Below are positions 1 through 45,556 of a stretch of DNA of 45,556 nucleotides, one piece after another. The notes under the pieces are model-generated. The model searched no databases and was not told the origin of the DNA. It saw nothing but the letters and a program-made list of their open reading frames with translations. How positions within the stretch are numbered: the first letter of the stretch is position 1; every line of letters starts with the position of its first letter. This DNA comes from Clostridia bacterium (GTDB lineage Bacteria > Bacillota > Clostridia > Oscillospirales > CAG-272). Position numbers and translations under genes: made by a program. The DNA is taken from positions 1 through 45,556 of the forward strand of contig JAGALS010000002.1 in NCBI GenBank assembly GCA_017625065.1. Direction: 5' to 3'.

Positions 1-89
1 AAGCGACATATCACGAACGCGAAGCGTTCTATATCACGACACCGCAGGTGTCTATATCACGCGCCGTAAGGCGTTATATCACGTCGCTT
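1..89. repeat. Array of three mini-hairpins with constant TATATCAC linkers, closed by an outer stem
   Basis: Three perfect or near-perfect hairpins follow one another: GAACGC-GAA-GCGTTC (15-29), GACACC-GCA-GGTGTC (38-52) and GCGCC-GTAA-GGCGT (61-74, one G-T pair). They are separated by the same 8-mer TATATCAC at 30-37, 53-60 and 75-82, with CATATCAC at 7-14. AAGCGAC (1-7) is complementary to GTCGCTT (83-89), so the unit could fold into a four-way junction. Stem sequences differ while the linker is constant. The TGA stop of the minus-strand methyltransferase gene (79-81) lies inside the last linker, so the array forms the 3' end of that mRNA. The array touches the window edge and the outer stem may be longer. 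Confidence 0.85.
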
Positions 90-1467
90 TGTCTGACCGT
101 GTCAGACAAACGACACTCTCCACGTGACCGGTACGGGGAAACAAATCCACAGGAGTAACAGTGCCGATCTCGTAGCCGAGGGCGTGCAAGATCGCGCAGT
201 CGCGCGCCAGGGTGTCGGGGTTGCAGGAAACGTAGACGATGCGCGGGATCTCGCGCGCGGCGAGAAATTGCAGCAATGCCTCGTCGCAGCCCTTGCGTGG
301 CGGATCCAGAATGACCACGTCGGGATGGAGCGTGCCGCGCTCCTGCTCGACGGGGGCAAGCAGCCCCTCGGCATTTGCGGCGTCGCCGCAATAAAAATGC
401 GCGTTTTTGATACCGTTCAGGCGCTTATTGACGTTGGCGCACTCCACGGCGGCAGGAACGATCTCGATGCCGATGACCTCGCCCGCGCGCTCCGCCATCG
501 AAAGTCCGATGGTGCCCGCACCGCAATACAAATCGAGCAAAAGCCCCTTTCCGTCAAGCTCCGTGCGCTCGGCGGCAAGGCTGTAAAGCAGCTCTGCCGC
601 ATCGTGATTGACCTGATAAAAGGACGCGGGCGCGATGCGGAAGGTCTTGCCGCAAAGGGTATCTTCTATGTAAGGATTTCCGTAAACGGTGTGATATTTT
701 TCACCCAAAACGACATTGGTCTGCTTTCTGTTCTCATTGACCACGACAGAAGTCACTTGGGGGAATTTTTCAAGCAGCTTTCCCACAAATTCAAGCGCGT
801 GGGGCAGCTCTTTTCCGTTGATCACGGGACAGACCATGATCTGCTCTCCCTTGTAGCTTTGGCGCAGATACAGATGCCGCAAAAGTCCCTTGCCCGTTTC
901 CTCGTTGTAGCTTTCGATCCTCTTTTCGGTATAAAATTCGCAGAAAAAGCGCAAAATTTCTCCAAAAACGGGCGGTTGCAGCGCACAATCAAAGGCGGGC
1001 ACAACACGGTGCGTTTTCGGTGCGTAAAAACCGCCGTAAAGCCCGTTTTTGCCACCCGTTATGGGGTATTCCGCTTTATTGCGGTAGCCCTTCTGCTCGC
1101 CCGTCGTGCGCACCGCCTCAACATTTACAAAGGACAATCCCGCCTTGCGAAAGGCGTGGGTCACAAAGCCGCGCTTCAGCTCCAATTCCTTTTCGTAGGA
1201 CAAATAGCGATAAACGCACCCACCGCAAGAGGCAGGCGCGCCACAATAGCCGTCGACACGGTCGGGGGATGCTTCAAGCAGCTCCGCCACCTTGCCCACG
1301 GCAAACGTTTTACTCACTTTGATGATCTGCGCCCTCACGGTATCCCCCGCCACAGCGCCGCCAAGAAAGGCCACACGACCGTCGGGGGCGTGGGCAACGC
1401 CATACCCCAAATTATTGAGGTCGGTGACCTCCAATACAAGCTCCGCGCCCTTTGTCAGCTCAGACAT
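79..1467 (-). CDS. rlmD: 23S rRNA (uracil-5-)-methyltransferase, RlmD/TrmA family
   Basis: This cytoplasmic SAM-dependent enzyme methylates C5 of a uridine in RNA, most likely 23S rRNA. The 462-residue protein has an N-terminal TRAM domain, a cysteine cluster (CGAPASCGGC) plus a later Cys of the iron-sulfur site, the SAM loop DLYCGAGTIG, the DPPRKG motif and the catalytic cysteine in YVSCNP. The frame is open further upstream, but the ATG at 1467 gives MSELTKG, the usual TRAM start, and overlaps the stop of the upstream phosphoesterase gene (TATGTCTGA), implying translational coupling. Third gene of the NIF3-phosphoesterase-methyltransferase operon. The last codons and stop lie in the hairpin array. 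Which uridine is modified (RlmD, RlmCD or TrmFO-like substrate range) cannot be told from sequence. Confidence 0.9.
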   Translation of the reverse strand: MSELTKGAELVLEVTDLNNLGYGVAHAPDGRVAFLGGAVAGDTVRAQIIKVSKTFAVGKVAELLEASPDRVDGYCGAPASCGGCVYRYLSYEKELELKRGFVTHAFRKAGLSFVNVEAVRTTGEQKGYRNKAEYPITGGKNGLYGGFYAPKTHRVVPAFDCALQPPVFGEILRFFCEFYTEKRIESYNEETGKGLLRHLYLRQSYKGEQIMVCPVINGKELPHALEFVGKLLEKFPQVTSVVVNENRKQTNVVLGEKYHTVYGNPYIEDTLCGKTFRIAPASFYQVNHDAAELLYSLAAERTELDGKGLLLDLYCGAGTIGLSMAERAGEVIGIEIVPAAVECANVNKRLNGIKNAHFYCGDAANAEGLLAPVEQERGTLHPDVVILDPPRKGCDEALLQFLAAREIPRIVYVSCNPDTLARDCAILHALGYEIGTVTPVDLFPRTGHVESVVCLTRSDKAT

Positions 1468-2128
1468 AGAATTCCTCGCCACTCTCAAGGCACAGACAAC
1501 CGATCGCGCCGCCCTGAAGCGCACCGCAATCAAGCCATATCACGCCGTCATCCTTTTCGATCTTGCCACTCTCGGTCGGCGTGCAGCCAACGATCAACGT
1601 GCGGTCATCAAAAAAGCGGTCACCCTTCTTTGCAGGCACAAAAAAGTCCTCGGGCTGATAATCTTCAAGCTCGGTATCGGGGTCAAAGTCGGCAATTCCC
1701 GCATACGTCAGCACGTATTCCTTACCCTTGACCTCGACCTCCTCGTACAGCGCAAACTCCGAAAGATAGTCGATCACGCCCTCGCGCATCTCATCGTCCA
1801 GCGCGCGGAAGCCGTCCAGCGTGGGCTTGCCGCCCTCGTTTGCCCAAGCCATCATCTCGGCGGCAAATTCGGGTGTGGGGCTTGCACCATCCTTCAGCAT
1901 CTTATCAAAGCCCGCAAGCATACGGAGCGCCAAAAAGTCGTGCTCGCCCGCCACGGGATAAATATTCGCGCGCATGCTCATATCGGTCAGCACCTCCATG
2001 CCCTGCTCGCCGTAGTCCGCCACGTCGCCGATCACATAAAGGATATCGGTATCCTTCAAATTGATCGCTTGCAGCAGTCTGTTGTATTTATTCCAATCGC
2101 CGTAAATTCCTGCCGTTACGTAGGTCAT
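1460..2128 (-). CDS. Divergent calcineurin-like metallophosphoesterase
   Basis: A 222-residue protein with the layout of small PPP-type phosphatases, but with altered metal motifs. The first motif, usually GDxHG, reads GIYGDW near residue 7. The second, GDVADYG near residue 34, keeps GD and the second Asp of GDxxDRG but has Tyr in place of Arg. The third, usually GNHD, reads GEHD near residue 60. The C-terminal part (VGCTPT, then IWLDCGALQGGAIGCLCLE) matches the usual end of this family, where the first normally reads GHTP. It lies 1 bp after the NIF3-like gene and overlaps the methyltransferase start. The fold assignment is good; whether it still hydrolyses phosphoesters is uncertain because the Asp-His of motif I and the Asn of motif III are changed. 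Confidence 0.75.
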   Translation of the reverse strand: MTYVTAGIYGDWNKYNRLLQAINLKDTDILYVIGDVADYGEQGMEVLTDMSMRANIYPVAGEHDFLALRMLAGFDKMLKDGASPTPEFAAEMMAWANEGGKPTLDGFRALDDEMREGVIDYLSEFALYEEVEVKGKEYVLTYAGIADFDPDTELEDYQPEDFFVPAKKGDRFFDDRTLIVGCTPTESGKIEKDDGVIWLDCGALQGGAIGCLCLESGEEFYV

Positions 2129-2129
2129 T

Positions 2130-2912
2130 TCAAATACTTCCTTTCTCGGTTACCATCTGTATGGTAGGTGTTGTATCAAGCTCGATCTCAACGGTGGGAT
2201 CCGCCGCTTTTACCAGCGCGGAAAGCTTTTCGCAGACCGCCACCTCGGTTGCAAAGTGCCCCGCCTCGATGAGGGCGATGCCCTCCTCGGCGCCGTCCAG
2301 CATACGGTGGTAGCCGATGCGCCCCGCAAGGAACAAATCTGCTCCTGCTTCGATCGCGGCATCCACAAAATCGCCGCCCTCTCCGCCAAGCACCGCAACG
2401 CGGCGCACACTGCCCTCTCCCGACAGTAAAACTGCGGGGATGTGCAGCTTTTCGCATACCGTTGCGGCATATTCTGCCGCAGACACGGCGAGGGGCAGAT
2501 CGCCGATCCTGCCCATTTCCTCGCCCTCGGGGCCAAAGGCGCTCACGTTTTCAAGCCCCAGAAGCTCTGCCAAAATATCATTCACGCCACCCTTTGCGGT
2601 GTCGAGTCTTGTATGAAAGCTTATGGCGGTCACGTCAGCTTTTACGAGTGCCATCAGCTTGCGCGGCACGGTGCGGCTCGGTGTCAGCGCCTTCACGCCG
2701 CGGAACAGCAGCGGATGGTGCGTGAGCAGCACGTCAAAGCCGCCTCGGACGCATTTTTCGACCACGCGCTCGGTGGCATCCAGCGCGACCAATACGCGGC
2801 GCACGGGTCTTGCCTCGTCCATACAGCAGGCGATGCCGTCGTTATCCCACTCGGCAGAGAGCGCGCGAGGAGCAAAGGCGTTCAGATATTCATATAATTG
2901 CTTTACCGTCAT
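2130..2912 (-). CDS. NIF3-like dinuclear metal-centre protein (YbgI/YqfO family)
   Basis: A 260-residue protein of the NIF3 family, whose members bind two metal ions and are often labelled GTP cyclohydrolase I type 2 homologues; their cellular role is not settled. Metal-binding signatures are visible: LLTHHPLLF near residue 63, SFHTRLDTAKGGVND near residue 98 and EAGHFATE near residue 216. Length matches the short form without the central PII-like insertion. The ATG at 2912 follows an AAAGGA ribosome site. It heads an operon with the phosphoesterase (1-bp gap) and the rRNA methyltransferase. Confidence 0.88.
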   Translation of the reverse strand: MTVKQLYEYLNAFAPRALSAEWDNDGIACCMDEARPVRRVLVALDATERVVEKCVRGGFDVLLTHHPLLFRGVKALTPSRTVPRKLMALVKADVTAISFHTRLDTAKGGVNDILAELLGLENVSAFGPEGEEMGRIGDLPLAVSAAEYAATVCEKLHIPAVLLSGEGSVRRVAVLGGEGGDFVDAAIEAGADLFLAGRIGYHRMLDGAEEGIALIEAGHFATEVAVCEKLSALVKAADPTVEIELDTTPTIQMVTEKGSI

Positions 2913-2949
2913 ATCTTTTTTCCTTTATCAAATGATTTGAAAAATTATT

Positions 2950-2998
2950 AAAATCGCGTGAGAAACGAACCCGTGCGGGGTCGTTTCTCACGCGGTGC
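2950..2998 (-). terminator. Rho-independent terminator after the DUF1858 gene
   Basis: A long inverted repeat (arms around 2955-2968 and 2981-2994, CGCGTGAGAAACGA and its complement) lies directly after the stop of the minus-strand DUF1858 gene and is followed on that strand by ATTTTAATAATTTTT. It separates that gene from the NIF3-like operon. Confidence 0.8.
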
Positions 2999-3000
2999 GA

Positions 3001-3201
3001 TCACTGTGCAGACAAAAACTCGTTCAATTTACGGATCAGCTCGTCAGCATCCGTGCCGTGAACGGCACAAGCATCGGCGATCGACTCGCCGCGGGATGCG
3101 GGGCATCCAAGGCAGTGCATGCCGATCTCGAAGAAAAATTTTGCGGTTCCTGCGTTATAATCAAGCACGTCTCCGATAATACTTTCTTTGGTTACCTTCA
3201 T
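3001..3201 (-). CDS. DUF1858 domain protein (small redox-disulfide type)
   Basis: A 66-residue protein with the DUF1858 pattern: an N-terminal helix (KESIIGDVLDYN), then GMHCLGCPASRGESIADACAVHG. The CLGCP pair of cysteines is the hallmark of the family, found alone or in hybrid-cluster-protein-associated redox proteins. The open frame extends 20 codons upstream, but the ATG at 3201 is preceded by AAGAAGGAGG at good spacing. It has its own promoter and terminator, so it is monocistronic. Exact partner unknown; thioredoxin lies next to it. Confidence 0.85.
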   Translation of the reverse strand: MKVTKESIIGDVLDYNAGTAKFFFEIGMHCLGCPASRGESIADACAVHGTDADELIRKLNEFLSAQ

Positions 3202-3232
3202 GGTAAAGCCCTCCTTCTTTGTTCTTGCTTTT

Positions 3233-3261
3233 ATTATACTGTTTTCTGCCTTCTTTGTCAA
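3233..3261 (-). promoter_or_regulatory. Sigma-A type promoter for the DUF1858 gene
   Basis: On the minus strand TTGACA (3256-3261), a 17-bp spacer and TATAAT (3233-3238): a perfect consensus promoter about 32 bp upstream of the start codon. Confidence 0.85.
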
Positions 3262-3306
3262 CTAAAGACTTTACAATTTTTCAAAATAATGATATACTTA
3301 TATAGA

Positions 3307-3615
3307 TCAAAGCCCGAGCGCCGAGAGCAGATCGTCCTTTTGACGGTAACCGAGCGATCTTGCCACGACCTCGCCATTCTTGATCAGCGCAACAAAGGGG
3401 ATCGAGGTGATGCCAAAGCGCATCGCAAGCGCATTTTCCTCGTCCACGTTGACCTTGCCGACAACGATCTCGGGGTGCTCGTGGGCGATCTGCTCGATCA
3501 CGGGCGAGAGCATACGGCACGGGCCGCACCAATCGGCGTAAAAATCAAGCAGCACCGTAGCGCCCGATTCGATCAGTTCCCTATATTTTGCTTCATTTAC
3601 AGCTTGTACAGACAT
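3307..3615 (-). CDS. trxA: Thioredoxin
   Basis: A 102-residue thioredoxin that reduces disulfides in cytoplasmic proteins. The WCGPC active site is at residues 29-33, followed by the cis-proline segment TSIPFVALIKNG near residue 70. A much longer frame reads upstream through the neighbouring genes, but the ATG at 3615 has GAAAGGAG at proper spacing and gives the standard thioredoxin length. It is divergent from a ferredoxin:thioredoxin-reductase-like gene at 3700 and has its own consensus promoter, suggesting the two act together. Confidence 0.95.
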   Translation of the reverse strand: MSVQAVNEAKYRELIESGATVLLDFYADWCGPCRMLSPVIEQIAHEHPEIVVGKVNVDEENALAMRFGITSIPFVALIKNGEVVARSLGYRQKDDLLSALGL

Positions 3616-3648
3616 AACAATACTCCTTTCAAGGCATATTTCAATTTT

Positions 3649-3677
3649 ATTATATCCTACATATCGCCAAAAATCAA
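3649..3677 (-). promoter_or_regulatory. Sigma-A type promoter for trxA
   Basis: Minus strand TTGATT (3672-3677), 17-bp spacer, TATAAT (3649-3654), 33 bp before the trxA start codon. Confidence 0.8.
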
Positions 3678-3699
3678 GACAAGACGGAGAAAACATATT

Positions 3700-3897
3700 A
3701 TGAAAATCAAAGAAAATTCGGATAAGGAGATCGTGAAAGCCATCAGACAGGGCCTGGAGATGACGGGCGGCTACTGTCCCTGCCGCTTGGAGCGCATTCC
3801 CGAAAACAAATGTATGTGCGACGAGTTCCGCCGTCAGATCGCCGACCCCGATTTTGAAGGCTTTTGCCATTGCTATCTCTATTACAAGGAAAAATAA
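3700..3897 (+). CDS. Short ferredoxin:thioredoxin reductase catalytic-subunit-like protein
   Basis: A 65-residue protein with the three Cys pairs of the FTR catalytic chain: CPC (26-28), CMC (38-40) and CHC (56-58), plus the RLE and DEFR segments seen in bacterial FTR-beta-like proteins. In the plant-type enzyme these cysteines hold a 4Fe-4S cluster next to a redox disulfide that reduces thioredoxin with ferredoxin electrons. The protein is shorter than plastid FTR-beta (about 110) and the CPC-CMC gap is tighter (nine residues). Divergent from trxA, supporting a ferredoxin-linked thioredoxin system in an anaerobe. No FTR variable chain is visible nearby, as is usual outside phototrophs. Confidence 0.88.
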   Translation: MKIKENSDKEIVKAIRQGLEMTGGYCPCRLERIPENKCMCDEFRRQIADPDFEGFCHCYLYYKEK

Positions 3898-3906
3898 AAC
3901 GAGGAA

Positions 3907-4812
3907 ATGATGAAAACCCCTACCCTTTTGGAAGAAACGTTGCATTTTGCCCCCGTGGCGCTCCCGCACAGAGAGCGCTACAACGCCTTCGCGATGCAAG
4001 CGCCCGTGCAAAATGCCGAGCGCGGCTTCGCCACGCTCTATCTGTGGAGCGAGGCCTACCGTCAGGAGCTTGCCTTCACCGACACCCACGCGCTGATCCG
4101 CCTTGGCAAGGACGGCAGCTACAGATACGTATTCCCCATCGGCGCGGCTTCCCCGAAGCCGATCATAGACGCGCTTTTGCAAAGCGAGCAGCCCCTGCGG
4201 CTGATCAGCGTGACCGAGCGCGAGCTCGACTTCGTACTGCGCGAATATCCCGACGTCTTTGACGTGCGGGAGGTCAGAGATTTTGAGGACTACCTCTACT
4301 CCGCCGAGGCGCTTGACACGCTCTCGGGCAAGAAGCTGCACGCCAAGCGCAATCACATCAACGCCTTTTGCGCGGCGCACGAATGGTCGGTGCGCGCGCT
4401 CACCCCAGCCGATTTTGACGACTGCCGCGCCATTCTGGATGCCTGGAGCGCCGAGCGCCCAAGCGACTCCCTGTGGAGAGAGCGCAGCGCCATTGAGCGC
4501 GCCTTCGGCGCTTTCGAGGAATTGGAGCTTTGCGGCGCGTTGCTGATCGCCGACGGGCAAAGTGTTGCTTTTACCATCGGCAGCATGATCACCCCCGACA
4601 CGATGGACGTGCATTTTGAAAAGGCGCTGCCAAACGTGAACGGCGCGTATCCCACCATCAACCGCGAGTTCGTGCGTATGATGCGCCGTCGCTTCCCCGC
4701 GCTTGTGTGGGTCAACCGCGAGGACGATATGGGGCTTGAAAATTTGCGAAAGGCGAAGCTTTCCTATCACCCTGCGGCGATGGTCAGAAAATACACGCTC
4801 ACGCAAAAATAA
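3907..4812 (+). CDS. DUF2156 domain protein (GNAT-like, lysyl-phosphatidylglycerol-synthase C-terminal type)
   Basis: A 301-residue protein with the DUF2156 pattern: FATLYLWSEAY near residue 41, KKLHAKRNHINAFCA near residue 140, and the C-terminal NREDDMGLENLRKAKLSYHP near residue 276. The family has a tandem GNAT fold related to the aminoacyl transferase domain of MprF, but the soluble stand-alone form has no proven substrate. Two adjacent ATG codons (3907, 3910) follow the GAGG site; 3910 has the better spacing. It starts 9 bp after the FTR-like gene and is probably cotranscribed with it. Confidence 0.85.
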   Translation: MMKTPTLLEETLHFAPVALPHRERYNAFAMQAPVQNAERGFATLYLWSEAYRQELAFTDTHALIRLGKDGSYRYVFPIGAASPKPIIDALLQSEQPLRLISVTERELDFVLREYPDVFDVREVRDFEDYLYSAEALDTLSGKKLHAKRNHINAFCAAHEWSVRALTPADFDDCRAILDAWSAERPSDSLWRERSAIERAFGAFEELELCGALLIADGQSVAFTIGSMITPDTMDVHFEKALPNVNGAYPTINREFVRMMRRRFPALVWVNREDDMGLENLRKAKLSYHPAAMVRKYTLTQK

Positions 4813-4823
4813 TATGGGATATC

Positions 4824-4852
4824 TTGTATTTTTTTCTGATTTGTGATACAAT
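4824..4852 (+). promoter_or_regulatory. Sigma-A type promoter for plsY
   Basis: TTGTAT (4824-4829), 17-bp spacer, TACAAT (4847-4852), 40 bp upstream of the plsY start. Confidence 0.75.
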
Positions 4853-4892
4853 AATTGAAATACCCTTAACGTATAGAAACGGAGAAATAACT

Positions 4893-5630
4893 ATGGCTTG
4901 GAAAATACTGCTTTGCATCTTGTTCGGATATCTGATCGGAGGCATCAACCCCTCTTACATCATCGGTCGCATTCGCGGCTTTGACATCCGCAAAAAGGGA
5001 TCGGGAAATGCCGGTGCCTCGAACGCGGTGATCGTGATGGGAAAAACGGTCGGCGTTCTCATCGCAATTTTTGACATTTTAAAAGCGGCCGCCGCCTATT
5101 GGCTGGCGACCCTCATCTTCAAGGATCTCACCTTCGCCGCCGAGATCGCGGGCGTCGCCTGCATTCTGGGGCATATGTTCCCCGTTTATATGAAATTCAA
5201 GGGCGGCAAGGGCCTTGCCTGCCTTGGCGGCGTGCTGCTGGGTATGGATTGGCGCTTCTTTTTTGCAGTCCTTGCCACCGAGATCCTGCTTTGCATTCTG
5301 GTCAACTACATCTGCATCGTTCCGATCACCACTTCTATCGTGATGCCCATTGCCTACGGCCTCTTTGGCGCGCAGGGCGTGGCGCCCTGGTTCATCAAGG
5401 CTGAAAACGGCTGGGCAGGTGCCGCGATCCTTTCGATCGCGACGGTCGCTATGCTTTGCCGCCACATTCAGAATCTTCGCCGCATCGTGCACGGCACGGA
5501 AATGCGCTTTAGCTATCTGTGGATGAAGGATGACGCAAGGCTTGCCGAGCGTCAGCGCATCGAGCGCAACGGCGAGCGCTATCAGCAAAAAAAGGAAGCG
5601 AAACAGCAAGCGAAGACAGAAAACCACTAA
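4893..5630 (+). CDS. plsY: Glycerol-3-phosphate acyltransferase PlsY
   Basis: A 245-residue integral membrane enzyme that transfers an acyl group from acyl-phosphate to glycerol-3-phosphate, the first step of phospholipid synthesis. The start carries GYLIGGINPSYIIG, followed by IRKKGSGNAGASNA, then HMFPVYMKFKGGKGLA, the three conserved PlsY loops. The last hydrophobic segment is followed by a charged cytoplasmic tail of about 40 residues rich in Lys, Gln and Glu, longer than in most PlsY (about 200 residues). The ATG at 4893 follows GGAGAAATAACT and a clear promoter. The LOG-family gene follows after 24 bp. Confidence 0.95.
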   Translation: MAWKILLCILFGYLIGGINPSYIIGRIRGFDIRKKGSGNAGASNAVIVMGKTVGVLIAIFDILKAAAAYWLATLIFKDLTFAAEIAGVACILGHMFPVYMKFKGGKGLACLGGVLLGMDWRFFFAVLATEILLCILVNYICIVPITTSIVMPIAYGLFGAQGVAPWFIKAENGWAGAAILSIATVAMLCRHIQNLRRIVHGTEMRFSYLWMKDDARLAERQRIERNGERYQQKKEAKQQAKTENH

Positions 5631-5654
5631 ATTTTGTCTGTTTGGAGGTCTTTT

Positions 5655-6203
5655 ATGAACATTACGCTTTACGGTGCGGCAAGCGACCGCATTGACCGCG
5701 CCTATATCGAAGGTGTAGAGGCGCTGGGGCGCGCTATGGCAAAGCGCGGACACACGATGGTGTTCGGCGCGGGCTCAACAGGTCTGATGGGCGCGGCGGC
5801 GCGCGGTATGGCTGCCGAGGGCGGTCAGATCATTGGCGTCACGCCCCACTTTATGCACGAGCTGGAGCCTGTTTTCGCAGAGTGCACCGAGATCATTCAC
5901 ACCGAAACGATGGCGGAGCGCAAAAACATTATGGAAGAAAAGGCAGATGCCTTTATCATCGTTCCCGGCGGCATCGGTACCTTTGACGAGTTCTTTCAGA
6001 TCCTGACGCTGAAGGTGCTTGGCAGACACGACAAGCCCATCATTCTTTATAATATCAACAGCTTTTGGGATAATATGATCTCGGTCATCGGCACCGATCT
6101 GATCAAGGGCTTTATCAGCACCAAGACCGCCGATTGCTTCTGCATTTGCGAAACGCCCGACTCGGTCTTCAATGAGATCGAGGATGCCGCCAAAAACGGC
6201 TGA
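5655..6203 (+). CDS. LOG family protein (TIGR00730, nucleotide 5'-monophosphate phosphoribohydrolase type)
   Basis: A 182-residue Rossmann-fold protein of the LOG/lysine-decarboxylase-like family. It has GAGSTGLMGAAARG near residue 38 and the diagnostic PGGIGTFDEFF near residue 104. Related enzymes cleave the N-glycosidic bond of cytokinin or purine 5'-monophosphates; the bacterial substrate here is unknown. The ATG at 5655 follows GGAGGT. Probably cotranscribed with plsY. Confidence 0.92.
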   Translation: MNITLYGAASDRIDRAYIEGVEALGRAMAKRGHTMVFGAGSTGLMGAAARGMAAEGGQIIGVTPHFMHELEPVFAECTEIIHTETMAERKNIMEEKADAFIIVPGGIGTFDEFFQILTLKVLGRHDKPIILYNINSFWDNMISVIGTDLIKGFISTKTADCFCICETPDSVFNEIEDAAKNG

Positions 6204-6282
6204 CACATCTGAAAAACATCATTTTTTATAACACGTATCCCTCTTTTTAATACCAAAACTATATCAAACGGAGATTAAAAAA

Positions 6283-8085
6283 ATGAAGAGAAAGCTTTTA
6301 TGCCTCTTGCTTGCCGTTTTGATGATCCTTCCCCTGTTCACCGCCTGCTCGAAGGACGGCAAGGAGATCGACATCGTATCAAAGGGCGCAAGCGCCTATA
6401 CGATCATCCTGCCTGAAAACAAGGAAGAGGGCGATGCCGCCATCAAGCTTTGGAAGGCGATCGAAAAGCAAACGGGTGTGACCCTGCCGTATGCCGAGGA
6501 CATCTTCAGCAGCACAGATCAGCCCAAATCCGCCAAGGAGATCCTGGTGGGTCAGACCAACCGTCTTGCCTCCGAGGAAACGCTTGCCGAGCTTCGCCCC
6601 AAGGACTTTGTGATCAAATACGTCAATGACCGCGTGGTGATCCTGGGTGGCTCTCCCGAGGCGACCGTACGCGCCGTTGATTACTTTATCGACACCTATA
6701 TCGACGGCAAGGCGCAGACCGTTTCAGTCTACCAGAAGCGCGCTGACCTTGTCGAGCATCCGTATGCGCTGCGAGATCTTTCCGTCGACGGTGTTCCCCT
6801 CTCGGAATACACCATCGTTTTCCCCGCGGGCGCGGATCAGGCAAGCGATACAACGATACTGACCTATTATACCGCACTTGCCCTTTCCGATTACATACTC
6901 GCCAATGCCGGCATCAAGCTGAAATTGGCGCCCGATTCCAAGGAAGAGACCGAGTACGAGATCCTGGTCGGGCACACCTCCCGCGAGGCATCCAAGGCAG
7001 TCAAGGACACTACGCTTGCCGCTGATGAATATTTGCTGATGAAAAGCGGCAGCAAGATCGTGATGCAGGGCAACACCTATATGGTCGCGGGCGCTGCAAG
7101 CGCGCTTGCAAACATTTACTTCAAGAGCGAGGGACCCAACACCGATATCGACCTCACCACCCTGCCCACCGCCCCGACACCCGCTAAATTCACCTTTGAA
7201 AAGGCGACCTCCGCCATTCTGATGATCGGCGACGGTATGGGTAATGCCCATATCGATGCGACCCTTGCAAGCGGCAAGCTGAAAAGCTTTGTCGCGCGCA
7301 CTCTGCCCTTCGAGGGCAGCTGCACCACCGCATCGGAATCGGTGCTCAACAGCAAGGTCAAATACACAGACAGCGCGGCAGCGGCTACGGCGCTTGCCAC
7401 GGGATACAAGACCTTAAACGGCTATCTTGGTATGGACGCATCGAAGACCGTCCGCCAGAACGTACGGGAGCTTGCACACAGCGTTGGCGCACGCACAGGC
7501 GTGCTGACGACCGATGCGATCACGGGCGCGACGCCTGCCGGATTTTTGTGTCACCACGACGCCCGCGGAGATGCCAAGGTGCTGAAGGAGCAGATCGATC
7601 TGCTGACCCAAAACGGCGAGATCGATTACTGCACGGGTGATGCCTCGGTCCTTGTAACACCCGCGCGCAATGCGTTGTCACAGCTATCCGAAGGCGGCAG
7701 TCGCTTCTTTATGATGATCGAGGAGGCGCACATCGATAAATTCTCGCACAAGGGTCCCACCTCGATGTCCTCGATGCAGGAATGTGTCGTGCGCTATAAC
7801 CGTTGCATCGCCTACGCAATCGCGTTTGTGATGCTGCACCCTGCCACCGCACTGATCATCACCGCCGACCACGAAACGGGCGGCCTTGAAAAGGACAGCG
7901 ACGGCAATTACGACTTCACCAATCAAACCAAAAAGGATTATTGGCAGCACACCAATGCAAACGCGCCCATCTTTGCCCTCGGTGAGGGTGTAGATGCGCT
8001 GATCAAGGCAGATACGGTGATCGATAACACCGACGTTGCAAAGCACATCGCGGGCATCTTCGGCAGCACCTCATTTGGAAAATAA
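6283..8085 (+). CDS. Lipoprotein alkaline phosphatase with two N-terminal carbohydrate-enzyme-type accessory domains
   Basis: A 600-residue surface lipoprotein. Residues 1-22 form a signal peptide ending in the lipobox FTAC. Residues about 30-300 hold two copies of an alpha/beta unit (each with a YTIILP/YTIVFP strand, an EILVG(Q/H)T strand and a final helix VRAVDYF / AGAASALANIY) that resembles the N-terminal domain of GH20/GH67-type enzymes. From about 305 the alkaline phosphatase domain follows: MIGDGMG metal site, TDSAAAATALATG with the catalytic serine near 363, MIEEAHIDKFSHK, TADHETGG and HTNANAPIFALG. All expected metal and nucleophile motifs are intact, so it should release phosphate from phosphomonoesters outside the cell. 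The ATG follows GGAG. A bidirectional terminator follows. Confidence 0.9.
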   Translation: MKRKLLCLLLAVLMILPLFTACSKDGKEIDIVSKGASAYTIILPENKEEGDAAIKLWKAIEKQTGVTLPYAEDIFSSTDQPKSAKEILVGQTNRLASEETLAELRPKDFVIKYVNDRVVILGGSPEATVRAVDYFIDTYIDGKAQTVSVYQKRADLVEHPYALRDLSVDGVPLSEYTIVFPAGADQASDTTILTYYTALALSDYILANAGIKLKLAPDSKEETEYEILVGHTSREASKAVKDTTLAADEYLLMKSGSKIVMQGNTYMVAGAASALANIYFKSEGPNTDIDLTTLPTAPTPAKFTFEKATSAILMIGDGMGNAHIDATLASGKLKSFVARTLPFEGSCTTASESVLNSKVKYTDSAAAATALATGYKTLNGYLGMDASKTVRQNVRELAHSVGARTGVLTTDAITGATPAGFLCHHDARGDAKVLKEQIDLLTQNGEIDYCTGDASVLVTPARNALSQLSEGGSRFFMMIEEAHIDKFSHKGPTSMSSMQECVVRYNRCIAYAIAFVMLHPATALIITADHETGGLEKDSDGNYDFTNQTKKDYWQHTNANAPIFALGEGVDALIKADTVIDNTDVAKHIAGIFGSTSFGK

Positions 8086-8090
8086 CAATA

Positions 8091-8135
8091 AAAAAGCCCA
8101 CCGCCTCGCGCATTGCGCGAAGCGGTGGGCTTTTT
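8091..8135. terminator. Bidirectional terminator between alkaline phosphatase and oxidoreductase genes
   Basis: AAAAAGCCCACCGC, a GC-rich centre TCGCGCATTGCGCGA, and the complementary GCGGTGGGCTTTTT. It can stop transcription from both converging genes. Confidence 0.93.
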
Positions 8136-8140
8136 ATGTC

Positions 8141-9415
8141 TTATTTCAGATATTTTGCGGTATACTCCCGGACGTCGACCACGGTCTTGTTCAAACGTGC
8201 CTCTTCTGCCGCGAAGACGATCAGATGGTTCTGCACCGAAATGCCGATCTCGCTGAGCGTGCTGTCAACGATACCCTCGGCAATGTACTTATAAAGTGCT
8301 TCAACGATGCCGCCGTCGCCGCCGCCGTGTCCGCTGGCGATCGATTCACCCACGGCCTCTTCCGAAGGCTTGATCTCCTTGGTTTCCTTGGTCTTGAAGT
8401 TGTAGTAATAGAAAACGCCATCGCCGTGCGAACCGTAAAGCTCACCGTCGGTACCCATAATTCTGATCTGTCTGCCGCCCTTGTTAAAGCCACTCATATT
8501 GAAGGATGCCACAGCGCCGTTTTCAAATTCCATATTGACGACCTGATGGTCGACCACGTCATTGTTGCACTTGAATACACACTTGCCGTACTGCGTGGTG
8601 CGCATCATCTCGTTCAGCATCTCCTCGGTGGGATTGGGCTTCTGGATCGCATGTCCGCGATACCAGCCGCGGGCATTGATGCCGTAGATCTTTTGAGCTG
8701 CATAGTAGCAATCTGCTTCATGCGGGCAACCCTCGTGGCAGTATTCGGGCGCGCCCTCAGGTGCGTTTTCGCGTCTGAAGTAAGAAAGCGAGCCAAAGGA
8801 CTGCGCATGGGTGCACTTACTGCCGATCAGCCATTGGATCAGGTCGATATCGTGGCAGGATTTTGCAAGCAGCATATTCGAGCTTTCCGCAGTGTTGCCC
8901 CAGTTGCCGCGCACATAGCTGTGGCTCTGGTGAATATTACCCACACACTCAACGTGGTGGACAGACATCACGTCACCGATGCAGCCCTCTTCGATCATCT
9001 TCTTCATCTTACCCCAGAAAACGGTGTAGCGCAGTACGTGGCACACCAGGACCTTGACACCCTTCGCCTTTGCGGCGTTTGCCATATCGGCACATTCCTC
9101 GGGGGTGGGCGCCGCAGGCTTTTCAAGCAAAAGATCATAACCAAGCTCGATCGCCTTCATCGCGGGCGCATAGTGCAGTGCGTCGCTGGTGGAAATGATC
9201 GCTACGTCAGCAAATTTGGGGCGAGCAAGCAGCGTTTCCCACGTGTCATAGCAGTTTTCCTCGGGGATGTTGTGAAGCTCGCGAACAAGCTCTCTTCTGT
9301 CTTCAATGGGCTCGGCAACGCCGACGATCTCAAATTTTCCGCTTTTCTTCATATAATTGGTGTAGGTTCTGCCTCTGTTGCCCGCACCGATCAGCACGAC
9401 CTTTAACTTTTTCAT
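8141..9415 (-). CDS. Gfo/Idh/MocA family NAD(P)-dependent oxidoreductase
   Basis: A 424-residue cytoplasmic sugar or cyclitol dehydrogenase-like enzyme. The N-terminal Rossmann motif is VVLIGAGNRGRTY near residue 8, then DVAIISTSDALH and LLEKPAAPTPEEC (the EKP motif), and the C-terminal dimerisation/substrate domain. A cysteine cluster (CTHA...CHEGCPHEADCYY, residues about 215-255) resembles the metal-binding insert seen in a subset of this family. The ATG at 9415 is preferred over ATGs further upstream because AAGGAG lies seven bases before it. Divergent from an AraC regulator, which probably controls it. The substrate cannot be named. Confidence 0.9.
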   Translation of the reverse strand: MKKLKVVLIGAGNRGRTYTNYMKKSGKFEIVGVAEPIEDRRELVRELHNIPEENCYDTWETLLARPKFADVAIISTSDALHYAPAMKAIELGYDLLLEKPAAPTPEECADMANAAKAKGVKVLVCHVLRYTVFWGKMKKMIEEGCIGDVMSVHHVECVGNIHQSHSYVRGNWGNTAESSNMLLAKSCHDIDLIQWLIGSKCTHAQSFGSLSYFRRENAPEGAPEYCHEGCPHEADCYYAAQKIYGINARGWYRGHAIQKPNPTEEMLNEMMRTTQYGKCVFKCNNDVVDHQVVNMEFENGAVASFNMSGFNKGGRQIRIMGTDGELYGSHGDGVFYYYNFKTKETKEIKPSEEAVGESIASGHGGGDGGIVEALYKYIAEGIVDSTLSEIGISVQNHLIVFAAEEARLNKTVVDVREYTAKYLK

Positions 9416-9483
9416 CATGATGCTCCTTTGCATATTGATTTTTTGACAGTTTCATTGTATAATAAATTCAGTCAAGTCGCCAT

Positions 9484-9495
9484 AACAATATTGTT
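9484..9495. promoter_or_regulatory. Candidate operator in the oxidoreductase/araC divergent region
   Basis: A perfect 12-bp palindrome AACAATATTGTT lies in the 110-bp gap between the two divergent genes. It is a plausible binding site for the AraC regulator or another repressor, though AraC proteins more often use direct repeats. Confidence 0.4.
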
Positions 9496-9525
9496 TTAAA
9501 TTAGCACAAAATTGAGGTGATAGTA

Positions 9526-10335
9526 TTGGATCAAAACAGGGATCGCTCCCCCTTTTATGAAAACGTGCCGCAAGACGTCTCCCCCATCCGCTTCCGCACG
9601 TCTCGCGAAAACAGCCCCTTCTCTCTGCATTGGCACGAGCACCTGGAGCTCCATTATATCATAGAGGGCGAGCTTACGGTCAGATGTGAAAACGAAACTG
9701 TGACCGTATCTAAAAACAGCTTTCTGATCGTCAACAGCAACGAGCTCCACGAGGGACTTGGCGGCAGCGGGACTCGCTTTTATATGCTGATCCCCCCGAC
9801 GTTTTTTGAGAATAAAAGCATCATTTTAAAGCGTGTGGTAAAGGATGCGTACCTTTCAGACCTTGCCCAAAAAATGATCTGTGAGTATGAAAATCAGGAC
9901 GATTTTACGAACTTCGCTATGCAGGGCTACGCCCATCTGATGCTTGTTCACCTGTGTCGGCATTACGTATATGAGAGCTTTGACAAGCGCGCATGGAACA
10001 GCTATTCCCAACGGATCGTGGGGCTCAATAAGGCGGTCAAATACATACACGACAACTATCAATCGGACATCTCGCTGGAGGAGCTTTCGAGGATCTCCAA
10101 CTTCAACAAATACTATTTCTGCAACATCTTCAAAAGCTTCACGGGCGAGAGCTTCAAGGAATACCAGAACCGCATCCGCATCCAAAAAGCGACCGAGCTG
10201 CTGTGCGCCACCGATATGTCCGTGACCGAGATTGCCTTTCTTTGCGGCTTCAATGACTCCAACTATTTTGCCAGGGCCTTCAAGAAATTCACAGATCAAA
10301 CGCCCCGTGAGCTGCGGAAAAACGGCGCGGTTTGA
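9526..10335 (+). CDS. AraC family transcriptional regulator with N-terminal cupin
   Basis: A regulator of about 269 residues. The N-terminal half has a cupin sensor (FSLHWHEHLELHYIIEGEL), and the C-terminal 100 residues hold two helix-turn-helix motifs (ISLEELSRISNFNKYYFCNIFK and VTEIAFLCGFNDSNYFARAFKKF). A GTG at 9517 is in frame but falls within the GAGGTG ribosome site; TTG at 9526, six bases after that site, is the more likely start. It probably activates the divergent Gfo/Idh/MocA gene in response to a small carbohydrate-like ligand. Confidence 0.9.
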   Translation: MDQNRDRSPFYENVPQDVSPIRFRTSRENSPFSLHWHEHLELHYIIEGELTVRCENETVTVSKNSFLIVNSNELHEGLGGSGTRFYMLIPPTFFENKSIILKRVVKDAYLSDLAQKMICEYENQDDFTNFAMQGYAHLMLVHLCRHYVYESFDKRAWNSYSQRIVGLNKAVKYIHDNYQSDISLEELSRISNFNKYYFCNIFKSFTGESFKEYQNRIRIQKATELLCATDMSVTEIAFLCGFNDSNYFARAFKKFTDQTPRELRKNGAV

Positions 10336-10367
10336 TCCCCTTTCACCCCCAAGTTCACAAAAATTGC

Positions 10368-10402
10368 AAAAGCCGATACGGATGATTCCATATCGGCTTT
10401 TC
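10368..10402. terminator. Bidirectional terminator between araC and the small XRE gene
   Basis: AAAAGCCGATA and TATCGGCTTTT arms with a short inner GG/CC pair. The stem sequence closely resembles that of the terminator at 10772-10810 on the other side of the XRE gene. Confidence 0.85.
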
Positions 10403-10409
10403 TTTCGCT

Positions 10410-10628
10410 TTAGTATAATTTTCTCGGTTTATCGATCAAGTCGGCCAGATAATCAAGAGAAACATTATAATATCTTGCCAAGGTAACAAAATGATGCATT
10501 GGAAGTTCGCGCTCCCCACGTTCATATAAGGAATAATGCTGTCGCGAGATACCCAGTATCTGTGCAATATCAGCTTGCTTTTTATCAGCATCTTCTCTAA
10601 GATCTCTAAGTCTTTGGTAATATTGCAT
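10410..10628 (-). CDS. Small XRE-family (Cro/CI-like) repressor
   Basis: A 72-residue single-domain DNA-binding protein. The helix-turn-helix is KKQADIAQILGISRQHYSLYERGERELP (about residues 16-43), followed by the usual LARYYNVSLDYLADL helix. Start ATG at 10628 follows TTAAGGAGGAAT. It sits alone between two related terminators and reads away from a region with two matching inverted repeats (10685-10698 and 10708-10725), likely its own operators. Frame translation in +2 also gives an open frame here but lacks any domain. Confidence 0.9.
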   Translation of the reverse strand: MQYYQRLRDLREDADKKQADIAQILGISRQHYSLYERGERELPMHHFVTLARYYNVSLDYLADLIDKPRKLY

Positions 10629-10673
10629 ATCATATTCCTCCTTAACAAAAAGCTCTAATTGCCTATATGCATA

Positions 10674-10698
10674 ATTATATCACGCATATAAATATATG
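10674..10698 (-). promoter_or_regulatory. Promoter and operator of the small XRE gene
   Basis: An extended -10 element TGATATAAT reads on the minus strand (TATAAT at 10674-10679). Directly upstream is the inverted repeat CATATA-AA-TATATG (10685-10698), which has the same arm length and spacing as the operator in the divergent promoter. Confidence 0.65.
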
Positions 10699-10700
10699 AC

Positions 10701-10730
10701 TTGACAAATCATACAAATGTATGATATAAT
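10701..10730 (+). promoter_or_regulatory. Strong promoter with an operator filling its spacer
   Basis: TTGACA (10701-10706), 18-bp spacer and an extended TGATATAAT -10 (TATAAT at 10725-10730). The spacer is almost entirely the perfect inverted repeat ATCATACA-AA-TGTATGAT (10708-10725). A repressor bound here would block RNA polymerase. The promoter points away from the XRE gene. Confidence 0.8.
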
Positions 10731-10736
10731 ACCATT

Positions 10737-10811
10737 GTGCACACAAACGTATGCAAACTCCAATTGTCGCCAAAAAAACCGATACGGTCTTCATCCGTAT
10801 CGGCTTTTTTC
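10737..10811 (+). ncRNA. Candidate small RNA of about 75 nt
   Basis: Transcription from the promoter at 10701-10730 would start near 10737 and meet a strong terminator at 10772-10810. There is no ribosome site; the only ATG frame runs through the terminator. The transcript would be a roughly 35-nt single-stranded 5' part with repeated ACAAACGTATGCA-like sequence plus a terminator stem, the usual form of a small regulatory RNA. Prediction from promoter and terminator only. Confidence 0.5.
10772..10810. terminator. Terminator of the candidate small RNA
   Basis: CCGATACGG (10779-10787), loop TCTTCAT, CCGTATCGG (10795-10803), then CTTTTTT; an A-tract precedes the stem so it may work in both directions. 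Confidence 0.9.
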
Positions 10812-10866
10812 TTATGCACGACTCCCTTCGGTAGTAAGTAAGTGCGCACTTGTAGGTGAACTACGT

Positions 10867-11050
10867 AAGCCTCCCTCCAAGAGGGAGGTGGCGTGCGAAG
10901 CATGACGGAAGGAGCCTGCGTAACTTTGCGTTCAGATCAACTTTATTGTAACGCATTCTCCCTCAGTCGCCTGTGGCGACATGCCCCACGAAGAATGCTT
11001 TGCGTTCTTCAGAAAGAAACAATTGTTTCTTTCGCTCCCTGGAGGGAGCC
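10867..11050. repeat. MITE-like palindromic intergenic repeat, copy 1
   Basis: Begins AAGCCTCCCTCC, then AGAGGGAGGTGGC and GACGGAAGGAG; contains CCCTCAGTCGCC; ends CTCCCTGGAGGGAGCC. The ends are inverted versions of each other. A second copy lies at 29481-29604 with the same end signatures. Nothing coding is seen between 10811 and 11125 apart from this element. Confidence 0.8.
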
Positions 11051-11125
11051 CGGTCAGTATTCGCTTATTTGGTTGTTATCTCATCAGATAAAACTGTCCA
11101 TTGACAAGAGCTTTTTGCGTCAAGA

Positions 11126-12619
11126 TCAATCAGCCGCCCATTGCTGCGCGCGCTGTACCGCGCGGTGCCAATCAAGGAGCTTCTTTTCGCGCGCCGCCTC
11201 ATCCATTTCGGGGGTAAAGGTGCGCTCCACCGCGATGTTTTCGGCGATCTCCGTAAGGCTGCCGAACACGCCGACAGCAAGCCCCGCAAGGTTGGCGGCG
11301 CCCAGCGCCGTCGTTTCGATGCAGGCGGGGCGCACGATCGGCAAATTCGAAAAATCGCTTTGCATCTGCAAGAGCAGATTATTGGCGCAGGCGCCGCCGT
11401 CCACGCGCAAGGCGGGAATATCAGCCCCCGCATCCTTTTGCATCGCATCCAGCAGATCCACGGTCTGCAGTGCCATCGCCTCCAGAGTCGCGCGCACGAT
11501 GTGGGCGCGCGTAGTGCCGCGCGAGATACCGACGATCGTGCCTCGCGCGTAAGGATCCCAATAGGGTGTGCCAAGACCCGTGAGGGCAGGCACAAAACAG
11601 ACGTTACCCGTATCGGGCACGGAGGCGGCAAGCGCCTCGCTTTCGGCAGCAGAGCCGAGAATGCCGAGTCCGTCGCGCAGCCATTGGATCGCCGCACCGC
11701 AAACGAACACCGAGCCCTCCAGAACATATGTCACCTGATCGCCGATCTGCCAGCCGACGGTGGTGAGCAATCCGCTCTCGGAGCTGACCGCGGTGTCGCC
11801 CGTATTCATCAGCAAAAAGCCGCCCGTGCCGTAGGTATTCTTCACCATACCGCGCTCAAAGCAGCATTGCCCGAAGAGCGCCGCCTGCTGATCGCCCGCA
11901 ACGCCCGCCACGGGGATGGGCGCGCCGAGCAGCGACGTGTCGGTCTCGCCAAAAATACCGCACGAGGGCAGTACCTTGGGAAGCATTGCGGCGGGGATGT
12001 GAAAAAGCTGCAGCAGCTCCGCATCCCATTGCATCGTGTGAATATTGAACAGCAGTGTGCGCGCCGCGTTCGACGGATCGGTGGCGTGCACGCTGCCACC
12101 CGTCAGGCGGTAGATCAGAAAGCTGTCGACCGTACCGAACAACAGCTCACCGCGCTCGGCGCGCTCGCGCGCGCCCTCGACGTGCGTGAGGATCCATTCC
12201 AGCTTGGTCGCGGAAAAATAGGCATCGGGCTTGAGTCCCGTTTTTTCACGGATCATCTCTGCCTTACCGTCGGCGACCAGCGCCTCGCACCGCGCCGCCG
12301 TGCGGCGGCATTGCCAAACGATCGCGGGGCAGATCGGCTTGCCCGTTCCCTTTTCCCAAACGACGGTGGTCTCGCGCTGATTGGTGATGCCGATACCCGC
12401 GATGTCCGTGGGAGCAAGCCCCGATCGCTTCAGCGCCTCACGGGCGCAGTAAAGCTGGCTCTGCCAGATCTCCTCGGCATCGTGCTCGACCCATCCGACC
12501 TGCGGAAAATATTGCGTAAATTCCTTGGAGGCAGAGGCAACCGTATTGCCGTTTCGATCAAAGATCACACAGCGCGAGCTGGTCGTGCCCTGATCCAATG
12601 CCATCAAATATTGCTTCAT
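11126..12619 (-). CDS. glpK: Glycerol kinase
   Basis: A 497-residue FGGY-family kinase that phosphorylates glycerol to glycerol-3-phosphate. It has ALDQGTTSSRCVIFD at the start, WVEHDAEEIW near residue 52, GITNQRETTVVW near 79, GVAGDQQAALFGQ near 244 and the C-terminal VDGGACANNLLLQ, all intact and full length. The ATG at 12619 overlaps the stop of the ImmA-like gene by 4 bp (TTATGA) and its AAAGGAGG ribosome site lies inside that gene's last codons. It is thus the third gene of an XRE-ImmA-glpK operon, an unusual place for a metabolic kinase. Confidence 0.96.
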   Translation of the reverse strand: MKQYLMALDQGTTSSRCVIFDRNGNTVASASKEFTQYFPQVGWVEHDAEEIWQSQLYCAREALKRSGLAPTDIAGIGITNQRETTVVWEKGTGKPICPAIVWQCRRTAARCEALVADGKAEMIREKTGLKPDAYFSATKLEWILTHVEGARERAERGELLFGTVDSFLIYRLTGGSVHATDPSNAARTLLFNIHTMQWDAELLQLFHIPAAMLPKVLPSCGIFGETDTSLLGAPIPVAGVAGDQQAALFGQCCFERGMVKNTYGTGGFLLMNTGDTAVSSESGLLTTVGWQIGDQVTYVLEGSVFVCGAAIQWLRDGLGILGSAAESEALAASVPDTGNVCFVPALTGLGTPYWDPYARGTIVGISRGTTRAHIVRATLEAMALQTVDLLDAMQKDAGADIPALRVDGGACANNLLLQMQSDFSNLPIVRPACIETTALGAANLAGLAVGVFGSLTEIAENIAVERTFTPEMDEAAREKKLLDWHRAVQRAQQWAAD

Positions 12620-13134
12620 AACGCTTCCTCCTTTTTGCGCTTGCCCTGTTGAGGTATGCACCGTGTGGGCACAAGCCGTTTGACTCTGAAAATCGGCTCG
12701 AACGTGAGGGCAAACACCCCTTGATCGGTACTGACTGTCGTAAGCGTGCCGTAGCGTGCCCGATAGTTCGCCATCAGCTCGCTCAGAAAGGCTTCGGGTA
12801 CGTTCAGCGCCTCGGCAAATTCCCAGGACTCACGGCAGCCCGCAAGAAAGGCGCGGATCAGCCCGCGAATCCCCACCAAGCGGTCAAAATTGCGTGTGCG
12901 CGCCTTCTGCTCCATATGCGGATCGTCCAGGATATCCCCTGCCGAATGCATCGCGTGTGTCAGCTCCTCGCACAGCACCACGCGTCGCTCTGCCTCGGTG
13001 TCGATCTTCTCGGAAAGCGCGATCACGTCGTCACAGCAAAGCCCGCGGATCCGCGGCGAGGTAAAGGGATATTTTTCGATGACCGTGAGGCCCCTTGCCA
13101 GCGCTTCATCCAATAAACCTTCGTATGTTGGCAT
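12616..13134 (-). CDS. ImmA/IrrE-like metallopeptidase-fold protein
   Basis: A 172-residue protein of the ImmA/IrrE (DUF955) family, which typically cleaves or antagonises the partner XRE repressor on induction. The active-site helix is VVLCEELTHAMHS near residue 53; the first His of HExxH is Glu here (EELTH), a variant seen in phage-borne members. Later residues (RARTRNFDRLVGI, EALNVPEAFLSELMANYRARY) match the family's C-terminal helices. It lies 12 bp after the XRE repressor gene and overlaps glpK by 4 bp. The last nine residues (GKRKKEEAL) are encoded by what is also glpK's ribosome site. Confidence 0.85.
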   Translation of the reverse strand: MPTYEGLLDEALARGLTVIEKYPFTSPRIRGLCCDDVIALSEKIDTEAERRVVLCEELTHAMHSAGDILDDPHMEQKARTRNFDRLVGIRGLIRAFLAGCRESWEFAEALNVPEAFLSELMANYRARYGTLTTVSTDQGVFALTFEPIFRVKRLVPTRCIPQQGKRKKEEAL

Positions 13135-13146
13135 TCGTTCCCTCCG

Positions 13147-13464
13147 TCAATTCTTGCGGCGCGACTTCACAAAGCGCACAAAATCCTCGATCTCGCGCAG
13201 CTCATCCTCGGAAAACTCCTCGCCCTCAAAGTGGGCGGCAAGGGTGTGGGGGGGCTGCTGCTCCCAGCCCGTGAGATACGCGGGCGTAACACCCAGCGCC
13301 GCTGCAAGCTTTGCAAGCGCACTTGTGGGGATCTTGTCGGTCTGCCCCGTCGCATAGCGATGGATCGCGGATTTCGCAAGCCCCGTCGCATTTGCAAGCT
13401 CACCATAGGAAAGTCCGCGCAGCTCCATTTGCGCGCGAATGCGTTCGGATACGGTCATATTCAT
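13147..13464 (-). CDS. Phage-type XRE repressor
   Basis: A 105-residue repressor. The HTH spans LSYGELANATGLAKSAIHRYATGQTDKIP (about 19-47), followed by LAKLAAALGVTPAYLTGWEQ, and an acidic C-terminal segment ending FVRFVKSRRKN. It pairs with the downstream ImmA-like gene, a common induction switch of Gram-positive prophages and ICEs. It is divergent from the capsid operon with a large perfect palindrome between the two promoters. Confidence 0.9.
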   Translation of the reverse strand: MNMTVSERIRAQMELRGLSYGELANATGLAKSAIHRYATGQTDKIPTSALAKLAAALGVTPAYLTGWEQQPPHTLAAHFEGEEFSEDELREIEDFVRFVKSRRKN

Positions 13465-13493
13465 AGCCGCCTTTCAATGTTCTCTTCTTTTTT

Positions 13494-13522
13494 ATTGTAT
13501 CATTTACGGAACGATGTGTCAA
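13494..13522 (-). promoter_or_regulatory. Promoter of the XRE-ImmA-glpK operon
   Basis: Minus strand TTGACA (13517-13522), 17-bp spacer, TACAAT (13494-13499), 30 bp before the repressor start. Confidence 0.85.
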
Positions 13523-13525
13523 CCT

Positions 13526-13547
13526 TTCGTCACGATTTCGTGACGAA
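13526..13547. promoter_or_regulatory. Operator: 22-bp perfect inverted repeat
   Basis: Arms TTCGTCACGA and TCGTGACGAA separated by TT. It abuts the -35 of the leftward repressor promoter and is 37 bp from the -35 of the rightward promoter, so one bound repressor could govern both. A second palindrome (TACTTTTT-TTCG-AAAAAGTA, 13563-13582) abuts the rightward -35. Confidence 0.75.
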
Positions 13548-13583
13548 TTAACATTTCATTCATACTTTTTTTCGAAAAAGTAC

Positions 13584-13617
13584 TTGACAAAGCGATATTC
13601 GTGGTGTATGCTATAGT
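13584..13617 (+). promoter_or_regulatory. Rightward promoter of the phage-head operon
   Basis: TTGACA (13584-13589), 17-bp spacer, TATGCT (13607-13612); an overlapping extended -10 TGCTATAGT (TATAGT at 13612-13617) is an alternative. It drives a leader of about 220 nt before the first gene. Confidence 0.7.
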
Positions 13618-13619
13618 CG

Positions 13620-13839
13620 TTCCACAATTAGGACGGCTGTTCGAGTGAACGCTCACGAGGGCGAGAGGCGGTATTTGAAAAAACAACACCGTACAAGCGC
13701 TTTTAGGCGGTGCACTTCTCTTTTTGTGGCAAAAACTCGGCTTGGTCGTTCCAAAATTGAAACACTTGGTGCAGCCTGCCCACCGCGGAGGCAGTCTTGT
13801 GCCTACACCGTCCTAAATTTAGGACAGAAAGGAGAACAA
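13620..13839 (+). ncRNA. Structured 5' leader of the phage-head operon (candidate)
   Basis: No convincing gene is seen between the promoter and 13840. TTAGGACGG (13629-13637) is perfectly complementary to CCGTCCTAA (13808-13816), which would enclose about 170 nt. The 3' strand also belongs to a local palindrome (13810-13825, GTCCTAAATTTAGGAC) right before the ribosome site AGAAAGGAG. The two pairings exclude each other. A further hairpin, CTGCC/GGCAG, lies near 13780-13800. Confidence 0.4.
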
Positions 13840-14034
13840 ATGCCTGTATCCGGAGCCTGCCCCTATTTCCGCTATGAGAAATCGGGGATCACCTATTGCG
13901 AGTGCGGAGAGCTGCGCTTTCCCGACCGCAAGGCGCGCAGAGACGTTGTCTACGCCTATTGCGCCCACCCCACCAACTACGGCGCCTGCCCCTTCAAGCA
14001 CGCGCTGGACGGATATTATGAAAGGAGCCTTTGA
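13840..14034 (+). CDS. Small Cys-rich phage protein
   Basis: A 64-residue protein with six cysteines arranged CPYF, YCEC, YCAHP and ACPF, which suggests a zinc-ribbon-like or metal-binding fold. First gene of the rightward operon. The ATG at 13840 follows AGAAAGGAG at eight bases. I do not recognise a named family. It could be a small early regulator. Confidence 0.75.
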   Translation: MPVSGACPYFRYEKSGITYCECGELRFPDRKARRDVVYAYCAHPTNYGACPFKHALDGYYERSL

Positions 14035-14037
14035 AAA

Positions 14038-14493
14038 ATGAAGGACGAAAAAGAAAACACGGCAAAAAAGCCACTTGAAAACGACCCCCGTCGCTTTGCC
14101 TATATGATCGCCTGGCGTGACCGCTATATCGAAGCCCTGAAGCAAGAGCTTGCGGGATGGGAGGAAAAGGATGCGCTGCTTTGCTCCCTACTCTACTGTG
14201 CGCTTGCCCGTATCGCAAGCGAGGGTGAGGAAAAGGACGGGGGCGAGGTGCTGATTGAAAAGAGCGAGGTGACAAAGCTGCTCGGTACCTTTGAATGCCA
14301 CACAAGCGACACGGGCGATGCTTACGCCGTGCGCTTCACCAAAAAGCAAGAGCAATCGCAAGCGAGCGCAAAGGAAGACACGCAAGCGAGCGCACAAGGC
14401 GAGCAAACGGTCGCGCAAAACGCCGATCGGGAAACCGCGCAGGAAGGCATAACGGGAGAGCACGCCGATGGCGGCGAAGCGCAAGAAGGCTGA
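14038..14493 (+). CDS. Hypothetical phage protein with acidic low-complexity tail
   Basis: A 151-residue protein: helical N-terminal part (RDRYIEALKQELAGWEEKDALLCSLLYCALARIAS) and, after about residue 100, a tail rich in Gln, Ala, Glu and Ser with repeats of the type QASAKEDTQASAQGEQ. The ATG follows GGAGCC. It begins 3 bp after the Cys-rich gene and overlaps the TerS-like gene by 26 bp. No function can be assigned. Confidence 0.7.
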   Translation: MKDEKENTAKKPLENDPRRFAYMIAWRDRYIEALKQELAGWEEKDALLCSLLYCALARIASEGEEKDGGEVLIEKSEVTKLLGTFECHTSDTGDAYAVRFTKKQEQSQASAKEDTQASAQGEQTVAQNADRETAQEGITGEHADGGEAQEG

Positions 14494-14734
14494 AAAAAGC
14501 AGCGCTGTGCTGGAGCTGCGGCGCTTGCTTGCCGAGCGCGTGCCCGAGGCGGTCGCCTTTCTTGTACAAATGATGCGGGACGAGGCGCAAAAGCCCGAGC
14601 TGCGTATGAAGGCGGCGGAAAGCATCCTGGACCGCGCCTGCGGCAAGGCGAGCTCGATACAGCCGACCGAGTCCGAGGGCGGCGCGCCGATCTCGATCTC
14701 GTTTGAGGGGGTGCTTGAGGAATGGAGCCGATGA
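14468..14734 (+). CDS. Small terminase subunit-like protein
   Basis: An 88-residue, mostly helical protein (LRRLLAERVPEAVAFLVQMMRDEAQKPELRMKAAESILDRACGK) placed directly before the large terminase gene and overlapping it by 13 bp. The helix content, size and place fit TerS, which recognises packaging-site DNA and loads TerL. It lacks a longer N-terminal HTH seen in many TerS, so the role is inferred mainly from context. Start ATG follows GGGAGAG. Confidence 0.65.
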   Translation: MAAKRKKAEKSSAVLELRRLLAERVPEAVAFLVQMMRDEAQKPELRMKAAESILDRACGKASSIQPTESEGGAPISISFEGVLEEWSR

Positions 14735-16167
14735 AGGAGCCGATCATTTTTGAAAAGCTGCGGCGCGAGGTTCCCAATCCCCGTCAGCGCGAGTTTTTCC
14801 TCTCCACGGCGCGCCACACCGCCTACGGCGGAGCGCGGGGCGGCGGCAAATCCTTTGCGATGCGCCGCAAAATGGTACTGCTTGCGATGCGCTACCCCAA
14901 GCTGCGGCTGCTGATGCTGCGCCGCACCCTGCAGGAGCTGCGCGAGAACCATTTGCTCCCCTTACAAAGCGACCTGCTGGGCTTTGCCGATTACAAAAAG
15001 GACGAGCGCTCGTTTCTGTTCCCCAACGGCTCGCGCCTCACACTCGGCTACTGCGACAGCGACACCGACGTGCTGCAATATCAGGGTGCGGAATACGACG
15101 TGATCGGCTTTGAGGAGGCAACGCACTTCAAGGAGGAATGGATGCAGTTCATCACCACCTCCCTGCGCACCACAAAGCAGGATTTCAAGCCCCGTATCTA
15201 CTACACCTGCAACCCCGGCGGCGTGGGGCACGCCTATATCAAGCGGCTGTTCATCGACCGCAATTTCAGAGAAGGCGAGGACCCCAACGATTACGTTTTC
15301 ATCCCCGCGCGTGTCTTTGATAACCACGCCCTGATGCAAGCTGATCCCGATTACGTCAAGCGGTTGCAGGCGCTCCCCGAGCACAAGCGCCGCGCGCATC
15401 TGGATGGCGACTGGAACGTGTACGAGGGGCAGGTCTTTGAGGAGCTGCGCTGTGACCCCGCGCATTACGCCGACCGACTGTTCACGCACGTGATCGATCC
15501 CTTTATGCCCCCCGCCTCGTGGAAGCTGTATCGCTCCTTCGACTTCGGCTACGCCAAGCCCTTTTCGGTGGGCTGGTGGGCAAAGGACGGGGACGGGCGG
15601 CTCTACCGCATTCTGGAGCTTTACGGCTGTGCGCCGCGCGAGGCAAACGTGGGCGTGCGATGGGCGCCCGAGGAGATCTTTCGCGAGATCCGCCGCATTG
15701 AAAGCGAGCACCCCTTTTTGAAGGGACGGCACATCGCGGGCGTGGCAGACCCTGCCATTTGGGATGCCTCAAGAGGCGAGTCGATCGCCGAGACCGCAGA
15801 GCGCTTCGGCATCTATTTTGAGCGCGGCGACAACCGCCGCGTGGCGGGCTGGATGCAGCTCCACAGCCGCCTCGCCTTTGATGAGCGGGGCGTGCCGATG
15901 CTCTATATCTTTCGCACGTGTCGCGAATTTTTGCGCACGTTGCCGACATTGCAATACAGCAGAACCTATCCCGAGGACGTGGACTCCGATCTGGAGGACC
16001 ACATCGCCGATGAAACGCGCTATCTTTGTATGATGGTGCCGATGCTCCCCGAAAAAGCCAAGGCAACAGCGCCCATCGTTCTGACCGATCCGCTTGATCG
16101 CAGGATCGCTTATTATCCCTCTCGCGCCGAGCAGCGCGAAGAACAAAAACAAACGGAGGAAATATGA
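14722..16167 (+). CDS. Phage terminase large subunit
   Basis: A 481-residue DNA-packaging motor protein. ATPase half: Walker A GGARGGGKS (residues 36-44), Walker B YDVIGFEEA near 124, coupling segment YYTCNPGG near 165. Nuclease half: RSFDFGYAKPF near 272 and GVADPAIW near 344, with the acidic residues expected of the RNase-H-like fold. Full length with no damage. It overlaps the portal gene by 4 bp (ATGA). This is strong evidence for a functional head-filling module. Confidence 0.95.
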   Translation: MEPMKEPIIFEKLRREVPNPRQREFFLSTARHTAYGGARGGGKSFAMRRKMVLLAMRYPKLRLLMLRRTLQELRENHLLPLQSDLLGFADYKKDERSFLFPNGSRLTLGYCDSDTDVLQYQGAEYDVIGFEEATHFKEEWMQFITTSLRTTKQDFKPRIYYTCNPGGVGHAYIKRLFIDRNFREGEDPNDYVFIPARVFDNHALMQADPDYVKRLQALPEHKRRAHLDGDWNVYEGQVFEELRCDPAHYADRLFTHVIDPFMPPASWKLYRSFDFGYAKPFSVGWWAKDGDGRLYRILELYGCAPREANVGVRWAPEEIFREIRRIESEHPFLKGRHIAGVADPAIWDASRGESIAETAERFGIYFERGDNRRVAGWMQLHSRLAFDERGVPMLYIFRTCREFLRTLPTLQYSRTYPEDVDSDLEDHIADETRYLCMMVPMLPEKAKATAPIVLTDPLDRRIAYYPSRAEQREEQKQTEEI

Positions 16168-17882
16168 AAAGAAAGATCATTGACGTCCCTCAGATCAGAG
16201 GGGCAATGGAAGAATTACTGCGCTGGCAAAGAGAAAAAAGCAATTTCCTTGCCCGCGTCGAAAACGAGGAAGAGTTTTGCCGTCTGCGCGTTGCGCCAAA
16301 GGCGCATCAGAGCAGCGACGGCGAGCGCTTTGCGCCGACCTCGGCCTGGCTGCTCAATACCGTTCTGCAAAAGCACGCGGACCTCATGGAGCACATCCCC
16401 ACCGCCGCGTGCCTTGCGCGTGAGCCGAGCGACGAGGCGGATGCCAAGGCGCTTTCGCAGATCCTGCCCGTGATCCTGGAGCGCAACAATTTCGAGGATA
16501 CCTATTCGGACAATATGTGGTACAAGCTCAAGCACGGTGTGTGCGCTTACGGCGTGTTTTGGAACGGCGAGCTGGAAAACGGACTTGGCGACGTCGACGT
16601 GCACCGCGTGGATATGCGTAACCTGTATTGGCAGCCGAACGTGCGGGATATTCAGGATTCGCGCGGCGTTTACTACGTCGAGCGCATCGATGCCGCCACA
16701 CTGCAGGCGCGCTTCCCCCATTACGACGGCTCCCCTAGCGATCTCGGGGGCCTTTTGCCCATCGACGTGGAGGGTGATCAGGTTTTGGTGGTCGATTGGT
16801 ACTACAAAAAGCGCACGCCCGAGGGGCGCACCGTGCTGCACTACTGCAAGTTCGTGGGCGACTGTATCCTGTTCGCCACCGAGAATGAGGAGGGCTATGA
16901 GAACGGCTGGTACGAGCACGGCGAGTATCCCTTCGTGCTGGACGTGCTCTACCCCATCGAGGGCGAGGGGGTCGGATTTGGTATGATCGCCCTTGCGCGT
17001 GATCCGCAGACCTATATCGACCGTATGGACCGCAACCTTCTGGAGTATATGGATTGGGCGACACGTGTGCGCTTTTTCTGCAAAAAGAGCACGGGCGTGG
17101 ACGAGAAGGCCTTTGCCGATCTTTCCCGTCTGATCGTGGACGTGGAGGGCGACCTTGACGAGGAGCGCCTGCGCCAGATCTCTGTGCAGGACCCCGATAC
17201 CTTCTGGCTGAACCTCAAGAACGCCAAGATCAACGAGCTCAAGGAGACCACCTCAAGCCGTGACGTGCTGCTCGGCATCCCCGACGGGGGTGTGACCGCC
17301 GCCTCTGCCATTGCCGCGCTTCAGGAGGCAGGCAACAAGACCGTGCGGGATATCGTGTCCGCATCCTATCGCTCCTTTGTGCGTATGGTGCGCCTTGTCA
17401 TCGAATGTGTGCGCCAATTTTACAGCGAGGCGCGCTGCTTCCGCATTCTCGGCGAGAACGGCAAATATTCCTATCTCACCTTTTCCAACGAGGGGATCGC
17501 GGAGCGCACCGTCGGTACGATGACCGACGGCACGCCGATCAGCCGCCGCCCCATTTTCGACATCGACGTGCGCGCCGTGAAAAAGGACCCGTATACCCGT
17601 TTGTCTCACAACGAGACAATGAAAGACCTTTACCGTATGGGCGTTTTCCGGCCCGAAAACGCGGCGCAGGCAAGCCTGCTGCTTTCCAATATGGACTTTT
17701 CGGGCATCGGGCTTCTGCGCGAGCAGGTGGCGGCGCTTGCAAGATCGAGCGCACCGCAAGGCACCGTGTCCCCTGCCGTTCACGAGGATGGCGTGCAAGC
17801 ACCACCCAAGGAACCCCTTGCGCGTGCCTTTGAGGAGGCGGAAAAGCTGCGCGAGCAAGCCGCTAAGGGAACAGAGCTGTGA
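16164..17882 (+). CDS. Phage portal protein (P22-like)
   Basis: A 572-residue protein with portal-type features: MWYKLKHGVCAYGVFWN near residue 121, DIQDSRGVYYVERID, RDPQTYIDRMDRNLLEYM near 277 and the long C-terminal helical part. The portal ring sits at the capsid vertex and is the channel for DNA. It is coupled to the terminase upstream and to the Prp-like protease downstream by 4-bp overlaps. Assigned by pattern and position. Confidence 0.88.
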   Translation: MKRKIIDVPQIRGAMEELLRWQREKSNFLARVENEEEFCRLRVAPKAHQSSDGERFAPTSAWLLNTVLQKHADLMEHIPTAACLAREPSDEADAKALSQILPVILERNNFEDTYSDNMWYKLKHGVCAYGVFWNGELENGLGDVDVHRVDMRNLYWQPNVRDIQDSRGVYYVERIDAATLQARFPHYDGSPSDLGGLLPIDVEGDQVLVVDWYYKKRTPEGRTVLHYCKFVGDCILFATENEEGYENGWYEHGEYPFVLDVLYPIEGEGVGFGMIALARDPQTYIDRMDRNLLEYMDWATRVRFFCKKSTGVDEKAFADLSRLIVDVEGDLDEERLRQISVQDPDTFWLNLKNAKINELKETTSSRDVLLGIPDGGVTAASAIAALQEAGNKTVRDIVSASYRSFVRMVRLVIECVRQFYSEARCFRILGENGKYSYLTFSNEGIAERTVGTMTDGTPISRRPIFDIDVRAVKKDPYTRLSHNETMKDLYRMGVFRPENAAQASLLLSNMDFSGIGLLREQVAALARSSAPQGTVSPAVHEDGVQAPPKEPLARAFEEAEKLREQAAKGTEL

Positions 17883-18196
17883 TCCATATTTACGCGCACC
17901 GCAAGGACGAGCGCTGTCGGCTGTACGTTACGGGACACGCCGACGGCGGCGAGGAACGGCACGTGATCTGCGCGGGCGTTTCGGCGCTGACGGGGGCGCT
18001 GGTCCTGTATGCCGCCGCCAACTGCAAAAACGCCCGTTATTATATGGCATCGGGCGAGGTCTTTTTGTCCTGCCCTTCGCTTGGCGAGGGCTTTGAGATC
18101 GTGCTGCGGGGGCTTTGCGAGATCGCAAAAAGCTATCCCGATCAGGTCAAGCTGATGCAATACGAGTCAGTTGACGACAAAATCGAAGCAATGTGA
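17879..18196 (+). CDS. Prp-like cysteine protease, probable prohead protease
   Basis: A 105-residue protein matching the Prp family of cysteine proteases: GHADGG with His20, ICAGVSAL with Cys31, and the later helix ALVLYAAAN. Prp cuts the N-terminal extension of ribosomal protein L27 in Firmicutes, and in staphylococcal phage 80alpha the host Prp processes capsid and scaffold. Here the gene lies inside the head operon between portal and scaffold, and both scaffold and capsid carry Leu-Phe-Gly at residues 12-14. GTG start overlaps the portal stop (GTGA). A copy of the host enzyme would normally be found in the rplU-prp-rpmA operon instead. Confidence 0.85.
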   Translation: MIHIYAHRKDERCRLYVTGHADGGEERHVICAGVSALTGALVLYAAANCKNARYYMASGEVFLSCPSLGEGFEIVLRGLCEIAKSYPDQVKLMQYESVDDKIEAM

Positions 18197-18202
18197 TATA
18201 AT
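18194..18202 (+). promoter_or_regulatory. Possible internal extended -10 promoter
   Basis: TGATATAAT (TATAAT at 18197-18202) overlaps the end of the protease gene; a TTGACG lies 20 bp upstream, a poor spacing. It could boost scaffold and capsid synthesis. Confidence 0.4.
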
Positions 18203-18204
18203 CG

Positions 18205-18264
18205 GTCACGACAAGGGGGAGCGGTCACCCAAAGCAAGCGGATGCGGCCCACCCCTTGTCTGAC
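18205..18264 (+). other. Long hairpin upstream of the scaffold gene
   Basis: ACAAGGGG (18211-18218) pairs with CCCCTTGT (18252-18259), extended by GTC (18205-18207) with GAC (18262-18264) across small bulges; the inner loop is 33 nt. It fills the only sizeable gap (89 bp) in the operon. Could protect or process the scaffold-capsid mRNA. Confidence 0.55.
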
Positions 18265-18285
18265 ACCGCGAAAGAGTGAGGTATT

Positions 18286-18924
18286 ATGAAAAATCAAAGC
18301 AAATGGCGGCTTCTTTACCTGTTTGGCGAGGAAGCCGAGGGTGCAACAAATGATCCGTCTGCCCCCACCCCGCAGACAAATGAACCATCGGGCGAAGCCG
18401 TAAGCGCAAGCGATCCCGCCGCCGGGGATAGCGAGAAGGCGAAACGAAGGAGCGAGGAATTCCGTGCGCTGATGGAGGGTGAATACAAGGACCTTTTCAC
18501 AGCGTATTTTCAGGAGACCTTCAACCGCCGTTTCAAGGAACAAAAGGAAATGAAGGAGCAGCTCAGCAGCGCTCGCGCTGTGGCAGATGCGGCGGCCGAG
18601 TGCTTCGGAAAAACGGGCGAGGACCTGCTTTTGGCGTTACGGACGGAGAATGAAAGGAAAAACGCGTCGGCAGGCACACCAAAAAAGGACTCTACCGAAA
18701 AGGAAGCACTGGAAAAGCAGCTGCGCGCGGCGGTCGAAAGCGCCCGTGCCGAGACCGAACAGCGCCTGCTTGCAAGCATCCGCGCAAGAGGACTGCGCCC
18801 CACGGAAAGCGCCCTCGGCGCGCTGCAGGGCAACGCCCTGCGGCGCGACGCATCGCAGCTTTCCCGTGCACAGCGCGCAGAGGTCGCACGCCGTGCCGCC
18901 AAGGGCGAGCGCATTAAGCTATAA
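18286..18924 (+). CDS. Capsid scaffolding protein
   Basis: A 212-residue hydrophilic protein: N-terminal LLYLFGEE (Leu12-Phe13-Gly14), a Pro/Ala/Glu-rich linker, then long helices likely to be coiled coil (SEEFRALMEGEYKDLF, EKEALEKQLRAAVESARAETEQRLLASI) and a basic end. Size, composition and place just before the major capsid gene fit a scaffold that shapes the procapsid and then leaves. The N-terminal motif resembles the L27 site cut by Prp. ATG at 18286 after a GAGTGAGG-like site. Confidence 0.82.
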   Translation: MKNQSKWRLLYLFGEEAEGATNDPSAPTPQTNEPSGEAVSASDPAAGDSEKAKRRSEEFRALMEGEYKDLFTAYFQETFNRRFKEQKEMKEQLSSARAVADAAAECFGKTGEDLLLALRTENERKNASAGTPKKDSTEKEALEKQLRAAVESARAETEQRLLASIRARGLRPTESALGALQGNALRRDASQLSRAQRAEVARRAAKGERIKL

Positions 18925-18956
18925 GCCTTCCTTTCCGCACCAAAGAAAGGAAAAAT

Positions 18957-20354
18957 ATGAACAAAAACAATCTTTATTTTGACCTGCACCTGTTCGGTGC
19001 GGGCGAGAACGTCAACACCACCGAGGGAATGACCGATACCACCGTGGGAGCCGTCACCCCCTACGGCGATGCCCAGGGGCTTTCGGATGAAATGCGGACC
19101 TACTACTCCGATTATCTGATCGACAACGCCGAGCCCAATCTGATCCACGATCAGTTCGCGCAAAAGCACCCCATCCCCAGACACGGCGGCAAGACCATCC
19201 AGTTCCGCAAGTACGATCCCCTGCCCAAGCTCACCACCGCGCTTTCCGAGGGTGTCACCCCCACGGGGCAGTCGCTGAATATGGGCGTGGTCGAGGCGAC
19301 CGTGCATCAGTACGGCGGCTACGTCGAGTTTTCCGACCTGCTGCTGCTCACCGCCATTGACAACAACCTTGTGATGGCGACAAAGCTGCTCGGCTCCCAG
19401 GCAGGCCGCACGCTGGACACCATCACCCGCGAGGTGCTTTGCGGCGGCACCAACGTGCAGTACGGCGCAAACGCCGTGGATGCGCGCTATCTGCTGACCG
19501 GCGGCAACGCCACGGGCAACCATTATATGTCTGTGGATTGCATCAAGCGCGCTGTGCGCTTCCTCAAAAACCAGAACGCCGAAAAGATCAACGGCGCTTA
19601 CGCCTGCATCATCCATCCCGACTGCGCGTACGACCTGACCAATGACCCCAATTGGAAATACCCCCATCAGTACGCCGACACCAAGGAGCTTTATGAGGGC
19701 GAGATCGGTATGCTCGAGGGTGTTCGCTTCGTGGAATCCACCGAAGCAAAGATCTTCCACGCACCGGATCTGACCCCCACCGCACGCTCCTTTGAGGGTC
19801 TGGATAACGCATATGCCGACCTGGACTTCAACGGCACGGTCGCTGCCGGTCTTGGAGTCGGCACAAAGCAGCGCTTGAAGATCGGCACCCCCACCGCAGG
19901 TGCAAGGGTGACCAAGGATATGATCGGGCGCGCGATCCTGTACCACGATGCCTCCACGGGCTCGTGGCAGCACGCCGTGATCACCGGCGGTAACATCAAC
20001 GAAAGCACGGGAGAGAGCTACGTCTACCTGGACAAGCGCCTCACCGACAGCGAGACCGACGGCGAGGCCATCACGACCTCCTCCGAGGACCGCATCTACC
20101 CCGGCGAGGCAGGCCTTGCCGGCAGAGACGTTTACGCCACACTGGTCATCGGCGATAACGCCTACGGCACCACCGAGCTCAGCGGCGGCGGTCTGCAGCA
20201 CATCGTCAAGCAGCTTGGCTCCGCCGGCACCGCCGACCCCTTAAATCAGCGCGCAACCGTTGGCTGGAAGGCGACCAAGGCCGCCGCGCGCCTTGTTGAG
20301 GCGTTTATGGTGCGTATCGAGACCGCCTCGACCTTTGAGTCCGGACAGGACTGA
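18957..20354 (+). CDS. Major capsid protein, N4-gp56 family
   Basis: A 465-residue capsid protein. The pattern (DNAEPNLIHDQFAQKHPIPRHGGKTIQFRKYDPLPKLTTALSEG split over residues 60-105; then FSDLLLLTAIDN; NGAYACIIHPD; GEIGMLEGVRFVES) matches the N4-gp56 type of HK97-fold capsid. The N-terminal segment FDLHLFGAGE (Leu12-Phe13-Gly14) aligns with the Prp site of L27. Ribosome site AAAGAAAGGAAAA. Two hairpins follow the gene. Typical of short-tailed phages, yet no tail genes follow. Confidence 0.92.
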   Translation: MNKNNLYFDLHLFGAGENVNTTEGMTDTTVGAVTPYGDAQGLSDEMRTYYSDYLIDNAEPNLIHDQFAQKHPIPRHGGKTIQFRKYDPLPKLTTALSEGVTPTGQSLNMGVVEATVHQYGGYVEFSDLLLLTAIDNNLVMATKLLGSQAGRTLDTITREVLCGGTNVQYGANAVDARYLLTGGNATGNHYMSVDCIKRAVRFLKNQNAEKINGAYACIIHPDCAYDLTNDPNWKYPHQYADTKELYEGEIGMLEGVRFVESTEAKIFHAPDLTPTARSFEGLDNAYADLDFNGTVAAGLGVGTKQRLKIGTPTAGARVTKDMIGRAILYHDASTGSWQHAVITGGNINESTGESYVYLDKRLTDSETDGEAITTSSEDRIYPGEAGLAGRDVYATLVIGDNAYGTTELSGGGLQHIVKQLGSAGTADPLNQRATVGWKATKAAARLVEAFMVRIETASTFESGQD

Positions 20355-20368
20355 ACCTAAAAAAGCCT

Positions 20369-20417
20369 TGCAAAAGCGCGTTAACGCGCTTTTGCAGGGT
20401 CAGCGGCTTTGCCGCTG
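20369..20417 (+). other. Two hairpins after the capsid gene
   Basis: TGCAAAAGCGCG (20369-20380), loop TTAA, and its complement to 20396; then CAGCGGC-TTT-GCCGCTG (20401-20417). No T-tract follows, so these look like 3' stabilising or processing structures or a partial terminator that lets capsid mRNA outnumber downstream messages. Confidence 0.65.
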
Positions 20418-20444
20418 AGAAATGAAAGAAAGGAACAAAACCGA

Positions 20445-20849
20445 ATGGAAGATAACGAAAAGAAAACGCTTGCGGCGCTCCGCCGCCAAATGGAGGAGAT
20501 GCGTGCCGCATACGAAGCGAAGATCGATGCGCTGGAAAGTGAGTGTGCCGAAAAAAAGGCCGCTGAGATCGATGAAAAGAAGCTGCGTGAATTTTTGAAA
20601 AGTCAGGAGGCATGGCTCAACGAGTACGTCGAGGTGCGCCTGTTCAAGGATAACGACAAATACAAGGACGACGTTTACGTGGCGATCAACGGCAAGAACT
20701 GCCTGATCCGCCGCGGCGTGTGGACCCGTATCCGCCGCAAATTCGCGCTGCTGCTGGATCAATCCGAGATCCAGGATCTGCGTACCGCTGAGCTCATGGA
20801 GCAGGAGGAAAACCGCTTCGCGGATGAGACCCTGCGCCACAACGCGTAA
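20445..20849 (+). CDS. Conserved-looking phage protein with N-terminal coiled coil
   Basis: A 134-residue protein. Residues 1-50 form a charged coiled coil; residues 68-110 carry DDVYVAINGKNCLIRRGVWTRIRRKFALLL, a segment of a type I associate with genes near N4-gp56-like capsids, though I cannot name the family. The upstream in-frame codons are ignored because ATG 20445 follows AAAGAAAGGAAC. Probably a minor head protein. Confidence 0.7.
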   Translation: MEDNEKKTLAALRRQMEEMRAAYEAKIDALESECAEKKAAEIDEKKLREFLKSQEAWLNEYVEVRLFKDNDKYKDDVYVAINGKNCLIRRGVWTRIRRKFALLLDQSEIQDLRTAELMEQEENRFADETLRHNA

Positions 20850-20861
20850 GGAGGGGATGGT

Positions 20862-21059
20862 ATGATCACCATTTTGGAAGAAACACCGACCGCCGAGCAA
20901 AAAAACGGCAAGGTGCTGTATCGCCGCGTATATCTTGTATGCGACCCGAAAGCACCTCTGCCCACCGACGGCGCGCCCGGCTCGATCGCGCTTTTGCGCG
21001 AGGAGAACGGGATCGGTATGAAGATCCTGTTCGCTGACGGCGTCTGGGGCTCGTTTTAA
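20862..21059 (+). CDS. Small hypothetical phage protein
   Basis: A 65-residue protein (ITILEETPTAEQKNGKVLYRRVYLV...LLREENGIGMKILFADGVWGSF) beginning 12 bp after the previous stop with a GGAGGGG ribosome site. Beta-rich by inspection; no family recognised. Operon position suggests a small structural protein. Confidence 0.65.
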   Translation: MITILEETPTAEQKNGKVLYRRVYLVCDPKAPLPTDGAPGSIALLREENGIGMKILFADGVWGSF

Positions 21060-21074
21060 GGGGGTGGCTCTGCT

Positions 21075-21395
21075 ATGATGCTGGAAGAGGCCATCCGACA
21101 GGCTTGCTCGATACGTGTCAACGAGCTGGATGAGCTGACACTCTCCACCCTGCTTTTGGAATTGGAGCGAAACCTTGCCGTAGAGATACGGGGCGTTTCC
21201 GCCGATATACCGATCTTTTTGGAAAGCGATCTTGTCATTCCCCCGCCCTTTGAGCACGTGTATTGGCTCTACCTTGTCGCGATGATCGACCTTTCCAACA
21301 AGGATCTTGAAGCATACAAGGCATCCTATGCCCTGTTTTGCGAGGCACGCGATGCCTATGCGCGTTGGTATCACCGTACCGGAGGTCAGTCTTGA
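21075..21395 (+). CDS. Possible head-tail connector-like protein
   Basis: A 106-residue, mostly helical protein (EEAIRQACSIRVNELDELTLSTLLLELERNL...YWLYLVAMIDLSNKDLEAYKASYALFCEARDAYARWYHR). Size and helix layout resemble head-completion or connector proteins, which follow the capsid gene in many phages, but no diagnostic motif is seen. Two adjacent ATGs (21075, 21078) after AAGGGGGT. Its stop overlaps the next start (TGATG). Confidence 0.6.
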   Translation: MMLEEAIRQACSIRVNELDELTLSTLLLELERNLAVEIRGVSADIPIFLESDLVIPPPFEHVYWLYLVAMIDLSNKDLEAYKASYALFCEARDAYARWYHRTGGQS

Positions 21396-21520
21396 TGTTT
21401 TTCGCAAAGGATGCTTCCCCACTATTTGCAACAGCGCTTGTTCGTTATCTGCTCCTTTGCACCGCACAGCGAAAAAAGTGCGGTAAAACCGAAGATCCGG
21501 ACGGCGAGTTCCTTGAATAA
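21395..21520 (+). CDS. Very small protein, 41 residues
   Basis: ATG at 21395 overlaps the previous stop (TGATG) and has GGAGGT eight bases upstream, so translation is likely. Sequence MFFAKDASPLFATALVRYLL... then a basic, acidic end. No family recognised; may be a remnant of a larger gene. Confidence 0.5.
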   Translation: MFFAKDASPLFATALVRYLLLCTAQRKKCGKTEDPDGEFLE

Positions 21521-21533
21521 AGGAGAGAAAAGC

Positions 21534-21890
21534 ATGAACATTTTACTGTGGCTGAATCAAAATTGGGAGCTGATCTGCATTTGCTTTGGCATCCTTGTCA
21601 ACGCCGTGGGCGTGGCTTATAACATCTATAAGCTTTGCCGCGGCACACACGCCAAAGGTGCCGCCTGCTGGCTCAAGATCCTGGAAGCGGCAAGAGTATA
21701 TGAGATCGAGGCAGAGCAATTTCAGGACTACACCGCCGCCGAAAAGCTGCAATACGTGCTCTCGCGGCTGCGGCTGCTGACGGCGGAGCTTGGCATTCCC
21801 TTTGACGAAGCGCGACTGAGCGCCCAGATCGAGGCAGACATCGCCTTCAGCAAGGAGGTCAATGCCACCAAAAGCGAGCGCTTGGAATAA
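21534..21890 (+). CDS. Holin-like single-TM protein (LLH-type layout)
   Basis: A 118-residue protein with one N-terminal membrane segment (WELICICFGILVNAVGVAYNIY, about residues 11-32, split here by description) followed by a helical cytoplasmic part ending EADIAFSKEVNATKSERLE. This matches the layout of LLH-family phage holins and of small membrane-anchored phage proteins. The ATG at 21534 follows AAAGGAGAG. No endolysin gene is next to it, so a holin role is uncertain. Confidence 0.6.
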   Translation: MNILLWLNQNWELICICFGILVNAVGVAYNIYKLCRGTHAKGAACWLKILEAARVYEIEAEQFQDYTAAEKLQYVLSRLRLLTAELGIPFDEARLSAQIEADIAFSKEVNATKSERLE

Positions 21891-21984
21891 AAGCGCCGCC
21901 CCCGACGAGGAGCAGCAACCCGACACAGTCGAGCTGCTGCTCTCGCTCGCCAAATTAATGAAAGGAGTTGGAGGTCTGTTTTGA
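21862..21984 (+). CDS. Very small protein, 40 residues, overlapping two genes
   Basis: ATG at 21862 has AAGGAGG three bases upstream, overlaps the end of the holin-like gene by 29 bp and ends in TGA sharing bases with the TTG start of the next gene. Predicted MPPKASAWNKSAAPDEEQQP followed by DTVELLLSLAKLMKGVGGLF: a Pro/Glu-rich start and an amphipathic C-terminal helix. Too short for standard gene finders, yet with the best ribosome site in this part of the operon. Confidence 0.6.
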   Translation: MPPKASAWNKSAAPDEEQQPDTVELLLSLAKLMKGVGGLF

Positions 21985-22430
21985 ATTACCAAGAAAAGGT
22001 CTGCACCCGTGCCGATGTACGGGCGCTGTACGAAAAAGTGATCGCAAATCCCGCGATCGAGAGCTACCGCGGTTATACCGAGAGCAAGTCCTACGGCTGG
22101 GACACGTCCGCCGACGATTATATCAAGCGCGACGGCGAGGTCTGGTTTGAAAACCCCGCTTTTGATGCGGATTTCATCCCCGAGGGCATCTGCGAGAGCG
22201 ACGATGCCGAGCTGCTGGACGAGCAGCTTGCCGAAAAGGAGCAGCAGATCCTCGACCTGGAGGATCGCATCAGCGACCTCGAGGACGAAAACGAGGTGCT
22301 GGAGCAAAGCGCGGCACAAGCCGAAGCACGCGCGAAGGCTGCCGAGAACGAGCGGGATGAGGCAAAGGCTGCCTTGATCGAGCTCAAGCGCGCCCTCTCG
22401 CTTGTGCGCGAGCTCACGGACGCAAAATAA
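21981..22430 (+). CDS. Phage protein with C-terminal leucine-zipper coiled coil
   Basis: A 149-residue protein starting at TTG (GGAGG eight bases before), coupled to the 40-residue gene. Residues 1-70 form a globular-looking part (YQEKVCTRADVRALYEKVIAN...YTESKSYGWDTSADDYIKR); residues 75-145 are a regular coiled coil (EKEQQILDLEDRISDLEDEN...). Last gene of the operon, 36 bp before the strong terminator. Could be a fibre-like, scaffold-like or regulatory protein; not recognised. Confidence 0.7.
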   Translation: MNYQEKVCTRADVRALYEKVIANPAIESYRGYTESKSYGWDTSADDYIKRDGEVWFENPAFDADFIPEGICESDDAELLDEQLAEKEQQILDLEDRISDLEDENEVLEQSAAQAEARAKAAENERDEAKAALIELKRALSLVRELTDAK

Positions 22431-22466
22431 AAAGGATCGGCCAAAGCCGATCAAGGGGGTTCCCCG

Positions 22467-22499
22467 CAGGCGCCGCAAAGCGGCGCCTGTTTTTTTTTT
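22467..22499 (+). terminator. Strong terminator ending the phage-head operon
   Basis: CAGGCGCCG, loop CAAAG, CGGCGCCTG, then ten T residues. Confidence 0.95.
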
Positions 22500-22534
22500 G
22501 CTTGATCCCGAAACATGGGTTTGTGCGCTATTCC

Positions 22535-22964
22535 ACGGCTACGTGTCATCCTGAGCAAGGGCGTAGCCCGCGTCGAAGTTTTGCAGTCGAGGGCTTGCCC
22601 GAGCAAGCAAAACCGAGGAGCGATAGCGACGATGGGATCTGGTGTGGAGCATCAATAGCTTTCGTGTGCAGAGTTGCATCCTTACTGAAGTATAAAAAAG
22701 TAACACTGTGCAGGAAAGCTATTGTATATCCTATATAAATCCCACTTCGGCTAACGCCTTGCGCTTTTGCTCGTTTGCTTCGCTGCACCTCGCAAAAGTT
22801 CGACTCCACAGCACTCGCTTCCTGCGAGTGCATGTTCCGCTCAGGATGACACACAAACTCGAAGTTTTCGGTAATTTGCAAAGCAAATCGATGGCGTTTA
22901 GTCATCGCGGAAGCTTCATCTGCTTCGCCTTTGGCGAAGTTGGCTCAGGATGACACGTAGCCGT
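22535..22964. mobile_element. MITE-like element with 22-bp perfect terminal inverted repeats
   Basis: ACGGCTACGTGTCATCCTGAGC split at 22535-22545/22546-22556 is repeated as its exact complement at 22943-22964; GTGCG and CGCAC outside extend the match with bulges. Inside, CAATAGCTTTC (22650) and GAAAGCTATTG (22714) form a nested inverted repeat, and another GCTCAGGATGACA lies near 22841. No plausible gene lies within; small open frames have no ribosome sites. The element sits right after the phage block. Confidence 0.8.
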
Positions 22965-23001
22965 GCAAAAAATCGCACACCGTTATGCGATTTATAAGAA
23001 A

Positions 23002-23040
23002 AAGGCTGCCCCAAACGCGAATTTGGGACAGCCCCTTTGT
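23002..23040 (-). terminator. Terminator of the feo operon
   Basis: GGCTGTCCCAAA-TTCGCG-TTTGGGGCAGCC followed by TTTTTC on the minus strand, directly after the last feo gene. Confidence 0.9.
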
Positions 23041-23234
23041 TATTCTTTTTCTTTTTTGGAGTCCGATTTAGAGTGGCACATACCGCTCATAGCGCATTGC
23101 TCACAGCCGCAGCCACAGGTGCTTTTGCCCTGCTTACGGGCACGGATACGGCACACCACAACGGCACACACGATCGCCGCGATCACGGCAACGACCACGA
23201 TCGTTCCCCAATTCTGTCGCAAAAATTCAAGCAT
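23040..23234 (-). CDS. FeoB-associated Cys-rich membrane protein
   Basis: A 64-residue protein: one membrane helix (GTIVVVAVIAAIVCAVVVC), a short basic stretch, the Cys motif CGCGCEQCAMSGMCH and a Lys/Glu tail. This is the typical small partner encoded after feoB in Firmicutes. It lies 19 bp downstream of feoB with an AAAGGAG ribosome site. Presumed to help ferrous iron transport; mechanism unknown. Confidence 0.9.
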   Translation of the reverse strand: MLEFLRQNWGTIVVVAVIAAIVCAVVVCRIRARKQGKSTCGCGCEQCAMSGMCHSKSDSKKEKE

Positions 23235-23253
23235 ATGCGGCTCCTTTCAAAGA

Positions 23254-25692
23254 TTATTTTCTGACCTTTACCGTCTTTTCAAGTCTGGTCGCTTCCTTAT
23301 AGGGACGGAACAGCATATAGCCAAGGTCCCCCACAGCCGCGAAGGCAAGGATCACGCAGATCACGCCGAGCGCGCCCGAAACAGAGCCTGTGAACAGGCA
23401 CCCGAGGTTGTAAACGATCAAGGAGATCACGTAAGCGAAGCTGCACTGATAGCCAATGGCAAACGCCGTCCATTTGGCGCTGTTCATCTCGCGACGGATG
23501 GCTCCCATTGCCGCAAAGCAGGGTGCGCACAGGAGATTAAAGATCAGGAACGAGAAGGCGGCAAGCCTTGTCATACCGATAAAGTTGGTCACACCGAACA
23601 CGGCAACGACCTCTTCCTTTGCAAGCAGACCCATCACCGTCGCCACCGCAGCGGTAGGATCGTTGAAGCCGATCGGCGCGAAGATCCAGGAAATAGCGCC
23701 GCCGATATACTCCAGCCAGCTCTTGGTCATCGCATCGCTGCAAAAGACCAGCGCGCCTGCCTCGTTGGTACCGATGCTGGAGAAGAACCAGATCACGATG
23801 GTAGAGGCAAGAATGATGGTGCCTGCCTTCTTGATAAAGGACCAGCCGCGATCCCACATCGAGCGCATCAGATTGACGAAGGTGGGCATATGATACGGGG
23901 GCAATTCCATAACGAATGGGGCGGGCTCGCCTGCAAAAAGCTTGGTCTTTTTCAGGATGATGCCCGAAACCACGATCGCGGCGATACCGATGAAATATGC
24001 GGTGGGCGCCACCCACCAAGCGTTATCAAACAACGCCGAGGCGATCAAGCCGATGATCGGCAGCTTTGCGCCACAGGGGATAAAGGTGGTGGTGATGATC
24101 GTCATACGGCGGTCACGGTCGTTTTCAATGGTACGGCTTGCCATAATGCCGGGGACACCGCAGCCCGTGCCGATCAGGATCGGGATAAAGGACTTGCCCG
24201 AAAGGCCGAACTTGCGGAAAATGCGATCCAGCACAAAGGCGATACGGGACATGTATCCGCATGCCTCAAGGAAAGCGAGCATCAAAAACAGCACTAAGAT
24301 CTGCGGCACAAAGCCAAGCACGGCTCCAACACCGCCAACGATACCGTCGATCACCATGCTTTGCACCCAATCGGCGGCGTTCATAGAGGTCAGCAATCTT
24401 TCAAACAGGATCGGCACGCCCGGCACCCACGCACCATATTCGGAAGGATCGGGGGCACCCTCAAAATAGCCGTTCACGACCTCGTCTAGCAGACCGCCCG
24501 CGATCTCGCCGTGGTGCTCCACGATGGCAGCACCGTAAGAGCCCCACGCTTCCTCCAAAGCGCCGAAGTCCTCATCCTGAATGGCATCCAGGATCTCCGT
24601 GGCACCCGGCACATCAGCATCAACAGCAGCCTCGACACCCGGCTTTAGCAGGGTGGGCGCCGTCGTCCAGACGTTTTCGGCGGCATAGGCATCGACTGCT
24701 TCCTCATACTTGGAATTGCCAATGCCAAGGAAACGAAAGCCGTCGCCAAACAAGCCGTCGTTGGTGAAATCGGTCACCCACGTACCAACGGTCGAAACCG
24801 ATATGTAATAGACCAAAAACATGATCGCCGCAAAAATGGGCAGCGCCGCAAAGCGGTTGGTCAGCACGCGGTCGATCTTTTCGGAGACGGAGATCTTCCC
24901 TGCGTTCTTTTTAACGTATACGCCCTGCAAAATTCTTGCAACGTAATTATATCGCTCGTTGGTGATGATCGATTCCGCGTCATCATCCAGCTGTTTTTCG
25001 GCGGCGACGATATCCTTTTCAATATGCGCGAGCTTTTCGGCGTCGATCTCAAGCTGCGAAAGCACTTTTTCGTCACGCTCAAAGATCTTGATGGCGTACC
25101 AGCGCTGCTGCTCCTCGGCAAGGCCGTGTACGGCTGCCTCTTCGATGTGCGCGATGGCGTGCTCGACCTCACCCGAGAAAATGTGGGGCGGGATCGACCG
25201 TTCCTTTTTGGCTGCCGCGATCGCTGCCTCTGCCGCCTCGTCAACGCCGTCGCCCTTCAGGGCAGAGATCTCCACCACGGGGCAGCCCATCGCCTTGGAA
25301 AGGCCGTCAAGGTCGATCTTGTCGCCGTTCTTTCGGACGATATCCATCATATTGATCGCGATCACCACGGGGATGCCGATCTCAAAAAGCTGTGTGCTCA
25401 GATACAGATTGCGCTCCAGATTGGTGCCGTCCACGATATTCAAAATGACATCGGGGCGCTCCTCGATCAGATACTTTCTGGCAACCACCTCTTCCAGCGT
25501 GTAGGGTGATAAAGAGTAAATCCCGGGCAGGTCGGTGACGATCACGCCGTCGTGCTTTTTCAGCTTGCCCTCTTTTTTCTCCACGGTCACGCCGGGCCAG
25601 TTCCCTACAAACTGATTGGAGCCCGTCAGCGCGTTAAACAGCGTCGTTTTACCGCTGTTGGGGTTGCCCGCTAAGGCAATACGCAGGTTCAT
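23254..25692 (-). CDS. feoB: Ferrous iron transporter FeoB
   Basis: An 812-residue membrane transporter for Fe2+. N-terminal G domain: GNPNSGKTTLFNALTG (G1), VTVEKKEG (G2/switch), DLPGIYSL (G3), then NMMD (G4) and a GDI-like helical domain; the C-terminal half has the two Gate motifs (GTGCGVPGIMASRTIEN and LLCAPCFAAMGAIRREM) and multiple membrane helices. Between the first membrane helix and Gate 1 there is an acidic Ala-rich insert of about 120 residues (WTTAPTLLKPGVEAAVDADVP...), probably outside the membrane. Start ATG 25692 after AAAGGAGATCAAAGG. Confidence 0.96.
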   Translation of the reverse strand: MNLRIALAGNPNSGKTTLFNALTGSNQFVGNWPGVTVEKKEGKLKKHDGVIVTDLPGIYSLSPYTLEEVVARKYLIEERPDVILNIVDGTNLERNLYLSTQLFEIGIPVVIAINMMDIVRKNGDKIDLDGLSKAMGCPVVEISALKGDGVDEAAEAAIAAAKKERSIPPHIFSGEVEHAIAHIEEAAVHGLAEEQQRWYAIKIFERDEKVLSQLEIDAEKLAHIEKDIVAAEKQLDDDAESIITNERYNYVARILQGVYVKKNAGKISVSEKIDRVLTNRFAALPIFAAIMFLVYYISVSTVGTWVTDFTNDGLFGDGFRFLGIGNSKYEEAVDAYAAENVWTTAPTLLKPGVEAAVDADVPGATEILDAIQDEDFGALEEAWGSYGAAIVEHHGEIAGGLLDEVVNGYFEGAPDPSEYGAWVPGVPILFERLLTSMNAADWVQSMVIDGIVGGVGAVLGFVPQILVLFLMLAFLEACGYMSRIAFVLDRIFRKFGLSGKSFIPILIGTGCGVPGIMASRTIENDRDRRMTIITTTFIPCGAKLPIIGLIASALFDNAWWVAPTAYFIGIAAIVVSGIILKKTKLFAGEPAPFVMELPPYHMPTFVNLMRSMWDRGWSFIKKAGTIILASTIVIWFFSSIGTNEAGALVFCSDAMTKSWLEYIGGAISWIFAPIGFNDPTAAVATVMGLLAKEEVVAVFGVTNFIGMTRLAAFSFLIFNLLCAPCFAAMGAIRREMNSAKWTAFAIGYQCSFAYVISLIVYNLGCLFTGSVSGALGVICVILAFAAVGDLGYMLFRPYKEATRLEKTVKVRK

Positions 25693-25709
25693 CCTTTGAT
25701 CTCCTTTAA

Positions 25710-25724
25710 TTAGTATAGACTAAC
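25710..25724. promoter_or_regulatory. Third GTTAG-N6-CTAAT box, between feoA and feoB
   Basis: On the minus strand GTTAG, six bases, CTAAT: the same architecture as the two boxes upstream of feoA, with one mismatch. It lies just before the feoB ribosome site. Confidence 0.5.
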
Positions 25725-25736
25725 ATATGTTGCGTA

Positions 25737-25763
25737 ACCAAGAGGGGAACGCCCCCTCTTGGT
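25737..25763 (-). other. Intercistronic hairpin between feoA and feoB
   Basis: Perfect 11-bp arms ACCAAGAGGGG (25737-25747) and CCCCTCTTGGT (25753-25763) directly after the feoA stop. No T-tract follows on the minus strand, so it is more likely a processing or stability element than a terminator. Confidence 0.6.
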
Positions 25764-25766
25764 ATG

Positions 25767-25988
25767 TTATTCCACCTCGATGGTCTGGGCATCCGCCAAG
25801 CGGATCGACAGCTCATAGCCGCGGACGGTCACCTCGATTGGATCGCCGAGGGGCGCCACCTTGCGTACGCGAACGTCAACGCCCTTGGTAATGCCCATAT
25901 CCATGATGCGGCGCTTGACCGCGCCCTCTCCGTAAAGCTTAACGACCCTTGCGCTGCCGCCAACGGGGACCTGTCGCAATGTTTTCAT
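25767..25988 (-). CDS. feoA: FeoA family protein
   Basis: A 73-residue SH3-like protein: LRQVPVGGSARVVKL...RRIMDMGITKGVDVRVRKVAPLGDPIEVTVRGYELSIR split over its length, the classic FeoA pattern. It supports FeoB function in the cytoplasm. ATG 25988 has AAAAGGAG upstream; the frame is open 37 codons further but without a ribosome site. First gene of feoA-feoB-Cys-rich protein. Confidence 0.93.
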   Translation of the reverse strand: MKTLRQVPVGGSARVVKLYGEGAVKRRIMDMGITKGVDVRVRKVAPLGDPIEVTVRGYELSIRLADAQTIEVE

Positions 25989-26080
25989 ACGAATTTCTCC
26001 TTTTCGATGACACTGATACGGGCTTGCATCGCAGCGCAGATCGCCAAGAGCGATGCGGTAAATGCTTTTCGATGCAAGAT

Positions 26081-26132
26081 TGTTAGTTTTGGCTAACATT
26101 TTTCACTTATAAAAAGTTAGCGCTCACTAACT
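26081..26132. promoter_or_regulatory. Two DtxR-like operator boxes upstream of feoA
   Basis: TGTTAG-N6-CTAACA (26081-26098) and AGTTAG-N6-CTAACT (26115-26132). Both have 6-bp perfect arms and 6-bp centres. They cover the transcription start and early leader of the feo promoter. The arms resemble sites of DtxR/IdeR/MntR-type iron or manganese repressors. Confidence 0.75.
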
Positions 26133-26138
26133 GATTAA

Positions 26139-26167
26139 AGTATACTGCAATTCCCTCATTTTGTCAA
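26139..26167 (-). promoter_or_regulatory. Promoter of the feo operon
   Basis: Minus strand TTGACA (26162-26167), 17-bp spacer, TATACT (26139-26144). Confidence 0.85.
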
Positions 26168-26240
26168 TAGATTTTCACAGATTACGCAAATTTTGTCTGA
26201 TTTGTAAAATAGCAGACTTGTGTTTTCGATATTTTTGTGC

Positions 26241-26275
26241 AAAAGAGCGATCCGCCGTTGGCGGATCGCTCTTTT
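26241..26275. terminator. Terminator after the lipoprotein gene
   Basis: AAAAGAGCGATCCGCC, loop GTTG, GGCGGATCGCTCTTTT-type arms. It ends the leftward lipoprotein operon. Confidence 0.93.
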
Positions 26276-26283
26276 GCGTATTT

Positions 26284-28140
26284 TTATGCAAAGGATTTTT
26301 TATCACCAATGGCAGCAATAATGGCATCCTCAGTCATTGCCGCTTTGTTTTCGATAAATACATCTACATATGCATCGTAATCTGCTTGCAGCTTGTTGAG
26401 CTTTGCACCGGGCAGCATCACAGCAATATTGATATTGTTGGCATTTTCAACATCTGCTGCAAGAGTGCTGTAATTCTCCTCCTGCACGAAGAACATAGGC
26501 ACCTGCGCTTTAACAACCTCATACGCCTCCTCCTGCGCGTTGTAAACGTAGAAGTACTGCGTTCTGAATTCAATGTCAAATTTTCTGGACTCTCTCTTCT
26601 TCGAGATACCGCCCACCTTTTCAGCTTCCCAAGCCGTGGAAGAGCCGTTGATATAGAACTTTTCGTTTTCTTCGTCATAACGGATCGTATTGAGGCCATT
26701 GATATAACTCAGATCAAACCAAAGTGTATTGAAAGTGACTTCACCGATCAAAACGATATCTTTCGTTTCACGCACTTCGTATCCCAGCATTTTGCCGGTG
26801 GAAACATCGTAAAGCTCGCAAATGTAGTTGTCAAAGCCAAGCAGACCGCTTGCCTTATTACCAACTGCAGTTACATAATTGTCATTGATATAAAAATCTG
26901 CGGCACTTTCAATGCCCACACTCGACACCGTCAAAAATTCCTTGATGTGTCCTTCGTAAACACCGTCTGCGATCTCTTCAATCTCAAAATATGCGCGGCG
27001 CACACCGGCATACTTGAGGTAAAATTCATAAGAATCACCACTGATGGTATACTTCAATGCATTCGCGTCGCCGATTTGCACTCTGACCGTCTTCACTTCC
27101 GTGTCAGCATCCATTGACATCGCGATCTGCACCGTTTGCTCACCCAATAACGGAAGTGTAGCTGTGTAGTCCAACACATAGTACAGAACCTCTCCGTCAA
27201 AGTCAATGGTGACGGAGTAAATACCGCTGGCAAATTGATGATGCGCCGTATCACCGGGATTATCGTCGAAATAATTATTAAACGCGGTCACCGAGGTGGT
27301 GGTCAATCCTTCTACAACGGTCAAAATGTTGAAGAAAGTATTGGTTTGTTGCAAATTATCCACGACCATATTCCATTGCTCACCAAAGCCGCCGCCTCTG
27401 ATCGAAGAGACATTGACAGCGGAGGAATAGTCTTTGTTGGCAGCGCTTGCATTCGCAACCAAATTACCGGCTGCACCGGGCTTCATACTGTCGGGGATCG
27501 ACTTGTAGGGATTGAGATTGTATCCGTTTAACAAATCAACCAGCATAGCGGGAATATCAACAACATCATTCCACGAAGCGTAAACCGTCTCGTTTTTTGT
27601 AACCGTCAAGGGCCACGTAACCGCAGTCTGCAAAGCTACGTCGGTATACCAACCAGCAAAGCGGCAGTCGGTCTTAGTGGGATTTGTCGTGGGCGCCGAT
27701 ACGGTCTGACCATACTCTACTGTTACGGCATTCACTGCAGATCCGCCGTTCGTTGCAAAAGTGACCGTGTATTTTTGCTTCACCTTTGTCACCTTGGCAT
27801 AATACGTTGCATCCGCCGTTGCGGCAGAAAGTGCTGCAGCTTCACCGTCCTGAGCGGTCGCCCAACCCTCTACGGTATAGTCCCACTCTGCCGTATCGGC
27901 AACGGTGTACTCGTATGTAGGAACTGTTCCTTCCTTGACCTTGGTCGTTCCCAAGGTCTCGCCGTTTTCATCCTTCCAAGTCACCGTATACTCTTTTTCC
28001 GTTTCGACGGGAGGCGTGGTCGTGGTATCGCTCGGCGGCGTAGCAGCGTCGTCACTCGGCGTTTCTGCATCATCGCACGCGACGAAGATCGCAACGCAAA
28101 GCAGACACATGAGCAGAACACAAATGATTTTTTTCAACAT
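26284..28140 (-). CDS. Surface lipoprotein with InlB/Listeria-Bacteroides type repeats
   Basis: A 618-residue lipoprotein: signal peptide ending in the lipobox FVAC (near residue 21), a Thr/Pro/Asp-rich linker (25-50), then two beta-grasp repeats of the Flg_new/InlB-B type (YTVTWKDENGETLG... and YTVTFATNGGSAVN...GWYTD...VYASW, to about residue 205). The remaining 400 residues (beta-rich, Tyr- and Asp-rich) match nothing I recognise. Codon use is more AT-rich than its neighbours. Start ATG after AAAAAGGAGAAAAAG; it follows the XRE-membrane gene by 20 bp and is probably controlled by it. Likely an adhesin or surface binding protein. Confidence 0.85.
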   Translation of the reverse strand: MLKKIICVLLMCLLCVAIFVACDDAETPSDDAATPPSDTTTTPPVETEKEYTVTWKDENGETLGTTKVKEGTVPTYEYTVADTAEWDYTVEGWATAQDGEAAALSAATADATYYAKVTKVKQKYTVTFATNGGSAVNAVTVEYGQTVSAPTTNPTKTDCRFAGWYTDVALQTAVTWPLTVTKNETVYASWNDVVDIPAMLVDLLNGYNLNPYKSIPDSMKPGAAGNLVANASAANKDYSSAVNVSSIRGGGFGEQWNMVVDNLQQTNTFFNILTVVEGLTTTSVTAFNNYFDDNPGDTAHHQFASGIYSVTIDFDGEVLYYVLDYTATLPLLGEQTVQIAMSMDADTEVKTVRVQIGDANALKYTISGDSYEFYLKYAGVRRAYFEIEEIADGVYEGHIKEFLTVSSVGIESAADFYINDNYVTAVGNKASGLLGFDNYICELYDVSTGKMLGYEVRETKDIVLIGEVTFNTLWFDLSYINGLNTIRYDEENEKFYINGSSTAWEAEKVGGISKKRESRKFDIEFRTQYFYVYNAQEEAYEVVKAQVPMFFVQEENYSTLAADVENANNINIAVMLPGAKLNKLQADYDAYVDVFIENKAAMTEDAIIAAIGDKKSFA

Positions 28141-28160
28141 GACTTTTTCTCCTTTTTTAT

Positions 28161-29024
28161 TTAAATTATATCAAGATCGTTGTCCTCGGGATGGCGATAG
28201 CTCTTGACGATCGCGTACGGATACACAAACATCGAAACGATCGCGCCGACGACCAGCGCAAGTGCACCGCAAAGCACCGCCAAAAGGATCCCCAAAACAA
28301 AGAACAGGATCTTAACAGCGATCAAAAACACAAGTCCGTCAAAGTCCAGCGAGAAGATGACGCCCGGAAAATCCACAAACGCCCACGAGAAAATGTCACC
28401 CATCATCTCGCCAACGAACGTGTTACACAAAAGCCAGCAGGAGATCAGCGCAAAGCCCGCATATCCGAGCACCAGTCCCATCACAACGTCGCCGACAGAC
28501 CCGTCGGACACCGCGTTGGAGATCCCCACCGCAATGCATAAAACAGCAAACAGTCCACCGAAAATAAAGGAAAGCAATCTTCTTCTCTCCTCTTTTCTCA
28601 CTGCCTGTGATTTATGAAAGCTCTTGACACTGTGATCGCATTTTTTGCACCAGATGTCTCCACCCACACGAACGATCTCCTTCTGATCATAAATAGGAGA
28701 GTTGCATCGATGGCAAAGTGCCAACACCTGCTTCGGCGGCTCCTTGTAAACGTATTCCTTTTCAATAATAATGGTAGGCTCGGGTTGCGGTTCGGGTTCT
28801 TGCTCCACTTCGGGGGCAGGCTCGCTTTCTGCGGCGACCCCTAACAGCACATCCACAGAAACCTCAAAAATTTTGGCAAGCTCCGTAATGGTATTCAAAG
28901 AGGGCTCGACCTCTCCGTTTTCCCATCTTGAAACCGCCTGCGCCGTGACAAAAAGACGATCCGCAATATCCTTTTGCGTCATCCCCTTTTCGACACGAAG
29001 CCGTCTGATATTGTCTCCTATCAT
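28161..29024 (-). CDS. XRE regulator fused to zinc ribbon and membrane domain
   Basis: A 287-residue protein: N-terminal HTH (IRRLRVEKGMTQKDIADRLFVTAQAVSRWENG), a Glu/Pro linker (EPAPEVEQEPEPQPEP), a zinc-ribbon-like segment with CHRC and CKKC about 24 residues apart, then four or so membrane helices. The arrangement suggests a membrane-tethered transcription factor. ATG 29024 follows GGAGG at eight bases; codons further upstream are ignored. It leads the lipoprotein gene and probably represses its own promoter through the repeats at 29064 and 29110. Confidence 0.88.
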   Translation of the reverse strand: MIGDNIRRLRVEKGMTQKDIADRLFVTAQAVSRWENGEVEPSLNTITELAKIFEVSVDVLLGVAAESEPAPEVEQEPEPQPEPTIIIEKEYVYKEPPKQVLALCHRCNSPIYDQKEIVRVGGDIWCKKCDHSVKSFHKSQAVRKEERRRLLSFIFGGLFAVLCIAVGISNAVSDGSVGDVVMGLVLGYAGFALISCWLLCNTFVGEMMGDIFSWAFVDFPGVIFSLDFDGLVFLIAVKILFFVLGILLAVLCGALALVVGAIVSMFVYPYAIVKSYRHPEDNDLDII

Positions 29025-29058
29025 AATGAAGACCTCCTTCGTTTGATTTGGTAATTTC

Positions 29059-29122
29059 ATTATAAACAAACTGTTGCGCGTTGTAAATCAACAAGGTGTT
29101 GGAATGACTCAACAGTTTGTTT
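29059..29122 (-). promoter_or_regulatory. Promoter and paired operators of the XRE-membrane/lipoprotein operon
   Basis: Minus strand TTTACA (29082-29087), 17-bp spacer, TATAAT (29059-29064). AAACAAACTGTTG (29064-29076) sits in the spacer, and its exact 13-base complement lies at 29110-29122 upstream of the -35. Two inverted half-sites 33 bp apart would suit cooperative repressor binding. Confidence 0.75.
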
Positions 29123-29255
29123 AGTTGCCCAAATACCCATATTTTTCATTGTTAATAACATATTTTATAACATAATTTATGATAATGATTATAACATACA
29201 TCTTTGAAAGTTGTCAAGATATAATTAAATTAAGAATAAATTTAAGGGGTGTTGT

Positions 29256-29441
29256 ATGGAAAAACTGATTATTTCAAAAAAACCCTTGAAGGGTGAGGAT
29301 GGTTACAAAACATTTTCGATCAGAGTAAAGGACGAGACGGTCGAGGAATTGGAGCGCATCGTGACGGTCACAAACCGCTCACGCAATGAAATTATCAACA
29401 TTTTGTTGGATTACGCGATCAAGTATGCTGAGATCAAATAA
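29256..29441 (+). CDS. Ribbon-helix-helix DNA-binding protein
   Basis: A 61-residue Arc/CopG-type protein: strand TFSIRVKD, helix ETVEELERIVTVTN, turn RSRN, helix EIINILLDYAIKYAEI. Usually an autorepressor or an antitoxin, but no toxin gene lies next to it. ATG 29256 after AAGGGGTG. The region 29100-29255 is AT-rich and shows no gene. Confidence 0.85.
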   Translation: MEKLIISKKPLKGEDGYKTFSIRVKDETVEELERIVTVTNRSRNEIINILLDYAIKYAEIK

Positions 29442-29480
29442 AGAAACGGGGCTATCGCATTCAAGTAAAATTGCATAAAA

Positions 29481-29604
29481 AAGCCTCCCTTGTGTAAAGG
29501 GAGGTGGCACGCGTTAGCGTGACGGAGGGATTGTAAAAGTTTAAATTCTGCCAAGAACAATCCCTCAGTCGCTCACGCGACAGCTCCCTTTACACAAGGG
29601 AGCC
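29481..29604. repeat. MITE-like palindromic intergenic repeat, copy 2
   Basis: Starts AAGCCTCCCTTGTG and ends CACAAGGGAGCC; the ends share a 19-bp perfect inverted match (CTCCCTTGTGTAAAGGGAG). Internal GTGACGGAGGGATTG and CAATCCCTCAGTCGC also mirror each other. Same family as 10867-11050. Confidence 0.85.
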
Positions 29605-29710
29605 ATTTTTAATTTCATTCTTTGTGCATACTATCTTTATCTCAAAAGTCTGTTTTCTTGGATAAGCATTCTTACAATAAAGCTTTGCTTTTCGCTTGTA
29701 AAAACATCTT

Positions 29711-30145
29711 TTACAGAAATCCGCGGATATCGATCGCCAGCTTTTCCTCTAAATTGATCAGCCGCTTTGTGATATCCTTGGAGACCTCGTCCGCCGCCTC
29801 GTACTGATTGAGATAGCGGTTCAGCGATTTCACGCCCATATTACACCCGTCGGTCATCAGGTCGGCAATGGTGTGATCGGACTCGTGCATGGCAAGCTTG
29901 ACGCTGGTCTTCATAAAGGACATGCCCTTTGCCATGGGATTTGGGTTTTTTCCGTCATCCTTATACTTGTCCAGCAGCTTATTTATCTCGTCCTTCAGCT
30001 TTTCATGCTCCTTCTTGCACTTGCTTAAATACTGCTTCAAAATGTCGGATTTAGCATAGGGCAACACCTCGTCAATAGAGGTGACACCCATTTTGATGCC
30101 TGCGTCACATTCGCGCAACAGCTTGATGGTATCGGATTCGATCAT
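29711..30145 (-). CDS. Helical protein of unknown function
   Basis: A 144-residue all-helical protein (TIKLLRECDAGIKMGVTSIDEVLPYA, YLSKCKKEHEKLKDEINKLLDKYKD, FMKTSVKLAMHESDHTIADLMTDG, YEAADEVSKDITKRLINLEEKL). The four-helix layout with ESDHTIADLM brings ferritin-like or DUF2383-like proteins to mind, but the metal ligands are not clear. ATG 30145 after AAAAAGGAG. Monocistronic. Confidence 0.75.
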   Translation of the reverse strand: MIESDTIKLLRECDAGIKMGVTSIDEVLPYAKSDILKQYLSKCKKEHEKLKDEINKLLDKYKDDGKNPNPMAKGMSFMKTSVKLAMHESDHTIADLMTDGCNMGVKSLNRYLNQYEAADEVSKDITKRLINLEEKLAIDIRGFL

Positions 30146-30269
30146 GTGTTTTCTCCTTTTTTGTTTTAGTATGCCCACGTCATCTGTGCCTTATGATAAA
30201 TCGGCAATTTCTTTTCATACTAAATAAAAAAGTGAATTTTCTCATTTTTTACAAAGCTCACCAATTCTC

Positions 30270-30298
30270 TTGACACACTCATCCAAAAAGGGTACAAT
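30270..30298 (+). promoter_or_regulatory. Promoter upstream of the GH95 gene
   Basis: TTGACA (30270-30275), 17-bp spacer, TACAAT (30293-30298). Confidence 0.85.
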
Positions 30299-30347
30299 AA
30301 AACCATGTCCACCGCGACCCATACACTCTGCATTGCAAGGAGATAGC

Positions 30348-30494
30348 GTGAAAGCTCTGAAATTAAAAATCAAGCGCAACTGTTTCACGCTCAAATTCGA
30401 CCTAAGCATGGACGATGTCCATGCTTGTCGCAAGTGGCCCGGTCGAATTTCAACGGATATTTGTGCCGCCACAGTGCGGCGGATCGGAGATTGA
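30348..30494 (+). CDS. Possible 48-residue leader peptide or gene remnant
   Basis: GTG start three bases after AAGGAGAT, basic N-terminus (KALKLKIKRNCFTLKFDL), ends one base before the GH95 start. The DNA also contains two hairpins (AGCATGGAC-GAT-GTCCATGCT near 30405 and a GCCGCC/GGCGG pair near 30468), so it may be a structured leader and not a real gene. Confidence 0.4.
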   Translation: MKALKLKIKRNCFTLKFDLSMDDVHACRKWPGRISTDICAATVRRIGD

Positions 30495-30495
30495 C

Positions 30496-32703
30496 ATGAA
30501 ACATACACTATGGTACAACACCTGGGCCGAACGCTACCGTGAAGGTCTCCCCATCGGAAACGGCCGTCTGGCCGCCATGATGCTGGGACGGCCCGAAAGG
30601 CTCCGCATCGCCCTCAATCACGAATGGATGTGGCGAGGGGAGAACCGTTTCCGCGAATATCCCGACGTGTCCGACCACCTGCCCGAGATCCGCGAGGCCC
30701 TTTTGCAAGGGGATTTCCTCAAGGGTACCACCCTCGCCAACCAATACATGGGCGGACAGGGCGGTGTCACCGGCAAGCGAAACCGGGTAGACCCCTATCA
30801 GCCCGTCGGAGACCTGTGGGTGGAGGTAGAGGCAGGAGACGCGGCGCAGTACAAGCGTTCCCTGGACCTGGACACCGGTCTGGCCGTGACCGAATTTACC
30901 GCCCCTTCCGGTCGGGTCACCCAGCGGCTTTTTGCCGACAGCGCAGGCGGCTGCATCGTGGTCGAGATCACGTCCGAGTCCCCCATTGATATGACAGCCA
31001 TTCTGTCCCGCTGTGAGGACCCCCGTTGCGCGGTCACCTACCGCTATGCCGAGGACGGACTGACCCTGTGCGGAGCCTTCACCGACGGCATCTCCTTTGA
31101 GGCCGCCCTGCGCGGGAGCACCGACGGTACGATGACCGTTACGGATAACCGTCTGCACGTGTGCGGCGCCCGCCGTCTGACCCTCCTCATCCAGATCGGT
31201 ACGGATGCCAAGAACTGCCCTCCCTCGGACGAGATGGGCTGGCCTGCGGAGTTTGATTTTGAGACGCTGTTTGCGCGCCATAAAGTCCGCTTTGCCGCCC
31301 TGCGCGGGGATGCTATGCTGGACGTGGCGGTGGGTGGACGGGATGATCTGCCTACCGATGAGCGCATCCGTCTTTTCCGCGAGGGGAAAGAGCCCTCCAT
31401 GCCCCTTCTGTACTTTGAATACGGCCGTTACCTCATGGTCAGCGGCTCGTCGGGCGAGCTCCCCCTGAACCTGCAAGGAAAATGGAACGAGGACCTCTCC
31501 CCCGCCTGGCAATCGGACTACCATTTGGATATCAATTTGGAAATGTGTTACTGGTTCATCGAGACCCTGGGAATGGATCACGCCGCAGGGACCCTGTTCA
31601 ATCTGATTGAAAAGTACGTCCCCTACGGGCGGGTCATGGCCCGCAATCTGTACGGGTGCCGCGGTTTTAACTTCACCATTCAGACTGACGTATGGGGGCG
31701 GGTCACTCCCGAGTCCAGCGGCTGGGCGGTATGGCTGGGGGCCGCACCCTGGCTGGGTCAGCATCTGTTCCGGCATTGGCGGTACACCAAGGATAAGGAC
31801 TTCCTTAAAGAGCGTTGTTACCCCTACCTGAAGGAGTGCGCCGCCTTTTACGAGGACTACCTCGTGGAGCAGGGCGCAGAGTTGTGGGTCCTCCCCTCCC
31901 AGTCTCCCGAGAACCGTTTTGCAGGGACAGGTGACTGGCCGGTCTCCATCGGCATCAACAGTGCCATGGATATTGAGCTGATCATGGAGCTGCTCCAAAG
32001 CGCCATCGAGTGCGCCGAGATGCTGGGCGTGGATGCCGACAAGGTCACGGAGTGGCAGGGCATCCTCACCCGTCTGCCCACTTTGACCGTGGATAGCCGT
32101 GGGCGGCTGAATGAGTGGGATATCGAGCGGGTCGAGGTCGAGCCGGGGCACCGTCATCTGTCCCACATCTACGGTCTGTACCCCTCCCAGCTCTTTGAGC
32201 CGGGCAGTCCCGAGTGGGTAGCCTCCGAGAAGTCTTTAGATGCCCGACTCGCCTGTGGCGGTGGGCATACGGGGTGGAGCCGTTCCTGGGTGGCCTGTCT
32301 GATGGCCCGCTTGGGGCGCGGCGAGGAAGCCTGGGAGCATTTCATCCATCTGATTGGAGACTTTGCCACCATCACCCTGCTGGACCTGCATCCTCCGAAG
32401 ATCTTCCAGATCGACGGAAACATGGGCGGGACGGCCTGTGTTTGCGAGATGCTGCTGCAGAGCCGTCGCGGGGAGCTGAAGCTACTCCCTGCCTTGCCGG
32501 AGGCATGGCCCTGCGGGCGGGTGGAGAATTTCCGCGCCCAGGACGGTGTCAAGGCTAGTTTCGCCTGGGACAACGGTCGGTTGACCGAATGTGTGCTGGA
32601 GGCCGCTGAGGCTATGGAGCTGAAGGTCATCTCCGGCGCGCGGGAATGGCATCTGCATCTGGAGTCCGGGATAACACGGGTGGATGTTGGGGCTTATACT
32701 TAA
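30496..32703 (+). CDS. GH95-family glycoside hydrolase (alpha-L-fucosidase/galactosidase type)
   Basis: A 735-residue enzyme with GH95 landmarks: WYNTWAERYREGLPIGNGRLAAMMLG at the start, LPLNLQGKWNEDLSPAWQSDYHLDINLEMCYW (near residues 320-352), PSQSPEN, GHTGWSRSWVACLMARL near 590 and FQIDGNMGGTACVCEMLLQS near 640. The (alpha/alpha)6 catalytic core and flanking beta domains appear intact. No signal peptide, so it acts on imported oligosaccharides, likely fucosylated glycans. Codon choice (strong preference for CTG, GTC, GCC, CCC) differs from neighbours and resembles the gene at 43140. ATG 30496 with a weak GGAGA site. Confidence 0.88.
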   Translation: MKHTLWYNTWAERYREGLPIGNGRLAAMMLGRPERLRIALNHEWMWRGENRFREYPDVSDHLPEIREALLQGDFLKGTTLANQYMGGQGGVTGKRNRVDPYQPVGDLWVEVEAGDAAQYKRSLDLDTGLAVTEFTAPSGRVTQRLFADSAGGCIVVEITSESPIDMTAILSRCEDPRCAVTYRYAEDGLTLCGAFTDGISFEAALRGSTDGTMTVTDNRLHVCGARRLTLLIQIGTDAKNCPPSDEMGWPAEFDFETLFARHKVRFAALRGDAMLDVAVGGRDDLPTDERIRLFREGKEPSMPLLYFEYGRYLMVSGSSGELPLNLQGKWNEDLSPAWQSDYHLDINLEMCYWFIETLGMDHAAGTLFNLIEKYVPYGRVMARNLYGCRGFNFTIQTDVWGRVTPESSGWAVWLGAAPWLGQHLFRHWRYTKDKDFLKERCYPYLKECAAFYEDYLVEQGAELWVLPSQSPENRFAGTGDWPVSIGINSAMDIELIMELLQSAIECAEMLGVDADKVTEWQGILTRLPTLTVDSRGRLNEWDIERVEVEPGHRHLSHIYGLYPSQLFEPGSPEWVASEKSLDARLACGGGHTGWSRSWVACLMARLGRGEEAWEHFIHLIGDFATITLLDLHPPKIFQIDGNMGGTACVCEMLLQSRRGELKLLPALPEAWPCGRVENFRAQDGVKASFAWDNGRLTECVLEAAEAMELKVISGAREWHLHLESGITRVDVGAYT

Positions 32704-32733
32704 TCTCCGAGAAAAAACTTGAGTTCTTCACAG

Positions 32734-32800
32734 GGGCGTTCTTTGAACGCCCGCGGGCGACCGCCGAGCTTGCGCGGCGTGTCGTCCCTACCGAGGATTT
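32734..32800. repeat. Hairpin-containing intergenic repeat remnant
   Basis: GGGCGTTC-TTT-GAACGCCC followed by GCGGGCGACCGCCGAGC and CGTCGTCCCTACC. The layout resembles intergenic repeats I associate with related Clostridia. Only one copy is in the window. Confidence 0.45.
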
Positions 32801-32844
32801 ATTCAATGTTTCTATCTATTTATTAAATAAAAAAAGAGATACGT

Positions 32845-33057
32845 ATGCCTTATTTTAATTATCACGCCACCGCCAAGCGCCTGATCGCCGACGGAAAGCT
32901 GATCGGCTTTTATTTTACAGACCGTTATCACACCATTTCCCCCGCGCTTGTGCTGCTGTTTGATGACGACAAGCACCCCGTCATGCCCATTCGCGAGCAT
33001 CGCTTTGCGGAATATTTCCCCTTGCTTGCGCATATGAAGCCCTTGTTACCGCCGTGA
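32845..33057 (+). CDS. Small conserved-looking hypothetical protein
   Basis: A 70-residue protein (NYHATAKRLIADGKLIGFYF, DRYHTISPALVLLFDDDKHPVMPIREHRFAEYFPLL). The pattern resembles small Clostridial proteins of unknown function. ATG 32845 after AAAAAGAGATACGT. No membrane segment or motif that gives a function. Confidence 0.7.
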   Translation: MPYFNYHATAKRLIADGKLIGFYFTDRYHTISPALVLLFDDDKHPVMPIREHRFAEYFPLLAHMKPLLPP

Positions 33058-33101
33058 AAGCAATTTTTTTCGATCGATCGGATAATTTTTTCAATCTCAT
33101 A

Positions 33102-33130
33102 TTGACACACGAAAAAAAACGTGGTAAAAT
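33102..33130 (+). promoter_or_regulatory. Promoter of the aspS-gatCAB operon
   Basis: TTGACA (33102-33107), 17-bp spacer, TAAAAT (33125-33130), just upstream of the T-box. Confidence 0.85.
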
Positions 33131-33140
33131 AACATCAAAT

Positions 33141-33396
33141 TTAACAGACTGTGATGGAAAAAGTATTGCGGATATCCCGTTTCAAGAGAGCCGTTGGTGC
33201 TGGAAATACGGCAATGGGCACTGCAAGAAAAACGCTCCGGAGTCTGCGGAAGAAAGCCTTGCCCTGTGGCAAAAGGTGATTAGAACCGCACGTTCATCGC
33301 GTCAAGATGCAAATGAAGTGGACCGCAAGGTCAATTTGGGTGGTATCGCGGAAGTCGTCTTTCGTCCCATATGTGTGGGGACGGGAGGCGTTTTTT
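33141..33396 (+). promoter_or_regulatory. T-box riboswitch, apparent Asn (AAC) specifier
   Basis: Stem I base pairs CAGACT (33145-33150) with AGTCTG (33241-33246). The AGTA motif (33162-33165), then TTGC (33166-33169) paired with GCAA (33223-33226), place the specifier loop at about 33227-33236, where AAC (33231-33233) is followed by a purine. AGAGAGCCGTTGGTGCTGGAAA is the distal part of stem I. The T-box core TTGGGTGGTATCGCGG is at 33336-33351. The terminator is a 13-bp stem (33356-33368 with 33378-33390) and six Ts. Uncharged tRNA(Asn) would favour readthrough into aspS-gatCAB. Confidence 0.88.
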
Positions 33397-33466
33397 CTTT
33401 CCCCGCGTTCATACAAAAAACAATTAAGGGTAATATATTAAAGGAAATAAATTGGAGGAAAACCAC

Positions 33467-35242
33467 ATGCTTAGAACACATAACTGTAATGAGCTGAACA
33501 AAAACCACATCGGTCAGACCGTGACGCTTTGCGGCTGGGTCGAGACCGTGCGCGACCACGGCGGCGTGCTGTTCGTTGACCTGCGCGACCACTATGGCGT
33601 GACGCAGATCGTCTTTTCCGACGACAAGATGCTTGCCGGCATTTCCAAGGAGACCGTCGTTTTGATCGAGGGCGTCGTCACTGAGCGTGACGCCGAAACC
33701 GTAAACCAAAAGATCGCCACGGGTCTTGTTGAGGTGCGCGCCGGCAAGATCAAGGTGCTTGGCCCCTGCCAGCTCGGCCTGCCCTTCGAGATCGACGCAT
33801 CCACGCAGACGCGCGAGGAAGTGCGTCTCAAGTACCGCTACCTTGACCTTCGTAACAGAAAGATCCACGACAATATCGTGCTGCGCTCCCGCATCCTCTC
33901 CTACCTGCGCTCGCAGATGGAGGATATGGGCTTTTTGGAGATCCAGACCCCCATTCTGACCGCCTCCTCCCCCGAGGGCGCGCGCGACTATCTGGTCCCC
34001 AGCCGCAAGCACAAGGGCAAGTTCTATGCTCTGCCCCAGGCGCCCCAGCAGTTCAAGCAGCTGCTTATGGCCTCGGGCTTTGATCGCTATTTCCAGATCG
34101 CACCCTGCTTCCGTGACGAGGATGCCCGTCAGGACCGCTCCCCGGGAGAGTTCTATCAGCTCGACTTCGAGATGTCCTTCGCCACGCAGGAGGACGTGTT
34201 CGCCGTTGCCGAGCAGGTCGTGTATAACACCTTTACAAAATTCTCAAGCAAGAAGGTCTCCAAGCCCCCCTTCCGCCGCATCACCTTTGCCGACGCGATG
34301 CTGAAGTACGGCTCGGATAAGCCCGACCTCCGCAATCCCCTTGAGATCAAGGACCTCACAGGCTTCTTCGCTTCTCACGACTTCCTTGAGATCAACGGCC
34401 GCACCATCCCCTTCAAGAACAAGCTCGTGCGCGGCATCGTCGCCAACTACCTTGTGAAAAAGGACGGAGAGGGCGACGGCAAAAAGGCGTTTGAGAAGGC
34501 GATCGACACCTACTCCCGCAGCATCGGTATGAAGTTCGGCTGCGGCTATATCACCCTTGAGGGTGGCGAGTACAAGGGTCCGATCGCAAAGTTCCTGTCC
34601 GAGGAGGAAAAGGCGGAGCTCACGGCACTGTGCGGCATCAAGGAGGGTGATTCGCTCTTCTTCATCAGCGACACTCCCGCTGTGATCAACTCCCTCGCGG
34701 GACAGATGCGCACCTGGATCGGCAACGAGCTTGGACTCATCAAGAACGATTCCTTCGAGTTCTGCTTCATCGTGGACTTCCCCATGTACGAGCGCAACGA
34801 GGAAACGGGCAAGATCGACTTCACCCACAACCCCTTCTCCATGCCGCAGGGCGGTATGGACGCGCTGCTCAATAAGGATCCGCTTGATATTTTCGCTTAT
34901 CAGTACGATATCGTGTGCAACGGTGTCGAGCTTTCCTCGGGTGCCGTTCGTAACCACAATCCCGAGATCATGCGTAAAGCATTTGAGATCGCAGGCTACG
35001 GCGAGGAGGACGTTAAGGCAAAGTTCGGTGCGCTTTACACCGCTTTCTCCTACGGTGCGCCCCCCCACGCGGGCATGGCGCCCGGCGTTGACCGCATGAT
35101 CATGCTCATCGCCGAGGAGGAGACCATCCGTGACGTGATCGCATTCCCCCTCAACGGCAACGCGCAGGACCTGATGATGGGCGCACCCGGTGAGGTCACC
35201 GAGCAGCAGCTCCGCGAGGTCCACATCAAGGTTCGCGACTGA
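33467..35242 (+). CDS. aspS: Aspartyl-tRNA synthetase (bacterial type, probably non-discriminating)
   Basis: A 591-residue class II synthetase. N-terminal OB fold (GQTVTLCGWVETVRDHGGVLFVDLRD), motif 2 CFRDEDARQDRSPGEFYQLDFEMSF, the GAD insertion (residues about 290-415) and motif 3 GAPPHAGMAPGVDRMIML. Motif 3 usually reads HGGIAxGLDR; the changes are unusual but conserve Gly and Arg. Linked to gatCAB under one T-box, so it probably charges both tRNA(Asp) and tRNA(Asn) with Asp. ATG 33467 after TTGGAGGAAAA. Confidence 0.96.
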   Translation: MLRTHNCNELNKNHIGQTVTLCGWVETVRDHGGVLFVDLRDHYGVTQIVFSDDKMLAGISKETVVLIEGVVTERDAETVNQKIATGLVEVRAGKIKVLGPCQLGLPFEIDASTQTREEVRLKYRYLDLRNRKIHDNIVLRSRILSYLRSQMEDMGFLEIQTPILTASSPEGARDYLVPSRKHKGKFYALPQAPQQFKQLLMASGFDRYFQIAPCFRDEDARQDRSPGEFYQLDFEMSFATQEDVFAVAEQVVYNTFTKFSSKKVSKPPFRRITFADAMLKYGSDKPDLRNPLEIKDLTGFFASHDFLEINGRTIPFKNKLVRGIVANYLVKKDGEGDGKKAFEKAIDTYSRSIGMKFGCGYITLEGGEYKGPIAKFLSEEEKAELTALCGIKEGDSLFFISDTPAVINSLAGQMRTWIGNELGLIKNDSFEFCFIVDFPMYERNEETGKIDFTHNPFSMPQGGMDALLNKDPLDIFAYQYDIVCNGVELSSGAVRNHNPEIMRKAFEIAGYGEEDVKAKFGALYTAFSYGAPPHAGMAPGVDRMIMLIAEEETIRDVIAFPLNGNAQDLMMGAPGEVTEQQLREVHIKVRD

Positions 35243-35270
35243 AACAGATTTTAATATGGAGGTCTTGTAT

Positions 35271-35552
35271 ATGGAAAAAGACACCTTACTACTGTTAGAA
35301 AAAGTAAACCAGCTTTCCCTTTCGGAAAGCGAACGCGATACCGTTCTCGGCTTTTTTGAAAAGCGTGAGTGCGATATGGAGAAACTGAACGCCATCGACA
35401 CCGAAAATGTCGAGCGCATGGTACACGTGCTGCCCATCAACACCGTTGTGCGCGAGGACGTGGCGAAAAAGCTCTTCACCCGTGACGATCTGCAAAAGGG
35501 CGCGCCCGAAACAATGGACGGCTTCTGGCAGGTCCCCCGCGTTGTGGAATAA
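35271..35552 (+). CDS. gatC: GatC-like subunit of Asp/Glu-tRNA amidotransferase
   Basis: A 93-residue, divergent GatC: helical part (LLLLEKVNQLSLSESERDTVLGFFEKR), NAIDTENVERMVHVLPINTVVREDVA, then the C-terminal TMDGFWQVPRVVE, which matches the GatC end. It clamps GatA to GatB. ATG 35271 after TGGAGGTC. Confidence 0.85.
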   Translation: MEKDTLLLLEKVNQLSLSESERDTVLGFFEKRECDMEKLNAIDTENVERMVHVLPINTVVREDVAKKLFTRDDLQKGAPETMDGFWQVPRVVE

Positions 35553-35565
35553 GGAGGGAAAACGT

Positions 35566-36678
35566 ATGAAAAAGATCATGCTGGATCAAATGATCCTGAC
35601 CGACTGCTGCCCCACCAACGCAGGCTCCAAAATGCTGGACGGCTACACGGGACTGTTCAATGCCACCGTTGTTGAAAAATTAAAGGAGGCAGGCTATGAG
35701 ATCGCGGGCAAGCTCCCTGTTGGCGAGTTTGCGATCGACCTTGTGGGTGAGAGCTGCTTTGCGGGTGCCGACAAGGCAAGCGCCGCCGCAAAAACCCTTG
35801 AAAACGATACCGTTATGGCACATATTGCCCTTGACGTGAACGGCGCACCCCGTCGTGTTGCCGCACAGAACGGTCTTGTGTTCGCAAAGCCCACCTACGG
35901 CACCGTTTCGCGCTTTGGTATGATCCCTGTGGCTTGCTCGGGCGAGTGCGTGGGCGTTATGGCAAGGAATGCGGCTGATTGCCGCGAGGTGCTTTGTACC
36001 ATCGTCGGCAAAGACGAAAAAGACGGCACGATGCACACCGATGAGGTGTGCAAGAACGCCGCAGCTGCCGCAGCTCCCGTCAAAAAGGTCGCTGTTTTGA
36101 AAATGCCCACCGATGCAAACGATAAAATCGAGGCTACAAAAGCAAAAATGGCCGCTAACGGTATTGAAATTTGCGAAATTGACGCGGGCGTGATCGCCTC
36201 TGCCAACGCCGCTTGGAATATGCTGATGTGCGCCGAGCTTTGCAACAACGTTTCGCGCTACGACGGTGTGAAATACGGCTACCGCACGAAGAATTACAAA
36301 AATCTTGACGAGCTTTACACGAACAGCCGCACCGAAGCGTTTGGGCTTACACTCAAAACCGCTATTCTCTACGGCTCCGACGTGCTTTCCACCAAGAACT
36401 ATATGGCAAAATACGACAAGGCGATGCGCGTGCGCCGCGTGATCGTCGAAGCGTTTGCGGGGATCTTTGCCGACTTTGACGCCGTGCTGCTGCCTGCCGT
36501 TTCCAAAATGGCATACACCGAAAAGGACAGCGCGTTTGAGGAAAACGCTTACACCGCGCCCGCCTCGGTAACGGGGCTGCCCGCAGTCGTGACAAACGGC
36601 GTTCAGCTGATCGGTCCCGCCTTCTCGGACGGCGCTCTGCTCGCCCTTGCCGAGGCACTTGAAAAGGAGGGCAAATAA
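35566..36678 (+). CDS. gatA: GatA-like protein lacking the amidase catalytic triad
   Basis: A 370-residue GatA homologue, about 115 shorter than normal. The N-terminal quarter, including the catalytic Lys segment (AIKDN), is missing; it begins at the region normally CASKMLE (NAGSKMLDGYTGLFNATVVEKLKEAG). The GGSSGGSAAAVAAG loop with the cis-Ser is absent (replaced by GADKASAAAKTLEN), and the nucleophile segment GSDTGGSIRQPA reads DVNGAPRRVAA. The remainder (FAKPTYGTVSRFGMIP, the C-terminal TGLPAVVT) is GatA-like. Reading frame is clean and codon use matches the operon, so this is not a recent pseudogene. It may be structural only. A full-length GatA elsewhere in the genome is possible. Confidence 0.9.
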   Translation: MKKIMLDQMILTDCCPTNAGSKMLDGYTGLFNATVVEKLKEAGYEIAGKLPVGEFAIDLVGESCFAGADKASAAAKTLENDTVMAHIALDVNGAPRRVAAQNGLVFAKPTYGTVSRFGMIPVACSGECVGVMARNAADCREVLCTIVGKDEKDGTMHTDEVCKNAAAAAAPVKKVAVLKMPTDANDKIEATKAKMAANGIEICEIDAGVIASANAAWNMLMCAELCNNVSRYDGVKYGYRTKNYKNLDELYTNSRTEAFGLTLKTAILYGSDVLSTKNYMAKYDKAMRVRRVIVEAFAGIFADFDAVLLPAVSKMAYTEKDSAFEENAYTAPASVTGLPAVVTNGVQLIGPAFSDGALLALAEALEKEGK

Positions 36679-36679
36679 A

Positions 36680-38116
36680 ATGAAATTTGAAACTGTGATC
36701 GGACTTGAAGTCCACGTTGAGATGGCGACCAAGTCCAAGATCTTCTGCTCCTGCTCTGCCGAGTTCGGCGGCGAGCAAAACGATCACGTTTGCCCCGCTT
36801 GCTGCGGTATGCCCGGCATGCTGCCCATCGTCAACAAAAAGGTCGTCGACCTTGGTATGACCGCGGGAATGATGCTGAACTGCCACATCAACCGCACCAC
36901 CACCTTTGATAAGAAAAGCTACTACTACCCCGATCTGCCCGCCGCCTATCAGACCACACAGTGGTTTGCGCCCGTTGCCGTGAACGGCACGGTCGAGATC
37001 GAAACCGCGAACGGCAAAAAGTCGGTCCGTATCAAGCAGATCCATATGGAGGAGGACGCAGGCAAGCTCGTGCACGACGACTGGACGGGCACCTCGCTTG
37101 TCGACTTCAACCGCACCAGCGTGCCCCTGATCGAGATCGTCAGCCAGCCCGACCTTTCTTCCGCCGAGGAGGTCGTGGCATATCTGGAACGCCTGCGCTC
37201 GCTTCTGCGCTTTGCGAAGGTTTCCGACTGCCGTATGGAGCAGGGCTCGATGCGCTGCGACGTGAACCTCTCGGTCCGCCCCGAGGGCAGCGATAAGCTT
37301 GGCGTGCGCACCGAAATGAAGAATATGAACTCGCTTTCCGCGATCGTTCGTGCCATTGAGTACGAAACCGCGCGTCACATCGACGCGATCGAGAACGGCA
37401 CCGAGGAGCTTGTGCAGGAAACACGCCGCTGGGACGACGTCAAGGGCAAGAGCTTCGCGATGCGCTCCAAGGAAACCGCGGGCGATTACCGCTACTTCCC
37501 CGATCCCAACATCATGCCCGTCGTCATCGACGACGCATGGTATGATGCGATCAAGGCGTCGCTCCCCGAATTCCCCGAGGTCAAGAAGGCACGCTATACG
37601 ACAGAGCTTGGGCTTGGCGACTATGACGCCGATATCCTGACGGGCAGCCGCGCACTGTGTGACTGCTTCGAGGGCGCGCTTGCCGTTTGCGGCAACGCCA
37701 AGGAAGCCGCCAACTGGCTGATCTCGGACTGCATGAACGTGCTCAACAAAAAGCAGCTCACCGCCGACCAGCTGACCATTGACGGCAAGGCGCTTGGCGA
37801 GCTGATCGTGCTGGTCAGTGACGGCAAGGTCGGCCGCGGCAACGCGAAAAAGATCCTGGAAGCGATGTTCGAGCAGGAGCTTTCTCCCGCCAAATACGCC
37901 GAGGAAAACGGCTTCATCGTGTCCAACGACACGGGGCTGATCGAAAAGACCGTGAGGGAAGCGATCGCCGCCGACCAGAAGGCAGTCGCCGACTTCAAGG
38001 GCGGCAAGGAAAAAGCGCTGATGGCGCTGTTCGGCAAGTGCATGAAGCAGCTCAAAGGCAACTGCGATCCGCAGCTTCTTCGCACCATGCTGATCGATGA
38101 GATCAACAAGGCATAA
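36680..38116 (+). CDS. gatB: Asp/Glu-tRNA amidotransferase subunit GatB
   Basis: A 478-residue GatB. Begins FETVIGLEVHVEMATKSKIFC, with the zinc site CSC...CPACCGMPG, KSYYYPDLPAAYQTTQ, the kinase-like core HMEEDAGKL and DFNRTSVPLIEIVS, and the C-terminal helical and YqeY-like domains. All features of an active tRNA-binding and phosphorylating subunit are present. One base separates it from gatA. It ends at a strong terminator. Confidence 0.96.
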   Translation: MKFETVIGLEVHVEMATKSKIFCSCSAEFGGEQNDHVCPACCGMPGMLPIVNKKVVDLGMTAGMMLNCHINRTTTFDKKSYYYPDLPAAYQTTQWFAPVAVNGTVEIETANGKKSVRIKQIHMEEDAGKLVHDDWTGTSLVDFNRTSVPLIEIVSQPDLSSAEEVVAYLERLRSLLRFAKVSDCRMEQGSMRCDVNLSVRPEGSDKLGVRTEMKNMNSLSAIVRAIEYETARHIDAIENGTEELVQETRRWDDVKGKSFAMRSKETAGDYRYFPDPNIMPVVIDDAWYDAIKASLPEFPEVKKARYTTELGLGDYDADILTGSRALCDCFEGALAVCGNAKEAANWLISDCMNVLNKKQLTADQLTIDGKALGELIVLVSDGKVGRGNAKKILEAMFEQELSPAKYAEENGFIVSNDTGLIEKTVREAIAADQKAVADFKGGKEKALMALFGKCMKQLKGNCDPQLLRTMLIDEINKA

Positions 38117-38121
38117 AAAAC

Positions 38122-38160
38122 AAAAAGTCCGCTAACGGATACCGTTAGCGGACTTTTTTT
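38122..38160. terminator. Bidirectional terminator between gatB and the GH130-like gene
   Basis: GTCCGCTAACGG (38127-38138), ATA, CCGTTAGCGGAC (38142-38153), then seven Ts; an A-tract precedes it. Confidence 0.95.
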
Positions 38161-39037
38161 ATTCAATTCGGCCGTGTGCATAGCCAATATACTCATCGTC
38201 CCTGCGGCGTCCGTTGTACCACAAGCGATACGTGCCATCGGCGTTTTTCACGACCGTTGGCTTATAGCAGGCGTCCTCATCCCAGGTGCCGGGCGTCGGT
38301 GTGACAAGCGGATTTTCCTTCACGCGCCGCCAATGGTCGATGCCGTTCTCGGAACGGGCAGCGCAAATGCAGGCGGTATGAATGTCACGGTAGCCAATAT
38401 AGAACATCAGATATCCCTTTTCATCTCGCAAAACATCACAAGCACCGATGCGATTCTGTTCATATTCCTTTTCGGGGTTGCAACAAAAAATAGGATTTCC
38501 CTCATATTTCTTCCAACTCACACCGTCACTCGACTCGGCATAGCAGATCACGTTCGGCTCATAGGTCTCGCCCGCGGCGTACCACATTTTGAATATACCG
38601 TCCTCATGCATCACGAATGGGTTCATCACCGATTCACCCTCAAAATCGGCTTCGGGCGATAGGATGGGAGCTTCACGAAAGCGCTCAAAATGAATACCGT
38701 CCTCGGAGCGTGCCACGCCGATGTAAGAGTGACCGTTTGCCTGCCCCGTATACCACATCAAAAAGCCGTTGCCGTCGGGAGAGGGCAGCACACAGTTTCT
38801 GTTCAGATCGTCTTCCCATCCGGAATCGGGATCGTGCCGCAGCGTGATCACGGGATCGCTCCAACGCAAGCCGTCGTCGGAAAAGCTGACCGCCAATGCC
38901 TTTTGCGGCCGCCACGACAGATCCATACGCAGCTTGCCGTCATGATAACGAACAAAAGCATCAAAAATCGTACCCGTTTCAGCATTTCCAAGCACGGGCA
39001 CAGGGTGCTTTTGAAAGGAATCCTTCACTTTTTTCAT
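38159..39037 (-). CDS. Five-bladed beta-propeller glycosidase-like protein (GH130/GH43-like)
   Basis: A 292-residue protein built from repeated blades (MDLSWRPQKALAVSFSDDGLRWSDP, GFLMWYTGQANGHSYIGVARSEDGIHFER, IFKMWYAAGETYEPNVICYAESSDGVSWKKYEG, YLMFYIGYRDIHTACICAARSENGIDHWRR, YRLWYNGRRRDDEYIGYAHG). This matches the GH43/GH32/GH130-like propeller fold, whose members cleave or phosphorolyse sugars. Catalytic residues cannot be assigned with confidence. No signal peptide. It follows the MGH1-like gene by 34 bp. Confidence 0.8.
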   Translation of the reverse strand: MKKVKDSFQKHPVPVLGNAETGTIFDAFVRYHDGKLRMDLSWRPQKALAVSFSDDGLRWSDPVITLRHDPDSGWEDDLNRNCVLPSPDGNGFLMWYTGQANGHSYIGVARSEDGIHFERFREAPILSPEADFEGESVMNPFVMHEDGIFKMWYAAGETYEPNVICYAESSDGVSWKKYEGNPIFCCNPEKEYEQNRIGACDVLRDEKGYLMFYIGYRDIHTACICAARSENGIDHWRRVKENPLVTPTPGTWDEDACYKPTVVKNADGTYRLWYNGRRRDDEYIGYAHGRIE

Positions 39038-39071
39038 AGCACACTCTCCTTATTTTTGATTACGCCGTCTG

Positions 39072-40406
39072 TCACAGCTCCACTGTGACCGATGCCGTTG
39101 CGGCATCGCTTCGGTATTCCCTGCTCTTATCCACGGTCAATCTCAGCCCAAGCCCTGCATCCCATTCCACGTTCAGCACGTGCCCGTGATACGGCACGTC
39201 CGCGAGCGCAAAGCCCTGCAACGAGGTGCCGAGAGGACGTACGGTCAGGGTGTTTTCAAGCGTGGGACGAATACCACAGATGCCGGTCACCACAAGATCG
39301 ATAAAAGAGGAATGATTATAGTGCCTTCCGCGATCCGGATATTTCCTCGGGTCGTTCCACTCGCGCATGATCTCACGCGCCAGCCAAATGCCGGTGTCGG
39401 GGTCCATATTCTCGTCCAGATACGGCGTGCCGTCGGTGTCGCGGTGTGCATACGCATAGGTCAGCAGCAGCTGCGTGAAGTCCTTTGGGGTAATGGTCGG
39501 ACGCTGTGCGGTGTGCAGATATTCGATCACAGCGGTTAGCGTCTGTGCCGTCGCAAAGGGCCAGATGGGACCGTTCCACAAGCACTCGTGGTGAAACGGC
39601 TTTCTGTAATCGGGATGCGACGCATCGGCGGTGCGCAGCCCGAAGGGCGAGAGGAAGCAAGTGGAGTCCAAGAGATTGCAAAAGCAGTCGTCGCGCCCCT
39701 CATCGGCAAGCCCATAGATCCACGGGATATAGCCGATCTGCTCGCGCACGTCACGCGCCTGCCCCGCATTGGAGACCACGCCAAACATACGGGTACGCTT
39801 GTTCCACAAGGTATCGTTGATCTGTTTTTTCAAGGTGTCCGCTTCCTGCAAGAAAAGCCTTGCTCTCTCCCTATCACCTGCGCGCTCGGCAAGAAAGGCG
39901 AGCGCGTACTTGTCTGCTGCCATATAGGAGTTGATCGTCGGGCGGATGCCGTCGCCCGAGATCGAATATTCCATACCGTCATAGCCGCATTTCTGTGCAT
40001 ACATTCCATTTTCCAGCCGATGATCCTGCCACGCGTCATGGATGCGCACAAGCGCGGGGTACAGGTCGTCGGCAAGCGACAGATCCCCCGTGACCTTGGC
40101 AAGCGCCAAAACGCTGTCTGCAATGGGGAAGCTATACAGACGGGGGTTGCCCTCGGTGCACCAAAATCTTGCGTATTCGTTGAGTACCTCGGCGGAATTC
40201 AGCCACCGTCCCTCCCGAAAATGGTGCATCGCCGCGCAGTTGATGGTGTTATAGATGCCCGCCCACGGCACGTCCACCAAAAATTCGGTGATCACGCGCC
40301 CTACGGGCGTTTGCTTGATGTGACGCCCGTACAGCTCTTCTCTGTACGCAAAGGTTCTGTCAAGCTCGGCATCAGCGGAATGAAATTTCGGAAATTGAAG
40401 CTCCAT
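39072..40406 (-). CDS. (alpha/alpha)6-barrel glycosidase (MGH1/GH63/trehalase-like)
   Basis: A 444-residue protein with (alpha/alpha)6-barrel features: DVPWAGIYNTINCAAMHHFREGRW near residue 47, LYSFPIADSVLALAKVTGDLSLADD near 95, CLWNGPIWPFATAQTLTAV near 300 and GRHYNHSSFIDLVVTGICGI near 372. The NGPIWP box is common in MGH1-like and GH63 C-terminal domains. No signal peptide. First gene of the operon with the propeller gene; substrate unknown. Confidence 0.8.
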   Translation of the reverse strand: MELQFPKFHSADAELDRTFAYREELYGRHIKQTPVGRVITEFLVDVPWAGIYNTINCAAMHHFREGRWLNSAEVLNEYARFWCTEGNPRLYSFPIADSVLALAKVTGDLSLADDLYPALVRIHDAWQDHRLENGMYAQKCGYDGMEYSISGDGIRPTINSYMAADKYALAFLAERAGDRERARLFLQEADTLKKQINDTLWNKRTRMFGVVSNAGQARDVREQIGYIPWIYGLADEGRDDCFCNLLDSTCFLSPFGLRTADASHPDYRKPFHHECLWNGPIWPFATAQTLTAVIEYLHTAQRPTITPKDFTQLLLTYAYAHRDTDGTPYLDENMDPDTGIWLAREIMREWNDPRKYPDRGRHYNHSSFIDLVVTGICGIRPTLENTLTVRPLGTSLQGFALADVPYHGHVLNVEWDAGLGLRLTVDKSREYRSDAATASVTVEL

Positions 40407-40539
40407 TTTATATTTCTCCTAAACCATTTTCATTACTGTTTTTAACCGTTGGATCACATTTGCTGCACAAAAATCGTAATACGTTCACTCTTCGCGTGCC
40501 GTTTTATCGTGATGCGCCTCAAACATTTACTCTATCGCC

Positions 40540-40568
40540 ATTATAACACAAATCCTTTTGCTTTTCAA
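40540..40568 (-). promoter_or_regulatory. Promoter of the two-gene glycosidase operon
   Basis: Minus strand TTGAAA (40563-40568), 17-bp spacer, TATAAT with extended TG (40540-40545). The long 5' gap of about 130 bp to the start codon shows no gene. Confidence 0.8.
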
Positions 40569-40584
40569 CAGTGAATTGAACACC

Positions 40585-40720
40585 CTACGCCGACGCAAAG
40601 CGCTGCGTCGTATCGCGGCTCTGCCAACAGATACAGATAAGAACAGATGTGCGCGCACGTCTGTTCTTGCTATTATAGGTTTTCAACGCTATCAGCGCTT
40701 GAAATGCCGCTTTTGCGGCA
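40585..40720. repeat. Hairpin-rich intergenic repeat upstream of the permease gene
   Basis: Contains CCCTACGCCGACGCAAAGCG, a diverged copy of the repeat after the permease gene, then further inverted repeats: AAGAACAGA...TCTGTTCTT (40639-40668, nearly perfect over 30 bp), TTTCAA...TTGAAA (40681-40704) and TGCCGC-TTTT-GCGGCA (40705-40720). Confidence 0.7.
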
Positions 40721-40723
40721 CAC

Positions 40724-40752
40724 TTTACAAAAAGTAAAAATTATGATACAAT
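40724..40752 (+). promoter_or_regulatory. Promoter of the permease gene
   Basis: TTTACA (40724-40729), 17-bp spacer, TACAAT (40747-40752). Confidence 0.8.
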
Positions 40753-40783
40753 AAAGAAAAATAACCGATCGGAGGACTTTATA

Positions 40784-42205
40784 TTGGAAAATCAACAATT
40801 AAATAAGCGCTACGGTCTGTTTACCGCGATCTGTATGGTCGTGGGCATCGTGATTGGCTCCGGCGTTTTCTTTAAGGCGCAGGATATTCTGAATTACACA
40901 AGCGGCAACATCTTGCTCAGCACGCTGGCGTGGATCATCGGCGGCGCGGTCATGGTGATCTGCGCGTTCACCTTTTCCAATTTTGCGACGCAATACGCAA
41001 AGGTCAACGGCGTTGTTGACTACGCCGAGGCGATCATTGGCAAAAAATACGCCTATATGACGGGGTGGTTTCTTTCTACCATCTACTTCCCCGCCATGAC
41101 CTCGGTGCTGGCATGGGTTTCGGCAAGATATACCCTGCTACTTTTTGACGCAGAGGCGGATATCACAAGCGGGCTTTGTATGTCCCTTGGCGCATTTTAC
41201 CTTTGCCTTGCATATGCCCTGAATATTCTTTCCCCCAAGCTTGCGGGCAAATTTCAGGTCAGCGCCACCGTGATCAAGCTGATACCGCTTGCCATCATCG
41301 TGCTTGTCGGTACGATCGTCGGCTTTGCCAACGGTAATACCGTGGGGGCGTTCACCGCATCGTTGCAAAGCAGCAGCGGTGACTTTTCCAGCGTGTTTGC
41401 GGGCATCGCGGCAGCGGCGTTTGCGTACGAGGGCTGGATCATTGCGACCTCCATCAACGCGGAGCTGAAAAACCCTAAGAAAAATCTGCCTATTGCGCTG
41501 GTCGTCGGCACGCTGATCATCATTTTCGTCTACGTGATGTATTCCATCGGTCTTATGGGCGGCGCTTCCGTTGACGTCCTTCGCCGGACGGGCTCTGCCG
41601 CCGCGTTCCGTAATCTGTTCGGCGCGGTGGGCGGCACGGTCCTGAACGCCTTTGTCGTGATCTCCTGTCTTGGCACGTTGAACGGCTTGATGCTTGCCTG
41701 CACAAGATCTATGTATTCCGTCGCGGTCAGAGATTGCGGCCCAAGTCCCGCGACCTTTTCGGTGGTGGATCCCTACACCAATATGCCCACGAACTCCGGT
41801 GTTCTGGCACTGCTGTTCTGCGGCACGTGGTACTTCTATTTCTATGCGTCCAATCTGACGGCACCCCTGTTTGGTCTGTTCAGCTTCGATTCCTCGGAGC
41901 TGCCCATCATCACCATCTACGGTATCTATATCCCGATCTTCATCACGTACGTCATAAAAAAGCTAAAAGCCAAGGGCGAAAAAAGCATCTTTAAGGATAT
42001 CGTAATGCCTGTTCTCGCAACCGTTGCCTCCGCCTTTATGGTGTTCGTGGCGATCTTTGCCCACGGCATCAAGCCGTACCGCGCGGCGGCTGAAAACGGT
42101 GAGTTTGCCTTCCCCGTGCTCTTTTACCTGATCGTGTTTATCGTGATCATGGTGATCGGCGCACTGCTGTATCGAAAAAAGGAACAACTCAACAGCGAAA
42201 AGTGA
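40784..42205 (+). CDS. APC-family amino acid permease
   Basis: A 473-residue membrane transporter with about 12 helices. TM1 has the APC signature VGIVIGSGVFFK near residue 22; the cytoplasmic loop after TM6 carries AFAYEGWIIATSINAELKNPKKNLP near 210. The family exchanges or imports amino acids with protons. The start is TTG at 40784, eight bases after CGGAGGAC; no ATG lies near. Monocistronic with its own promoter. Substrate not predictable. Confidence 0.92.
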   Translation: MENQQLNKRYGLFTAICMVVGIVIGSGVFFKAQDILNYTSGNILLSTLAWIIGGAVMVICAFTFSNFATQYAKVNGVVDYAEAIIGKKYAYMTGWFLSTIYFPAMTSVLAWVSARYTLLLFDAEADITSGLCMSLGAFYLCLAYALNILSPKLAGKFQVSATVIKLIPLAIIVLVGTIVGFANGNTVGAFTASLQSSSGDFSSVFAGIAAAAFAYEGWIIATSINAELKNPKKNLPIALVVGTLIIIFVYVMYSIGLMGGASVDVLRRTGSAAAFRNLFGAVGGTVLNAFVVISCLGTLNGLMLACTRSMYSVAVRDCGPSPATFSVVDPYTNMPTNSGVLALLFCGTWYFYFYASNLTAPLFGLFSFDSSELPIITIYGIYIPIFITYVIKKLKAKGEKSIFKDIVMPVLATVASAFMVFVAIFAHGIKPYRAAAENGEFAFPVLFYLIVFIVIMVIGALLYRKKEQLNSEK

Positions 42206-42217
42206 GCTTTACCTGCG

Positions 42218-42430
42218 CGCCGCGCAAAGCGCTGCGTAATTTCGCGGCTCTGCCATCCCTGCAAAGCAAAAAAGCCACCCGTCGGGGATGGCAGGACGGC
42301 GGCAAGCCGCCTATTTGTCTGCCAAACGCAACGCGTTTGGCGCTAAGTTGCCGCCTTGCGGCAACTTGCCCTACGCCGCGCAAAGCGCTGCGTAATTTCG
42401 CGGCTCTGCCATCCCTGCAAAGCAAAAAAG
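42218..42430. repeat. 57-bp direct repeat pair enclosing three perfect hairpins
   Basis: 42218-42274 and 42374-42430 are identical (CGCCGCGCAAAGCGCTGCGT...CAAAGCAAAAAAG). Between them: GGCGGC-AA-GCCGCC (42298-42311), GCCAAACGC and GCGTTTGGC around AAC (42321-42341), AAGTTGCCGC and GCGGCAACTT around CTT (42345-42367). The frame in this stretch is open but has no ribosome site, so I call no gene in 42206-42510. Confidence 0.85.
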
Positions 42431-42452
42431 GAGTGCATCAGCACTCCTTTTT
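42424..42452 (+). terminator. Terminator downstream of the permease gene
   Basis: AAAAAAGGAGTGC, loop ATCA, GCACTCCTTTTTTG. Confidence 0.9.
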
Positions 42453-42510
42453 TGTTGGCCCATAACTACGATCTAGATGACGGCGTTGTCCGTTCATTTG
42501 ATAATATGAT

Positions 42511-42729
42511 CTAGATGCCACTACGTTTTTCACACGATATAGGTATCCCTTGGCGATGATGAGGGGTGTAATTACCGCTATCTACCGGTCTTTCACCTCT
42601 ATGCTTGCAACGAAACCTATGTAAGAGGCAGTTTTCGACTCTTTTTTGAAGTGGTTCAAAAGTGGTTACTCCATCCTTCCCACCTTCCTGAACAAGCTCC
42701 TCAGCATTTACTCCGAGAACTAATATCAC
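42511..42729 (-). CDS. Small hypothetical protein B
   Basis: A 72-residue basic protein ([25 protein letters not shown]...[22 protein letters not shown]) starting at GTG with GGAGG five bases upstream, inside the end of gene A. No family recognised. Weak coding signal; may be a remnant. Confidence 0.4.
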
Positions 42730-42961
42730 TGCGACCTCCTTGATTCAAGTGTTCTTTCAACCGGTCGGGCATGCTGGGATCATCGATAGCCCAAGATCCA
42801 ACGACTGTTTCGTCTTCGTTCCACTCGCTTTCGCGGCCGTCGAATATCTTCTGACGGTGGCACTTGTATTTTACTACCGTTCCACCTTCAAGGCGATATT
42901 CATTCCAATAATAGTTCTGCTTGCCATAGCCGGACCATTCGTTTGTTTTGTAGATCACCAT
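42701..42961 (-). CDS. Small hypothetical protein A
   Basis: An 86-residue protein rich in Tyr, Trp and charged residues ([24 protein letters not shown]...[35 protein letters not shown]). ATG 42961 after GCGGAGG. It overlaps gene B by 29 bp. The pair could be a toxin-antitoxin or immunity-type unit, but nothing in the sequence proves it. Confidence 0.5.
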
Positions 42962-43026
42962 TTGCAATACCTCCGCAATCGTGATCGTTTATTGTCAATC
43001 ATAGTATAGAGATTTTGCTTTCTATC

Positions 43027-43050
43027 GTCCACGCTGTGTGGACTTTTTTT
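43027..43050 (+). terminator. Terminator without a visible upstream gene
   Basis: GTCCAC-GCTGT-GTGGAC followed by seven Ts. No rightward gene ends here, which suggests a rearranged junction. Confidence 0.8.
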
Positions 43051-43051
43051 G

Positions 43052-43108
43052 TTGCTGTTTTGTGAAGGATGTGGTATAATGTATCTGCAATATTTACCTG
43101 CATGCAGG
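43052..43108 (+). promoter_or_regulatory. Promoter and operator of the large glycosidase-like gene
   Basis: TTGCTG (43052-43057), 17-bp spacer, TATAAT (43075-43080). The perfect palindrome CCTGCATGCAGG (43097-43108) lies about 10 bases after the expected start point, with a similar CCTTGCATGCG just downstream. Confidence 0.7.
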
Positions 43109-43139
43109 ATATAGACCTTGCATGCGAAAGGAGAACATG

Positions 43140-45197
43140 ATGAATATTTCGGTTTTAACCAAGAGTCCGGATCTGGCCTATGCGGCCGCTGAGCTGACTC
43201 GCTTTTTGAAAGAATTTACCAACGCGGCCGTCCTCCGTACCGAGGGAGGGGAGAAGACCGTCATCCTGGCGGTGGACGGGGACATGGAGGTCCATCATTA
43301 TACCCTGTGCTGTGACGGGAACTGCCTGCAGATCTTCGGTGGGAATGCCTCCTCGGTGCTGTGCGGCGTTTATGACGCTCTGACGGACGCGGGGATGCTG
43401 TTCCAGGCCACCGGCTATGCGGCCCCCCGCGGGTTTGATCTCGGCGGGCTTTTCGCCGCCCGCGAAAAAAAGATCACCCCCAGGTTCCGTCTGCGCGGTA
43501 TCCGCCAACATATCAACTTTCCCATGGACATCTCATCCTATCCGCTGAAGGATGCGCAGGAGTACATCCGCTCCATCGCACGGATGCAATACAATGCCAT
43601 TACCTTTCACACGTACCCCGGCCAGTGGCATGAGACCCGCCCGGATGATCCCACCGACCGCGCAGGCCACTTCTTCTACGGCCAGGTCCACCCCCTGCCG
43701 GAGGATAACCCTCTGCTGGCCAGCCGCATCCACAACCGCAAATACTACTGCATCCCCGAGGCGGAGGCCGTCTTTGAGGACGAGGCCGCTCGTGCCGAGT
43801 ACGCCAAATACTGGCTCCGCGAGGTTATGTCCACGGCCAAGGAGGCAGGTTTGACCGTTACTCTGTCGGTGGAGATCCTCGATGATGATGAGGCGGCCGC
43901 TTCCCGCATGCTACGCGTGATCTGCGAGACCTATCCCCTCATCGACACCCTGGAGCTGATCACCGAGGAGTGCGGCGGTTTTCGCGCACAACCCGGCATC
44001 ACCCGCGAGAACGTGCAGGACTTCCTGGTGGGCCTCTTTGGCGAGGATATCCTGGACGCGGAAGGGAACTTACCCGGCCTGCCCGCGCGCCTGCCCTCCC
44101 AGTTGGGAAGCTCGGCCGTCAGCTTGAAGCGGTTGCTCCGCGTGCTGGAGCTCCGCGATCAATGGACAGCGGGACTTCCCCACGTACCGGCTTTCCGCGC
44201 AGGACTGTATCTGACCTGCATAAATACCTTGCGGGTCCTCCGTCCCATCCTTCGCTTGAAGCGGCCCGCCGACACCACCATGAGCCTGCTCTCGGCCCAC
44301 GGATCGCTGGCCGTAGCTCGGAATATCGAGATCACAGGCAACACCGACGAGGATTGGCAGAACACCATGTACTATTCCTGGGTCGAGTTTGACGGCAATA
44401 TGTTCATCCAGCAGATGTCCACCGACGGCATCGAGGCACTGGTCAACATGCCCACGGCCGAGTCGGCCTACGGTTTTTGCATCAATCACTGGCGGACCGC
44501 CGAGAACAACGCCGCCATTACGTATGCGGCACGAGCCGGCATCGACGGCACGACGGCGGATGTGTTTTACCGTCAGTACGCGGAGAAACTGGGTATTGGC
44601 AATACGGTCGGTTTCGCTGAGGCATGCGCGCGCTTGGCTCGGCTGGACACCTTTAACCGAGACAACCTGTTCAATATCGGTTTCTGCGCCGTGAGCTGTT
44701 GGTTCAACTGGCACCGGCGGGGTGACGGTATGGCCCCCCGCGGATTCAGCGTGGAGCATCAGACCCATTCGATTGCCGAGTATGATGGCTTGATCTCGGA
44801 TTTCGAGGGCCTGCTCCCCTCCGCCGATACCCCCGAGGGCATCGCCTACCTGCGTTTGATGGCCAACCGCTGCTACACCAGCATCCTGCATATCCGCGCC
44901 ATGATGGTGTTGGAGGAGCTGAATCAGCTCTACGATTTCAACGACCCCAAGCCGCTGTCCGAAGCGCAGATGGCCCGTGTGGATCAGATCCTCCGGGCAT
45001 CCATGGATGACGCCCGAGAGTACCTGGATGTTTACGGCGAGCTGTTGCCCGACCGCGGTGGCGAAGGACAGCTCATCAGTTACCACGAGACTGCCATCGC
45101 CTATATCCGCGCCGTAGCCGCGACCTTCACCAAGGCCAAGGTCGAGCTGGAGGACGCTTACGACGCGCCCCCTATGCCCGATGCGAATGCCAAGTGA
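43140..45197 (+). CDS. Large glycoside-hydrolase-like protein (GH20/GH67-type N-terminal domain)
   Basis: A 685-residue protein. The N-terminal 105 residues (VLTKSPDLAYAAAELTRFLKEF...CLQIFGGNASSVLCGVYDALTDAG) match the alpha/beta accessory domain of GH20/GH67 enzymes; a likely TIM barrel follows (RFRLRGIRQHINFPMDISSYP, NAITFHTYPGQWHET, GLTVTLSVEILDD, LELITEECGGF) and a long helical end. The Glu pair in ITEEC may be catalytic. No signal peptide. Tandem ATGs at 43137/43140 after AAAGGAG; 43140 has better spacing. Codon use resembles the GH95 gene and differs from neighbours. The gene ends at a truncated YodL-type gene. Confidence 0.75.
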   Translation: MNISVLTKSPDLAYAAAELTRFLKEFTNAAVLRTEGGEKTVILAVDGDMEVHHYTLCCDGNCLQIFGGNASSVLCGVYDALTDAGMLFQATGYAAPRGFDLGGLFAAREKKITPRFRLRGIRQHINFPMDISSYPLKDAQEYIRSIARMQYNAITFHTYPGQWHETRPDDPTDRAGHFFYGQVHPLPEDNPLLASRIHNRKYYCIPEAEAVFEDEAARAEYAKYWLREVMSTAKEAGLTVTLSVEILDDDEAAASRMLRVICETYPLIDTLELITEECGGFRAQPGITRENVQDFLVGLFGEDILDAEGNLPGLPARLPSQLGSSAVSLKRLLRVLELRDQWTAGLPHVPAFRAGLYLTCINTLRVLRPILRLKRPADTTMSLLSAHGSLAVARNIEITGNTDEDWQNTMYYSWVEFDGNMFIQQMSTDGIEALVNMPTAESAYGFCINHWRTAENNAAITYAARAGIDGTTADVFYRQYAEKLGIGNTVGFAEACARLARLDTFNRDNLFNIGFCAVSCWFNWHRRGDGMAPRGFSVEHQTHSIAEYDGLISDFEGLLPSADTPEGIAYLRLMANRCYTSILHIRAMMVLEELNQLYDFNDPKPLSEAQMARVDQILRASMDDAREYLDVYGELLPDRGGEGQLISYHETAIAYIRAVAATFTKAKVELEDAYDAPPMPDANAK

Positions 45198-45224
45198 GGC
45201 TACCTGTGCCTGTTCCGGCGCGTG

Positions 45225-45404
45225 GTTATCGGGGAGATCGAAGAGCATGTAAACGTCTTCGAGGTCACCGTCCACATCACCATGAAATACGCACTTGTAG
45301 ACGGAAGGATCGATACCACCGTTTTCAAGGGTACGGTGATAGCTGTCGAACTTGACTCTATTGGTGTCCTTGTCACCATCGATCTGATAGATATTGATTC
45401 TCAT
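45225..45404 (-). pseudogene. Truncated YodL-domain gene
   Basis: On the minus strand from ATG 45404: MRINIYQIDGDKDTNRVKFD, then SYHRTLENGGIDPSVYKCVFHGDVDGDLEDVYMLFDLPDNH split here, a YodL-like domain typical of proteins on conjugative and plasmid-like elements. After PDNH the match stops and the frame runs into the antisense of the glycosidase gene, so the gene seems to be cut near 45225. No good ribosome site is seen before the ATG. It suggests that mobile-element DNA lies beyond the window edge. Confidence 0.65.
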
Positions 45405-45556
45405 TCGAGCTTCATATCCAAAAAGCCGTTGCATCTATGGCTTTGTAAATAAATTTTGAATGGGAAGGATCTTTGAAAGTCTTGGGAAGGTGTGTGGCGG
45501 TTCGAATCTGTCTACAGACCCGAAATGCCCGAAATGCATCTACAAAATTTCGAAAA
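45405..45556. other. Window end without a recognisable gene
   Basis: AT-rich, with GGCGGTTCGAATCTGTC near 45497 that looks like a tRNA T-arm but has no matching acceptor strand upstream. Possibly part of a mobile-element end. Confidence 0.4.

Follow-up and report, generated by a model that had tools for sequence, protein, structure and literature searches.

We think it somewhat probable that the operon described here specifies a tRNA-dependent amidotransferase for the synthesis of Asn-tRNA(Asn), in which a shortened GatA (GatA') would serve as a structural subunit and in which the ammonia, in the genus studied, would most likely come from solution. Judged from sequence, this reading is supported by the loss of catalytic and glutamine-binding residues from GatA', by an intact GatB, by control through an Asn T-box, and by a genome in which neither an asparaginyl-tRNA synthetase (AsnRS) over cut-off nor another GatA was found.

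The operon and its altered GatA

The window, i.e. the whole stretch of 45,556 nt of DNA that was analysed, contains no tRNA genes and carries an operon in the order T-box, aspS, gatC, gatA', gatB, all on the + strand:

33142..33372, + strand: T-box leader (RF00230) with specifier AAC = Asn; 98.1 bits against a gathering score of 93
33467..35242, + strand: aspS, bacterial-type aspartyl-tRNA synthetase (AspRS) with a GAD domain (PF00152, PF01336, PF02938; NF001750 at 766.7 bits, over the cut-off)
35271..35552, + strand: gatC (PF02686, 4.3e-14; TIGR00135, 69.4 bits)
35551..35558, + strand: ribosome binding site AAGGAGGG before gatA', read directly
35566..36678, + strand: gatA', an open frame of 370 aa without the N-terminus, the catalytic triad and the glutamine-binding residues
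36680..38116, + strand: gatB, complete (PF02934 and PF02637)

The open frame, its ribosome binding site and the complete gatB that follows it are thus as an earlier note on this DNA had described them. The Asn specifier was read both from the alignment and by script. An RDHGG motif is a sign of a non-discriminating AspRS, and the AspRS of the window is probably non-discriminating.

GatA' appears to retain the amidase-signature fold: it matches the Pfam Amidase profile over cut-off (152.5 bits), and its predicted model (AF2; pLDDT 89.5) has GatA chains as best structural matches. With the NCBIfam gatA profile (TIGR00132) it scores 213.3 bits, below the cut-off of 481.1. The model spans residues 73-479 of the Staphylococcus aureus GatA chain (PDB 2df4), so that about 72 N-terminal residues (1-72) would be missing. 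In the alignment to S. aureus GatA the Lys-cisSer-Ser triad is gone, the GGSSGGS loop is absent, and Ser178, Arg358 and Asp425 are replaced by Ala94, Ala266 and Asn327, respectively. The loss of the active site claimed in the earlier note therefore holds for the loop, for Ser178 and for Lys79, but the lysine had been placed within the deleted part; its position is in fact kept and substituted (Asp7), and the deletion comprises the N-terminus before it. The glutamine-binding roles of Arg358 and Asp425 are taken from PMC4027206. By its residues, GatA' lacks what would qualify a GatA as a glutaminase.

From 61 distinct GatA frames, 39 dead and 12 full GatAs entered a first alignment; five full GatAs of the same genus were left out, as were five pieces (one end-of-contig piece and two halves each of L060, where dead gatA' is interrupted by TAG, and of L041, where it is split over two frames, through assembly error or decay). 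Adding 15 dead rows gave 54 distinct dead GatAs, with L103 kept apart. This comparison of homologues revealed a loss wider than first stated: the Lys79 position holds D in 47, E in 6 and G in 1 of the 54, GGSSGGS, Arg358 and Asp425 are each found in 0/54, Tyr309 likewise in 0/54 (W in 50, M in 4), and the Ser178 position is Ser in 10/54, the others having A, T, Y, K, F or R. By contrast, 12/12 full GatAs aligned keep every one of these features (Lys79, loop, Ser178, Tyr309, Arg358, Asp425). A sequencing or assembly error, considered in the earlier note, is a poor explanation, because six of the 15 genus genomes that matched GatA and 54/54 distinct homologues, from many assemblies, share the loss, which speaks against both chance and a single faulty assembly.

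Could GatA' have rebuilt an amidase site from the new residues Asp7/Asp8, Asp58, Trp217, Asn92 and Arg97? These residues are nearly invariant among the 54 dead GatAs (Trp at the Tyr309 position in 50, Asp58 in 50, Arg97 in 54, Asp8 in 51, Asn92 in 49), and, Asp8 excepted, they set the dead form apart from the 12 full GatAs. However, no conserved Lys/Ser/Cys nucleophile set was seen and the residue at Ser178 is variable (A, S, T, Y, K, F, R), and we judge a rebuilt site to be very improbable. As one part of the explanation that we favor, it is rather likely that GatA' no longer binds or cuts glutamine; with this active site lost and the rest of the enzyme kept, the ammonia must have another origin.

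The remainder of the enzyme is well preserved. GatB is intact in 53/53 partners of dead GatA, with E10, H12, E124, E125, D126, K129, E152 and D158 invariant, key residues that we take in part to be Mg/ATP-binding. Their Mg/ATP-binding roles were in part judged from PMC4027206. The GatC of the window exceeds the TIGR00135 cut-off (69.4 versus 47.1 bits), and by the features of GatB and GatC the holo-enzyme belongs with GatCAB.

A probable route to Asn-tRNA(Asn)

Given the intact GatB, the Asn T-box, the rarity of AsnRS, the presence of glutaminyl-tRNA synthetase (GlnRS) and the lack of another amidase, the complex with dead GatA would very likely be the route to Asn-tRNA(Asn) that operates without a glutaminase. 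Among 11 dead-GatA sources scanned, seven (the window, L023, L024, L025, L029, L031 and L032) have a T-box at gathering score and four (L022, L034, L120 and L128) fall below it, with the core sequence still present in L022. AAC lies at the same distance before GGAG in the window and in L022, L023, L024, L025, L027, L028, L031 and L119; searching by pattern gave no clear specifier in L029, L030, L032, L110 and L136.

The distribution of AsnRS was followed in 56 dead-GatA genomes (27 + 15 + 14, two of the last 16 having been set aside as duplicates of G171 and G106, judged by their identical places). No AsnRS over cut-off was found in the window genome, a check for which the earlier note had called, although at 87.7% completeness an AsnRS could sit in a gap. 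Over the whole set AsnRS exceeds the cut-off in 7/56 (3/27, 4/15 and 0/14), five more genomes reach 190-330 bits without passing it, and 44/56 have no AsnRS-like match above 190 bits beyond other synthetases. Sets with full GatA or without GatA were chosen from longer lists (16 and 9 genomes, respectively, at the family level, 40 and 12 at the class level); the family-level comparisons of AsnRS, GlnRS and amidases used nine of the 16 and six of the nine. Genomes without GatA have AsnRS over cut-off in 18/18 cases versus 7/56 with dead GatA (p 7e-12, ignoring relatedness), and full-GatA genomes have it in 3/9 at the family level and 29/40 at the class level, where G369, with an AsnRS match split in two, was scored as lacking it.

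GlnRS is over cut-off in 41/42 genomes, which makes a role of the dead-GatA complex in Gln-tRNA synthesis unlikely. According to PMC4206432, GatCAB is typically missing from organisms that have AsnRS as well as GlnRS, and at that time no known bacterium combined both routes to Gln-tRNA. In 25/27 dead-GatA genomes searched, no PF01425 protein besides the dead GatA was found; the exceptions are G012, with a full copy, and G106, with a second odd copy. A second full GatA that supplies the activity, as the earlier note proposed, was not found in the window genome (87.7% complete), where the only other amidase-family hit, 171 aa long and cut by a contig end, is part of a further dead GatA in the orthologous stretch described below (contig C89).

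Distribution and conservation of the dead form

A GatA match was found in 15/21 genomes of the window's genus, six with the dead form and ten with the full form, G012 having both. In the wider family the dead form scores above 380 bits in 23/295 genomes sampled, a number of frames that are short or truncated (G304, G069 and G075 among the genomes concerned) being left unclassed; these 23, three genus genomes and G071, which has a divergent form, make up the 27 family-level dead-GatA genomes. In a class sample of 391 the window genome and 12 others score above 500 bits and three more have a divergent dead form, among matches above about 271 bits, so that further divergent dead forms were possibly missed; the class genomes above 500 bits (n=12) have one GatA match each. 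A scan of named genomes yielded 21 dead-GatA loci, with a ruminant host in 13 titles and Eggerthellaceae or Coriobacteriaceae accounting for seven.

For a GatB tree, five of 76 rows were dropped that had no called GatA beside them. In the resulting unrooted tree of 71 rows, all 53 partners of dead GatA fall on the same side of a single branch (support 100/99) and include nine family codes of the window's class plus Actinomycetota. A single origin of the dead form is the simplest of the possible readings of this tree.

The earlier note also envisaged close relatives with a full GatA at this locus and a recent deletion here. Instead, three full-GatA genus mates compared with the window carry what is, by protein identity, another operon, with AspRS 37% (over about 300 residues) and GatB 49% identical to those of the window, versus 93-96% for AspRS and 90-91% for GatB in two dead-GatA genus mates. 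A recent deletion in one strain was rejected because the dead form is common to several families and to 54/54 aligned homologues.

In 15 pairs among six genus homologues, dN/dS of gatA' is 0.115-0.256, versus 0.033-0.093 for full gatA in the genus, both being rough values because most pairs are close to saturated at synonymous sites. Purifying selection acts on gatA', but constrains it less tightly than full gatA. This raised dN/dS and the AsnRS of seven dead-GatA genomes are what an operon that is decaying or regulatory, with Asn-tRNA made by a missed AsnRS, has in its favor; conservation across families and two phyla, T-box control, the intact GatB and the absence of AsnRS over cut-off from 49/56 genomes all argue against such an operon, which we regard as extremely unlikely.

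Several loci depart from the common arrangement. A second dead gatA'/gatB stretch lies at C89:32060-36301 of the window's own genome G000 (L099); it is colinear with the window over 4.2 kb at 84%, extending beyond gatB, so that a paralogue was rejected and the stretch is probably orthologous, from a related population in the bin (contamination 2.57%). At L103:1968-3305 (G106 contig C36), an odd GatA keeps its N-terminus and Ser178 region, has Gly for Lys79 and lacks the GGSSGGS segment; its GatB has a very long branch outside the dead group, and G106 additionally carries a dead gatA' operon and AsnRS. L036:9962-17193, from one MAG, has dead gatA'-gatB followed directly by a complete gatC-gatA-gatB and then by AspLike, an asparaginase/GatD-like gene. 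L131-L133 (family f12) and L067 (G071), from near-complete genomes, have a divergent dead GatA with another nucleophile segment, and AsnRS is present besides it in 3/3 f12 genomes (L131-L133). An AspRS-GatC fusion lies upstream of dead gatA' in L120, L121 and L123-L130, the GatC domain being seen in 3/3 examined (L121, L128, L130). In G012, which also has the dead form, a full gatCAB lies directly 3' of an ammonium transporter-PII fusion gene (PF00909, PF00543; L102:5786-7513, contig C63). Among open frames of at least 90 aa at 21 loci, with flanks of up to 10 kb and often shorter, no neighbor recurs in more than two loci beyond the operon genes, AspLike and one antisense shadow cluster.

The source of the ammonia and known systems

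Combining these data, we suggest that (i) the T-box would sense uncharged tRNA(Asn) and turn the operon on, (ii) AspRS would put Asp on tRNA(Asn), (iii) GatB would activate this Asp with ATP and then amidate it, (iv) GatA' would persist as a structural subunit, holding GatB/GatC and the ammonia path, and (v) in the window's genus ammonia would most likely enter from solution where the glutaminase site used to be and has opened up. Ammonium is abundant in animal guts. All seven Eggerthellaceae/Coriobacteriaceae genomes lack both AsnRS over cut-off and AspLike, as free ammonia would allow; where AspLike occurs, in much of the clade, its presence suggests that free ammonia is perhaps insufficient.

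Alternatively, the same amidotransferase could receive ammonia from AspLike working together with the complex, in the way that GatD serves GatE in archaea, which we consider possible but less likely. AspLike was counted with two profiles, A3 at the family level and A6 at the class level and in the last 16 genomes; 7/10 class hits and 6/6 hits among the last 16 are genomes that gave A6 seeds. At 300 bits or more it is found in 24/56 dead-GatA, 1/56 full-GatA and 0/21 GatA-less genomes (p 8e-8 ignoring relatedness, partly seed-biased), and without the 13 seed genomes of the profile used in 11/43 dead-GatA versus 1/56 full-GatA genomes (p 4e-4 ignoring relatedness). In 19/24 it lies within 10 kb of the operon, in G437 by gatB. 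Among dead-GatA genomes it occurs in 24/49 without AsnRS over cut-off and 0/7 with it (p 0.016 ignoring relatedness), and in the class set without AsnRS a member of at least 100 bits occurs in 11/11 with dead GatA (4/4 non-seed) and 1/11 with full GatA. The AspLike of relatives has the asparaginase/GatD fold. The profile is as near GatD 1zq1 (107.9 bits) as any asparaginase (108.5), there is an SENM stretch as in GatD 2d6f, and Thr13, Thr96 and Asp97 are invariant.

On the other side, the catalytic Lys aligns with an invariant Gln (Gln173) and the NCBIfam gatD cut-off of 324 is missed (L029 68.9 bits, L032 77.3, others no higher than L029). At the family level alone the association is not significant (8/27 dead versus 1/16 full, p 0.12), and AspLike was not found in 7/7 Eggerthellaceae/Coriobacteriaceae or in G701, G007, G071, G106, G564, G578, G478 and G407. 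The window's homologue (159 bits) falls in a sister group that is itself present in 9/9 full-GatA genus mates, and in this genus the relative lies apart from the operon, on contig C14 of G000. A constant partnership with AspLike was rejected, the gene being absent from the window operon and from the Eggerthellaceae/Coriobacteriaceae genomes; the earlier note's idea of a borrowed amidase thus fits part of the clade, where AspLike is often beside the operon, but not the window. A sister-group gene without the catalytic Lys adjoins a class I tRNA synthetase of the W/Y family (Pfam, L137) at L137:5731-6708 and also occurs at L138 and L139, two of these genomes having dead and one full GatA.

The linkage of AspLike to the operon may also reflect asparagine salvage only: without AsnRS, Asn is useless for translation and would be hydrolysed to Asp for AspRS, GatA' using free ammonia. 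Of the 42 genomes scored for both AsnRS and this family, 28/30 without but 2/12 with AsnRS over cut-off have a family member scoring 70 bits or more, and among those without, 22/24 with dead and 6/6 with full GatA have one. However, in the class set only 1/11 full-GatA genomes without AsnRS has a member at 100 bits, and we consider salvage alone unlikely.

In textbooks, bacterial synthesis of Asn-tRNA and Gln-tRNA includes both the glutaminase of GatA and an ammonia tunnel. Compared with bacterial GatCAB (S. aureus, Aquifex aeolicus, the Pseudomonas aeruginosa Asn transamidosome), GatA' differs in lacking the N-terminus, Lys-cisSer-Ser and the glutamine-binding residues, and no glutaminase is expected. 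The T-box-controlled tRNA-dependent amidation of Clostridium acetobutylicum is alike in its control of tRNA-dependent Asn synthesis, with a GatA that is reportedly an ordinary one. The AspLike-bearing part of the clade resembles archaeal GatDE in pairing GatB/GatE-type amidation with an asparaginase-fold partner, but GatA' and GatC are retained, the window operon has no such gene, and AspLike lacks a counterpart of the first 90-odd residues of GatD as well as its Lys. In yeast mitochondrial GatFAB, according to PMC4027206, deleting the GatF segment that props GatA lowers glutaminase activity and raises transamidation with NH4Cl, a likeness to a weakened glutaminase with better NH4Cl use; the difference is that this is a laboratory mutant of GatF with the GatA catalytic residues in place, acting on Glu-tRNA(Gln). 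A search of mostly open-access literature, with subscription papers mostly outside its scope, returned no account of a glutaminase-dead GatA, which is weak evidence of novelty.

Tentatively, and at well under even confidence, we raise the possibility of a distinct class of bacterial transamidosome in which the glutaminase has been dismantled, GatA' has become an ammonium-entry scaffold and a GatD-like asparaginase-fold subunit has been recruited in many lineages beside an AspRS-GatC fusion, an arrangement like archaeal GatDE that would have been reached independently.

Plain annotation as "GatA" overstates the function of these proteins. A GatA that is widespread in nature yet has no glutaminase would pull apart the release of ammonia and the scaffolding role, and would mark the asparaginase/GatD-like family as a candidate donor of ammonia. 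It would also allow a clean test of whether an essential translation step can run on free ammonia in guts that are rich in it. It appears that a group of gut bacteria makes Asn for its proteins by a known three-part enzyme in which the ammonia-releasing part has no active site and the rest is kept and regulated as an Asn pathway.
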